39,232 bases of DNA from positions 1-39,232 of IMG/VR virus record IMGVR_UViG_3300008121_000007; one strand, 5' to 3'. Origin of the DNA: a virus. Both the position numbers and the translations under genes were made by a program. Positions 1 to 39,232 of the stretch are shown here, one piece after another (position 1 is the first letter of the stretch; each line of letters begins with the position of its first letter). The notes below the pieces were generated by a model that saw only the letters and a list, made by a program, of their open reading frames with translations, ran no database searches and had not been told where the DNA came from.

Positions 1-335
1 TCCCCAGCAAGCCAGAGGTCGAGCGCGGAGATACAGTCGAAGACGCGCCGGTCTGTTGTGTGTTGAGAGGCGCGGCGGACTGTAGGCATGATCGCCATCA
101 CACGGGCTCGCCCATCGTCAACACAGCGAAGACACCATAGAGCGTCATCCACCCCGTTGATGATGGCCACATCCCCGACGGTTACCACCCGGTCTCGGTT
201 ATAGCCTACGTGGGGCTCTCCGAGGCCGATCAAGAGCTTTCCGAACCCCGTTGGAGTGACACCCTCCGAAACCTTGACCCCACATGGTTTGGCGTCTCTA
301 ATTTTACCGAGGGTGATTGTGTGTGGATAAGACAT
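1..335 (-). CDS. Unknown early protein, N-terminal part (runs off the left edge)
   Basis: An open frame starts at ATG 335-333 and stays open to base 1, so at least 111 residues are encoded and the C-terminus is missing. An AAAGG Shine-Dalgarno sits 9 bases before the ATG, directly after the GCCTACCAAAA leader motif at 349-359. The protein begins MSYPHTITLGKIRD and contains INGVDDALWCLRC. This resembles small phage or plasmid proteins I know with a DDALW-type motif and a long alanine-rich C-terminus; their function is unknown. The right window edge carries an alanine-rich C-terminal fragment (39099-39232) that could belong to the same gene if the molecule is circular or was cut here. Directly abutting the two ends puts the frames off by one, so the link is unproven. 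Confidence 0.75.
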   Translation of the reverse strand, partial: MSYPHTITLGKIRDAKPCGVKVSEGVTPTGFGKLLIGLGEPHVGYNRDRVVTVGDVAIINGVDDALWCLRCVDDGRARVMAIMPTVRRASQHTTDRRVFDCISALDLWLAG

Positions 336-348
336 GGTAGTCCCTTTC

Positions 349-359
349 TTTTGGTAGGC
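349..359 (-). promoter_or_regulatory. Leader/promoter motif copy 1
   Basis: The minus strand reads GCCTACCAAAA, followed at once by GAAAGGG and an ATG at 335. It is one of eight similar same-strand sites placed before gene blocks. It may be a phage RNA polymerase promoter core or a translation leader; which one is inference. Confidence 0.5.
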
Positions 360-361
360 TC

Positions 362-901
362 TCAGCAGCGAATGAGAAGAGCTTCCTGCTCCCCGAGGTT
401 CATCCAACGATCAGCAAAGATGATCTGATCGACTGGAAACGCTCCGAATTTGGCGAAGTGGGCAGCCTGCCCTAGCACCTCTGCTTCCAGCAGTAGGAGG
501 TCTTTTCCCCCTCTGCCAACTGCCACGGCCATAGCCTGCTGCATCCGCAGCGCGGCCGCTTCACCATCCTCAGTCAGCGCACAGCCAACACGTAGGTGAC
601 ACCAATCATGCCACGCCCTGAAACACCAATTGACGAAAGGCGACCCCCAGACAGTTAGGTCAGAGCCGCCCGACCACACCGTGAACCGGCCACTGGCGAA
701 GGACTTGGCGATGTCTGAACAGGTCTGCGGTGCATCCTGGGACACGTAAAAGCCCTCAGGGAAACAGTTGTGTGCAATCTCAACCACCTGTCGGGCCAGT
801 GCGGGGCGCATGGCGTGGTGAATGCGTGGGGAGTTGGCGTAGGCGACAAACGCTCCCGGCGAGATGTAGGCGTCCGTGGTGTGGAAGGGATCAAATGCCA
901 T
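362..901 (-). CDS. Hypothetical protein, 179 aa
   Basis: I chose the ATG at 901 (MAFDPFHTTDAY) because GGAGG lies 8 bases upstream and the preceding gene stops at 906; a longer frame to 1000 would overlap that gene. No signal peptide or membrane segment is seen. The centre is rich in Trp, Cys and His (WCFRAWHDWCHLRVGC), followed by an Ala-rich helical stretch. Such a W/H/C cluster could bind metal, but I do not recognise the family. It lies with other small early-type ORFs in the accessory block downstream of the 1-kb control region. Confidence 0.7.
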   Translation of the reverse strand: MAFDPFHTTDAYISPGAFVAYANSPRIHHAMRPALARQVVEIAHNCFPEGFYVSQDAPQTCSDIAKSFASGRFTVWSGGSDLTVWGSPFVNWCFRAWHDWCHLRVGCALTEDGEAAALRMQQAMAVAVGRGGKDLLLLEAEVLGQAAHFAKFGAFPVDQIIFADRWMNLGEQEALLIRC

Positions 902-905
902 GTTC

Positions 906-1134
906 TCAGCCTCCGCACCGCTCAGGCGAATAGATCGCATTCTGATTGCGCTTGACGAAATTACGTGCGGCCCTGATGGCCCCATCCTTAGTGTCGGCAA
1001 TGCCGGAAAGCAGGTTTCGCATTGTCACTGAATGGACAAGATAAAGCCAGCGGCCATCCGCAAGGTGCTGGACGTGGTCCGGCTTGAAATTCCCACCGGT
1101 GTCGAAGGGAACAGGGGGGGTGGTTGGCAGACAT
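906..1134 (-). CDS. Small hypothetical protein (about 75 aa) with an apparent frameshift
   Basis: The expected start is ATG 1134, which has a leader motif (1150-1159) and AAGGAG just upstream, like its neighbours. That frame (MSANHPP) fails after a run of seven C on the minus strand (1114-1120). The well-behaved C-terminal sequence (FDTGGNFKPDH through NQNAIYSPERCGG, stop at 906) is in another frame. Removing one C joins them into one natural protein. The alternative, a start at 1295 in the C-terminal frame, would read through the leader motif and gives low-quality sequence. The cause may be a homopolymer sequencing error, a true inactivating mutation or slippage. The function is unknown. Confidence 0.5.
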
Positions 1135-1149
1135 TGGCAGTCTCCTTGG

Positions 1150-1159
1150 TTTGGTAAGC
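1150..1159 (-). promoter_or_regulatory. Leader/promoter motif copy 2
   Basis: The minus strand reads GCTTACCAAA, followed by CCAAGGAG and ATG 1134. It has one mismatch to the commonest form, and the arrangement (motif, Shine-Dalgarno, start) is the same as at copies 1, 3 and 6. Confidence 0.45.
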
Positions 1160-1287
1160 GATGGCCTAGGGGCCGCTCTTCCCGGCCTGATGGGCTAATA
1201 ATCGGGAAGACGGTCGTCGATTGGGAGAGGCATGAAAGCAACACATGAGAACACCTGTTGGCTAGTTGCCGCGCGGTAGGCTCTATT

Positions 1288-1318
1288 GAGTGCACTTTAA
1301 GCCTCTATTGATGCACTC
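1288..1318. repeat. Inverted repeat, possible operator
   Basis: GAGTGCA (1288-1294) and TGCACTC (1312-1318) are perfect inverted copies 17 bases apart. The flanking CTCTATTGA is also repeated directly. It lies upstream (in transcription) of the 906-1134 gene. The role is unknown; a dimeric regulator site is possible. Confidence 0.4.
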
Positions 1319-1603
1319 AAGCGAGCCCCTTAGGAAACCCCTAAGAGGTCAGCTTCGATTACTAGGGAGAGGTTGCCAGCCCCTCCCGTTCACTTATCGC
1401 TATCGCGCCGCGGTCCATGGGGACCTTCATTGCTGTTAATTCAGCCTCGCAGGTTGATAACGCCATCGGGTACCGCCCAATGGTCGCGCCGTCGTTTGGT
1501 GTCCGAGGGCCTAGGATGCCTTCCGAGCGATCCGTTGCCTACCCTGCACCGCAGCCATCGACCTTTCGGTCTATACATGTGGCCACGTTCATTCATTCCC
1601 ATC

Positions 1604-1620
1604 GGCCTCAGGATGAGGCC
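1604..1620. terminator. Short perfect hairpin, possible weak terminator
   Basis: A 7-bp perfect stem GGCCTCA/TGAGGCC with a 3-base loop lies 28 bases after the stop codon of the 98-aa gene. There is no T-tract on the minus strand, so it may only stabilise the 3' end of the message. Confidence 0.3.
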
Positions 1621-1647
1621 TGTGTATGCGTGTCCGATAGGCGAGCG

Positions 1648-1944
1648 TTAGAAGGGTCGCCGACCGGGATGCGTGTACGTCGAAGCAACGGGCGTTCGCA
1701 TGTGCGTTCCGTAGCCTAGCGTGGCCCAAACAATGGACCGAATGTGATCAAGGGTCTTGCAACCATCGATATCCTTTTTAAGCCTTGCGGCTTGGACCTT
1801 GGTTAGGGTTTTACCCCGCCCCGTCGGTCGACCGGCGTAGTCTGTAAGACACAGGCCGAACACGTCCGGCCCAATCTGGAAGAACTTCGCCCTCGCCTTG
1901 CCCTCAGAGAGAGGAAGGTCAAGAAGCACTGTTGATGATGACAT
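1648..1944 (-). CDS. Small early hypothetical protein, 98 aa
   Basis: ATG at 1944 is preceded by AAAGG about 10 bases upstream, the leader motif (1963-1971) and a near-consensus sigma70-type promoter (1975-2003). This is the first gene after the 1-kb repeat region and probably the first one transcribed by host polymerase. The protein (MSSSTVLLDLPLSEGKARAK...) is soluble and compact; a basic helix VQAARLKKDI sits in the middle. No family is recognised. First-expressed T7-like genes often block host defence or transcription, but nothing in the sequence proves that here. Confidence 0.65.
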   Translation of the reverse strand: MSSSTVLLDLPLSEGKARAKFFQIGPDVFGLCLTDYAGRPTGRGKTLTKVQAARLKKDIDGCKTLDHIRSIVWATLGYGTHMRTPVASTYTHPGRRPF

Positions 1945-1962
1945 TGGTCACCGCCTTTCTGC

Positions 1963-1971
1963 TTGGTAGGC
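1963..1971 (-). promoter_or_regulatory. Leader/promoter motif copy 3
   Basis: The minus strand reads GCCTACCAA, then GCAGAAAGG and ATG 1944. It falls at the expected transcription start of the sigma70-like promoter at 1975-2003, so here the motif would form the 5' end of the mRNA. Confidence 0.5.
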
Positions 1972-1974
1972 TCT

Positions 1975-2003
1975 CTTGTAGTCCAGCTATTGGCGTTTGT
2001 CAA
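1975..2003 (-). promoter_or_regulatory. Probable host sigma70-type early promoter
   Basis: On the minus strand a perfect TTGACA (1998-2003) is separated by 17 bases from TACAAG (1975-1980), a -10-like hexamer. The start would be near 1968, just before the 98-aa gene. Position and spacing fit an early promoter used by host RNA polymerase before phage polymerase is made. Confidence 0.6.
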
Positions 2004-2232
2004 TAGCCTTGTGTTGGTAGTTATCGCCACAGCGTTGGCTGTCGCTTCCCTAGGGGCATCATGCGGTATCTGCGAACCTTTCGGGCCGGTTAAGGCCGTC
2101 TTGATAAGCCATTGCTGCGCAGTCAGCGTGTCCCTAAGGCGTACTGAGGTGGCATCCCTGCCACTCCGGTAGTTCCGCCGGTGTTCTGGCGTGATCGGAG
2201 AATGTCTTGGAATGGCAGGAATTGCAAGCGGA

Positions 2233-2252
2233 AAAACTACGTACGTAGTTTT
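2233..2252. repeat. Perfect 20-bp palindrome
   Basis: AAAACTACGT is followed directly by its reverse complement ACGTAGTTTT, with no spacer. As RNA it would be a long hairpin ending in U residues on either strand. As DNA it would suit a dimeric binding protein. The A9 tract and 13-bp iterons follow within 35 bases. Confidence 0.7.
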
Positions 2253-2284
2253 ACCTAGGGATCGAAAAAAAAATAGGGGAGAGA

Positions 2285-2323
2285 ACACGCGCGGGTGACA
2301 CGCGCAGGCGTTACGCGCGTAGC
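2285..2323. repeat. Three 13-bp iterons with core ACGCGC
   Basis: ACACGCGCGGGTG (2285-2297), ACACGCGCAGGCG (2298-2310) and TTACGCGCGTAGC (2311-2323) lie head to tail. The ACGCGC cores start at 2287, 2300 and 2313, exactly 13 bases apart. Iterons next to an A-tract and a palindrome look like a replication, terminase or regulator binding locus; which is unknown. Confidence 0.6.
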
Positions 2324-2616
2324 CCAGCCCGTTGTGCCTGTCAAGTGTCCTCTCGGACCGCAATCGGATATCCTATCCCTCGGTTGGTGAACTATATCAG
2401 TGACTTAGATCCCGTCAGTGACGGAAGTGGTGACAGAGCGGGGCTGGGCGTGGGAATTGCCCCTGCTTTCGAGGGGGGCACGGGGGACTTCGCGCGTTCC
2501 GAAGTTGTGAGTGCCTCTCTCAGAAATTTGCACCAAACATCCGGAACCCCCACCACTCTCCTCAGTTCCCCCTCATAGCCCCTAAAACGCCTCCAGGAGC
2601 CCCTAGGAGCCCCCAG

Positions 2617-2675
2617 GTGACAGAAGAGCCCCTTCAGAGCTCCTACCCTACCTGGAGGCCCCTCTTGTGTCTGTA
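2617..2675 (-). repeat. Degenerate copy of the terminator element upstream of TerL
   Basis: The minus strand reads from AGACACAAGAGG to GGGGCTCTTCTGTCACCTG. It matches the element at 4816-4877 in order and spacing (AGACAC, CCTCCAGG, AGCTC, GGGGCTCTTCTGTCACCTG). In this copy one stem arm is altered, so the hairpin pairs poorly. Several more GAGCCCC words lie just beyond it. Confidence 0.55.
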
Positions 2676-2740
2676 CGGGGCTCCTATTGATTGGACCCAT
2701 ATAGACACTGAAGATGGGTGGCGTGCCGGTTAACGTGCAT

Positions 2741-2821
2741 CCCCATCGGGGAGACACACCCCTTCGGGGAGACACACCCTTAGGGAGACACATCCCTTCG
2801 GGGAGACACACCCCGATGGGG
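2741..2821. repeat. Tandem array of mini-hairpins, 18-bp unit
   Basis: Units CCCCATCGGGGAGACACA (2741-2758), CCCCTTCGGGGAGACACA (2759-2776), a 16-base variant (2777-2792), TCCCTTCGGGGAGACACA (2793-2810) and a final CCCCGATGGGG (2811-2821). Each unit is a CCC/GGG mini-stem with a four-base loop (TTCG in two) plus an AGACACA spacer. It is not a CRISPR: units are too short and spacers identical. It lies directly after the AT-rich block downstream of terL. Confidence 0.75.
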
Positions 2822-2993
2822 TAACATATTTATTTTGGTAAGGGGATTGACATCCTGAGAAAGTGTGATACCCTCTCTAATTAATATATAATAGGATAAT
2901 AGGATGATACTAAGCTTGTTATATGAGGATGGTGTATTATGCATGTTACATGCACTTATGTATCCTAAAGACACTCTAGGACACTCTAGGTGT
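2822..2993. promoter_or_regulatory. AT-rich block with direct repeats downstream of terL
   Basis: This segment is strikingly AT-rich in a GC-rich genome. It holds two exact copies of ACACTCTAGG (2971-2980 and 2981-2990), repeated TAGGATA words (about 2891-2908), a TATAAT on the plus strand, several TATTAT-like -10 words on the minus strand, and leader motif copy 4 (2833-2843). It fits a melting region or cluster of host-type promoters. Individual promoters cannot be assigned confidently. Confidence 0.45.
2833..2843 (-). promoter_or_regulatory. Leader/promoter motif copy 4
   Basis: The minus strand reads CCTTACCAAAA at the end of the AT-rich block. Unlike the other copies, it is not followed by a start codon within a normal distance. 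That favours a promoter or DNA role over a translation role for this copy. Confidence 0.4.
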
Positions 2994-4760
2994 CTATCTA
3001 GAGCGCCTACGTTGCAGGCTTCGATTGAATGCGGCACCACCAGCGGGTGGGGGCATGGGCTTCCCATTGCGGTCCCTACCGCGGGAGATCATGTGAAGGG
3101 CCATCTCCTTGAGCTGCCGATCGAGAAGGTCTGTGTGGTGGGACTTGGCAGCGATCGTGGTGTCACGAGCGGCCACATCCACGAAGTAGGCAACGGCACC
3201 GGCCAGAGCGTCTACCCGGTCATCGTGGGCCAGGGCCCCGGACTGGGCAGTGATGCGGGCAAGCTGGTAGAACAGCCGGTAGAGGTGTTGCTTGTTCTCC
3301 GGGTAGCCCTCGGTGGAGCTGAGGTCGCTCTCGATGACGCTGGGACACACCACAAGGCGGTGCTGGGCCAGCACGGGCTCCAGGGTGTCGATGATCCGTT
3401 TTTCCTTCGACACGTTGGACCACTTGGCGTCCTCCACCTTCACGGGGTACAGGCGCTGGGCCACGCCCTGGAGGAGCTTGGTGAACATACCGCCCCCGTA
3501 GTTGGGCTCGGTCTGGATCAGCTTGACCCGGTGCCTCTCGGCCAGGCGGATGATGGTCTCCAGGGTCTGGACGGAGTAGCCGTCGACGAAGCCGCCAGCC
3601 GCCACGAGGTAGAAGCGTCCGAGGAGGACCTTGACGACAGCGTAGGCCGTCTCGTCGGTGCCGCGGCCCGAGGGGTCCACGAACATGACACAGCCGGTGT
3701 AGTCGGCAGCCTCGGGGGAGACCCAGCCGGGCTTGTGCCAGCGGTCGCCCTGGAGGCCTATAGCGGGGAGGTCGGCGGCGTACTGCGGACCTGAGGCCCA
3801 CATGAAGTCCACCGGGGCCTTCTGAGGGTCCAGTGGGTGGCAGATGAAGTCGCCCAGCTTGAGCGGATACTTGTCGGCATCCGAGAGGGTGGTGTCCAGT
3901 TGGAACTGGAGAGCAAAGCCTTGCCTGCCGTAGGACAGGCGGCGCTCCTCCAGGTCGACTTCAGAGAACCTGATGGGGTCCGTAGGTTTCCCTGCGAGGG
4001 TCTCGTCAGCGTCCAGCCGGGCTGCGATCATGGGGGCCAGGCGCGAGCCGTAGCGGGAGCGCTGCTCGGGACTGGGGTATAGGGCCGGCCAGATGCGGAA
4101 GGTGTACCCCCGCTCTGGGAGGACGTTGTAGAGCGACTGCTCGTCCTGAGGTGTGCCGAGGTAGACGATACGGCCGCCCGGCTTGAGGACGGCGTCCAGC
4201 TCCTTGACGCGGTCGGTGAGCTTCTCACGGAGCGCGGCGGTGGCGGAGTTGTTCGGGACCTCCAGGTCATCGGCCACGATCAGGTTCGCGCGGGTACCGG
4301 CGATCTGGGAGGTGACGCCGAGGGACATCACCGAGGGGGACTGATCGGGGGCGGCGGGGCCAACGTCGAAGCCTACCTTGGACTGACGCTGCCCTTCACG
4401 GGGCTGAAGGTGCTTTAGTTGGGGGACAGAGTGGATGAGGTCGAGGACGAAGGTCGAGAAGTTGTCGGCCCGCTGCTTGGAGGCGGACAGGACCAGGATG
4501 CGCATCTGGGGGTCGCAGTAGAGGACCCAGCAGACGAAGGCTGCGGTGACGAAGGACTTGCCCACTCCCCGGAAGGCGAGGATGCCCATACGACGGGGAC
4601 CGTGTTGAAGGAAGCCCGCAATGTCGTACTGGACCGGAGTTGGTTGGGGCAGCTTAAGGTGCTTCCAGATCACCCATAGGAAGTTCCTGAAGTCGGCCTT
4701 CAGTGGGTCCGGGTTGGTGAGCTTGGTGCTCCCCAGGAGGTGGCCCTTGGTGGTTGTCAT
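2994..4760 (-). CDS. terL: Terminase large subunit (T7 gp19-like DNA packaging motor)
   Basis: This is the 588-aa ATPase/nuclease that docks on the portal, pumps concatemeric DNA into proheads and cuts it; T7 gp19 is 586 aa. Walker A is AFRGVGKS (residues 62-69), Walker B LIVADDLE (160-167), and the RNase H-like nuclease begins at FVDPSGRGTDE with Asp362 as first acidic residue. The start is ATG 4760. It follows a terminator-like hairpin (4828-4868) and leader motif copy 5 (4780-4788), so it is probably transcribed as its own unit rather than by read-through from terS. As in T7 it is the last late gene before the presumed genome junction. Confidence 0.97.
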   Translation of the reverse strand: MTTTKGHLLGSTKLTNPDPLKADFRNFLWVIWKHLKLPQPTPVQYDIAGFLQHGPRRMGILAFRGVGKSFVTAAFVCWVLYCDPQMRILVLSASKQRADNFSTFVLDLIHSVPQLKHLQPREGQRQSKVGFDVGPAAPDQSPSVMSLGVTSQIAGTRANLIVADDLEVPNNSATAALREKLTDRVKELDAVLKPGGRIVYLGTPQDEQSLYNVLPERGYTFRIWPALYPSPEQRSRYGSRLAPMIAARLDADETLAGKPTDPIRFSEVDLEERRLSYGRQGFALQFQLDTTLSDADKYPLKLGDFICHPLDPQKAPVDFMWASGPQYAADLPAIGLQGDRWHKPGWVSPEAADYTGCVMFVDPSGRGTDETAYAVVKVLLGRFYLVAAGGFVDGYSVQTLETIIRLAERHRVKLIQTEPNYGGGMFTKLLQGVAQRLYPVKVEDAKWSNVSKEKRIIDTLEPVLAQHRLVVCPSVIESDLSSTEGYPENKQHLYRLFYQLARITAQSGALAHDDRVDALAGAVAYFVDVAARDTTIAAKSHHTDLLDRQLKEMALHMISRGRDRNGKPMPPPAGGAAFNRSLQRRRSR

Positions 4761-4779
4761 TCCGAGAGAATGCTTTCAG

Positions 4780-4788
4780 TTGGTATAG
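4780..4788 (-). promoter_or_regulatory. Leader/promoter motif copy 5
   Basis: The minus strand reads CTATACCAA, then CTGAAAG, 20 bases before the terL ATG. It is the most diverged copy. Its place right after a terminator supports a promoter role. Confidence 0.4.
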
Positions 4789-4815
4789 AAGGCCTCTAGG
4801 ATGGCCTAGGATGCG

Positions 4816-4877
4816 TCAGGTGACAGAAGAGCCCCCCAGGAGCTATTGGGGTAGCCTGGAGGGGCTCTCGTGTCTGT
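4816..4877 (-). terminator. Terminator-like hairpin between the late operon and terL
   Basis: On the minus strand AGAGCCCCTCCAGG (4868-4855) pairs with CCTGGGGGGCTCT (4840-4828) with one bulged base, giving about 13 bp. The following TCTTCTGT is only partly T-rich. A degenerate copy of the whole element lies beyond terL at 2617-2675. Confidence 0.6.
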
Positions 4878-4890
4878 GGAAGCGTCTGTG

Positions 4891-5220
4891 TTAGGCTGCA
4901 GAAATCATCATACCAAAGAGGTTGAGGGTTCCAGCCGCGGCTCCCATGGTCACCGTAGCCCGATAGAACGGGTACATGAACGGGAAGGACAGGGTGTTCT
5001 CAACGGCTGAGGATGATGTGGCGACGGTGACCCAGTTGGTGTTGTCAACGCTGGCCTGGATGGTGACCACAGCCGCCTGTGAGGCGTTGTAGTGGACACG
5101 AACCTGGGCACCGGAGTCATGAACCCCCAGGGGTACAAGGGTTCCGGCGGGGAGGGTGAGGATAGTCGTACCCCCTGCGGCCAGGGCCACATTTCGGGTG
5201 GATGTCTTGATGTTCTGCAT
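4891..5220 (-). CDS. Unknown beta-rich protein between TerS and TerL, 109 aa
   Basis: The protein has alternating polar and hydrophobic stretches (VALAAGGTTILTLPAGTLVPL, then VVTIQASVDNTNWVTVAT) typical of an all-beta fold, no Cys, and Gly/Ala/Thr-rich loops. It starts at ATG 5220, overlapping the terS stop as TAATG, so the two are translationally coupled. It is the last gene before the terminator at 4816-4877. The composition resembles small phage decoration or carbohydrate-binding modules, but I do not recognise a family. A virion surface protein is only a guess. Confidence 0.8.
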   Translation of the reverse strand: MQNIKTSTRNVALAAGGTTILTLPAGTLVPLGVHDSGAQVRVHYNASQAAVVTIQASVDNTNWVTVATSSSAVENTLSFPFMYPFYRATVTMGAAAGTLNLFGMMISAA

Positions 5221-5459
5221 TATTGAAGCGTTTCTGCCTCAACTTGGAGGCGGTCGAAGTCTGCGAACGGAAGAACACTGGCGAGATCGTGAAGTTCTCG
5301 CTCGGTCTCCAGTGGGGGAACGGACACGCCGTTGTCCTTGAGGAGCTGGCGGGCCACGTTAAAGTCAGCGGCGGTTGCCTCTCCGTTCTTTATGCGTTCC
5401 ATTAGAGAGGACACGAGGAGGCTCTGGAGGGAGTTGAGGTCGGTTCGGCTGGTGCTCAT
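5220..5459 (-). CDS. terS: Terminase small subunit (T7 gp18-like)
   Basis: This 79-aa protein is close to T7 gp18 (89 aa) in size and position, between tail fibre/holin and large terminase. It is mostly helical and acidic at the C-terminus. The segment DFNVARQLLKDNGVS matches the LYNAINKLLDRH region of gp18 in pattern. Small terminases bind the concatemer and recruit the large subunit. ATG 5459 overlaps the upstream stop as ATGA. Assignment rests on synteny and one weak motif. Confidence 0.8.
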   Translation of the reverse strand: MSTSRTDLNSLQSLLVSSLMERIKNGEATAADFNVARQLLKDNGVSVPPLETERELHDLASVLPFADFDRLQVEAETLQ

Positions 5460-5722
5460 TTGTGGATGACTCCTGCGAGGGTCTTGGCGATGGTGAGGAA
5501 GTCGCTCTGGAGGACCAGGGTCCCAGCCAGGGTCAGCGTCCCACCGGCGATGAGCTTGATAATGCCGAGGTCGCGGGAGTGGTTCGTGACCTTCTTATCC
5601 ATCTCGGCCTGCCGCTCGATGACCTTCTCGAAACCAGCCACCGCGGTGACTAGAGCATCGATCTTGCCTTCGAGCCTGCCCAGGTCCCGTTCGAGGGTTG
5701 AGGAGTTGGCGCGGCGGCTCAT
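5456..5722 (-). CDS. Small membrane protein, gp17.5-holin position, 88 aa
   Basis: The N-terminal half is a predicted coiled coil (RDLGRLEGKIDALVTAVAGFEKVIERQAEMDKK, residues about 13-45). The C-terminal half holds a hydrophobic stretch from about residue 53 (LGIIKLIAGG) to 73. The T7 holin gp17.5 occupies this slot just after the tail fibre, so this could be a holin. A second holin candidate is next to the amidase (21279-21464), so one of the two may be an antiholin or unrelated. ATG 5722 overlaps the lipoprotein stop as ATGA. Confidence 0.7.
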   Translation of the reverse strand: MSRRANSSTLERDLGRLEGKIDALVTAVAGFEKVIERQAEMDKKVTNHSRDLGIIKLIAGGTLTLAGTLVLQSDFLTIAKTLAGVIHK

Positions 5723-5865
5723 CTCTTTTCACACCCTTTGGGGACGGGCTTCTCGTCACAGATCATGTAGGCCGAGATCGGCGGCTGGCGGAAGTCTCGG
5801 TGAGTCGGGCCGAGGCCGTTACATCCAGCTAGAAGAAGAGCCAGCAGGAAAGCCATACGCGTCAC
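5719..5865 (-). CDS. Small lipoprotein, 45-48 aa
   Basis: The peptide begins MTRMAFLLALLLAGCNG, a short signal sequence with lipobox LLAGC, so the mature chain of about 32 residues would carry a lipid on its Cys. The start may be GTG 5865 (AGG-rich leader) or ATG 5856. It sits between the fibre stop (5870) and the membrane-protein start (5722), overlapping the latter by 4 bases. Possible roles are an outer-membrane spanin subunit or a superinfection-exclusion lipoprotein like those of other phages. A complete spanin pair exists elsewhere, so exclusion deserves thought. Two further Cys (ICDE, GCEK) could form a disulphide. Confidence 0.65.
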   Translation of the reverse strand: MTRMAFLLALLLAGCNGLGPTHRDFRQPPISAYMICDEKPVPKGCEKR

Positions 5866-5869
5866 GGCC

Positions 5870-8047
5870 TCACCTCACGCCTACGGCAATTTCAGCCCGT
5901 CCGTCCGGCAAGATGCGCCGCACCTGTCCGACAGCAACCCTGAACATCTCAAAGCTAAGCCCAGAGTTGTTGGCGATGTACGCTGTAATGCTTCCATCCT
6001 CCGCCCGCGCCGGAACGATCCAGTCGCCCGGCTTCGCGCCGGTAACATTCACCGGACATTTGCCGCAATAGGCGATGCGCTCGACCCGCTGACGGGCCTT
6101 CTCAAGCTCGGCCTCAAACGCGGCCAGAGCGGCGCGATAGGGCACCATCTCACGCGCTTCCCACGCGGTCCTGTGCGCCGCCAGAGCGGCTTCGTACTCG
6201 GTAAGCGCCTTATCGAAAGCGGCCTGCCGCTCGTTCGACTCAAGGCCGTCGCATCCCTTGAAATCAGGGGCGGGTGGCCTTGGAATATCGGGATCGACGT
6301 AAACAGGCTCAACAGGTCGCGGACCAACATTCTCCGCCCAGGTATCGCCGCCGACAAGGTTCGGATTGGTTGATTTGACCCCGAAGGCAAGGGCCAGATC
6401 GTATCGATCCGTGAGCAGCCCGTCCGCGTCAAAGCCGACGATATCGCCCTTGGCAAAGGCGCGGCAGTCTTCGCGGCGATACTCGTATTCCGCGTAGTCG
6501 GCCCCGGAAGCGTTGATCGTTCCGCCCGCACTGATGGACCGGGAAGTGACGCTTTGTCCGTTGATCTTGAGCGCCGAGCCCGCTGCATTCGGGGGCGAGC
6601 CACGGGCCACATATATGGAAACAGCCTCCACGCCGCTCCCGTCACGGACCGATACAAGGGGGGTGCCTTCGCTTGTGCTGGAACGGGCTGTGATCAGAGC
6701 CCCAGCACCGGTAATTGTCAGATTGTTGCCTGTGTCGCAACCGACGCTGACGGGCGAACCGCCAGAGCTGTTGAAGCGGACCTTGTGCTGGTTGCCGAGA
6801 ATAATGGCGTCTTGCGTGTAGCTAGCCGGTGCAGAATTGATCAGGCTCTGCATGATCGCGCCGGAGTTGCCAGCAACACCAGCACCAGCTACGCCATCAA
6901 TGATAATACCATTGTTGAAGGTGCCCCCGCTCACATAGCCAATCTGAATTGCGGGGCCGGGAACTGCCAAATTGAAGGTGTTGATGTAGAGCCCACCTGA
7001 TCCCGCAGCCGGTGCTCCTGCGATTGACGGCTCAATGTCAATTTCCGCGCCGACCAGCTTTGCGCCAGTGACGCCCGGCGCAGAACCGGCAATGATGTTC
7101 GCCCCGAACACGGTCTTGTTGTTGGCCCAACTGAAAGCAACGGACATCGACGCCACGACATCCGCGTTGCTGCCAACATTCGCCGCATAGGTAAACATCG
7201 CATTGGCAGGCGAAGCAGTCCCGGTGACGTAGCTTGCGTCAAATTCACGCGAGACGCCGAAGAAGGTTCCGACCTGTCCGGGCCATATGCCTGCTATATC
7301 TTCGAGCTTGCGGGTATCCGCCCGCTCCCACAGCTTTTCAATCTTCATTTTCGAGCCAGCTATGGGGATGGCCCGTGCAAGGTCGTAAATCCGCACGCCG
7401 CCTGTCGGTTGTGTTCCGGTGAAGGATGCGCCCTGTCGCATAATCAGGGTGTCTGCATCTGTCATGGCCAGCGGAGACTCTATGTTATAGGTCCCAGGGG
7501 GCACGACCACGGGCTTGTCTACTGCCAAAGCGGAAGCAAAAGCGCCTCTATCAAACGAAAGCCCGTTACCCACAGCGCCATAACGCTTTACCCCGTCAAC
7601 GCGTACGTACTGCGACGGATTAAAAGTGGCTGCCGACGTAGCGGATGCGGCTGCCGACGTAGCGGATGCGGCTGCCGACGTAGCGGATGCGGCTGCCGCC
7701 ACCCCGTCTACCAGCGCCTGACCAATCTGGTCTTCAGCTTCGCGGGCCACGTAAAGAGCTTGCAATACGGCAAGATCGAGGTCTTCATCCTGGAGGGCGG
7801 CACCAGCATTGAAGTCCACAAGCGGGACGCCTGAGGGCGTCTTACGATACCGACGTACGATAGCGCCAATGCCTGGAGCGGTCGCAAGTTGGATTAGAGA
7901 GGCGTTCACCCAAGTGAAGGGAACGGGCGTTCCGTTGACTGAGACGAACACATGCGTACGATCAATGTACGGAAAGGGAACGGAGTACGCAACAGTAGCC
8001 CCGTCCCCCGTCGTCTGGATAAACGAGGGGGGTTGATAGACAGACAT
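5870..8047 (-). CDS. Tail fibre / tailspike protein (T7 gp17-like N-terminus)
   Basis: Residues 1 to about 110 match the T7-type fibre anchor (IQTTGDGATVAYSVPFPYID..., ending in DLDLAVLQALYVAREAEDQI) that attaches to the tail tube. Next comes an (ASATSAA)n linker from exact 21-bp DNA repeats. A probable right-handed beta-helix follows, opening with YGAVGNGLSFDRGAF and VVVPPGTYNIES, as in pectate-lyase-like spikes. The C-terminal 200 residues (ADYAEYEYRRED..., FGVKSTNPNLVGGDTW, a coiled coil with CGKCP) are a module seen on fibres of alphaproteobacterial phages and prophages. The 725-residue chain is the main host-range determinant. Both the spike core and C-terminal module look mosaic. Confidence 0.92.
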   Translation of the reverse strand: MSVYQPPSFIQTTGDGATVAYSVPFPYIDRTHVFVSVNGTPVPFTWVNASLIQLATAPGIGAIVRRYRKTPSGVPLVDFNAGAALQDEDLDLAVLQALYVAREAEDQIGQALVDGVAAAASATSAAASATSAAASATSAATFNPSQYVRVDGVKRYGAVGNGLSFDRGAFASALAVDKPVVVPPGTYNIESPLAMTDADTLIMRQGASFTGTQPTGGVRIYDLARAIPIAGSKMKIEKLWERADTRKLEDIAGIWPGQVGTFFGVSREFDASYVTGTASPANAMFTYAANVGSNADVVASMSVAFSWANNKTVFGANIIAGSAPGVTGAKLVGAEIDIEPSIAGAPAAGSGGLYINTFNLAVPGPAIQIGYVSGGTFNNGIIIDGVAGAGVAGNSGAIMQSLINSAPASYTQDAIILGNQHKVRFNSSGGSPVSVGCDTGNNLTITGAGALITARSSTSEGTPLVSVRDGSGVEAVSIYVARGSPPNAAGSALKINGQSVTSRSISAGGTINASGADYAEYEYRREDCRAFAKGDIVGFDADGLLTDRYDLALAFGVKSTNPNLVGGDTWAENVGPRPVEPVYVDPDIPRPPAPDFKGCDGLESNERQAAFDKALTEYEAALAAHRTAWEAREMVPYRAALAAFEAELEKARQRVERIAYCGKCPVNVTGAKPGDWIVPARAEDGSITAYIANNSGLSFEMFRVAVGQVRRILPDGRAEIAVGVR
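7629..7697 (-). repeat. Three exact 21-bp tandem repeats in the fibre gene
   Basis: The plus-strand unit starts GCTGCCGACGTAGCGGATGC (20 of 21 bases) and occurs at 7629-7649, 7650-7670 and 7671-7691, followed by a partial copy. Each encodes seven residues (ASATSAA) in the linker between anchor and spike. Unit number can change without breaking frame, so fibre length may vary. Confidence 0.9.
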
Positions 8048-8053
8048 GGTTCC

Positions 8054-11000
8054 TTATCTGGATGGCCGATCAGCCATCGCGGCGTTGTAGGTTTGAAGGA
8101 GCGGCATGGTGTTGCCGAAGATGGAGAGACGCTGGAGGTCCCGGAGCTGAGCCTGGGTCATCGGAACGCCATTCCAGGTGCTCGTCATGAGCGCCTTGGA
8201 GGTCTTCGCAGCGTCATTCAGGAGGCCGATCGTGGGGCTCCCAAAGAGGAAGTCCGATGGCTGTCCGGAGACGCGGGAGTCGAAGAGAGGCCCGGCAGGG
8301 GTAGCCGAGAGCACGGTGTCCGCAACCATCGGGATAACGGAGGAGAACCCGGTGCGCTGGAACACGGCCAGGCCGAACTTCATCGGATCGTTCAGCCGCT
8401 TGGCGGTGAACTCCTGCGCGTCCGACCGGCCAATGGCCTGGAGGTGCACCTGAGCCATGTACACGAGGCCACCAGAGATGGTGGAACCCAGCGCCATCAT
8501 GGCTTGACGGCTGTCCCGGGTGGCGAGGCCTTGCAGTAGTTGGTTCTCGTAGGCCGTGAGGCTGTACGAGCGGAACTGCAACAGGACCTGGGCCAGAGGG
8601 GTGCTCATGACCTTGGAGAGGTTACCGATCTCCGCCTGCTGAACCGCTGAGCGGCTGAACTTGAAGAGGGCGTTCTCGAAGGCCGCCCGAGCTTCTATGT
8701 CTGTCCACTTGTCGAGGTTCATGGCCGTGACCTTACGTCCGAACAGCTCCCCGTCCTTCAAGGTGAAGTGGGTCTTGACCTGGGAGACAATCCGAGCCTG
8801 CTGATCGGCGTTGAGGCCGAGGAAACCAAGAAGGTTCCTGTCGGAAGCAGAGAGCTTTCCAGGCTTGGCAGCGATGTTGGCGAACTTCTGCGCCGCGATG
8901 CGGCCCGTGACGAGGGTCAACCACTGGTTGATGTAGTTCATCCCAGAGGCCTGCGAGACCACGTACCCTGCCCCAGCCATGACGTTGTTTGCCCTGTCCA
9001 CAAACTTCCCGCGGTGGAGGTTTTGCATCCCGCCGGGGTCTTCGTGGTTCAAGGCGACGAAGGCTCGGAGGGGATCGCTCCCCATACCGAAACTCGCCTC
9101 CAGCTCCCGGTCGATACCGTGCTTGAGGACCAGGGATCCATCCATGTCGCGGATACGTTGGAAGCCCCCGCTGTGCTGCATGAAGGACTTCAGGCCAGCG
9201 GAATTGGCCATACGACCGATGTCCATCATCTGAGCCAGACCGATCTGGCCCATCAGGCGGGCGAAGTTGAACATGCGGACCAGCTTGGCCCACTGAGCGA
9301 CCTCACCGAGGGCGGAGGGGTCTGGACGGCCCAGGATGCGGTCGTAGGCCCACCGAAGGTTCTCGATGTCCTTCGCCGACTGCTCTGGGTTGGCTGCCCC
9401 ACTGTCTTTGATCTTGCCAATCAGACTCTCGAACTCATTGTCCGACCTGATGCCGGAGATCAGAAGCCGACCGTCGGCCTGTGAGTAGACCTTGGTCTCG
9501 GCCAGTGCCACCCTGCCCGCCATGCGGCGGAGGTAGCCTCCCATGAGGTCGTCGGCGTTGTTCTCCAGAAGGTCCGAGAGGCGGATTGACTTGCCGTTGG
9601 GCAGAAGTTGCTCGTGGCTCTCGTAGAGGGACATACGGTGCCTAAGGTTGGCCGGAGTGACCGTCTGGGTGGACCTGAGGCTCCCCAACGCGGTCTTGAG
9701 GTCATCACCAGCCAGGCCAAACTCCTCTTGGAGGACCTTGGTGAGCTTGGCCTCGTCCCCGGCGGCCTTGAAGAGGGCCGAGAGGCCGTCCTCATTGTCC
9801 ATGTAGCGGGTCTGGCTGTTGCGGATCGTGGCCTTGGCCATGCGCATAGCGAGGGGCTCATCCAGGTTGTAGGAGCCTTTGATGAGGGCTCCAGCGACTG
9901 TGCGGATGAGGGCGTCCTCGCCGTGCTCTCCAAGGGCCGTGGTGATCTTGGATGGAGACCACATGCGGGGGACGTAGTTGGGGTTGGGCGTCAACTCTTC
10001 CGCGCCACCCACGCCAGCGAGGCGGAGACGCTCGGCCCAGTCCGCGAGGACAGACCGCATGATCTCGCCCTGCTTCTGGACGGCGGGAGAGAACTGGGCG
10101 GCACGAGCTGCGTCCGTTTCCCGGACATAAAGAGAGACCTCCTCTTGGAAGTCCCGCCATCCGCGGCTCCACGGAGGCATTCGCTCGATGAGGCTGAGGC
10201 CCTTCTCTTGTGCCCAATCGTTGTACAGCGGCACAGCGCCGGAGCGCCAGCGGTGGAACGACTGGAGGTAGAGGCGCTGCATCATCTGATCGGCGGCTTG
10301 TGTGCCCTGGGCGGCCCCCTGCCCAACGGAGTCGGTCAGGAGGGCGGAGCCTACGGCGCGAGCCAGCGGGTTTTCTGAGCGGCCCACCTGCGCGGAAGTG
10401 CTCCAGCGGGCGGCCCCAAACTGCGACTTAAGGACATCAGCCTGGGTAACCTCTGCCAGATCGGCAATAGCCCCGTCAGCTGTGGCGGCTACGGGAGCTG
10501 CGGCGGCTGTTGGAGCACCCTCCCCCTGCGCAAGGGCTTGGCCCATGCGGGTAAGGGCAGCGGTCTCTTCAGCCAGCCCCGGGTTCTGGGCAAGGCGTCC
10601 GAAGGCTGCCCCGAAGGTGAGCCCGATGCCGGTGGAGATGAGGAGCTGCTCAGTTGTGGGCTGTTCTCCGCCGAGGGCGTAGATGCCTCCTTCGACCGCG
10701 AGGTTACCGGCGGCACCGGCGACACCCTGCAACAGGCGACCACCACCAGCACCAACGCGGAGAGCGCCCTGCGCGGCCGTAGCGAGACCGCCGGTTGCAA
10801 CGCCAATGGCAATGGCAGCGGGGTCCATAAAGGCACCCGCGACCGTACCCAGGGTGCCGGGGAGGCCCGCAAAAGCGAGCTGTTCCTTGGTCTGGATTTC
10901 AGCCAGAATGGACCGGCGGACCTCGGAGGCCTGACTGTTGGAGAGGACCGCAGCGAAGCGGTCTTGGTATTCTTTTGGGATACCCTCAAAGTGTACCTTA

Positions 11001-12556
11001 GGGTCCAGCACGAAGCCGGGTTCGGGGGTAAATTGGGAGCTGGCAGCGAGGGACAGTATACGACCTGTGATGTTGTTTCCCACGCTCTCCTGGAGAGCAG
11101 CGAGAGCCCCTGCCCGCTCCCCGCGGAAGTTCATCTGGGCCACTTCACGCTCTGCTTCGGTCCATTGGCGGCCCGGAGTGAGGTTCGGAGCGGCCTGAAG
11201 GTCAATGAAGGGGATGGGCTCGCGCCCGGTCCGATTGCCCGTTACCACGGCATCGGGGCCGGATACGGGGGTTCCCCCTTCCAACCTCTTGGCGAAGCGG
11301 TCGTAGACCTCCTTGGCGGTACGGGGAGACCCGTCCTCCTTGAGGAAGATGCTGCGGTTGGCAGCAACGGTTTCGGGTGAGACCAGCTCGGCGGCCCGCC
11401 GGTCGGGATTGTCCCGGAGACCGGTAAGGAACGACCTGGCCCCGTTCGACCCGAGGAAGTGGGCGACGTATAGATCGGCGTCCGTAGGCTCACGCCCAAG
11501 GGCACCGCGAAGGATTGTCTGGTTCGCCTTGGCGAGCTGAGCGCCCATGTGAGCGGCCATCTCGGGGTCCTTACGGAGATCGAGGAGGCGCTGCTGGGTG
11601 ACGGCGTCGGAGGCGCGGAGTTTCCCGTCTATACCCCTCGTGATGCCAGCGGCTTCAGCCCCGAGGCCCCTGGCGGCCCCGTGGTCCTTGATGATCTGGA
11701 GCCAGGTCTGGTCGAGGAACTGGAAGATGCCTGCGGCGGAGGATGCACCGGACCGGGCGTTGGGATTGAAGCCGCTCTCAACGCGGGCTGTGTTGGTCAG
11801 GAAGTTGATGTTGATCCCGGTGGCGGCGGAGGCGGACTTCAGGGCGCTCAGGACATTGCCAGGCACGGCCTGGGAGACGCCCTTGGCCTCGTTGATGATG
11901 GCCTGCTGGCCCGCCGTCTCGTTGCCATAGGCCCACGCCGGGGCGCGGTCTGTGTGCTCGTCGAGGTGGATGCCCCCGTCCTTCATCTGGAGGCCGAAGC
12001 CTCCAAGCTTGTTCTGGTTCCAGTACCGGGCCAGCGGGACCAGGGCATCGCCGGTGACACGCTTGCCATCCGGGCCTACGATGTAGACGTCAGCGGCCTT
12101 ACCGTTGTCATGACGTGTGCTGCCGACGCGCTTACCGCCCTGCTCGGCTGTGGGTTGACCACCCGAGTAGACCTGGGCCTTGAAGCCCTCACCGAAGACG
12201 TCCTTGATGGCCTTCTGAATGTTGTCCCTGAGGGTGTCCGTGATCGGGAGGTTGCGGGTGGCTGCGGAGTTGGTGAGCTCGACGAAGTTGGCAGGGTCCT
12301 GCCGGGCAGCTTCCTTCTTCCTCGTGAAGGCGGCGAGGGAGCGGTCCGCCATAGGATCGACGTAGGAGACGCCAGGATCGAGGGGCGGTGCTGGGGAGCC
12401 TGGAGTCGGCTGAGGGCTCGTGGCGAGCGCCGAAGGGGCTTCTGGGGCCACTGTAGGCGCAACCGGGGCCGGGGGCTCGGGCGGCAGGTCCTTGAGGTCT
12501 GGGTAGACGGGTGGGGCTAGGAGCTCCGAAGTGTCAAAGTCAAAGTCTTCGTTCAT
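8054..12556 (-). CDS. Internal virion protein D (T7 gp16-like) with peptidase-like and transglycosylase domains
   Basis: At 1500 aa this is the largest protein; T7 gp16 is 1318 aa. It is stored in the head core and ejected to form the periplasm-spanning DNA channel. A Pro-rich N-terminus (1-70) is followed by an M15-type peptidase-like region, with STRHDNGKAADV giving His149/Asp156 and GGIHLD giving His197. A lytic transglycosylase domain follows, with catalytic Glu260 in ARVESGFNPNARSG and GIFQF. The rest is long helical core protein with hydrophobic Gly/Ala stretches around residues 560-660. T7 gp16 has only the transglycosylase, so the extra peptidase-like module would let the virion cut both peptide and glycan bonds. 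Confidence 0.93.
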   Translation of the reverse strand: MNEDFDFDTSELLAPPVYPDLKDLPPEPPAPVAPTVAPEAPSALATSPQPTPGSPAPPLDPGVSYVDPMADRSLAAFTRKKEAARQDPANFVELTNSAATRNLPITDTLRDNIQKAIKDVFGEGFKAQVYSGGQPTAEQGGKRVGSTRHDNGKAADVYIVGPDGKRVTGDALVPLARYWNQNKLGGFGLQMKDGGIHLDEHTDRAPAWAYGNETAGQQAIINEAKGVSQAVPGNVLSALKSASAATGININFLTNTARVESGFNPNARSGASSAAGIFQFLDQTWLQIIKDHGAARGLGAEAAGITRGIDGKLRASDAVTQQRLLDLRKDPEMAAHMGAQLAKANQTILRGALGREPTDADLYVAHFLGSNGARSFLTGLRDNPDRRAAELVSPETVAANRSIFLKEDGSPRTAKEVYDRFAKRLEGGTPVSGPDAVVTGNRTGREPIPFIDLQAAPNLTPGRQWTEAEREVAQMNFRGERAGALAALQESVGNNITGRILSLAASSQFTPEPGFVLDPKVHFEGIPKEYQDRFAAVLSNSQASEVRRSILAEIQTKEQLAFAGLPGTLGTVAGAFMDPAAIAIGVATGGLATAAQGALRVGAGGGRLLQGVAGAAGNLAVEGGIYALGGEQPTTEQLLISTGIGLTFGAAFGRLAQNPGLAEETAALTRMGQALAQGEGAPTAAAAPVAATADGAIADLAEVTQADVLKSQFGAARWSTSAQVGRSENPLARAVGSALLTDSVGQGAAQGTQAADQMMQRLYLQSFHRWRSGAVPLYNDWAQEKGLSLIERMPPWSRGWRDFQEEVSLYVRETDAARAAQFSPAVQKQGEIMRSVLADWAERLRLAGVGGAEELTPNPNYVPRMWSPSKITTALGEHGEDALIRTVAGALIKGSYNLDEPLAMRMAKATIRNSQTRYMDNEDGLSALFKAAGDEAKLTKVLQEEFGLAGDDLKTALGSLRSTQTVTPANLRHRMSLYESHEQLLPNGKSIRLSDLLENNADDLMGGYLRRMAGRVALAETKVYSQADGRLLISGIRSDNEFESLIGKIKDSGAANPEQSAKDIENLRWAYDRILGRPDPSALGEVAQWAKLVRMFNFARLMGQIGLAQMMDIGRMANSAGLKSFMQHSGGFQRIRDMDGSLVLKHGIDRELEASFGMGSDPLRAFVALNHEDPGGMQNLHRGKFVDRANNVMAGAGYVVSQASGMNYINQWLTLVTGRIAAQKFANIAAKPGKLSASDRNLLGFLGLNADQQARIVSQVKTHFTLKDGELFGRKVTAMNLDKWTDIEARAAFENALFKFSRSAVQQAEIGNLSKVMSTPLAQVLLQFRSYSLTAYENQLLQGLATRDSRQAMMALGSTISGGLVYMAQVHLQAIGRSDAQEFTAKRLNDPMKFGLAVFQRTGFSSVIPMVADTVLSATPAGPLFDSRVSGQPSDFLFGSPTIGLLNDAAKTSKALMTSTWNGVPMTQAQLRDLQRLSIFGNTMPLLQTYNAAMADRPSR

Positions 12557-12603
12557 TCACTCAGGGGCCTCCTAGCCCCACTTCAGTTCTGGTTTAGTCG
12601 CGA

Positions 12604-14850
12604 TCAGGGGATCGCCGGGAGGGAGAGCGCTTCAAGAGGCGTCTGTCCCGGAGCTGTATTGCTGGTACGGGGGCCAAGGATGTTGTACTGTCCAAGGGGT
12701 AGGTTGTTGGCAGGCTCAAGCTCTCTCCTGCGGGCTATCGCGGCTGCCTCTTGGGCAACTGCCTTGGCTCTTTCAGGAGTACCAGGCCGCGTTGCAGCGG
12801 CGGTGGCGCGAGACTGGGCGATGGCTTGATCGACCTGGATCAGCTCCTGCCCGCGCTGGTTCATCATCCCCTCTAACTGCTTGATCTCGGATGCCGCGAT
12901 AAAGAGCTGCTTGTGGCGGATCGTCTTCCCGTCGGCGGGGTCGGTGTAGACCGACACCACAGGGAAGCCCTTGTCGTCCACGACGTGGAACTTACTCGGG
13001 TCCTGCTTAGAGGGGATGACAGAGAGGTTGGCGGCGGAGGTGATCTTGCCGTCCCGGCCCTGTAGGTTCTCTGAGGTCTTCAAGAGCTCATCCAGACGCA
13101 TCTTCCACATGGGGACGTTGGCCTGTGTGATGAACGGGTTCCCGATGGTGGATTGGCCGTTGATGGTGACGATGCGCTCGGAGATGACCTTAGCGGCGGC
13201 CTTAACGGCGTCTTCGGGGTTGATGGAGGTGTCCTGGGCCATTGCGGTAGCGAGCTTCTCGACCTGCTCCTGAACCATCATCTTGTTGTTGATGGTGGAG
13301 CCTCGGACCATCCCGAACCACACAGCCTCGGGGTTGGACATGACCGCCTTAACGCGATCGGTGGCGGCCCGGCTAAACTCCGGGGTGGAGTTGAGCATCG
13401 TCTTCGTTGCCCGCTCCATTGCGACGGTAGCAGGCATCCCTGCCGTGTCGCGGTACATGGCGGCGAGGCTGAAGAGCCTCTCCTCACGGTCCCCGATCTT
13501 CAACGTCTCTTTGACGTAGCCGGGGTTCTTGGCGTTCAGGTTCTCGTAGAGAGACTGAGCGGCCACCAGCTTGGCCACGTTCTCGGGCTCGGTGGCGGCG
13601 GCGGGGTTGCCGAGGACGCGCCCAACGTCGTTGATGGTCTGTGACCACGCCCTGTTGGGGATGTTCGAGCCAATGTACCGTTGAGCCTCGGTCTGGAAGA
13701 GCTCCTTGGCGGCCACGTCAGGGGGCACGTTCTGCCTCTGAAGGGACGCTTCGGACTCCGCACGGGCACGTACCAGGGCCAGCTCCCGCGCATCGGCGGC
13801 GGAGATGATCCGGCGCTGCTGTACGGGGTCGTGGGGGTTCTGGTACTCGGTATCCTGGAGACTGTTGAATGACTGGTCCCCACGTCGGAGGGCGTCAAGG
13901 GCGGCACCGGCGGCCTGCTCCTTCATGGAGTTGTCAAGGCGGACCTTGCGGGCCTCCCTGATCTGTTCGATGAGGGGCGCAACCTGTTCCCGCATACGGG
14001 GGTCAGAGGCCATGGATCCGATGCCGTTGCCGCGGTCCATACTCAGGATGCGGGCAGCCGCCTCGGGGTCTTTCTCCACGGTGGCCTTGAGGCGGCCCAC
14101 GAGGATGTCGTCCATGACCTGCTTGGGGCGGATGCCGTTGCCGGTAAGACCACCCTTACCGTCCGCGCCGAAGTTGATGCGTCTCCAGAGCTCCTTGACG
14201 GCATCATCGCTGTTGTTCGTATCCCCAGCAGCTTTGATGACACTGTCCATGGCCGTCGAGGCCACACCGGTGAACTGGTCCTTGGCCCAAGCCGCGCGGG
14301 CGGCGTTGGCCTGGTCGTTGAGGTCTTTGCGGTTACTCTCGAAGGTGGTCTGGAAGGCCTTCATGTAGGCCGGATCGCGCCTTAGGTGGGGCGGGAGCGC
14401 CTCGATAGCGGCGGACATGCGCTGCTGAATGGCAGGCCAAATGTCAATGTGGTTACCGTCAGCGTCCAGGGCAGGAATTTGGCCGCTGGCCATGTTCTGC
14501 TGGATATCCCTGAAGAGGGCCGTGCCCTGCTTCTGGCCAATGTTGGCGGCGGCAATCTCCCGCAGGTGGGGAACATCCCAGAGCGGGACCCTGCCGGTGG
14601 CGGCGTCCTGTACCTGCTGAACATCCGGGGTGCGGATCAGGTACTCCCTGAGGGCAGCCTCACGGGGGTCAGCGACCTGCCTACCGGGCATCCTGCCGAT
14701 GGTGGCGGAGAACTGCTGAAGGGACTCCGCCAGCCTGGCCATGTTCTGGTCCTGCACGGGCTGGGGAGCTCCGGTGAAGGTGTCGCCAATGATCTGAACA
14801 GGGTTCAGCGGGCGATCGGGCTGAATTTCTTGGACTTGGACGCGGCTCAT
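12604..14850 (-). CDS. Internal virion protein C (T7 gp15-like)
   Basis: This 748-aa, largely helical, charged protein equals T7 gp15 (747 aa) in size and lies in the conserved gp14-gp15-gp16 order. With gp14 and gp16 it forms the internal head core and then the trans-envelope ejection channel. ATG 14850 overlaps the gp14 stop as ATGA. No membrane segment or catalytic motif is visible. The assignment rests on size, composition and synteny. Confidence 0.9.
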   Translation of the reverse strand: MSRVQVQEIQPDRPLNPVQIIGDTFTGAPQPVQDQNMARLAESLQQFSATIGRMPGRQVADPREAALREYLIRTPDVQQVQDAATGRVPLWDVPHLREIAAANIGQKQGTALFRDIQQNMASGQIPALDADGNHIDIWPAIQQRMSAAIEALPPHLRRDPAYMKAFQTTFESNRKDLNDQANAARAAWAKDQFTGVASTAMDSVIKAAGDTNNSDDAVKELWRRINFGADGKGGLTGNGIRPKQVMDDILVGRLKATVEKDPEAAARILSMDRGNGIGSMASDPRMREQVAPLIEQIREARKVRLDNSMKEQAAGAALDALRRGDQSFNSLQDTEYQNPHDPVQQRRIISAADARELALVRARAESEASLQRQNVPPDVAAKELFQTEAQRYIGSNIPNRAWSQTINDVGRVLGNPAAATEPENVAKLVAAQSLYENLNAKNPGYVKETLKIGDREERLFSLAAMYRDTAGMPATVAMERATKTMLNSTPEFSRAATDRVKAVMSNPEAVWFGMVRGSTINNKMMVQEQVEKLATAMAQDTSINPEDAVKAAAKVISERIVTINGQSTIGNPFITQANVPMWKMRLDELLKTSENLQGRDGKITSAANLSVIPSKQDPSKFHVVDDKGFPVVSVYTDPADGKTIRHKQLFIAASEIKQLEGMMNQRGQELIQVDQAIAQSRATAAATRPGTPERAKAVAQEAAAIARRRELEPANNLPLGQYNILGPRTSNTAPGQTPLEALSLPAIP

Positions 14851-15374
14851 ACGGTTCCTGTTCCGATCCTCTGAAGACCGCCTACTGCCCCGGAGAGACC
14901 CTGGACGATGAACGGAAGGGGCGAGACGTTAGCGGCTTGCTGCCTGGAGTTGATGCGCTGCTGGGCATTCGCCTCCACATCCCGCTGCTGGGCCTGGATG
15001 TTGGCGATATCGGCTGCATATTGCGCCCCGAGCTTGTCCACGTTGCGGCCCTCCTGAGCGAATAGGGTGCCCACAAGGGCATCAACGGAGATGCCAGAGA
15101 CGCCCTGCTCCCCGGCGGCTACCTGGGCGGTGCTGCGCTTCTGAAGAGCCTCAACGGACTTGTCGAACAGGTTCTGATCGGCGGAGAGCTTCGTCTGTCC
15201 GGCCCGTATGTTCAGGTTCTCGTACTGACCACGAGCGGCTGCTTGGGCGGCCAGGGCGTTGCGGTTGTAGGCTTCGTTGGTGGCGTCAGCCTGCTGCTGC
15301 GCTGCGGACATTCCCGCGGCTGCGGAGGCAACGCTTGTCAGGACCGAAACCGCGGCAATTACGGGTGGGCACAT
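14847..15374 (-). CDS. Internal virion protein B (T7 gp14-like)
   Basis: The 175-aa protein starts MCPPVIAAVSVLTSVASAAAGM, a hydrophobic helix, followed by an Ala/Gln-rich helical body (SAAQQQADATNEAYNRNALAA, QRDVEANAQQRINSRQQ). This is typical of the gp14 family, which inserts into the outer membrane on ejection. T7 gp14 is 196 aa. It overlaps the end of the gp13-like gene by 16 bases and the start of gp15 by 4. Confidence 0.9.
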   Translation of the reverse strand: MCPPVIAAVSVLTSVASAAAGMSAAQQQADATNEAYNRNALAAQAAARGQYENLNIRAGQTKLSADQNLFDKSVEALQKRSTAQVAAGEQGVSGISVDALVGTLFAQEGRNVDKLGAQYAADIANIQAQQRDVEANAQQRINSRQQAANVSPLPFIVQGLSGAVGGLQRIGTGTV

Positions 15375-15844
15375 GGTTCAGGTTTGATCCCAATAAATTC
15401 GATGAAGGGCCGGCCCTGAGCACCATAGGTTTCCAGGCGGCGGGTGAAGGTGAACCCCAGCCACTTCAACCAGCGTTGATGAAGCACGTTGCGCTCATCG
15501 ACCGCGTTGGTCAGAAGGTCGTAGGGTCCGTAAATCTCGGGGAGGTACTTGCGACAGCCGCGGAGGAACTCAACGCGGTGCGTGCGGAGGTGGTCAGTGC
15601 CAATCAGCCAGACGACCCCGACGTGGGGCCAGCCGGGGACCGGGTGGGTGCCTAGAATGGCCGCCACCGCCCCCTCACTGGTTTCCAGTGCCCAAACGCG
15701 GTCACAGTAGTCAGCGAAGGAGAGGAGGAGGAGTGGAGAGGCGGGGACGCCGACGTAAGCCTCTATCTCGGCCCGGTCAGCGTCCCGCAGGTTGGGCGCA
15801 ATAGCAACCACGTCGGCAGGGGTGGCCGCTCTGATTTGTCCCAT
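15359..15844 (-). CDS. Virion assembly protein (T7 gp13-like, GNAT-like fold)
   Basis: I chose ATG 15844 (MGQIRAATPADVV) because GAGG lies 5 bases upstream and the tail protein stops at 15846; a longer frame to 15868 is possible. The 161-aa product has the T7 gp13 pattern: WLIGTDHLRTHRVEFLRGCRKYL, then an asparagine-containing turn and LKWLGFTFTRRLETYG. gp13 is needed for assembly of the internal core and has an acetyltransferase-like fold. Enzymatic activity is not implied. Confidence 0.85.
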   Translation of the reverse strand: MGQIRAATPADVVAIAPNLRDADRAEIEAYVGVPASPLLLLSFADYCDRVWALETSEGAVAAILGTHPVPGWPHVGVVWLIGTDHLRTHRVEFLRGCRKYLPEIYGPYDLLTNAVDERNVLHQRWLKWLGFTFTRRLETYGAQGRPFIEFIGIKPEPCAHP

Positions 15845-15845
15845 G

Positions 15846-18212
15846 TTATCCTCGTCTGTTGTTGCCACTCCAGTGGCCCCTCCACGATGCGGAGAGGAAG
15901 GAGCAGGGCTTCCATGTGTCGTTCTCCAAGGAGAGGCGAACGCGGCGGCTTTCTGCTTCGATGGGGACCGTCTTGCTGCCGCTACTGATAGGTAGTGAAC
16001 CGATGATCGTGGTCTGGTCCTGCAAGAGCTGGCCGTTGAACGGGATCAGGGTATCGGTCCTGTCTGGCCGGATCAGGCGGACATTGAAGAAGCTCGTGTC
16101 CTGGAAGGAGAGCGACAGGGTTTTGACCTGAAGCCGACCCTCCTGAATTGCCCTCTGTGACTGCCCATTCGCCACCCGGTAGAAGAGAGGTGAGAGCTCA
16201 TAGGTGGAGCTGTAGGGGACGCCGAAGACCGCTGAGGAGCCCGTGTGGTTTCCGGGCACGGTCACGTTCCAGGCGAGGCCCCCGGTACGGGAGCCCACGG
16301 TGGCCGTGTAGGCGGTCATAGCGCGGTTGCCGGAGACCATCACACACGTGAGGGGCACTGATGGATCCACTAGCGGGACAACGAAGGCGGTGGTGTTGGT
16401 CCCCGCGTCGTAGGCTCCGCCGGTGGCCAGGGACCGGCCGTCCAGATGGACGATGAAATCGTACCCTGGATCGGTGGCGGCGGTGTCCATACGGACCCTC
16501 TCCAACACAAGTTTTCCACCCCGGTTCACGAGGAGGAGCAACTCGGAGTCGTAGAGAAGACAGTGGAGGATCGTAACGCCCGGGAAGGCCCACTTGGAAA
16601 TTGACGACTGGACCTTCTCATCCCCGGACCAGTAGTACCGGTAAATGAAGAGCGAGCCGGGGTCCTCATCTGAACGGATCGCGAGAACGCTTTCGTCCAC
16701 AGAGCCAGTGATCTGCTGCACGACGGTGGGGATGTAGTTGGGGACGTGCGCGGTGATCTCGCTGGAGAGAACCTGCTCGGTGCGCTTGTCGAAGGACATC
16801 TCGAAAAGGGATGCGTAGTCGCTCCCGACGTTACTACCAGCGAAGTAGATGACGTTGCCCACAGCAATGGGGCGACAATCCGGGCTGGTGGTGAACTCGG
16901 CTATAGGTTTTACGGCCACCGTCTTTGCCGTCAGAAGGTCCCCCTGCGAAAGGCGGAACTGGGAGCGGTCAGAGAAGAGGAACAGGGATTCCGAGGTGGG
17001 AACCGCGGCCCGCAGGAAGGAGACCTTGATATGCGCTGAGGAAATGTCGATCGGGTCGTCATCCAGAAGCGCCGTGGCCGAGGTGCGGAAGAAGTCGAAA
17101 AAGCTCCCCGAGCGGGACAGGACCACGTTCTCATCAGCTAGAAGCCCGAGACGGTTCCGGTGGAAGAACACGTCCATGACCTTTTGGCCAACGAAGGACG
17201 GGTTAGGAGACACACGGGTGTCGTCACCGGCCTTTCGGTTGTCCCACGTTAGGGGGCCGAAGATGAAGGAGCCGTCAGACTGCTTCTGTAAGGCGTGCGG
17301 CATGGTGGCAGCGTCGAGCCCCAGAACGGTGTTGGGCTTTACGGTCTCACGCCACGTGATGACGGAGTTGTTGTTCGTCCCGCCCTTGTCTGCCCGGACC
17401 CAATAGTTGTCGTAGGAGGTGCCGGAAGAGCCTGTTATCTCAATAACGAAGCCGTCAGGGCCGTATTGGGGAAGGTCCGTGAAACGCGCGATCCGATCCT
17501 TGTTGATCTTCATGGCGTTGCCATTGACGCCGTCGGAGCCTGCTATGGAGAAGTCCGTGGTGTAGTTGACGATATGGAGGGCATTCTGATGGATGCCTAC
17601 CGCCCACGGGTAGCTGGGTAAGGCGGCCACCAGGTCGTTGTAGAGCTCAGCGGCGATATTGGTGGTGGCGATCTGGGGACCTTGAGAGGCCGCAGAGCCG
17701 TCCGGGGTGGAGAAAGAAGCCACTACCGAGCCATTAAGGCGGATTTCATAGGTCCTGGCGTAGTTTCCGGCGTTGACGTTGATGACGGCCTCGAATGGCC
17801 GCACCGGGGCTCGGGCAGTGCCCATGGCGACCGTCTTGTTGCGGTTCACGACCATCGTGTAGTCGGCCACCGTCAGGAACCGGAGGTCCGGTGAGGAGAG
17901 GTAGCCGAGGCCTGAAGGTGTCGCTACTGTCCGGGGATTTCCGGCAAAGTCAAAGACCTGCACGGAGCTCTCCGTAAAGACAGCCACGTATTTCTCGTTA
18001 GCGTCTCGGTCGATGATGTGGAAGAAGGCGTTGGGGGGAACGCTCTCGGCAATCCGCGCGACAACCTCGGTCGGTGGGCGCTTCTTGAGGCCTCCGACGA
18101 GCGTTGAGTAGTAGTTGAGCTGCTCTTCCCCCTGGGTGGGGAGGCGCATCGGGGCGGACTGCTGCGAGACGCCGTTGATGAACGAGGGGATTTCTCCTTG
18201 GACCTGGGGCAT
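15846..18212 (-). CDS. Tail tubular protein B (T7 gp12-like tail nozzle)
   Basis: The 788-aa protein opens with PQVQGEIPSFINGVSQQ, the usual gp12 signature (T7 gp12 is 794 aa), and contains GGLKKRPPTE near residue 40. It is a beta-rich nozzle at the tail tip to which the fibres attach. ATG 18212 overlaps the stop of tail tubular protein A by one base (TGATG). No anomalies are seen. Confidence 0.95.
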   Translation of the reverse strand: MPQVQGEIPSFINGVSQQSAPMRLPTQGEEQLNYYSTLVGGLKKRPPTEVVARIAESVPPNAFFHIIDRDANEKYVAVFTESSVQVFDFAGNPRTVATPSGLGYLSSPDLRFLTVADYTMVVNRNKTVAMGTARAPVRPFEAVINVNAGNYARTYEIRLNGSVVASFSTPDGSAASQGPQIATTNIAAELYNDLVAALPSYPWAVGIHQNALHIVNYTTDFSIAGSDGVNGNAMKINKDRIARFTDLPQYGPDGFVIEITGSSGTSYDNYWVRADKGGTNNNSVITWRETVKPNTVLGLDAATMPHALQKQSDGSFIFGPLTWDNRKAGDDTRVSPNPSFVGQKVMDVFFHRNRLGLLADENVVLSRSGSFFDFFRTSATALLDDDPIDISSAHIKVSFLRAAVPTSESLFLFSDRSQFRLSQGDLLTAKTVAVKPIAEFTTSPDCRPIAVGNVIYFAGSNVGSDYASLFEMSFDKRTEQVLSSEITAHVPNYIPTVVQQITGSVDESVLAIRSDEDPGSLFIYRYYWSGDEKVQSSISKWAFPGVTILHCLLYDSELLLLVNRGGKLVLERVRMDTAATDPGYDFIVHLDGRSLATGGAYDAGTNTTAFVVPLVDPSVPLTCVMVSGNRAMTAYTATVGSRTGGLAWNVTVPGNHTGSSAVFGVPYSSTYELSPLFYRVANGQSQRAIQEGRLQVKTLSLSFQDTSFFNVRLIRPDRTDTLIPFNGQLLQDQTTIIGSLPISSGSKTVPIEAESRRVRLSLENDTWKPCSFLSASWRGHWSGNNRRG

Positions 18213-18796
18213 CAGGCGTTCCTACGGCGGAAGGCCCGGCGAACGGACTGGTTGGAGCCGAGGTTGTACTTCCTCCGGTGGGACTCCCAATTCTGGATGG
18301 AGACCCAAGCGGCAGTGACAAGCTGCATGGAGAACCTTTCCTGAATGGCATCGCCGTTGGTCTCGTTCTGGAACTCCAGACCGGCGCTGAGATAGATGTA
18401 GGTCCTGAAAGGTTGAGGCAGCTCCTCAAACGGGAGCGCAATCACGAGGTCTCCGGTCACCGCGTCTGGAAGCGTATAGCTCCGGGTTGCCGGATCGTAG
18501 ACACGTGAGCCGCGAACCGTGTAGGTCCTCGGGGCCATATTCTGAACGTCCAGGACGTTGGGGGAGAGGACAACCTCAGTGCCCCCTGTGGAGCTAAGAG
18601 CAACATCCTGATCCGTGTTGAAGGTCCAGCCCCGCGTCAGAACGGTCCTGAGACGCTCATTCAGCTTTGCCCTCGCGCGGGTAGCTTCAAGCGGGAGGTT
18701 GCCAAGCAGGGTGTTGATGGGGGCTTCGCTGATGGAGCGGAGGATGCTGTTAACGGCCTCCAACTCGGTGGTGGGGGTGATTAGGATGCTGGTCAT
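18212..18796 (-). CDS. Tail tubular protein A (T7 gp11-like)
   Basis: The 194-aa protein (T7 gp11 is 196 aa) has the family hallmarks ELEAVNSILRSISEAPINTL and WTFNTDQDV. It forms the ring that joins portal to nozzle. The gene starts only 12 bases after the T-tract of the capsid terminator (18808-18843). Its expression therefore depends on read-through or on a start site inside that short gap. Confidence 0.95.
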   Translation of the reverse strand: MTSILITPTTELEAVNSILRSISEAPINTLLGNLPLEATRARAKLNERLRTVLTRGWTFNTDQDVALSSTGGTEVVLSPNVLDVQNMAPRTYTVRGSRVYDPATRSYTLPDAVTGDLVIALPFEELPQPFRTYIYLSAGLEFQNETNGDAIQERFSMQLVTAAWVSIQNWESHRRKYNLGSNQSVRRAFRRRNA

Positions 18797-18807
18797 AGGT
18801 CCAAACG

Positions 18808-18843
18808 AAAAAAACCCCCAGCCCCGGTAAAGGGACTGAGGGT
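18808..18843 (-). terminator. Strong rho-independent terminator after the capsid gene (T7 T-phi position)
   Basis: On the minus strand a 12-bp stem (18843-18832 with 18825-18814), loop of six bases, is followed by seven T. Two of the pairs are G-T on the minus strand but C-A mismatches on the plus strand, so it works only in the direction of transcription. T7 has its late terminator at the same place, after gene 10. Confidence 0.92.
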
Positions 18844-18868
18844 GTGGTGGATTGGAACCGCCAGAAGC

Positions 18869-19801
18869 TTAGGCGGTAGCGACTTCGACGGCGCACTCCG
18901 GACGGAGCCAGTCGTGACCGACCGCGTACGAGCCGACCATGAAGAACGACTGGTTGCGGATTTCGCGCTCCATTTCCATGGCGAGCGTCATCAGCTGGAC
19001 CGAACCGACGGCAGCCTTGTGCGTAATGACACCACGGTTGTTGGTGTAGTTGGCGCGGATGGAGGACGGGAGAATGGTGTTGGCCGTGTCGTCAGTCGTC
19101 GGCAGGTTGTTCGTCTTCTGCAGGGTGATGCCTGCGACGGTCTCCAGAGTACCCTTGGAGATTTCGCCCGCGCCACCGAAGAACTTGTTCAGGAGGCGGT
19201 CACGCTGGGCCAGGATATAGAACTGGGCCGGACGAACGAAGAAGTGGCGGTCATCAGCCGGGATGTCCTTTTCGTCGAGGGTCTGCGCCGCGGTGAAGAG
19301 GGCAGCTTCGAGGAGGGCACCGTCGGCGGAGATCGAGGCGTTGATGATGCGCGAACCACCAGCACGGCCCGTGAGGGGGTTGGTAGCACGGGCACCAAGG
19401 ATCATCGAGCGAGCGATGTTCTTGTCGTAGAGGTAGGCAAGCTGGCGACCAATCTCCGTGGAGATGGGCTCACGAGCATCGAAGTGGTTCATCGCCTCGT
19501 CGATGTCAGCGACCGACGCCGAAGCGACAACCTTGGACTCGACGGTGATGGTCTTCTCAGCCAGCGGCACAGTCGATTCAGCGATACGAGCGCCGGGCGT
19601 GTGGGTCGTAACGGCAACCGAACCGACGGACGGGAAGGTCGCGGAACGGCCGCTCTGAATTTGCTTGGAAAAGTGCTTGTCGCGGAATTTCGTCGCGGTC
19701 TCGAAAGCGGTGAAGACTTCGCCGCTGAAGAGCTTGAGGAAGTTAACGTCAACCTGGCCAGCGGAGTTGTTCTGGCCTAGACGTGAAACAGTTGCAGTCA
19801 T
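18869..19801 (-). CDS. Major capsid protein (T7 gp10A-like)
   Basis: The 310-aa HK97-fold shell protein (T7 gp10A is 344 aa) starts MTATVSRLGQNNSAGQVD at ATG 19801; a longer frame to 19855 is unlikely because the family starts here. Typical segments are FLKLFSGEVFTAFE, the RSATFPSVG region and the C-terminal VGSYAVGHDWLRPE. It is preceded by a roughly 230-base leader and bracketed by two related terminators (20031-20064 and 18808-18843). It is thus isolated as a single-gene transcription unit, consistent with very high expression. No gp10B-like frameshift extension is apparent. Confidence 0.96.
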   Translation of the reverse strand: MTATVSRLGQNNSAGQVDVNFLKLFSGEVFTAFETATKFRDKHFSKQIQSGRSATFPSVGSVAVTTHTPGARIAESTVPLAEKTITVESKVVASASVADIDEAMNHFDAREPISTEIGRQLAYLYDKNIARSMILGARATNPLTGRAGGSRIINASISADGALLEAALFTAAQTLDEKDIPADDRHFFVRPAQFYILAQRDRLLNKFFGGAGEISKGTLETVAGITLQKTNNLPTTDDTANTILPSSIRANYTNNRGVITHKAAVGSVQLMTLAMEMEREIRNQSFFMVGSYAVGHDWLRPECAVEVATA

Positions 19802-20030
19802 GGGGAGGGGAGTCCTGTTGGTGTGTGGGGGTGGCCAAACACCCAGCGGACGCACATCCGGTAGTTGACGCCAGCAAGCCCCCGCAGGGGATGGTGGGAT
19901 CAGCCGTTGTAGTCGGGAGGGTTAGAGCCGTAGCCTGCGAGAGCTTCGCAGGGCGCTGCCGCCTAGAAAGGGGCACAGCGGGGACCAAACAGGGAACATG
20001 GGAGGGGCCGCGAAGGGGGCCAGAACGCAG

Positions 20031-20064
20031 AAAGCCCCCAGACCCGGTGAGGGGGCTGAGGGCT
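20031..20064 (-). terminator. Terminator upstream of capsid, homologous to the one downstream
   Basis: The minus-strand stem AGCCCTCAG..CCC with GGG..CTGGGGGCT is followed by TTTCT. It shares the layout and most bases of the post-capsid terminator at 18808-18843. It would end transcripts coming from the scaffold and lysis genes. Confidence 0.7.
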
Positions 20065-20145
20065 CTTGGTGGGCTGTCATACCGATTTGCTCTCGGTCAA
20101 TCCGCCCCCGGCCAGGGGCCTAGACGGTGATGGAGCTTACGGGGG

Positions 20146-20242
20146 ATAGGCTCACTACATCCCTTCCACTAACGGTGGGCCATGCAGTGAGGTAGTCCGG
20201 ATGTAGCGGGGAGCGTCCCCAGCGCCGTCCGTAGCGCAATGT
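20146..20242. ncRNA. Structured element, unit 1 of a tandem duplication
   Basis: The unit starts ATAGGC. Hairpin A uses CTCACT/AGTGAG with inner CCAC/GTGG. Then comes the conserved single-stranded GGTAGTCC. Hairpin B has outer arms GGATG/CGTCC and inner arms GGGG/CCCC around AGCGT, and the unit ends GTAGCGC. Compared with unit 2 several pairs change on both sides, which indicates selection for folding. The strand is not settled: one G-T wobble favours plus and one favours minus. Confidence 0.6.
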
Positions 20243-20340
20243 ATAGGCCCCCGCACCCCTTCCTAGCGACGGTAGGGCAGTGCGGGGGGTAGTCCGGGTG
20301 TAACAGGGAGCGACCCTAACGCCACCCGTAGCGCGACTCT
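20243..20340. ncRNA. Structured element, unit 2 of a tandem duplication
   Basis: The same order of parts as unit 1: ATAGGC, hairpin A (CCCCCGCAC/GTGCGGGGG, inner CCTA/TAGG), GGTAGTCC, hairpin B (GGGTG/CACCC outer, AGGG/CCCT inner, loop AGCGA) and GTAGCGC. In hairpin B the outer A-T pair becomes G-C, and the inner G-C becomes A-T. It begins three bases after the GNAT stop in transcription order. Confidence 0.6.
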
Positions 20341-20342
20341 GT

Positions 20343-20756
20343 TTAAAGGGGTTTCACCAACGTCACGAGGTGTTTACGATAGCCCAGCTTCTCATATGCC
20401 GAGAGGGCCATCAGGTTGTCCGCCAGACATGTAACCTCCAGCTCGGCACTCATGCCCCGGTTCGCCACCATCTTCTCAAAGGTCTTGACCAGGCGTCTGC
20501 CCAGGCCCAGACTCCGGTAATCGTGATCGACGAAGAGGTGGAGGATGCGGCCAGCGCAGAAGTTGCCGTATAGGTAGCCACACAGGCCCTGCTCACGCTC
20601 GACAACTAGACACCTGGTGGCAAGGGGGGCGGCTTGAGCCTGCCAGTTGGTCAGCTTCGGCGGATCGAGGGCGTCCTCGTACTCTCCGAGGGCCTCGAAC
20701 ATGCGCCACACTTCAAGGTTGTCGGCAGGGGTGCCGGAGCGTATCGTGAAGCTCAC
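20343..20756 (-). CDS. GNAT-family N-acetyltransferase, 137 aa
   Basis: The sequence has the GNAT acetyl-CoA-binding core: strand ILHLFVDHDY, then the pyrophosphate loop RSLGLGRRLVKTFEK (residues about 81-95), and a C-terminal NLMALSAYEKLGYRKH helix. The substrate cannot be read from sequence; phage GNATs may modify host proteins or tRNA, or give immunity to toxins. It starts at GTG 20756, overlapping the upstream 54-aa gene stop as GTGA, and closes the lysis operon just before the structured repeats. Confidence 0.88.
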   Translation of the reverse strand: MSFTIRSGTPADNLEVWRMFEALGEYEDALDPPKLTNWQAQAAPLATRCLVVEREQGLCGYLYGNFCAGRILHLFVDHDYRSLGLGRRLVKTFEKMVANRGMSAELEVTCLADNLMALSAYEKLGYRKHLVTLVKPL

Positions 20757-20917
20757 TCAACGTCCTCGTAGAGTTCGAGGTAGAGGGACTTCAGTGCTTT
20801 GCGGAGCTTGTACTCGCGGCTCAGGACGTTGTGGAGGCTTGTGCCGGACAGCTCCATGTCCTCAAGATGCTCCATCATCTCCTGGAGCTCGGTCAGCGTG
20901 TATTCATCTAGGTTCAA
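20753..20917 (-). CDS. Small acidic helical protein, 54 aa, TTG start
   Basis: This short frame starts at TTG 20917 with AAAGGAA about 7 bases upstream. The product is helical and acidic (NLDEYTLTELQEMMEHLEDM, then REYKLRKALKSLYLELYEDVE). It overlaps the o-spanin stop upstream and the GNAT start downstream (GTGA), so it sits in a run of coupled genes, which supports its reality. I recognise no family; the length and the charged amphipathic helices suggest a small regulatory or binding protein. Confidence 0.65.
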   Translation of the reverse strand: MNLDEYTLTELQEMMEHLEDMELSGTSLHNVLSREYKLRKALKSLYLELYEDVE

Positions 20918-21134
20918 GGCAGATTTCCTTTATGACGGCGTTGTAGCCTTTGACCTGCACGACGGTTTCGATCGTGTCGGTGCGGTCCCACGTAATCGGC
21001 GGGAGGGATGAGCAGGGAACGCTTCGGGTGGGCCGGGGTTTAACGTCGGCGGAACCCGTCGTCGTGCAGCCTTGGGTCATCAGCAGCGCGATCAGCAAGA
21101 CGCTGACGCTCGCGAGCCTTCGTAGCTTTTTCAC
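20904..21134 (-). CDS. o-spanin, outer-membrane lysis lipoprotein (Rz1-like)
   Basis: The start GTG 21134 has GAGG 9 bases upstream. The product begins VKKLRRLASVSVLLIALLMTQGCTTTG, a signal sequence with lipobox MTQGC and Cys at about residue 23. A short Pro-containing mature part ends in EICLEPR. It overlaps the i-spanin gene out of frame by 95 bases, the nested layout typical of Rz/Rz1 pairs. Spanins link inner and outer membrane in the last step of lysis. Confidence 0.85.
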   Translation of the reverse strand: MKKLRRLASVSVLLIALLMTQGCTTTGSADVKPRPTRSVPCSSLPPITWDRTDTIETVVQVKGYNAVIKEICLEPR

Positions 21135-21282
21135 GGATAGCGTCCTCTTCGGCAGCCTGGGCCGCCAAGAGCTCATCCTTACCGGCCTGCTTCAGGCGTT
21201 CCTGATCGAGCCGCGTAAGCAGCTTGTCGAGGAAACCGAAGAGACCCTTGAGGAGGCCCAAGGCGGCCCAAAGGTGGCTCAC
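21040..21282 (-). CDS. i-spanin (Rz-like) inner-membrane lysis protein
   Basis: The GTG start at 21282 overlaps the holin stop as GTGA. The 80-aa product has an N-terminal hydrophobic anchor (LWAALGLLKGLFGFLDKLL) and a charged helical or coiled-coil body (RLDQERLKQAGKDELLAAQ, EKATKARERQRLADR). This is the architecture of an Rz-type spanin, although it is short. The o-spanin gene is embedded in its 3' end in another frame. The anchor is only weakly hydrophobic, so a pure structural role cannot be excluded. Confidence 0.75.
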   Translation of the reverse strand: MSHLWAALGLLKGLFGFLDKLLTRLDQERLKQAGKDELLAAQAAEEDAIREKATKARERQRLADRAADDPRLHDDGFRRR

Positions 21283-21464
21283 TGCTTGGCCTTGGGCGTG
21301 ATGATGCCAGCGACCCACTCAACGACGCGGTAGGCCTTGGCGAGGGCCTCATCGTCCTTGGGGGTGGGGGTCATGTTCACTACGATGAGGGCGAACGCGT
21401 GGAGCGCCACGACGGCGGAGAGAAGGGCGGAGGCGTTAGCCATCACCCAGTCAATGATGTTCAT
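21279..21464 (-). CDS. Putative holin, 61 aa
   Basis: The start is ATG 21464, overlapping the amidase stop as ATGA. The product MNIIDWVMANASALLSAVVALHAFALIVVNM contains one strong membrane segment, and a second weak amphipathic segment (YRVVEWVAGIITP) lies near the C-terminus. Position between amidase and spanins is the standard holin place, so it probably releases or triggers the endolysin. Another membrane protein (5456-5722) lies in the T7 holin slot. Confidence 0.75.
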   Translation of the reverse strand: MNIIDWVMANASALLSAVVALHAFALIVVNMTPTPKDDEALAKAYRVVEWVAGIITPKAKQ

Positions 21465-21907
21465 GGTTTGGTGTCTTTCACGAGGGTGGGGGTGTTGGCG
21501 GCCTTCCACCACGACCTGACGTCGAAGCAGGGACAGGCCTTGGCTACACGTGGGAAGTCTCGGTGGCCGAGAATCTCAGCGCCCGGATGCTTCCGGAGGA
21601 GGCTCCTCAGGAGGAGTACCATCGCGGTCTTCTGGGCCGGGGTGCGGGTGTCCTTGGGGACATTCTTGGAGGTCACACCACCGACGTAGGCAATGCCGAG
21701 GGAGTTGGCGTTATGCCCAGCAACGTGGGCACCGGTCTCCTCCTCAGGACGGCCTATGGAGACCTCACCGTCAAGGTGGATGAGGTAGTGATACCCGATC
21801 TTCTGGAAACCACGCTGCATGTGCATCGAGTTGATCTGGGCTCGGGTGAACTCCTTACCCTCCGGCGTGGCCGTACAGTGGACGACGAGCTGGGTGATCT
21901 TGCGCAT
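21461..21907 (-). CDS. N-acetylmuramoyl-L-alanine amidase (T7 lysozyme gp3.5-like endolysin)
   Basis: The 148-aa enzyme (T7 lysozyme is 151 aa) cleaves the amide bond between muramic acid and L-alanine. Zinc ligands are His10 (VVHCTAT), His115 (ILGHRDF) and Cys125 (KACPCFD), and the catalytic GYHYLI tyrosine and Lys124 are present. T7 lysozyme also binds and inhibits T7 RNA polymerase; whether this one does cannot be read from sequence. In T7 gene 3.5 lies among the replication genes, whereas here it lies between scaffold and capsid in a lysis cassette. ATG 21907 overlaps the scaffold stop (TAATG). Confidence 0.95.
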   Translation of the reverse strand: MRKITQLVVHCTATPEGKEFTRAQINSMHMQRGFQKIGYHYLIHLDGEVSIGRPEEETGAHVAGHNANSLGIAYVGGVTSKNVPKDTRTPAQKTAMVLLLRSLLRKHPGAEILGHRDFPRVAKACPCFDVRSWWKAANTPTLVKDTKP

Positions 21908-22755
21908 TAGAGCTGCGATCTATCCAGCTTAGCGCGGACCTTGGCGCGGAAGTCCGGGTCCTTTTTGTACTCGGGCTTCGCCATGTCCTTGGACACGTCG
22001 TACATGGATGTGTACACGTCAGAGCTGGCAATGCTCGGGGCGGTTGCCTGCACAACGGTGGGATTGCCCTTGTTGGCTGCGCGATACTTGGACTGAAGAC
22101 CGGCCACGGCCAGAGAAGCCGCAGCGCCACCACCGGTGATGGCCGTATCATAGGCGGCCCTCTCTTCAGGCGTGAAATTGCGGGCGGCCCACTGGACCAT
22201 GTCGCTGTAGGCTTTTTCGCCGCCCACGGAGTTCATGATCGTCTTCGCCTCATTGACGGCGCGGTCTCGGGTGGCCTGATCGCGGACCTTGGCGGACTCT
22301 ACGTAGTCATCGACGAGCTGCTTGGCGAGCTCCGGGGCAAAGCCTTTGGAAGCCAGAAGGTCCACGATCTTGCCGCGGCTCTCGGGCGTAACGTCGCCCG
22401 TCTTGGTGTACTCTTCCTGCCACGGCGCAAAGGCCGCGTTGTCCACGCCGGGGACGACCTGTTCATCCGCTGACTTGTCATCGGGGCTGGGAGCGCCGTC
22501 GTCCGGCTTGACATCCGGTATAGTCAGCCCGTCGGTGGGCTTGGCTTCGGGCTGGGGGTCTGTTGGAGCGGGGTCAGGTGTGACCGCAGCGCCTTTCTTG
22601 AGTGCTGCCAGCTCTTGCTGTACGCGGGTCAGCTCGGCCTTCGTATCCTTGAGTGCCTTCTCCGCTGGAGCTGTGGACTCCGAGACCGGATCAGGAACCG
22701 CCACGGGCCTCTCAGGGCCGGTGACGGGGGCTTGGATCGTGAGGATGTCCGACAT
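21907..22755 (-). CDS. Scaffolding protein (T7 gp9-like capsid assembly protein)
   Basis: The 282-aa acidic protein (T7 gp9 is 307 aa) has a coiled-coil start (KALKDTKAELTRVQQELAALKK, residues about 32-54), a Pro/Asp-rich middle and a helical C-terminal half ending FRAKVRAKLDRSQL, the usual basic capsid-binding tail. It directs prohead assembly and then leaves. It lies between portal and lysis genes and starts at ATG 22755 within TAATG. Confidence 0.9.
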   Translation of the reverse strand: MSDILTIQAPVTGPERPVAVPDPVSESTAPAEKALKDTKAELTRVQQELAALKKGAAVTPDPAPTDPQPEAKPTDGLTIPDVKPDDGAPSPDDKSADEQVVPGVDNAAFAPWQEEYTKTGDVTPESRGKIVDLLASKGFAPELAKQLVDDYVESAKVRDQATRDRAVNEAKTIMNSVGGEKAYSDMVQWAARNFTPEERAAYDTAITGGGAAASLAVAGLQSKYRAANKGNPTVVQATAPSIASSDVYTSMYDVSKDMAKPEYKKDPDFRAKVRAKLDRSQL

Positions 22756-22952
22756 TAGTGCGTGGTGACTACCAGCCCGTTCGGCATCTCAATCTTGATT
22801 TCCGGGTACGGGGTTTCGCCCGTCTCGCCACGACCGGCGGTGAGCGGGCCGCCATCATAAGCGGGGGCGGCGGCCGGTGTCAGCCGGGAGACGTTGGCAT
22901 CAAGGTTGGAGGCATCGGCCACAGCGGTGGCGTCTTTGGATTTTGAGGTCAT
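22755..22952 (-). CDS. Small unknown protein between portal and scaffold, 65 aa
   Basis: The frame starts at ATG 22952, three bases after the portal stop, and ends in the TAATG overlap with scaffold. The product is Ala/Pro/Gly-rich and probably disordered at its start (MTSKSKDATAVADASN). Its last 20 residues (YPEIKIEMPNGLVVTTH) look like one beta strand pair. No family is recognised. Tight coupling to portal and scaffold suggests a head-assembly accessory protein. Confidence 0.75.
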   Translation of the reverse strand: MTSKSKDATAVADASNLDANVSRLTPAAAPAYDGGPLTAGRGETGETPYPEIKIEMPNGLVVTTH

Positions 22953-22955
22953 AGG

Positions 22956-24554
22956 TTATCCTTGTGGGGGCGGGGGCGCAGCCTGTGGTTGGCCCCTCAT
23001 TGCGGTCTGGACGGTGCCACCAAGCTGGTTGATGGCGTTCGGCCCGAGCTGTTGGACCATCTGCATCATCTGGGCCTGTTGCTGAGCAGCGGCCTGCTCT
23101 TCCGGCGTCTTGATGAGGCCGTTCATGTCAACGCCATAGGAGGCACCCGCACGGGAGATGAACTCACCGATGTTGAGGACCTGGGCGGCGGCTTCGTGGC
23201 CAAACATCTGGATGATGTCGTTCAGGAGCAGCTTCATGTTTTGTTGGTCGGCACCGCGGCCAAGGGCTTCGAGGCCGGTCACGATGACGGGCGACACAAG
23301 CTCTTTGGGGAGCGGCGGAGCCTTACGGCGTTTCTCCATGCGCTTCTCAAAGAGGCGCACGATTGGCATCTGAAACTCGGCGGCAAGGAGGGTGTACATA
23401 CCACCCAGTGCAGTATCGAGCTCGTTGGCCAGATAGCGAATTTCCTCAGCGGTCACCCGCTCGGCTGAGCGTTGGACGGCAGCGTTCATCAGGAAGGCGT
23501 AAGCGAGGCCCTGGGCGATAGCCTGAGCCTGCTGCATGGCGACCGAGAGGTCTTGCTGCTTGTTGCTCTGGAGCGTGCTGATGTCTTCGGCGTTACCGGC
23601 GACGACATCAAGGTTTTCAGCCTCGGCCACAACGCGGAGCTCCGTGACACCGTTGGGTGCAACGAAGAAGATAACGCGAGAGGCAGCGGCGGAGCCCTCA
23701 ACGATGGACTGGGTTAGCCCTTCGAGGGCATCAAGGTCACCGAGGAACTCCTCAACGTAGGCTCGACCATAGGACTCGCCCGGCTGAGAGTTGAGCCGGA
23801 GAGCTGTGTATGGCAGCTCGCCCTCTTCAAACTCGCCCTTGGTGCTTTCCAGCACGACGCTGTTGAGCTCTTGGTGAACCAGCCAGCGTTCGGTCTGGTT
23901 GTCCCAGACGCCATAGGTGTAAAGGTCCTCGACCTTGTCATCGCCGGGGGTGGGTGAGCCCGCAGCGTCCCGGTTGTCGGGCTCGATGCCCGCCTCAGAA
24001 AGGATTTCCGCGGAGAGTGTGGACGGTGCCACCCGCTCCTTGATGCAGAACTCGATAAGCTGGCCGTCCGGAGACCTGTTGACGACAAATTGGTCCAGCC
24101 TCCATCCCCGACACCGGCCATCTTCTGGAGGCGTGTACAGTAAGAAGTTACCAGTCACGAGCAGGTGCTGAAACGCTACTGATGCCACGGGGCGGAACAA
24201 GGCCGGACCCATCTCAGCAGTGACGGCTTTCTCTCGGCTGTTTAGGGCTTTCTCAATTTCGCCACGCTTGGTCGCGTCGGCTGATCCTGCGGAGAGCTCT
24301 CCCAGGGCCAGGTCGTCAATCGCATATTTGAAGAAGGGGGTGTTGGGGAACAGCGCAAGGAGCAGCTTAGCCCCAAGAGTGCGGACCCCACGAGCTCCGA
24401 GGCTCTGGTAGGGGGTGGTAAACTCTGTTGAAGCGGAGGTGCCGCTTGGAGGAGCAATAAATGGAATGGTAAGCAGGGCACAGTCACGAGCGCGATTGAG
24501 GAACGGCGATCGATTGTTTTCCAGTGCCGCGTACCGCTGTGCGGCTATGCTCAC
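22956..24554 (-). CDS. Portal / head-tail connector protein (T7 gp8-like)
   Basis: The 532-aa protein equals T7 gp8 (536 aa) in size. Hallmarks are AAQRYAALENNRSPFLNRARDC near the start, TTPYQSLGARGVRTLGAKLLLALFP at about 46-70, and a Gln/Met-rich C-terminus (QAAAQQQAQMMQMVQQLG). Twelve copies form the DNA gateway of the capsid. The start is GTG 24554, just after the stop of the gp7.3-like gene. Confidence 0.96.
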   Translation of the reverse strand: MSIAAQRYAALENNRSPFLNRARDCALLTIPFIAPPSGTSASTEFTTPYQSLGARGVRTLGAKLLLALFPNTPFFKYAIDDLALGELSAGSADATKRGEIEKALNSREKAVTAEMGPALFRPVASVAFQHLLVTGNFLLYTPPEDGRCRGWRLDQFVVNRSPDGQLIEFCIKERVAPSTLSAEILSEAGIEPDNRDAAGSPTPGDDKVEDLYTYGVWDNQTERWLVHQELNSVVLESTKGEFEEGELPYTALRLNSQPGESYGRAYVEEFLGDLDALEGLTQSIVEGSAAASRVIFFVAPNGVTELRVVAEAENLDVVAGNAEDISTLQSNKQQDLSVAMQQAQAIAQGLAYAFLMNAAVQRSAERVTAEEIRYLANELDTALGGMYTLLAAEFQMPIVRLFEKRMEKRRKAPPLPKELVSPVIVTGLEALGRGADQQNMKLLLNDIIQMFGHEAAAQVLNIGEFISRAGASYGVDMNGLIKTPEEQAAAQQQAQMMQMVQQLGPNAINQLGGTVQTAMRGQPQAAPPPPQG

Positions 24555-24555
24555 G

Positions 24556-24789
24556 TCAGTTTGGGATCGTCAGTGCGGACTGGGTGGTACCACCCGATCC
24601 TGGGGCCTGAAGGTCAACACGTAGCGATCTGCGTCCTGCCCTGTCGCCAACAGCACGATCACTGGCGTTAGCGGCCGTCGTAGCATCTTCATTGAAAGCT
24701 GGAGAGGCCGGAGCGTCCATAGGAGGAGGCGGAGGTGGGGCTGGGGCAGTCGCTGGGGGAGGGGTGGAGGGTCTACCACCAAAACACAT
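24556..24789 (-). CDS. gp7.3-like small virion/assembly protein, 77 aa
   Basis: The protein has a Pro-rich N-terminus (MCFGGRPSTPPPATAPAPPPPPP) and ends with GRRSLRVDLQ...GGTTQSALTIPN. The C-terminal GRRSLRV pattern matches the GKKSLSVARSSGGG end of T7 gp7.3, a minor virion protein needed for adsorption or tail assembly. The position directly before portal is also that of gene 7.3. The CFGG start is common in this family in other T7-like phages. Confidence 0.8.
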   Translation of the reverse strand: MCFGGRPSTPPPATAPAPPPPPPMDAPASPAFNEDATTAANASDRAVGDRAGRRSLRVDLQAPGSGGTTQSALTIPN

Positions 24790-24791
24790 GA

Positions 24792-25031
24792 TTAGTTTTC
24801 CTGTTGAGAGAGAAGTCCCATGAGGTGGTGAACCACGCTCCTGGCCCCCTTTGCATATTCTAGACCGTGCTGCTCCACATGGGAGATGCGATCTGGAAAC
24901 ACAGCATTCAGGTACTCGATCAGGTCGGGTGTTACCCTAGGAACACTTAGGGAGGGGAAAGGGGGGGTTTGGCTAATAGGGGCGTTAAATCCCACGGCCT
25001 TGGCCCTCCGTTCCGAGAGGCGTGCGCTCAT
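24792..25031 (-). CDS. Small hypothetical protein, 79 aa
   Basis: ATG 25031 overlaps the end of the DUF5664 gene (25028) as ATGA, and the stop lies two bases before the gp7.3-like start. A basic N-terminus (MSARLSERRAKAVGF) is followed by a helical segment TPDLIEYLNAVFPDRISHVE and a hydrophobic end. It occupies the slot of T7 genes 6.5/6.7. gp6.7 is a virion protein of similar size, but no motif supports that identity. Confidence 0.7.
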   Translation of the reverse strand: MSARLSERRAKAVGFNAPISQTPPFPSLSVPRVTPDLIEYLNAVFPDRISHVEQHGLEYAKGARSVVHHLMGLLSQQEN

Positions 25032-25477
25032 ACTTCGTCCTCGATCGTGTAGTGGCGTGGAGTGTGGCCGCTGTTGATGTTGTAGAGGTGCTTCACCACG
25101 TCCTCAAAGTCGTCGATAAGTCCTGGGAGGGAGCCGATTGACGGGGGCCGGTCATCGGTCAGTTTTCCCACGAGACGCGCGTCAAGGATGATAGCAAGAC
25201 AAGCCATGGCGGAGGCCAGGTGGTGGACCCCGGTCTTCGAGTCACACTCTTCACCGGCCATCCACTTCGCGATGTGGCGGCGGGCGGCGGCTATGTATAT
25301 CGAGACCCTGGCACCGGCAACGCGCCAGTTGAAGGCCCCATACTTCGACTGCCCCTCAGCAAACGCCAGCGCCATGAAGATGGTTGCTGTGTCCGGGACG
25401 GCATGGAGTGGGAGCTTGGTGGTCCCTATCTCGTCCTTGGGATTGGTGAGCTTAACGAGGTCAGTGGGGGTGTCCAT
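25028..25477 (-). CDS. DUF5664 / dATP-dGTP diphosphohydrolase N-terminal-like protein, 149 aa
   Basis: The motif NPKDEIGTTKLPLHAVP, then MALAFAEGQSKYGAFNWR and helices with RHIAKWMAGEECDSKTGVHHLASAMAC, is the pattern of the phage domain DUF5664, catalogued as a dATP/dGTP diphosphohydrolase N-terminal-like region. The activity of such stand-alone phage proteins is not firmly known to me; nucleotide pool control is a reasonable inference. The ATG at 25477 has AGGAG upstream and overlaps the exonuclease by 52 bases. No purZ-like gene is present, so base-Z DNA is not implied. Confidence 0.8.
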   Translation of the reverse strand: MDTPTDLVKLTNPKDEIGTTKLPLHAVPDTATIFMALAFAEGQSKYGAFNWRVAGARVSIYIAAARRHIAKWMAGEECDSKTGVHHLASAMACLAIILDARLVGKLTDDRPPSIGSLPGLIDDFEDVVKHLYNINSGHTPRHYTIEDEV

Positions 25478-26229
25478 AAAATCGGGCTCCTGTTTTTGAA
25501 GTCGTAATCTTGAGCAAGAAGGATGCGGGCACAGCGGGCCTGTACGAGAGCGTCTTCGGCGGTCTTACCCTTCAGCTCGTACGTCTTGACAACCGAGTCC
25601 CAGAGCTCGGCCTGGGTCATGGTCCTGTCGAGGATGCGGCCCGCCCTAACAGGGCCGATGCCTGGGCAGCCGGGATAGTTGTCGCAAGCATCGCCGGTCA
25701 GGACTTGGGCCATAAACAGTAAAAACCCCTGCTCGGGGTTGGTCTCTGTGTATTCTTCCTTGGTTGGATTGAAGAGCCTGCCGGGCACCTGCATGAGGTC
25801 CTTGTCGATGCTTACCATCAGCTTCGGGCCGGGGTAGAGCTTCGGGCTGGTGGCGAGGATGCCAAGGATGTCGTCGGCCTCCAGCCGGGGGCGCACATAG
25901 GCCCCATGGTGGTCCAGTAACACCCGCCTGAGGTGGTCGTAGAGCAGCGGACGGTGGCCTCGGTTGCCTTTGTAGGTGGGCCAGAAGTCCTTCCGGAAGT
26001 TTGCTCCACTGTCTGAGAGGGCCAGGAGAATGGTGAAGCCTCCGGGGCAGTAGGGGCTCACCGCGTCCGAGAGGTCTTCAAGCAGGTGGTTGAGCTTGTC
26101 CATGCCCTCCCCCTCGTCCGCGTGGAGCATTGGACCGGCATCGTCGAAGCCGAACGACGTCTGCACGGCAAGGGCTGCTTGGTAGACGTAGGTGTCGGCA
26201 TCCACCAACACAGTGGTCTTAGTGGACAC
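25426..26229 (-). CDS. 5'-3' exonuclease (T7 gp6-like, FEN family)
   Basis: The 267-aa protein starts VLVDADTYVYQAA (first metal-binding Asp), has FRKDFWPTYKGNRGHRP, the arch motif RLEADDILG, MVSIDKDLMQVPG and the H3TH part TGDACDNYPGCPGIGPVRAGRIL. These are the acidic clusters and DNA-binding motif of FEN/T7 gp6 nucleases, which remove RNA primers and degrade host DNA to nucleotides. It starts at GTG 26229 inside a 16-bp repeat shared with the start of the upstream 77-aa gene. Confidence 0.95.
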   Translation of the reverse strand: MSTKTTVLVDADTYVYQAALAVQTSFGFDDAGPMLHADEGEGMDKLNHLLEDLSDAVSPYCPGGFTILLALSDSGANFRKDFWPTYKGNRGHRPLLYDHLRRVLLDHHGAYVRPRLEADDILGILATSPKLYPGPKLMVSIDKDLMQVPGRLFNPTKEEYTETNPEQGFLLFMAQVLTGDACDNYPGCPGIGPVRAGRILDRTMTQAELWDSVVKTYELKGKTAEDALVQARCARILLAQDYDFKNRSPILWTPPLTSLSSPIPRTR

Positions 26230-26234
26230 TGGGG
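26219..26234. repeat. 16-bp direct repeat, copy nearer the exonuclease
   Basis: TTAGTGGACACTGGGG at 26219-26234 is identical to 26442-26457. On the minus strand it holds both the end of one gene (PSVH-stop) and the GTG start of the next (MSTK). Confidence 0.95.
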
Positions 26235-26452
26235 TCCCCCCTTACGATGATGATTTCGGCGCGATAGTCGTCCTCAAAAAACCATGTCCCAATACCCAGT
26301 TTAATGGCTATGAGCTCCCAAACCGGGGAAGGCTCATGCCGACTAGTAAGGACGCTTATTGATCTGCCTCCATAAACAGCTCCAGCCGCATAACGAACGG
26401 GTCTTGAATGTCGGAGACCTATACTTATGTCTTCAAACGCTTTAGTGGACAC
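26219..26452 (-). CDS. Inserted small gene of unknown function, 77 aa
   Basis: The frame runs from GTG 26452 to a stop at 26219 and is bounded on both sides by the same 16-bp sequence. It therefore begins MSTK like the exonuclease and ends PSVH like the gene before it. The middle (SIGLRHSRPVRYAAGAVYGG, VWELIAIKLGIGTWFFEDDYRAEIII) looks like a real alpha/beta protein but matches no family I know. Its bases are visibly richer in A+T than the neighbouring genes, which supports recent arrival. Confidence 0.65.
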   Translation of the reverse strand: MSTKAFEDISIGLRHSRPVRYAAGAVYGGRSISVLTSRHEPSPVWELIAIKLGIGTWFFEDDYRAEIIIVRGDPSVH

Positions 26453-26457
26453 TGGGG
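26442..26457. repeat. 16-bp direct repeat, copy at the start of the 77-aa gene
   Basis: An exact copy of 26219-26234, 223 bases away. The two copies flank the 77-aa gene. Confidence 0.95.
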
Positions 26458-26654
26458 CGCTTCGACTTGGACGGGAGGAGAAGGGGGATGGGCTTGAACT
26501 CGTCAGGGAGCGGGAGGTAGCCCTTCACGGCTTCCTCCGCCCGCCGCGCCTCTTCAGCGTCGACGGCTGGCTGGCGGGGGGCCATCGGGCTGGCAATCCC
26601 GTACTTGGACCGGAGGTGCGATGCGCGGGCCGCCGGGTAGGTTTGTAGGGACAT
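26442..26654 (-). CDS. Small hypothetical protein, 70 aa
   Basis: I chose ATG 26654 (MSLQTYPAARASHLRSKYG) because AAAGG lies 8 bases upstream; an earlier in-frame start at 26762 has no such site. The protein has a charged helix (AVDAEEARRAEEAVKGYLPL) and a Pro/Lys-rich basic end. It overlaps the last 101 bases of the GIY-YIG gene in another frame, so one of the two tails is probably fortuitous. No family is recognised. Confidence 0.6.
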   Translation of the reverse strand: MSLQTYPAARASHLRSKYGIASPMAPRQPAVDAEEARRAEEAVKGYLPLPDEFKPIPLLLPSKSKRPSVH

Positions 26655-26949
26655 CTGAATACCTTTCAAAGAGGGGGTTGAGGAGGATGCGGGCGTCTTC
26701 GGAACCCACGCGGAACCACTCAGACTGCTCGATGCGAAACCCCACCAGTCTGGAATGGGCAACCGCCTCGTCGCGGTAGCGATCCGGCGTCCACCACCAA
26801 CAGTGGTAGGAGTAGTCCCGGCGAGGAGAGCCGGTGTTGTAGGTGGAAAGTCTACGGCCGAGGAGGCTTGCGGTTCCGACCTTGGTACAGCCCGGCCACG
26901 CCGGGTTGGTCAGGAGGTAGACGTAGCCGGATAGGTCAGTGCGTTTCAG
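26554..26949 (-). CDS. GIY-YIG nuclease-like protein (T5orf172/MUG113 type), CTG start
   Basis: The N-terminus GYVYLLTNPAWPGCTKVG followed by LLGRRLSTYNTGSP and later EWFRVGSEDAR is the pattern of the T5orf172/MUG113 branch of GIY-YIG nucleases (Y..Y, K.G, R, EWF). No ATG, GTG or TTG precedes the domain, and an in-frame TGA lies only eleven codons before CTG 26949. That CTG has GGAGG with a 7-base spacer, so it is the probable start, giving 131 aa. The gene overlaps the DNA polymerase 3' end by 14 bases. It could be a free-standing homing-type nuclease or a DNA-repair or host-takeover enzyme. Confidence 0.78.
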   Translation of the reverse strand: MKRTDLSGYVYLLTNPAWPGCTKVGTASLLGRRLSTYNTGSPRRDYSYHCWWWTPDRYRDEAVAHSRLVGFRIEQSEWFRVGSEDARILLNPLFERYSDVPTNLPGGPRIAPPVQVRDCQPDGPPPASRRR

Positions 26950-28837
26950 CCCACGTCCTCCCCACCACGTAGTTGCCCTTCAGGGGGCAGGCGAAGCTGT
27001 AGAACTCGCCAGCCTTGGTGATGGCCTCGCAAGCCGTCTTGCCGATCAGCTCGGCAAACTCGGGACGTGCTTCGATCTGCCACTCGTCGTGGATGTTCAG
27101 GACGAACTCGTAGTCCGAACCAGCCCTGAGGCCGTGGGTCCGCTGGAGGTCCTGATCGAGGATCAGCGCGGCCCGCTTCATGATTACGGCACCCATGGAC
27201 TGGAGAACCGAATTGAGGGCGGCGTGAGACGAGCGGACGGATACCCGGCGACCGTCGAGGCCAACCACGTAGGGGCGCAGCTTCAAGGCGCGGGCAATGG
27301 CGTCCTGAAGAGCCTTCATGGCTGGTAGCTTCTTGAGAAAGGCCGCCCGGCCCTTCGAGCCGATCTTGACGATCTTCTCCTTGGGTCCGCGCTGGCCGGT
27401 CAGGGTGAAGCCGAGCTTCCAGTCCCCTGCCCCGTAGATGAAGGCGTAGAACCATGTCTTGGCGACGTCGCGCGTACACCCCAGCGCCTGAGCGTTTAGG
27501 GTGTGCATGTCGGTCCCGAGCTCCTTCTTACCCCGGAGCACGGTGTCGATGTACGCGCCCCCATCGTAGGCGGCGAGGAACCCGGCGAGGCCCCGAAGCT
27601 CCAGAGCGTCGGCGTCAGCCCCTACCAAAAGGTAGCCTATGGACGCTTCAATGAGGTCCCGGCATTCCTTCCCATAGGGCTGGCCCACGCTCGGCACCTG
27701 CGCCATGTTGGGCGAGAAGTGCGTCGGGCGACCGGTAACGGCACCGTTGACAGTGACCCGCCCGTGGATGCGGCCATTCTTGACATGCTTCAGCCACGCC
27801 TGCTTGCCATGTCCGAGGGCAGCGAGACGCTTCTCGACGGTGTAGTATTCCGCGAGTAGCTTGGCGCTCGGGTACGGGAGGCTGTTGAGAATGTCGTCAT
27901 CGACCTTGGGCTGACCGTCCGGGGTGAACTCTTCCGGCTCCCACCCGAGACTTTTCAGCCGCTCGGCCACCTGCTGGCGAGACGAGGGGTTGAAGCGGGT
28001 CGTGTTGAAGCGGGAGACCGGGACGCCCTTCACCCAGCCTTTGTTCTTGTTGGAGGCCTTGGGGATGAAGACTGTCTCGACCGTCTGTGGTGGAAACTCC
28101 AGCGCCAGTGCGGCCTGTAGCTCCAGACTCCGGGCGGAGAGGATGCCGAGCAAGGCCTCTGCCTTCTTGGTGTTGAAGGCCACACCACGGCGTTCCTGCC
28201 GGGAGATGATCTCGGCCATCTGATGCTCCACCACCGCACAGTCCTTACGGGGTGGCGGGTTGCGATCGAACGGGTCAATGTCCCACGCCCGGAGACGCTC
28301 CTCGCAGAGCTTCCACAGGGCGGTGGTGACGATCACGTCCTGCTCGCAGTAGTCTTGCATCTCGGGAGACCATTTCTCCCAGCCACCCTTATAGTCGCCC
28401 TTGTGGAGCTTGAGGCGGTGGCCCCACGCTTCCAGCGAGTAGCGGGCGATCAGCTTGCCGGGAAACGCGCCCTTCTTGAAGGCCGTCATATCGCGCTCAC
28501 GAAGCTGCTCGACCGGCCACAGAAGCTGGCTGAGGAGCATCGTATCGAGCACGAGGGGGCCACTGCCGCCGGTGGGACGCCAGCCGGGGAAGAGTTTGTC
28601 CAGAACCGGAATGTCGTAGCCCACGACGTTGTGGCCCACGATGACGTCGGCGTTGGCCAACTCTTCAAGCCCGCCCGTTACGGAGATGGGTACGCCCCCG
28701 GTGGCGGAGACCGTAAGTTGTGTCCCCGTGTCCGGATCGGGGTCCTTGTTGGGATCGCCTATGACGAGGGAGTGGAGCTTGGTGACCTCATCGTATAGGC
28801 CGTCAGTTTCGATATCGAAAATGCGTACTTTTGTCAG
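26936..28837 (-). CDS. DNA polymerase with 3'-5' exonuclease (T7 gp5-like, family A), CTG start
   Basis: The 633-aa replicase (T7 gp5 is 704 aa) has exonuclease motifs FDIETDG (Asp8/Glu10), VGHNVVGYD (about 68-75) and YCEQDV (Asp167). Its polymerase motifs are GADADALELRGL (Asp408), TWFYAFIYGAGD and IHDEW (Asp584). Motif I lies before any ATG, GTG or TTG. An in-frame TAA is six codons before CTG 28837, which has GGAGG 7 bases upstream and overlaps the primase stop as CTGA. A TTG start at 28660 would delete motif I, so CTG initiation is the best reading. The 3' end overlaps the GIY-YIG gene. Confidence 0.95.
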   Translation of the reverse strand: MTKVRIFDIETDGLYDEVTKLHSLVIGDPNKDPDPDTGTQLTVSATGGVPISVTGGLEELANADVIVGHNVVGYDIPVLDKLFPGWRPTGGSGPLVLDTMLLSQLLWPVEQLRERDMTAFKKGAFPGKLIARYSLEAWGHRLKLHKGDYKGGWEKWSPEMQDYCEQDVIVTTALWKLCEERLRAWDIDPFDRNPPPRKDCAVVEHQMAEIISRQERRGVAFNTKKAEALLGILSARSLELQAALALEFPPQTVETVFIPKASNKNKGWVKGVPVSRFNTTRFNPSSRQQVAERLKSLGWEPEEFTPDGQPKVDDDILNSLPYPSAKLLAEYYTVEKRLAALGHGKQAWLKHVKNGRIHGRVTVNGAVTGRPTHFSPNMAQVPSVGQPYGKECRDLIEASIGYLLVGADADALELRGLAGFLAAYDGGAYIDTVLRGKKELGTDMHTLNAQALGCTRDVAKTWFYAFIYGAGDWKLGFTLTGQRGPKEKIVKIGSKGRAAFLKKLPAMKALQDAIARALKLRPYVVGLDGRRVSVRSSHAALNSVLQSMGAVIMKRAALILDQDLQRTHGLRAGSDYEFVLNIHDEWQIEARPEFAELIGKTACEAITKAGEFYSFACPLKGNYVVGRTWAETH

Positions 28838-30453
28838 AACACTGCCTCCGAGTTAAAGGGGGTGTGAACAGCCTCGGATACGCGGCCCGTAGAGGGGTCG
28901 TAACCTAGCGATACGGTCTTGCCGGTGGCCTGCCCCGTCAGCCTATCCTTGAGGATGCGAAGCACGGTCGTGTGTCTGTCGTCTTCGTTATCCGCCTGCT
29001 GGTCTCTCTCCAGGCCTATGATAAAGTGGGACCAGAAGCCGATGGCGCGGGAGCCCTTGAAGTGGCGGATGGTGACCCTGCCGCCCTCCTCGTGGGGCTT
29101 CCCGTCGGGGGTGGCGAGGTGGCTAACGAACAGGAGCCAGACGTTCAGCTCCTTAACGAGAGCCCCGATCTCGGCCATGATCTTCTCCAGCTCAACCCTC
29201 TCGTCCGGAGCGGCGGCAGCCAGCGCTGTCAGGTGGTCAAGATAGAACAGCTTGACGCCCTCGGTGTGGGCTAGGAAGCGTATACGCTCCCTGATTATTG
29301 CCCAATCCGTGGCTCCGAAGTTGTCGTAGAGGAACAGTTGTCCGCCCTGCTTGAGGGTGTCCACTGCCTTCTGGAGCTGACCCTTAGTCCAGCTGCCGTC
29401 GGGAACGTGGAAGCGCTGCGAGGCAACCTTACCGGCGATTCGCTTGACGGTCTCGGCAGGCATCTGCTCTAGGGCGAAGACGGCCACGGGCTGCTTGAGC
29501 ACCGTCAGGTCGAAGGCGATCTGCTCCGTGATGATGTCGGTCTTACCAACGCCGGTACCGGCCCCGAGGGCAATCACCTCCCCCGTCCTCCGCCCATAAG
29601 ACAGGGCGTCAACGGCGGGGAGGAACCAGGGGAGGCCCTTAGCGATGTCCGCCATGACCACATCCTCGACATCAGCGATGCCAACGATGCCGTCGGGACG
29701 GTAGGCCGCTGCCTCCCAGAGCCGTGTAACCAGCTCGGGCGCTCGGCCCGCCTGAAGCATCTCGGACGGGTCCTTGATGTCGGCAGGAAGGGAAACGACG
29801 TACGCCTTACCGGGCGGGAAGAGCTTGACGCAGGCCTCGATTGCGGACCGGCCAGCCTCGTCGTTGTCGAAGACCAGCACCACCTGTTCAAACAGGTTGA
29901 GCCATGGCAACTGGTTGGCCAGCGACTTGGCAGCGCCTTGGGCACCGTTGGGAACGGAGACGACCGGCCACTTGTGACCGGTCACCTGAAACACGGTCAG
30001 CGCGTCGATCTCACCCTCGGTGATGTAGACCCGGCGTCCGCCGTTGCGCCAGAGCTGCTGGCCAAACAGGGCGGCCTGTTTGGGCTCCCCGATGAAGGAG
30101 AAACCCTTGTTGGCGTCCCGAACCTTCTGAGCCACGCGGGTGACCCCGTCGGCGGCGTAGTAGTTGGCTATTTGTACGGCCTTGCCGCCCATCGAGCCAA
30201 CCCAGTAGCCCATACGGGAGCAGGTTTCTTCGGTGAGGCCCCGAGCCGGTAAGGCCCGAGGCTCTCCATCGAGTAGGTTGGTGATCTTCTTCTCCTGCTG
30301 TGGCCGCGGAGGACCATCTTCAAGGGATGGGAAGTGCTTCCCGCAGGGGAAACAGTGCCCGTGTCCATCGGTGTATGTGGCTAGGCCGTCTGAGGATTTC
30401 CCGCAGGGACACGGAAGATGGGCGATGAACTCACTCTCTTCCATCCGCGGCAT
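28834..30453 (-). CDS. Primase-helicase (T7 gp4-like)
   Basis: The 539-aa fusion enzyme (T7 gp4A is 566 aa) makes primers and unwinds the fork. A zinc finger with Cys15, Cys17, Cys34 and Cys37 precedes the TOPRIM primase core (ITEGEIDALT, about 144-153, and VFDNDEAG). The RecA-like helicase has Walker A GAGTGVGKT (297-305) and the FYLDHLTAL segment as Walker B. ATG 30453 overlaps the HTH gene stop by one base (TGATG), and its own stop overlaps the DNA polymerase start, so the replisome genes are coupled. Confidence 0.96.
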   Translation of the reverse strand: MPRMEESEFIAHLPCPCGKSSDGLATYTDGHGHCFPCGKHFPSLEDGPPRPQQEKKITNLLDGEPRALPARGLTEETCSRMGYWVGSMGGKAVQIANYYAADGVTRVAQKVRDANKGFSFIGEPKQAALFGQQLWRNGGRRVYITEGEIDALTVFQVTGHKWPVVSVPNGAQGAAKSLANQLPWLNLFEQVVLVFDNDEAGRSAIEACVKLFPPGKAYVVSLPADIKDPSEMLQAGRAPELVTRLWEAAAYRPDGIVGIADVEDVVMADIAKGLPWFLPAVDALSYGRRTGEVIALGAGTGVGKTDIITEQIAFDLTVLKQPVAVFALEQMPAETVKRIAGKVASQRFHVPDGSWTKGQLQKAVDTLKQGGQLFLYDNFGATDWAIIRERIRFLAHTEGVKLFYLDHLTALAAAAPDERVELEKIMAEIGALVKELNVWLLFVSHLATPDGKPHEEGGRVTIRHFKGSRAIGFWSHFIIGLERDQQADNEDDRHTTVLRILKDRLTGQATGKTVSLGYDPSTGRVSEAVHTPFNSEAVF

Positions 30454-30695
30454 CAGGCGGCCTTGAGAGCGGGCCTCTTTACGAGGTGATAGCGAACGTA
30501 CCGCTGACCCCGCGTGTCCCTCTTGGCCTCACGGAAGAACGTGTAGCCCCGAGCTTCAAGGTCGTTGATGCGCCGGGAGAGGGAGCGAATGAGAAACATG
30601 CCTTGCGCCTCCATCGGGGAGATGGACGGGGCGGCCTTGAAGTGGTCGAGTAGGAGTTCGGTCTGCTTCTTTTCGAGTACGGTAGTGAACGACAT
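30453..30695 (-). CDS. Helix-turn-helix protein, 80 aa
   Basis: The segment ISPMEAQGMFLIRSLSRRINDLEARGYTF and the wing KRDTRGQRYVRYHLV match the small phage HTH family (HTH_39-like) in which a short HTH is followed by a RYVRY hairpin. It is probably a DNA-binding protein acting in replication or regulation. It is wedged between endonuclease I and primase-helicase with overlaps on both sides, so it is co-expressed with the replisome. Confidence 0.8.
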   Translation of the reverse strand: MSFTTVLEKKQTELLLDHFKAAPSISPMEAQGMFLIRSLSRRINDLEARGYTFFREAKRDTRGQRYVRYHLVKRPALKAA

Positions 30696-31141
30696 TATTG
30701 GGACCTCTGCTGTGGAAAGAACTGGAAGACGTAGCCGTCGGAGGCAGGCTTCTCAGCGAGCCACTCCGCCGGGACAGAGCCCCGCGCCCACTGGAAGCCG
30801 TGACTGTTCGACCAGTCGGCGTAGGTGGTCTTGGACTTTGGCCCGATGCGGTTGTTGGGATTGGAGAAGACGAACCGAATGTCTAACCGAGGGTGGCAGG
30901 CCTTGATGAAGAGGTGCTTCTGCCGGTCGGCGGTGACGAACCTGCCCTTGGTCTCAATGATGATCCCGTTGGGCAGTACGAAGTCCGGTGTGTACCGGTG
31001 GCTCCGCTCAGGCTTCGTGTAGGGGATCGTGAAGGGCTCGTAGCTGGCCCGGCCTTGAAGCTGGGCGGCCACAACCTCTTCGAGGCCCGAGCGGTAGCCC
31101 GCTTTGAGAGCTCGCGCTCGGACCTTGGATTTGGATGACAT
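30695..31141 (-). CDS. Endonuclease I, Holliday-junction resolvase (T7 gp3-like)
   Basis: The 148-aa protein (T7 gp3 is 149 aa) has the catalytic set Glu in GYRSGLEEVV, Asp in RYTPDFVL, and Glu and Lys in IIIETKGRF, as in the PD-(D/E)XK resolvase of T7. It resolves branched replication intermediates and helps break down host DNA. It overlaps the SSB stop and the HTH start by one base each. Confidence 0.95.
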   Translation of the reverse strand: MSSKSKVRARALKAGYRSGLEEVVAAQLQGRASYEPFTIPYTKPERSHRYTPDFVLPNGIIIETKGRFVTADRQKHLFIKACHPRLDIRFVFSNPNNRIGPKSKTTYADWSNSHGFQWARGSVPAEWLAEKPASDGYVFQFFPQQRSQ

Positions 31142-31833
31142 CAGAAGGCGGTACCGTCTTCGTCGTCCTGAGCGTCTGAGGCGGGAGCGTCCGCTGGGAC
31201 ATTGATGTCGTCATAGCCTTCCTCGTCACGGAAACCGAGCGAGTTGGCGTCACGGGCACCGGCCTCGACCAGCTCCAGGATTTGGGTTCCGGTCAACTTG
31301 AGCTTCAGGCCTGCGGCAGCGGTGCCGGGGATGAAGTAACCACCGTCCTCGAACGAGAAGGCGACCTTGCCGAGCGTCCCACCCCACGGGTCCACGTTCT
31401 TCAACGGGGTCTTAGTGGCGCTGAACATCGGCGGCTTGTTGAGGATCATCCGAGCCTCGGTCTTCTTGTCCACGTAGGAGTGCTTCGCGGTGAACTTGAA
31501 GCTGATCTCGCCGGTCGGGGCTTCGGTCTCGCTGTCATACAGCTCGGTGAAGAGGGGGTTGACCTTCACGCCGCCGTGCTTCTTCCGGATGTCCACCTTG
31601 AGCTTGTTGAACTCGTCGTTCGCGTTCTTGATGGCTGTTTGGTAGTACGGGTCGAGGAAGGCGATGAAGGCCTTCGTGGCAGGGTCAGAGGCGTTCAGGA
31701 TGAGCTGGACCGAGTATTCGCCGTCCTCCTTGGGGTATTCCTTGGTGCCGAAGTCCGGCTTGGAGAGCTTGGGGTATTTGAAGCGGCCAGCAGGCGTCGT
31801 TCCGTTGATGTACTTCTTCTTTTCGTATGCCAA
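31141..31833 (-). CDS. Single-stranded DNA-binding protein (T7 gp2.5-like)
   Basis: The 230-aa protein (T7 gp2.5 is 232 aa) begins AYEKKKYINGTTPAGRFKYPKLSKPDFG, has an OB-fold-like middle (GEISFKFTAKHSYV) and an acidic tail ending DAQDDEDGTAF with a terminal Phe, the feature by which gp2.5 contacts polymerase and helicase. It starts at TTG 31833, with AAGGA 9 bases upstream and leader motif copy 6 just before. It heads the coupled replication operon. Confidence 0.95.
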   Translation of the reverse strand: MAYEKKKYINGTTPAGRFKYPKLSKPDFGTKEYPKEDGEYSVQLILNASDPATKAFIAFLDPYYQTAIKNANDEFNKLKVDIRKKHGGVKVNPLFTELYDSETEAPTGEISFKFTAKHSYVDKKTEARMILNKPPMFSATKTPLKNVDPWGGTLGKVAFSFEDGGYFIPGTAAAGLKLKLTGTQILELVEAGARDANSLGFRDEEGYDDINVPADAPASDAQDDEDGTAF

Positions 31834-31848
31834 TGCGTATTGTCCTTG

Positions 31849-31859
31849 TTTTGGTAGGT
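31849..31859 (-). promoter_or_regulatory. Leader/promoter motif copy 6, before the replication operon
   Basis: The minus strand reads ACCTACCAAAA, then CAAGGA and the TTG start of SSB. It falls in the 27-base gap between two genes, the only gap in a long run of overlapping genes. Confidence 0.5.
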
Positions 31860-31860
31860 G

Positions 31861-31998
31861 TCAGCGCCAGCGATAGCGGGCTTCGAGAACTGTAAGGTCG
31901 AACCCGAGGGCGATGATCGCCAGCTCGATGTCCAGCGGGGCGGGTTCACCCTTGGCCCAGTACCAGCGGGCAATCATGAGGGCGCGAGGCTGTCTCAT
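31861..31998 (-). CDS. Small hypothetical protein, 45 aa
   Basis: ATG 31998 overlaps the stop of the membrane peptide gene as ATGA. The product (MRQPRALMIARWYWAKGEPA, then LDIELAIIALGFDLTVLEARYRWR) is a basic N-terminus plus an amphipathic helix. It is the last gene before leader motif copy 6. Reality is supported by the coupled overlap; function unknown. Confidence 0.6.
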   Translation of the reverse strand: MRQPRALMIARWYWAKGEPAPLDIELAIIALGFDLTVLEARYRWR

Positions 31999-32123
31999 GT
32001 CTCTGTCGGCCCGTCTCCGGCATCGCCTATGGTGTCCAAGACGAAGGCCATGAGGAACGCCGCGGCGATACCGAGGGTGACCGGCAGGGCCACCAAGAAG
32101 ATCAGGAAGGAGGCCATAACCAT
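31995..32123 (-). CDS. Single-span membrane peptide, 42 aa
   Basis: The frame ATG 32123 to TGA 31995 encodes MVMASFLIFLVALPVTLGIAAAFLMAFVL followed by an acidic tail (DTIGDAGDGPTET), a clear transmembrane peptide. It overlaps the upstream gene stop (TGATG) and the downstream start (ATGA). Early membrane peptides in phages can affect membrane potential or exclude other phages, but no homology is known to me. Confidence 0.65.
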   Translation of the reverse strand: MVMASFLIFLVALPVTLGIAAAFLMAFVLDTIGDAGDGPTET

Positions 32124-32314
32124 CACGCCGGGTCTCCGGCTTTCCTGATCTCACAGGCGGCGGCGATGCTGGTTGCTCCGAATTCGTCCGGGCTCTGGGC
32201 CAGGAACGCGGCGGAGGCCTTGAAGCACACCTCCAGAGACTGGACTTCCTGCTGCGCCACCTGAGGCGGGGCGGGCTGGGCGAAGAAGATGAAGAGTACG
32301 AGGATGATTTTCAC
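32123..32314 (-). CDS. Small exported or membrane-anchored protein, 63 aa
   Basis: The product begins MKIILVLFIFFAQPAPPQVAQQ, a likely signal peptide or anchor, and continues with a helical domain containing two Cys (LEVCFKASAAF and AACEIRK) that could form a disulphide in the periplasm. It starts at GTG 32314 and its stop overlaps the next gene as TGATG. The function is unknown. Confidence 0.65.
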   Translation of the reverse strand: MKIILVLFIFFAQPAPPQVAQQEVQSLEVCFKASAAFLAQSPDEFGATSIAAACEIRKAGDPA

Positions 32315-32318
32315 GGTG

Positions 32319-32606
32319 TCAGGTCCTTGGTGCCCGAGCTGCGGTGAGCTCGTGTTGAATGTACAGTTGGAGAGCGCGAATGTGCTCGTTCGCCTCGTTC
32401 CGCTCGTCTTTGGTCATGTTGCGGAACACCTGAACCATATCAGGGATGTCCATGCCGTAGAGGTCAGAGACGAGTACGAAGACGGCGGCCACAGCGGCGA
32501 GTTGGTGCTGCGGTGGGTGGTTCTGGAGCGCGTCAACGACATCGTAGGCGGCACGTGGGCCGAGTGTGGCGCTGACGTTGGTGATGAGGTCCCGGTTCAC
32601 GCGCAC
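32319..32606 (-). CDS. Small helical hypothetical protein, 95 aa
   Basis: The product is largely helical: RVNRDLITNVSATLGPRAAYDVVDALQ, a hydrophobic helix LAAVAAVFVLVSDLYG and a charged helix TKDERNEANEHIRALQLYIQHEL. The middle helix is not long enough to be a confident membrane span. It overlaps the upstream gene by 10 bases. It does not resemble a family I know. Confidence 0.7.
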   Translation of the reverse strand: MRVNRDLITNVSATLGPRAAYDVVDALQNHPPQHQLAAVAAVFVLVSDLYGMDIPDMVQVFRNMTKDERNEANEHIRALQLYIQHELTAARAPRT

Positions 32607-32860
32607 TGTGTGAACTCCACGGAGCCTTCGCAGTAAGCGAGGTCGCTTAGGCGTACCGGAGGGTCCTCCAACAGAACTCCAATCTCCCAGCTGGAGCCCC
32701 TGTGTGCGCTGAGCACCATCATGTGACGCTCTGAGAAGAACAAGAACACCGGGGCTGGGACCGCCGTCCTATACTGGGACATTGGCTGTGCCAGAATAGG
32801 GAAGTCGTACGGCGGCTTGATCGGTCTTGGGTAGTTTCCGTGGGAAAGGGTGATCTTCAC
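32597..32860 (-). CDS. Small hypothetical protein, 87 aa
   Basis: The start is GTG 32860, overlapping the 60-aa gene stop as GTGA. The product is Pro-rich at the start (NYPRPIKPPYDFPILAQP) and then beta-like (PVFLFFSERHMMVLSAHRG). Two Cys are near the C-terminus. No family is recognised; its place right after the polymerase suggests an early-middle gene. Confidence 0.65.
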   Translation of the reverse strand: MKITLSHGNYPRPIKPPYDFPILAQPMSQYRTAVPAPVFLFFSERHMMVLSAHRGSSWEIGVLLEDPPVRLSDLAYCEGSVEFTQCA

Positions 32861-33039
32861 TGGCCACCCCCGAGCTGCCTGTTCATGACACTCCGGAAAG
32901 TCCCGAAGAACCTCCCGCGCTCCGCCGGTTGCATAGCATTGATGTCATGCACGGTGTCGCCGTCTTTGCCATGGATCGTCACGGTGAACTGGGTAGCTCC
33001 CATGTGGATCGTCATGCTGTGATTGTTGTTTCGTTTCAT
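32857..33039 (-). CDS. Small hypothetical protein, 60 aa
   Basis: ATG 33039 has AAAGG about 8 bases upstream and leader motif copy 7 (33087-33097) before it. The product MKRNNNHSMTIHMGATQFTVTIHGKDG has a beta-hairpin-like start and a basic helical end (AERGRFFGTFRSVMNRQL). It heads the block of small genes after the RNA polymerase. Function unknown. Confidence 0.65.
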   Translation of the reverse strand: MKRNNNHSMTIHMGATQFTVTIHGKDGDTVHDINAMQPAERGRFFGTFRSVMNRQLGGGQ

Positions 33040-33086
33040 TGGTTGCCTTTCGTGTTAGAAATCGGCTAATCGGGGCGTCAAATACC

Positions 33087-33097
33087 TTTTGGTAGGC
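33087..33097 (-). promoter_or_regulatory. Leader/promoter motif copy 7, after the RNA polymerase gene
   Basis: The minus strand reads GCCTACCAAAA, three bases after the RNA polymerase stop and about 50 bases before the next start. The site is well placed for the first promoter used by the newly made phage polymerase. Confidence 0.5.
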
Positions 33098-33100
33098 GTT

Positions 33101-35503
33101 TCACGAGAAAAAGTAGGCGCTTTGATAGACCTCCTTTAGGTTGAGGGAACCACGCTGAGGGGGCGGATCGACAGTGATCCCGAGGCCGGTGGCCCGGTCG
33201 AAGAGCTCCCGCAGCGGGTCGTGGTTCTCATACATCTGGACGAACTGGTGCCGGATGGTGAGAGCAAGGCTGTCGAGGTCCCGCGCCCGTGTCCCGAAGC
33301 TGTCATGGATGCAGGCGAAGTGGGTCAGCCCCTCTTCCCTCGCCGCGGCAACCGTCAAACTAAGGGCTGCCGCGTCGTAGGAGTGGACGAAGTTTGGGGG
33401 GAAAGCGAGAGCCTGTCGCGCCCCGTCCAGCGTGTCGGTGTCCGTGTAGTAGTAGTTCCGGACCCGCTTCAAAGACCCGAAGATCGTGTTGATCCTCTCC
33501 TGCTTCTGGCTCATGTAGCCCTGATGGACCACAAAACCACTCGGGACCGACCAAGATAGAGACAGACCCTTCGCCGTGTAGGCACGGGAGAGCGTCTGGA
33601 GCCAGCCCATGGCGGCCCGAGCAGAGACCACGACGTGTCCGATCGCTTCCCAGATGACACCTGAGAGGTCCACGACGGCACGTCCGAGGGCGTCTCCGAA
33701 CGGGTTAGGCTTCCCGCCAGCGATCTTCTCGTTCACCGCTTCGCGAGTGTACTCAATGCACGACATGTGGGTGCCGCCGTATGGGAGAACCATGACTTGC
33801 CGCTTAGTGATCTTCCGGTCGATGCCAAAGTCCAGCCAGCCCTGCGCAATCCAGTCCCCCTCCAGAGCGCGGTCGTGAAGGATGCTCGACGCACGGACAG
33901 CCACCTCGCGGTAGATGTCCTGCGGCGTGGCCGACCCTGTGAGGTTGACGGCGGCCCCAGCGATGGGGTCCCGCAGCATGGCCGCGTAGTGTTGGAGGCC
34001 GTTGCAGGAACCGTCAACCGACACCGGTATGGTGGACGTCAGGCCCTGTACCACGCGCTGCCGGTCGAAGCAGTAGGCGAGGAAGGTCCATGGCTGGTCC
34101 GCCTCGGTCCACCAGAGGTCCGCAAAGGGGTCAGCGGCGGTGGCCAGGATGCGGATGTGGTTCCCCTGAGCCCACTGAAGGCGCTCAGTATAGGACACCT
34201 TGTCGATACCGAAGCAGTTGGCCCCATGGATGTCGAGAGCCCGGACGCCATGGTCCGGCTCTGGGTTGGCATCCGTGTCAACGGAGAACTGGAGCAGTGC
34301 CCGTGCCTCGTCAGGCCCCTGCGGCGACAGGCCGACGGGCTTGGCATAGACGCGTCCCCGGAAGTCAAGCTGATGGGGGAAGTACAGGGCCGGACAATCC
34401 TTGAGGTCGCTCGCGACTGACAGAAGACGGCTCGTCGTGAAGCGCTGGGCCTGCGCCTTGGCGTTCGCCTCATAGACACAGCGGGCTTCGTACTTCCACT
34501 TACGGAGCTCATCCGGCGAAGGCGTCCCGGTCCACGGCTTGGGCGGGAGCTCGTCGTCCTCCTTGTTGACAAGGCCGGGGAAGGCACGTCCCGTGTCCCA
34601 CGCCTGTTGCATCGTCTTCAGGACCCGCTGATTGACCGCCCAGGGCGTATCCTGAATGGCGTTGACCGCCGCATAGACGGTCTCAAGGGGGGCCTGAGCA
34701 AGGGCCTCGGTCTGCCCCTTGAAGGACCGCTTAGTGAGGGGCGACCGGCTCCCTAAGGTGCCCCGATAGCCGCCCCCACGAAGCCCCGTCCACGGCACGG
34801 GGGTCTCCACCATGGGCAGGTAGGCCGGGGCGAGCAGGCCCGCCTTGTGGGTGTGGTCCGCCAACCACGCGAGCGCCGCTGCTGAGAGGCGGATCATGCT
34901 CACGGGGCGCTTTCCGCGGCGGGTCTGGTAGAGCTCGAAGAGCTTGGTAGACCCCACCATCAGATCAATCAATGAGAGGCCGACCAAAAGGATGTGGCGG
35001 TGCGCCCACGGCTCTTGATCGTGCCCCCGCTGCTTGGCGTTGGCCCGGAGAACCACCGCAGCTCGCGATCCACCTGTGCCGCGCCTCTTCAGGGTCTGGG
35101 TGATGACCTTGACGGCGGCGGGATCAGCCTCGTTGAAGGAGCGGACGACGCCCTCGATCTCAACCGCCCGGCCGACCTCTCGCGCCATGGACGTGAGGGT
35201 GCAGCCGCCCTCCCCGGCCTCCGAGATGGCGTGGCGGAGCGTCAGATAAGCCAATACGGCTGGGTCCATGGCTCCGCAGAGCTGGAAGAGCAGGGGTGTT
35301 CGGCCCCGGCCCTGCGCCTCACAGGCCACCATGTGCTCGGCTACAGCCTGGATGACGGGCTCGATGACACCGCGCATGGACGCGATACCGGCCCGTGTCT
35401 CGGCCAGAGAGCCGCGCTCCAGCGCTGCGGCATAGTCACGACGCGCCCGGTCCACCCCGTCGGCGACCATTCGTGCATCTAACAGGTCTTGGGAAACTGT
35501 CAC
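33101..35503 (-). CDS. Single-subunit phage RNA polymerase (T7 gp1-like)
   Basis: With GTG 35503 as start (GAGG 5 bases upstream) the protein has 800 aa; a TTG at 35566 would add 21 residues of unlikely sequence. Catalytic residues are Asp497 (VSVDGSCNGLQHYAAMLRD), Lys567 and Tyr575 (KITKRQVMVLPYGG) and Asp734 (CIHDSFGT). The C-terminus AYFFS parallels the essential FAFA foot of T7 RNA polymerase (883 aa). It transcribes the middle and late genes from its own promoters. It lies downstream of the integrase/tRNA block and its terminator, so it needs either read-through or a promoter in 35504-35845. Confidence 0.96.
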   Translation of the reverse strand: MTVSQDLLDARMVADGVDRARRDYAAALERGSLAETRAGIASMRGVIEPVIQAVAEHMVACEAQGRGRTPLLFQLCGAMDPAVLAYLTLRHAISEAGEGGCTLTSMAREVGRAVEIEGVVRSFNEADPAAVKVITQTLKRRGTGGSRAAVVLRANAKQRGHDQEPWAHRHILLVGLSLIDLMVGSTKLFELYQTRRGKRPVSMIRLSAAALAWLADHTHKAGLLAPAYLPMVETPVPWTGLRGGGYRGTLGSRSPLTKRSFKGQTEALAQAPLETVYAAVNAIQDTPWAVNQRVLKTMQQAWDTGRAFPGLVNKEDDELPPKPWTGTPSPDELRKWKYEARCVYEANAKAQAQRFTTSRLLSVASDLKDCPALYFPHQLDFRGRVYAKPVGLSPQGPDEARALLQFSVDTDANPEPDHGVRALDIHGANCFGIDKVSYTERLQWAQGNHIRILATAADPFADLWWTEADQPWTFLAYCFDRQRVVQGLTSTIPVSVDGSCNGLQHYAAMLRDPIAGAAVNLTGSATPQDIYREVAVRASSILHDRALEGDWIAQGWLDFGIDRKITKRQVMVLPYGGTHMSCIEYTREAVNEKIAGGKPNPFGDALGRAVVDLSGVIWEAIGHVVVSARAAMGWLQTLSRAYTAKGLSLSWSVPSGFVVHQGYMSQKQERINTIFGSLKRVRNYYYTDTDTLDGARQALAFPPNFVHSYDAAALSLTVAAAREEGLTHFACIHDSFGTRARDLDSLALTIRHQFVQMYENHDPLRELFDRATGLGITVDPPPQRGSLNLKEVYQSAYFFS

Positions 35504-35610
35504 TGAGGCCTCATTTTTCTGGAGAAGGAAGGAATTTGGCAGCCAATGCCGCCGTGTGGTTTCCAATCAAAAACAGCGAGTTAGATCAGTGTTTTGGGAA
35601 ACATTCTTGA

Positions 35611-35620
35611 TATGGTAGGC
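35611..35620 (-). promoter_or_regulatory. Leader/promoter motif copy 8, before the RNA polymerase gene
   Basis: The minus strand reads GCCTACCATA about 110 bases upstream of the polymerase start. A TTAAAAT box lies 14 bases before it. If this is a phage promoter the polymerase would activate its own gene. Confidence 0.4.
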
Positions 35621-35740
35621 ATTTGCCAAACGATTTTAAGTCTCCTGTGTTTTTCGGAAAGGCTAGCTAGTTCAAGGGGTTGGGTCGGAAAACTCTGTCA
35701 CCGTGCGGCGGGGGCTTCTGGCGATCTGTCACCCACCCTG

Positions 35741-35821
35741 TCACCGGGTGTACGCTCTCAACACGCGAAACCGGGAGGCCTCCTCTTCCACCACCACACT
35801 GTCAATTTGTGGTTTTGACAT
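35741..35821 (-). CDS. Possible 26-aa peptide with strong ribosome binding site
   Basis: ATG 35821 follows AAGGAG by 10 bases and opens a short frame (MSKPQIDSVVVEEEASRFRV, stop 35741). An in-frame ATG at 35830 is too close to the Shine-Dalgarno. The frame lies between the terminator (35846-35869) and the RNA polymerase. It may be a leader peptide or a remnant; no family can be assigned to so short a chain. Confidence 0.35.
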   Translation of the reverse strand: MSKPQIDSVVVEEEASRFRVLRAYTR

Positions 35822-35845
35822 TGACTTCATTCTCCTTCTGAATTG

Positions 35846-35869
35846 AAAAGGCCACCCGACTGGATGGCC
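35846..35869 (-). terminator. Rho-independent terminator of the integrase/accessory block
   Basis: The minus strand reads GGCCATCC-agtc-GGGTGGCC-TTTT. The 8-bp stem includes one T-G wobble that would be a mismatch on the plus strand, so it serves minus-strand transcripts. It overlaps the first four bases of the tRNA. Confidence 0.75.
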
Positions 35870-35951
35870 CCTTGGCGAAAACGGTAGACGCACAGCACTT
35901 AAAATGCTGAGCCTTATGGGCGTCCGGGTTCGACCCCCGGAGGGGCCACCA
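35866..35951 (+). tRNA. tRNA-Leu (UAA), complete with CCA; probable attachment site
   Basis: The 86-base gene folds as a class II tRNA. The acceptor is GGCCCCT/AGGGGCC plus A and encoded CCA; the D-arm is GGCGAAAACGGTAGACGC; the anticodon stem CAGCA/TGCTG has loop CTTAAAA (anticodon TAA); the variable arm is GCCTTATGGGC; the T-arm is CCGGG-TTCGACC-CCCGG. It is the only plus-strand gene. In integrase-bearing T7-like phages such as cyanophage P-SSP7, a tRNA-Leu sequence beside the integrase marks attP. A complete tRNA reading the rare UUA codon in a GC-rich phage also suggests att use rather than codon supply, but it may be functional. Confidence 0.93.
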
Positions 35952-36159
35952 AGGCGCGGGCGCGGCATCCATCACAATCATCGGGCCCATACTTCCCGCA
36001 ACCGTCGAAGCCGGGGTTCTCGCAGTATTGGCTGGCGTAGTATTCCAATGTCTCACGCAGCTGCTTCACCTCGGCCGCGAGGGAGGCCACTTCGGCAGGA
36101 TGCATCGCCGCGGTTCCGGCGATCAGCGCCTTCACCCGTTCTTCACTCAGTCGGGTCAT
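35914..36159 (-). CDS. Small Cys-rich protein whose end is antisense to the tRNA, 81 aa
   Basis: The protein starts MTRLSEERVKALIAGTAAMH, has a helical coil (EVASLAAEVKQLRETLEYYA), then CENPGFDGCGKYGPDDCDGC, a possible zinc site. The last dozen residues (VAPPGVEPGRP) are encoded opposite the T-arm and acceptor of the tRNA-Leu, so the natural C-terminus was probably replaced when the tRNA or att sequence was acquired. The start overlaps the upstream stop as ATGA. Confidence 0.65.
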   Translation of the reverse strand: MTRLSEERVKALIAGTAAMHPAEVASLAAEVKQLRETLEYYASQYCENPGFDGCGKYGPDDCDGCRARALVAPPGVEPGRP

Positions 36160-36404
36160 GGGGCGGGGTCTCCATTATCTGACATGTTTGCCAAGATCGC
36201 AGCCAAACGCGCCGCACCGCTGTTCAGTTCATGGTATGCCTTGCTGGCGCTGACGATTGTCGACACCGTCCGGACGCGTTGCACAGCGATAATGCCACAG
36301 GCGATCACGTCACCGTGTTCGATCTTTTCAACCAATTCACGGGCAGCCCTTAGCGCGTCCTGATTGATTTCTGGCTGGACAAGGCTGATCACGTTATTCA
36401 TCAT
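36156..36404 (-). CDS. Small hypothetical protein, 82 aa
   Basis: The product MMNNVISLVQPEINQDALRAARELVEKIEHGDVIACGIIAVQ continues with VSTIVSASKAYHELNSGAARLAAILANM. The layout (helix, short strand pair, then helix with GAARLAAIL) is common among small phage proteins of unknown function. It overlaps neighbours on both sides, so the block 36404-35914 is one operon. Confidence 0.7.
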   Translation of the reverse strand: MMNNVISLVQPEINQDALRAARELVEKIEHGDVIACGIIAVQRVRTVSTIVSASKAYHELNSGAARLAAILANMSDNGDPAP

Positions 36405-36636
36405 TCACTCCTACTGTTGGGGGCTTCTTGGATCGGGCATTTAGGACGGCGCGGCCAGCATCGGTAACCTTGACATTCGGATACGACACAAGCCCGCGGC
36501 TGTGTAGGTGCTCGATGATTACAGACATCGCAGCTCCCCAGACTATTTCGGTGCCCGTGTCGCTCCAGTGGGTACGACCGTTGACGAGCATATCAAGCAC
36601 GTCATAGTCCATGCTGGTCAGGTGGTCGTCAGACAT
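36394..36636 (-). CDS. Small winged-helix-like protein, 80 aa
   Basis: The segment YDVLDMLVNGRTHWSD, then VIIEHLHSRGLVSYPNVKVTDAGRAVLN, has the pattern of a small winged-helix fold in which RGLV...TDAGRA forms the wing. It could be a DNA-binding regulator of the lysogeny block. ATG 36636 is preceded by AGAAAGAAG. It overlaps the 60-aa gene by 19 bases. Confidence 0.65.
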   Translation of the reverse strand: MSDDHLTSMDYDVLDMLVNGRTHWSDTGTEIVWGAAMSVIIEHLHSRGLVSYPNVKVTDAGRAVLNARSKKPPTVGVNDE

Positions 36637-36800
36637 TGGGTTCTTCTTTCTGTTAGAGCGAGCTGGGCGCGGGCGCGAAGCTCTTTCTTCGCTTCTTTAA
36701 GCTCCCGCTCTGCCTTGAGGAGGGCCTTGTCGGCCTTGACAATTTCCACATATTCTCTGGCAAGAGTCTGAACACTCCGGCGGGTCATATGGCTCGGCAT
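36618..36800 (-). CDS. Small coiled-coil protein, 60 aa
   Basis: After MPSHMTRRSVQTLAREY comes a long charged helix (EIVKADKALLKAERELKEAKK, then ELRARAQLALTERR), a typical coiled coil. The start may be ATG 36800 or 36788; neither has a strong Shine-Dalgarno. It follows the integrase by 24 bases. The function is unknown. Confidence 0.55.
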   Translation of the reverse strand: MPSHMTRRSVQTLAREYVEIVKADKALLKAERELKEAKKELRARAQLALTERRTQCLTTT

Positions 36801-36824
36801 TTTTCAAAATAGTAGTAGGGCACT

Positions 36825-37817
36825 TTAAGCTCCTTTCTGTTCAAGTACGTCCACCATCCCGGACATGTGCTCGGGACTGAGGTGGGCGTAAATCTGTGTG
36901 GTCACGATGGACAGGTGCCCCATCCACTCCTTCACCCGGTAAAGGTCCACTCCGCTTTGTACCAGCCAGCTCGCGCAGGTGTGTCTGAAGGTGTGCAGCG
37001 AGGCGCTGCCGATCCACGTGTGGTGGCTCCTCAGGCGCTCCCAGAGAGACCGCAGTCCCCACCTGTTCAGCGTCTGGAACCCTCTCGGGTCCATGTGGAT
37101 AGCGGCGGAGGCGCGAGCCGTGAGCGGGATGGTCCTGTCTCGGCCGTTCTTGGTCTTCAGGAAGGTCACTCGCGTGTCGGTCAGGCAGGTCCTGACGTCC
37201 ACCCCTAGGGCCTCCCCAACGCGAGCTCCGGTGTCCACTAGGAAGCAGAAGAAGCCAGCCTCAAGGTGGTAGCCCCACTGTCGGGTGGTTGCCACGATCT
37301 GGGCCACCTCGTCTCGGGTGAAGTACCGCTTGCGGCCCCTACCCTCCGGCTCCCATGTCAGAAGTGGCACCCTGTCGATCAGGTTGAGAGCCGAGGCGTG
37401 CTTCACGAGCACCGAGATGGCCGCGAGCCGACGATTGATGGTCCCGCCGCTGAGCTCGTTGACCTTCAGGTCCTCGACGTATTCAGTGATGTTGGCCGTC
37501 GTCAGCGCCTCGGAGACAGAGAGATACGGGCCGACAAACTCGGCGAAGTGTTCCGCATTTCGGGTGGATTTCACGCCGGACCCCTGTGCTGCCCACTGCG
37601 CCCGGTGACAATACTGGACATGGTCTTTTATCGCCACCAACTTTGTTTTGGTAGCCGTCGGCCCTGATGGAAGGGGTAGACCCTTGACCAAACTCACCCG
37701 CGCCTGAGCCTCCCAAGAGGCAGCCTCAAGCTCCGAGGCGAACCCGAACTCCCTGTAGCGGGCACCCGCGTGGGTAAAGTCCGCGTACCACCGATCACCC
37801 TTGGGCCGAGCTGTCAC
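36825..37817 (-). CDS. int: Tyrosine recombinase / phage integrase, 330 aa
   Basis: An N-terminal arm-binding part (DRWYADFTHAGARYREFGFAS) and a core-binding helix domain precede the catalytic domain with the full set Arg199 (DTGARVGEALG), Lys224 region (KTKNGRDRTIPL), His275/Arg278 (HTFRHTCASWL), His301 (MGHLSIVTTQ) and nucleophile Tyr310 (IYAHL). It would integrate the phage at a host site, most likely the tRNA-Leu. GTG 37817 has AAGGAG 6 bases upstream and overlaps the MarR-like gene by 23 bases. No excisionase is recognised, though small neighbours could serve. Confidence 0.95.
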   Translation of the reverse strand: MTARPKGDRWYADFTHAGARYREFGFASELEAASWEAQARVSLVKGLPLPSGPTATKTKLVAIKDHVQYCHRAQWAAQGSGVKSTRNAEHFAEFVGPYLSVSEALTTANITEYVEDLKVNELSGGTINRRLAAISVLVKHASALNLIDRVPLLTWEPEGRGRKRYFTRDEVAQIVATTRQWGYHLEAGFFCFLVDTGARVGEALGVDVRTCLTDTRVTFLKTKNGRDRTIPLTARASAAIHMDPRGFQTLNRWGLRSLWERLRSHHTWIGSASLHTFRHTCASWLVQSGVDLYRVKEWMGHLSIVTTQIYAHLSPEHMSGMVDVLEQKGA

Positions 37818-38109
37818 GAGAAACTCCTTTGTATCGCGAAAGATGGTTGCCGATCTGGGCCAGAACCCGCCGCCCCCGCTGCGTCAGAAGGTACTCCTTA
37901 CGCCGCCGGTCATTGGCGTCGGGGACCACCTCAATCAGGTTCAGGGGATCGGTGCCCCGGTTTCCGTACTGGCCGAGCAGGGCCAAGATGCGGGAGACCG
38001 AGGCGTCCGACAGGTCTGTCAGGTCTTCGAGCTCAGACTGGCTGATCGCACGCTTCGAGGCCACCAAGAGGAAGACCTGAAGCTGTGCGACGGTCAGACT
38101 AGGAGACAC
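37795..38109 (-). CDS. MarR-like winged-helix regulator, 104 aa
   Basis: The sequence LTVAQLQVFLLVASKRAISQSELEDLTDLSDASVSRILALL is a helix-turn-helix, followed by the wing VPDANDRRRKEYLLTQRGRRVLAQIG, as in phage-borne MarR-type proteins. It overlaps the integrase start and may control integration or the early operon. GTG 38109 has GGAGG 8 bases upstream. The frame extends upstream to 38172 without a stop, so a slightly longer form starting at a non-standard codon is conceivable but not needed. Confidence 0.88.
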   Translation of the reverse strand: MSPSLTVAQLQVFLLVASKRAISQSELEDLTDLSDASVSRILALLGQYGNRGTDPLNLIEVVPDANDRRRKEYLLTQRGRRVLAQIGNHLSRYKGVSRDSSAQG

Positions 38110-38191
38110 TGAACGCGCCTCCGAGAGAACCTGAAAAAGGGGGTCGAGAGAGAAGGTTGATGCGTCAGAAATGGAAAGCTCCTATAGGGTG

Positions 38192-38383
38192 TCAGAAAGT
38201 GGCGAACCATACCTCCTTTGGAAAGGAAAGTAAACCGGTTTGCGGATCGGGAACCCCTATGATACCCAGCGCTTCTGCCCGCGAGCGGGCCTCGGCCTGC
38301 ATCTGAAGAGGTACTTGGCTTGGATCGCGGGCAATCGTTAATAGCCACGGCTCGTACTTGTTGATGTAGTCAAGAGCGGTCAT
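38192..38383 (-). CDS. Small hypothetical protein, 63 aa
   Basis: The product MTALDYINKYEPWLLTIARDPSQVPLQMQAEARSRAEALG ends GIPDPQTGLLSFPKEVWFATF-like, a mostly helical soluble chain. ATG 38383 lies within the end of a short membrane-peptide frame. It sits just upstream of the MarR-like regulator in transcription order. No family is recognised. Confidence 0.65.
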   Translation of the reverse strand: MTALDYINKYEPWLLTIARDPSQVPLQMQAEARSRAEALGIIGVPDPQTGLLSFPKEVWFATF

Positions 38384-38471
38384 GTGGGCCTTTCAAGGTG
38401 AGGTGGTGGACGAGCATCGCAAAGAGGACATACCCCCCGCAGTATACAATCCAAATGAGAAGAAGCTCCAA
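38370..38471 (-). CDS. Possible 33-aa membrane peptide, TTG start
   Basis: The frame from TTG 38471 to TGA 38370 encodes MELLLIWIVYCGGYVLFAML and a short polar tail (VHHLTLKGPHDRS), a plausible single membrane span. A G-rich stretch (TGGGGGG) lies about 8 bases upstream. It overlaps the next gene by 14 bases, in keeping with the compact style here. It is weakly supported. Confidence 0.4.
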   Translation of the reverse strand: MELLLIWIVYCGGYVLFAMLVHHLTLKGPHDRS

Positions 38472-38553
38472 TTTTACGTCCCCCCACCGGCATTTAGTGA
38501 TGCTGGCATGGGATGGATTAAACGGAGGTTACTGACGATGATGATGCTGGTTG

Positions 38554-39102
38554 TCAATCTTTGGGCCGCTCGTTTTTCAGGCGTTGAACTGCGGCGTCCA
38601 GATCGGGCAGGGTGGGGTAGCCGTTGTCGGTAAACAGCGTGATCTGATCCACTATCCACGGAATGAAATCCCAATCATAGCTCCAGCCAAGCTCCTCCCG
38701 AATGAACGTGTTCATTCCGGGGGCATCATACACCCGGAGGGCAAAGGCGGCGATGATGGGTGTGACCTCAATACGGAAATGGGCGGAGCCGTAACTTTCC
38801 CACACGTGCTTCCAATTCGGGGGCTCAAGAAAGCTGCCGTGTTGGCGTTCCAGAACATATCGGCGTTCCAGAATGGATTCCCAAACACAGAGGCACGCCT
38901 CCAGCAGTAGCGGTGAGATGGTCTCGGGCATGTCTGGAGAGGGCGATAGGGACCGGGCGATGCGCCGGGCTGTGTCGAGCATCTCGTTCCTGCTGCTCAG
39001 AGCAATGTCGTGGGATTCTTTCGGGTGCCAGTCGTATATGGGGGCCTGCGTTGCGATCCACCGGACGAGCTCGGTCGGGGTCTGCGGGTTGTTGGTGTTC
39101 AT
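38554..39102 (-). CDS. Hypothetical protein, 182 aa
   Basis: I chose ATG 39102 (MNTNNPQTPTELVRWIATQA) because AGGAA lies 7 bases upstream and the upstream gene stops there as ATGA; the open frame further up is low-complexity. The protein is mainly helical, with SSRNEMLDTARRIARSLSPS, a segment VWESILERRYVLERQHGSF and an acidic end. No catalytic motif, signal peptide or family is recognised. It belongs to the accessory block upstream of the integrase. Confidence 0.7.
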   Translation of the reverse strand: MNTNNPQTPTELVRWIATQAPIYDWHPKESHDIALSSRNEMLDTARRIARSLSPSPDMPETISPLLLEACLCVWESILERRYVLERQHGSFLEPPNWKHVWESYGSAHFRIEVTPIIAAFALRVYDAPGMNTFIREELGWSYDWDFIPWIVDQITLFTDNGYPTLPDLDAAVQRLKNERPKD

Positions 39103-39232
39103 GCTTGGGTTCCTATGGTTGTTCCGAAGATTGTGATGAGGTCTTGAAGCTGGGCTTCGCGCTCCGCCGACGCTCGTCGTGCCGCCGCCGCCCACGCCGC
39201 CGTCCTCGCCGCCGCACACGCCGACCACGCCG
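39099..39232 (-). CDS. C-terminal fragment of an alanine-rich protein (runs off the right edge)
   Basis: The frame is open to the window edge and reads AACAAARTAAWAAAARR-type sequence, then AEREAQLQDLITIFGTTIGTQA, with the stop overlapping the next ATG as ATGA. Alanine/Trp/Arg-rich tails like this end a family of small phage proteins of unknown function. The N-terminal fragment at 1-335 is a candidate for the same gene. The GCG-rich repeats may be why the assembled sequence ends here. Confidence 0.6.
   Translation of the reverse strand, partial: AWSACAAARTAAWAAAARRASAEREAQLQDLITIFGTTIGTQA

What the first reader, a model, noticed from the sequence alone, without database searches (positions are those of the whole stretch)
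20146..20340. Tandem duplicated structured element with compensatory changes upstream of capsid
Two units of about 97 bases share order and conserved unpaired words (GGTAGTCC, GTAGCGC), while paired positions change together: GGATG/CGTCC versus GGGTG/CACCC, GGGG/CCCC versus AGGG/CCCT, CTCACT/AGTGAG versus CCGCAC/GTGCGG. This is the signature of a folded RNA under selection. It lies between the GNAT stop and the capsid terminator and matches no phage RNA I know. It might protect mRNA ends, act in packaging or host takeover, or bind a protein.
Basis: partly seen in the sequence, partly recalled or inferred. Interest (0 to 1): 0.8.

Follow-up and report, generated by a model that had tools for sequence, protein, structure and literature searches.

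The report
Duplicated structured element before capsid gene
A T7-like phage that carries an integrase has, just before its capsid gene, two copies of a two-hairpin element whose paired bases have changed together, so the folded shape is clearly maintained; relatives carry a third copy, other hairpins, or transfer-RNA genes at the same spot, but what the element does is not yet known.

Summary
Window 20146-20341 contains two tandem units of 97 and 99 nt (77% identical), each with a 34-nt hairpin (B) and a 41-nt hairpin (A) joined by conserved linkers. Eight of 20 pairs differ on both sides between the units yet still pair; the same substitutions placed at random give 1.0 on average and never more than 6 in 200,000 trials. 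A model built only from the window finds a third B hairpin in a sister phage (L019), directly after the acetyltransferase stop codon as in the window, with its outer stem rewritten but still paired. No further copy turned up in related phage and prophage loci, sampled genomes, Rfam or the phage records. L019 and L021 are 99.8% identical but differ in exactly this cassette. In 11 of 216 related phages the same slot holds tRNA genes. So this is a real, narrowly distributed structured element in a slot for exchangeable structured RNA. Best guess: a processing or 3'-end protection element of the late mRNA. The strand is not settled: pair counts slightly favour the gene strand, folding energy the antisense strand. 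A non-coding or antisense RNA and a REP-like DNA palindrome remain open.

The parts
20295..20328 (-). hairpin B of unit 2: outer stem CGGGTG/CACCCG, asymmetric internal loop 5/4 nt, inner stem AGGG/CCCT, loop TCGCT
   Evidence: model R1 51.2 bits; pair counts
20248..20288 (-). hairpin A of unit 2: 10-pair outer stem CCCCCGCACT/GGTGCGGGGG region plus inner stem
   Evidence: pair counts and RNAalifold
20198..20231 (-). hairpin B of unit 1: outer stem CGGACG/CATCCG (one C.A mismatch on this strand), inner stem GGGG/CCCC, loop ACGCT
   Evidence: model R1 48.5 bits; pair counts
20151..20191 (-). hairpin A of unit 1: 10-pair outer stem CTCACTGCAT/ATGTAGTGAG plus inner stem
   Evidence: pair counts and RNAalifold
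20288..20297 (+). invariant word GGTAGTCCGG between hairpins A and B, unit 2 (CCGGACTACC on the gene strand); the flanking CTACC is also kept in L019
20191..20200 (+). invariant word GGTAGTCCGG between hairpins A and B, unit 1
20326..20334 (+). invariant word CCGTAGCGC flanking hairpin B, unit 2
20229..20237 (+). invariant word CCGTAGCGC flanking hairpin B, unit 1
20343..20756 (-). GNAT acetyltransferase gene, directly upstream on the gene strand
   Evidence: Pfam PF00583 E 2.2e-12
20030..20057 (-). terminator-like hairpin AGCCCCC...GGGGGCT followed by TTTCTGCGTT; the strict terminator scan did not list it
   Evidence: sequence, similar hairpin after the capsid gene, compensated counterpart in L021
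18869..19801 (-). major capsid gene downstream of the element
   Evidence: relatives by protein comparison

Best explanation
The element is a pair of tandem two-hairpin modules in the untranslated stretch between the GNAT stop codon and a terminator-like hairpin, just upstream of the capsid gene. It sits in a slot that this group of T7-like phages uses for exchangeable structured-RNA cassettes. Shown: position, tandem duplication, compensatory evolution, a homologous hairpin in a sister phage, cassette replacement between two otherwise near-identical phages, and tRNA genes at the same slot in some relatives. Inferred: it is transcribed with the late operon, folds in the mRNA, and acts in cis as a processing or 3'-end protection element (ribonuclease cleavage or exonuclease block), with the invariant linkers (GCGCUAC, GGACUACC) as recognition sites. 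It would then work like the RNase III sites of T7 mRNA.
For: 8 of 20 pairs doubly changed against 1.0 expected; third copy with a rewritten but paired outer stem at the same place; element lies directly after a stop codon on the gene strand and before a terminator-like hairpin; T7 R1.1 is a hairpin with an asymmetric 4/5 internal loop between two genes (PMC6121014) and hairpin B has a 5/4 loop; slot holds tRNA genes in 11 of 216 relatives, so structured RNA is made there on the gene strand.
Against: No transcript or cleavage data. The helices (10-15 pairs) are short for RNase III. On the gene strand unit 1 has a competing fold 0.9 kcal/mol better, and in the 323-nt context its pairs are nearly absent, while the + strand folds into the consensus. 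Closely related L021 has no B hairpin, so B is not essential in the clade.
Confidence: 0.36

Rival explanations
1. A stable small RNA acting in trans: the stretch of about 310 nt from the GNAT stop to the terminator is processed out, or transcribed on its own, as the tRNAs in the same slot of relatives are, and binds a protein or another RNA.
For: Slot holds tRNA genes in relatives; terminator-like hairpin at its end; invariant linkers between changing stems; cassette replacement between near-identical phages.
Against: No promoter-like site was found in 19700-20800 (sigma-70 type only); no Rfam match; the family has only three copies.
Confidence: 0.22
2. A REP-like DNA palindrome: GTAG followed by an imperfect palindrome with an internal bulge, read on the + strand, spread by a host TnpA-REP transposase and duplicated in tandem.
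For: GGTAG precedes all three B hairpins on the + strand; REPs are 20-50 nt palindromes preceded by GTAG, E. coli REPs have a required bulge, and tandem copies are common (PMC8266576); the consensus is the minimum-energy fold of both units on the + strand.
Against: Only two copies in the phage and none elsewhere in it; no repeat family in 463 sampled bacterial genomes (the host is unknown); no Y1 transposase in the phage; in L019 the GTAG lies inside the stem.
Confidence: 0.13
3. An antisense RNA from the + strand that folds into the four hairpins and regulates the late operon.
For: Consensus is the minimum-energy fold on the + strand (pair probabilities 0.93 and 0.88); antisense transcripts were reported in the structural region of LUZ100 downstream of its capsid gene (PMC10134795).
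Against: No + strand promoter or terminator found; one fewer pair on this strand; the LUZ100 antisense RNA is on the other side of the capsid gene.
Confidence: 0.13
4. A control element for read-through or capsid expression: the hairpins slow or insulate transcription between the lysis/GNAT operon and the capsid unit, perhaps by switching between the consensus fold and the alternative pairing CTACATCC/GGATGTAG.
For: Terminator-like hairpins on both sides of the capsid gene; an 8-pair alternative helix in unit 1 and a 6-pair one in unit 2 at the corresponding place.
Against: The alternative helix is not conserved in L019, which lacks hairpin A; a terminator already separates the units.
Confidence: 0.1
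5. No function: tandem duplication of a palindrome whose arms are kept alike by templated mutation (quasi-palindrome correction).
For: This mutation mechanism is known (general knowledge) and can give double changes without selection.
Against: Linkers are invariant while stems change, and internal-loop mismatches and wobble pairs are kept rather than perfected; paired columns change somewhat more than unpaired ones (18 of 40 against 15 of 57, Fisher p 0.08).
Confidence: 0.06

Closest known systems
RNase III processing sites of phage T7 mRNAs (e.g. R1.1, between genes 1.0 and 1.1)
   Same: Intergenic hairpin in a T7-like phage; asymmetric internal loop (R1.1 4/5 nt, PMC6121014; here 5/4 nt)
   Different: Shorter helices, tandem two-hairpin units with invariant linkers; cleavage untested
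tRNA genes upstream of the capsid gene in related phages
   Same: Same slot, structured RNA, gene strand; one or two in a row
   Different: No tRNA fold, no ARAGORN or Rfam match to tRNA in the element
REP / BIME elements with TnpA-REP (RAYT)
   Same: GTAG before an imperfect, bulged palindrome; intergenic; tandem arrangement (PMC8266576)
   Different: Two copies only, no genome family found, no transposase in the phage, GTAG inside the stem in L019
LUZ100 late region
   Same: T7-like phage with integrase and MarR-like gene; capsid gene with its own promoter and a terminator right after it; antisense RNA near the capsid gene (PMC10134795)
   Different: No match of the element in the phage collection; no such element was seen in the passages read

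Membership tests
Selected nucleic-acid secondary structure | Pairs maintained by changes on both sides beyond chance | tested here: met
   8 of 20 pairs, null mean 1.0 and maximum 6 in 200,000; three-copy covariation 0.80 against 0.33
Selected nucleic-acid secondary structure | Homologue outside the training sequences | tested here: met
   Model R2, built from the window only, finds L019 with E 0.0013
RNA rather than DNA element | Strand preference of the fold | tested here: inconclusive
   Pair counts 39/40 gene strand and 38/40 + strand; energy favours + strand
RNA rather than DNA element | Transcript present | not testable with these tools
   needs RNA-seq or Northern blot
RNase III processing site (T7 type) | Intergenic hairpin with internal loop | tested here: met
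   hairpin B 6 pairs, 5/4 loop, 4 pairs
RNase III processing site (T7 type) | Cleavage by RNase III | not testable with these tools
   needs an in vitro or knock-out test
REP element | GTAG directly 5' of an imperfect palindrome of 20-50 nt | tested here: inconclusive
   met in the two window copies (2-nt spacer); in L019 GTAG is inside the stem
REP element | High copy number in a genome | tested here: not met
   two copies in the phage; no family in 463 sampled genomes, host unknown
REP element | Associated TnpA-REP transposase | tested here: not met
   PF01797 absent from the phage record; host untested
tRNA or other Rfam family | Match to the family model | tested here: not met
   no match at gathering score; best at low threshold is a 16-bit chance hit

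The most novel reading that the evidence does not exclude
The units are a new class of small phage RNA that occupies the capsid-upstream slot otherwise used for tRNA genes, is exchanged as a cassette between near-identical phages, and binds a host or defence protein through its invariant linkers.
Probability: 0.13. Interest if true: 0.72.

Novelty: new member of a known kind. Interest (0 to 1): 0.42.

Why it matters
It is an unusually clear case of compensatory evolution between tandem copies within one phage genome, and it points to the stretch upstream of the capsid gene in T7-like phages as a slot where tRNAs and other structured cassettes are swapped. If the units are RNAs that bind a protein, the slot would be a place to look for further small phage RNAs. 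As it stands the family is very small (three hairpin copies in two phages) and the function is open.

Tried and rejected
Protein coding: rejected; no frame is open across both units, the unit length is not a multiple of three, and changes follow pairing. tRNA or known Rfam RNA: rejected. Copies elsewhere in the window: none. Exact pattern scans of IMG/VR: a strict pattern gave no hit; a looser one gave 47 stretches, of which only the sister-phage contig has both helices intact with the same loop geometry. Relatives by capsid, portal, endolysin and scaffold: only three or four contigs close enough. L021 as a further copy: a BLAST hint (E 0.4) did not hold with the covariance model. Genome hits of the B model: at most 31 bits (true copies 48-51), scattered and single; the 399-genome sample gave four at E 0.01 or better, as expected by chance, and the two best (same family, E about 0.001 per genome) share no sequence with each other beyond the model. 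Sigma-70 promoters and strict terminators in 19700-20800: none. Host through the tRNA-Leu: best only 83% identical, host not identified.

Full report
WHAT IS THERE. The window is an IMG/VR virus record of 39,232 bases, a T7-like phage whose genes are nearly all on the - strand: RNA polymerase 33101-35566, portal 22956-24554, scaffold 21907-22755, endolysin 21461-21907, capsid 18869-19801 (names from relatives and position). It carries an integrase (36825-37817) and a MarR-like gene (37795-38109), which puts it near phages such as LUZ100, a T7-like phage with temperate features. The element lies between the stop codon of a GNAT acetyltransferase gene (20343) and a terminator-like hairpin (20057-20030), which is followed by a leader of about 220 nt and the capsid gene. 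A similar terminator hairpin follows the capsid gene at 18837.

The units 20146-20242 and 20243-20341 align without internal gaps. Each has, 5' to 3' on the gene strand, the linker GCGCTAC, hairpin B (34 nt), the linker GGACTACC, and hairpin A (41 nt). The changes between the units sit in the stems in pairs: of 20 pairs, 8 are changed on both sides, 1 on one side, and 1 cell is unpaired. If the same 33 substitutions are placed at random, the means are 1.0 doubles and 7.7 unpaired cells, and 200,000 trials never exceeded 6 doubles. RNAalifold finds nearly the same structure with 9 doubly changed pairs. Folding energy alone would not have shown this (z about -2.8 on the gene strand).

A THIRD COPY. 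In the sister phage contig L019 (IMGVR_UViG_3300034356_000921), directly after the corresponding GNAT stop codon, stands GTAGCAA-GCGTT-GGGG-TCGCT-CCCC-GGAA-TTGCTAC. The core is that of hairpin B, while the outer stem has a wholly different sequence that still pairs. A covariance model built only from the two window units finds it with E 0.0013 in 0.95 Mb and finds nothing else. With three copies, 6 of 10 B pairs are doubly changed and the covariation score is 0.80 against 0.33 for shuffles. In that geometry a run of seven or more pairs occurs by chance at 0.16% of positions. There are only three sequences, so statements about single pairs are weak; the overall pattern is not.

A CASSETTE IN A SLOT. 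L019 and L021 are 99.8% identical over 6.9 kb up to the GNAT stop. They then carry unrelated stretches of about 70 and 120 nt (hairpin B in L019, other hairpins in L021), and are 99.3% identical again for the 142 nt up to the end of the L019 contig. The L019 hairpin lies within 200 nt of a contig end, but the matching sequence beyond it argues against an assembly artefact. The GNAT proteins of window and L021 are only 34% identical against 77% for the portal, so this is a variable spot. In 11 of 216 unique relatives with at least 450 nt upstream of the capsid gene, ARAGORN finds one or two tRNA genes there, mostly Asn and Trp. So the slot is used for structured RNA of more than one kind.

STRAND. 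The evidence conflicts. On the gene strand 39 of 40 cells pair, on the other 38: wobble pairs of stem A exist only on the gene strand and one of stem B only on the + strand. But on the + strand the consensus is the minimum-energy fold of both units (mean pair probability 0.93 and 0.88). On the gene strand unit 1 has an alternative fold 0.9 kcal/mol better, and within the 323-nt gene-strand RNA its pairs are nearly absent. The gene-strand reading is preferred mainly because the region lies inside a gene-strand operon with a gene-strand terminator-like hairpin.

MECHANISM. Best guess: a cis-acting mRNA element, hairpins in the 3' untranslated part of the late operon that guide processing or protect the 3' end, with the linkers as recognition sites (0.36). 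The analogy is to T7's RNase III sites, of which R1.1 has an asymmetric 4/5 internal loop (PMC6121014); the helices here are shorter and nothing shows cleavage. Rivals: a trans-acting small RNA (0.22), a REP-like DNA palindrome (0.13), an antisense RNA (0.13), control of read-through or capsid expression (0.10), and templated mutation without function (0.06).

KNOWN KINDS. No Rfam family matches. Neither the phage collection nor IMG/VR pattern scans gave another copy, and about 170 related phage and prophage loci searched with the model gave none. The REP comparison was tested because GGTAG precedes all three B hairpins on the + strand; the copy-number and transposase tests were not met, the GTAG position is inconclusive, and the host is unknown (genome scans 58, 59, 68, 69). 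The genome scans scored a limited number of candidates per genome, so they would miss rare weak copies but should not miss a large family of good ones.

VERDICT. A real structured element under selection, new as a family but of a familiar general kind, with unknown function. Interest is moderate: the compensatory pattern and the exchangeable slot are good leads; the tiny distribution and the lack of transcript data limit it.

Noticed in passing
window 33064-33083 and 24971-24990, - strand: Two copies of ATTTRACGCCCCKATTAGCC, directly after the RNA polymerase gene and upstream of the portal gene; none expected in shuffles. Possibly the phage RNA polymerase promoter.
   Followed up: partly
window 19985-19950, - strand; also L021, L024, L114, L194: A capsid leader hairpin, GTGCCCC-YTCTA-GGSGGC type, is conserved in phages whose capsid proteins are only about 50% identical.
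   Followed up: partly
window 20057-20030 and 18837-18812, - strand: Two similar terminator-like hairpins flank the capsid gene (18 of 22 bases alike).
   Followed up: no
L021 6955-7115 and L019 12258-12401: A series of hairpins separated by linkers of the type CCGGGTYATTAAACT stands where the window has its units; sequence unrelated to the units.
   Followed up: no
window 2822-2740: Four to five short tandem hairpin repeats, GTGTGTCTCCCCGAAGGG.
   Followed up: no
window 4880-4815 and 2690-2615, - strand: Shared terminator-like sequence GGGGCTCTTCTGTCACCTG at two places.
   Followed up: no
L194 2729-2812: A tRNA-like gene with an enlarged anticodon loop (ARAGORN reads a four-base anticodon, tcga) upstream of the capsid gene.
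   Followed up: no
window 35866-35951, + strand: A tRNA-Leu (taa) gene on the strand opposite to the phage genes, near the integrase region; best match in the sampled genomes 83%.
   Followed up: partly
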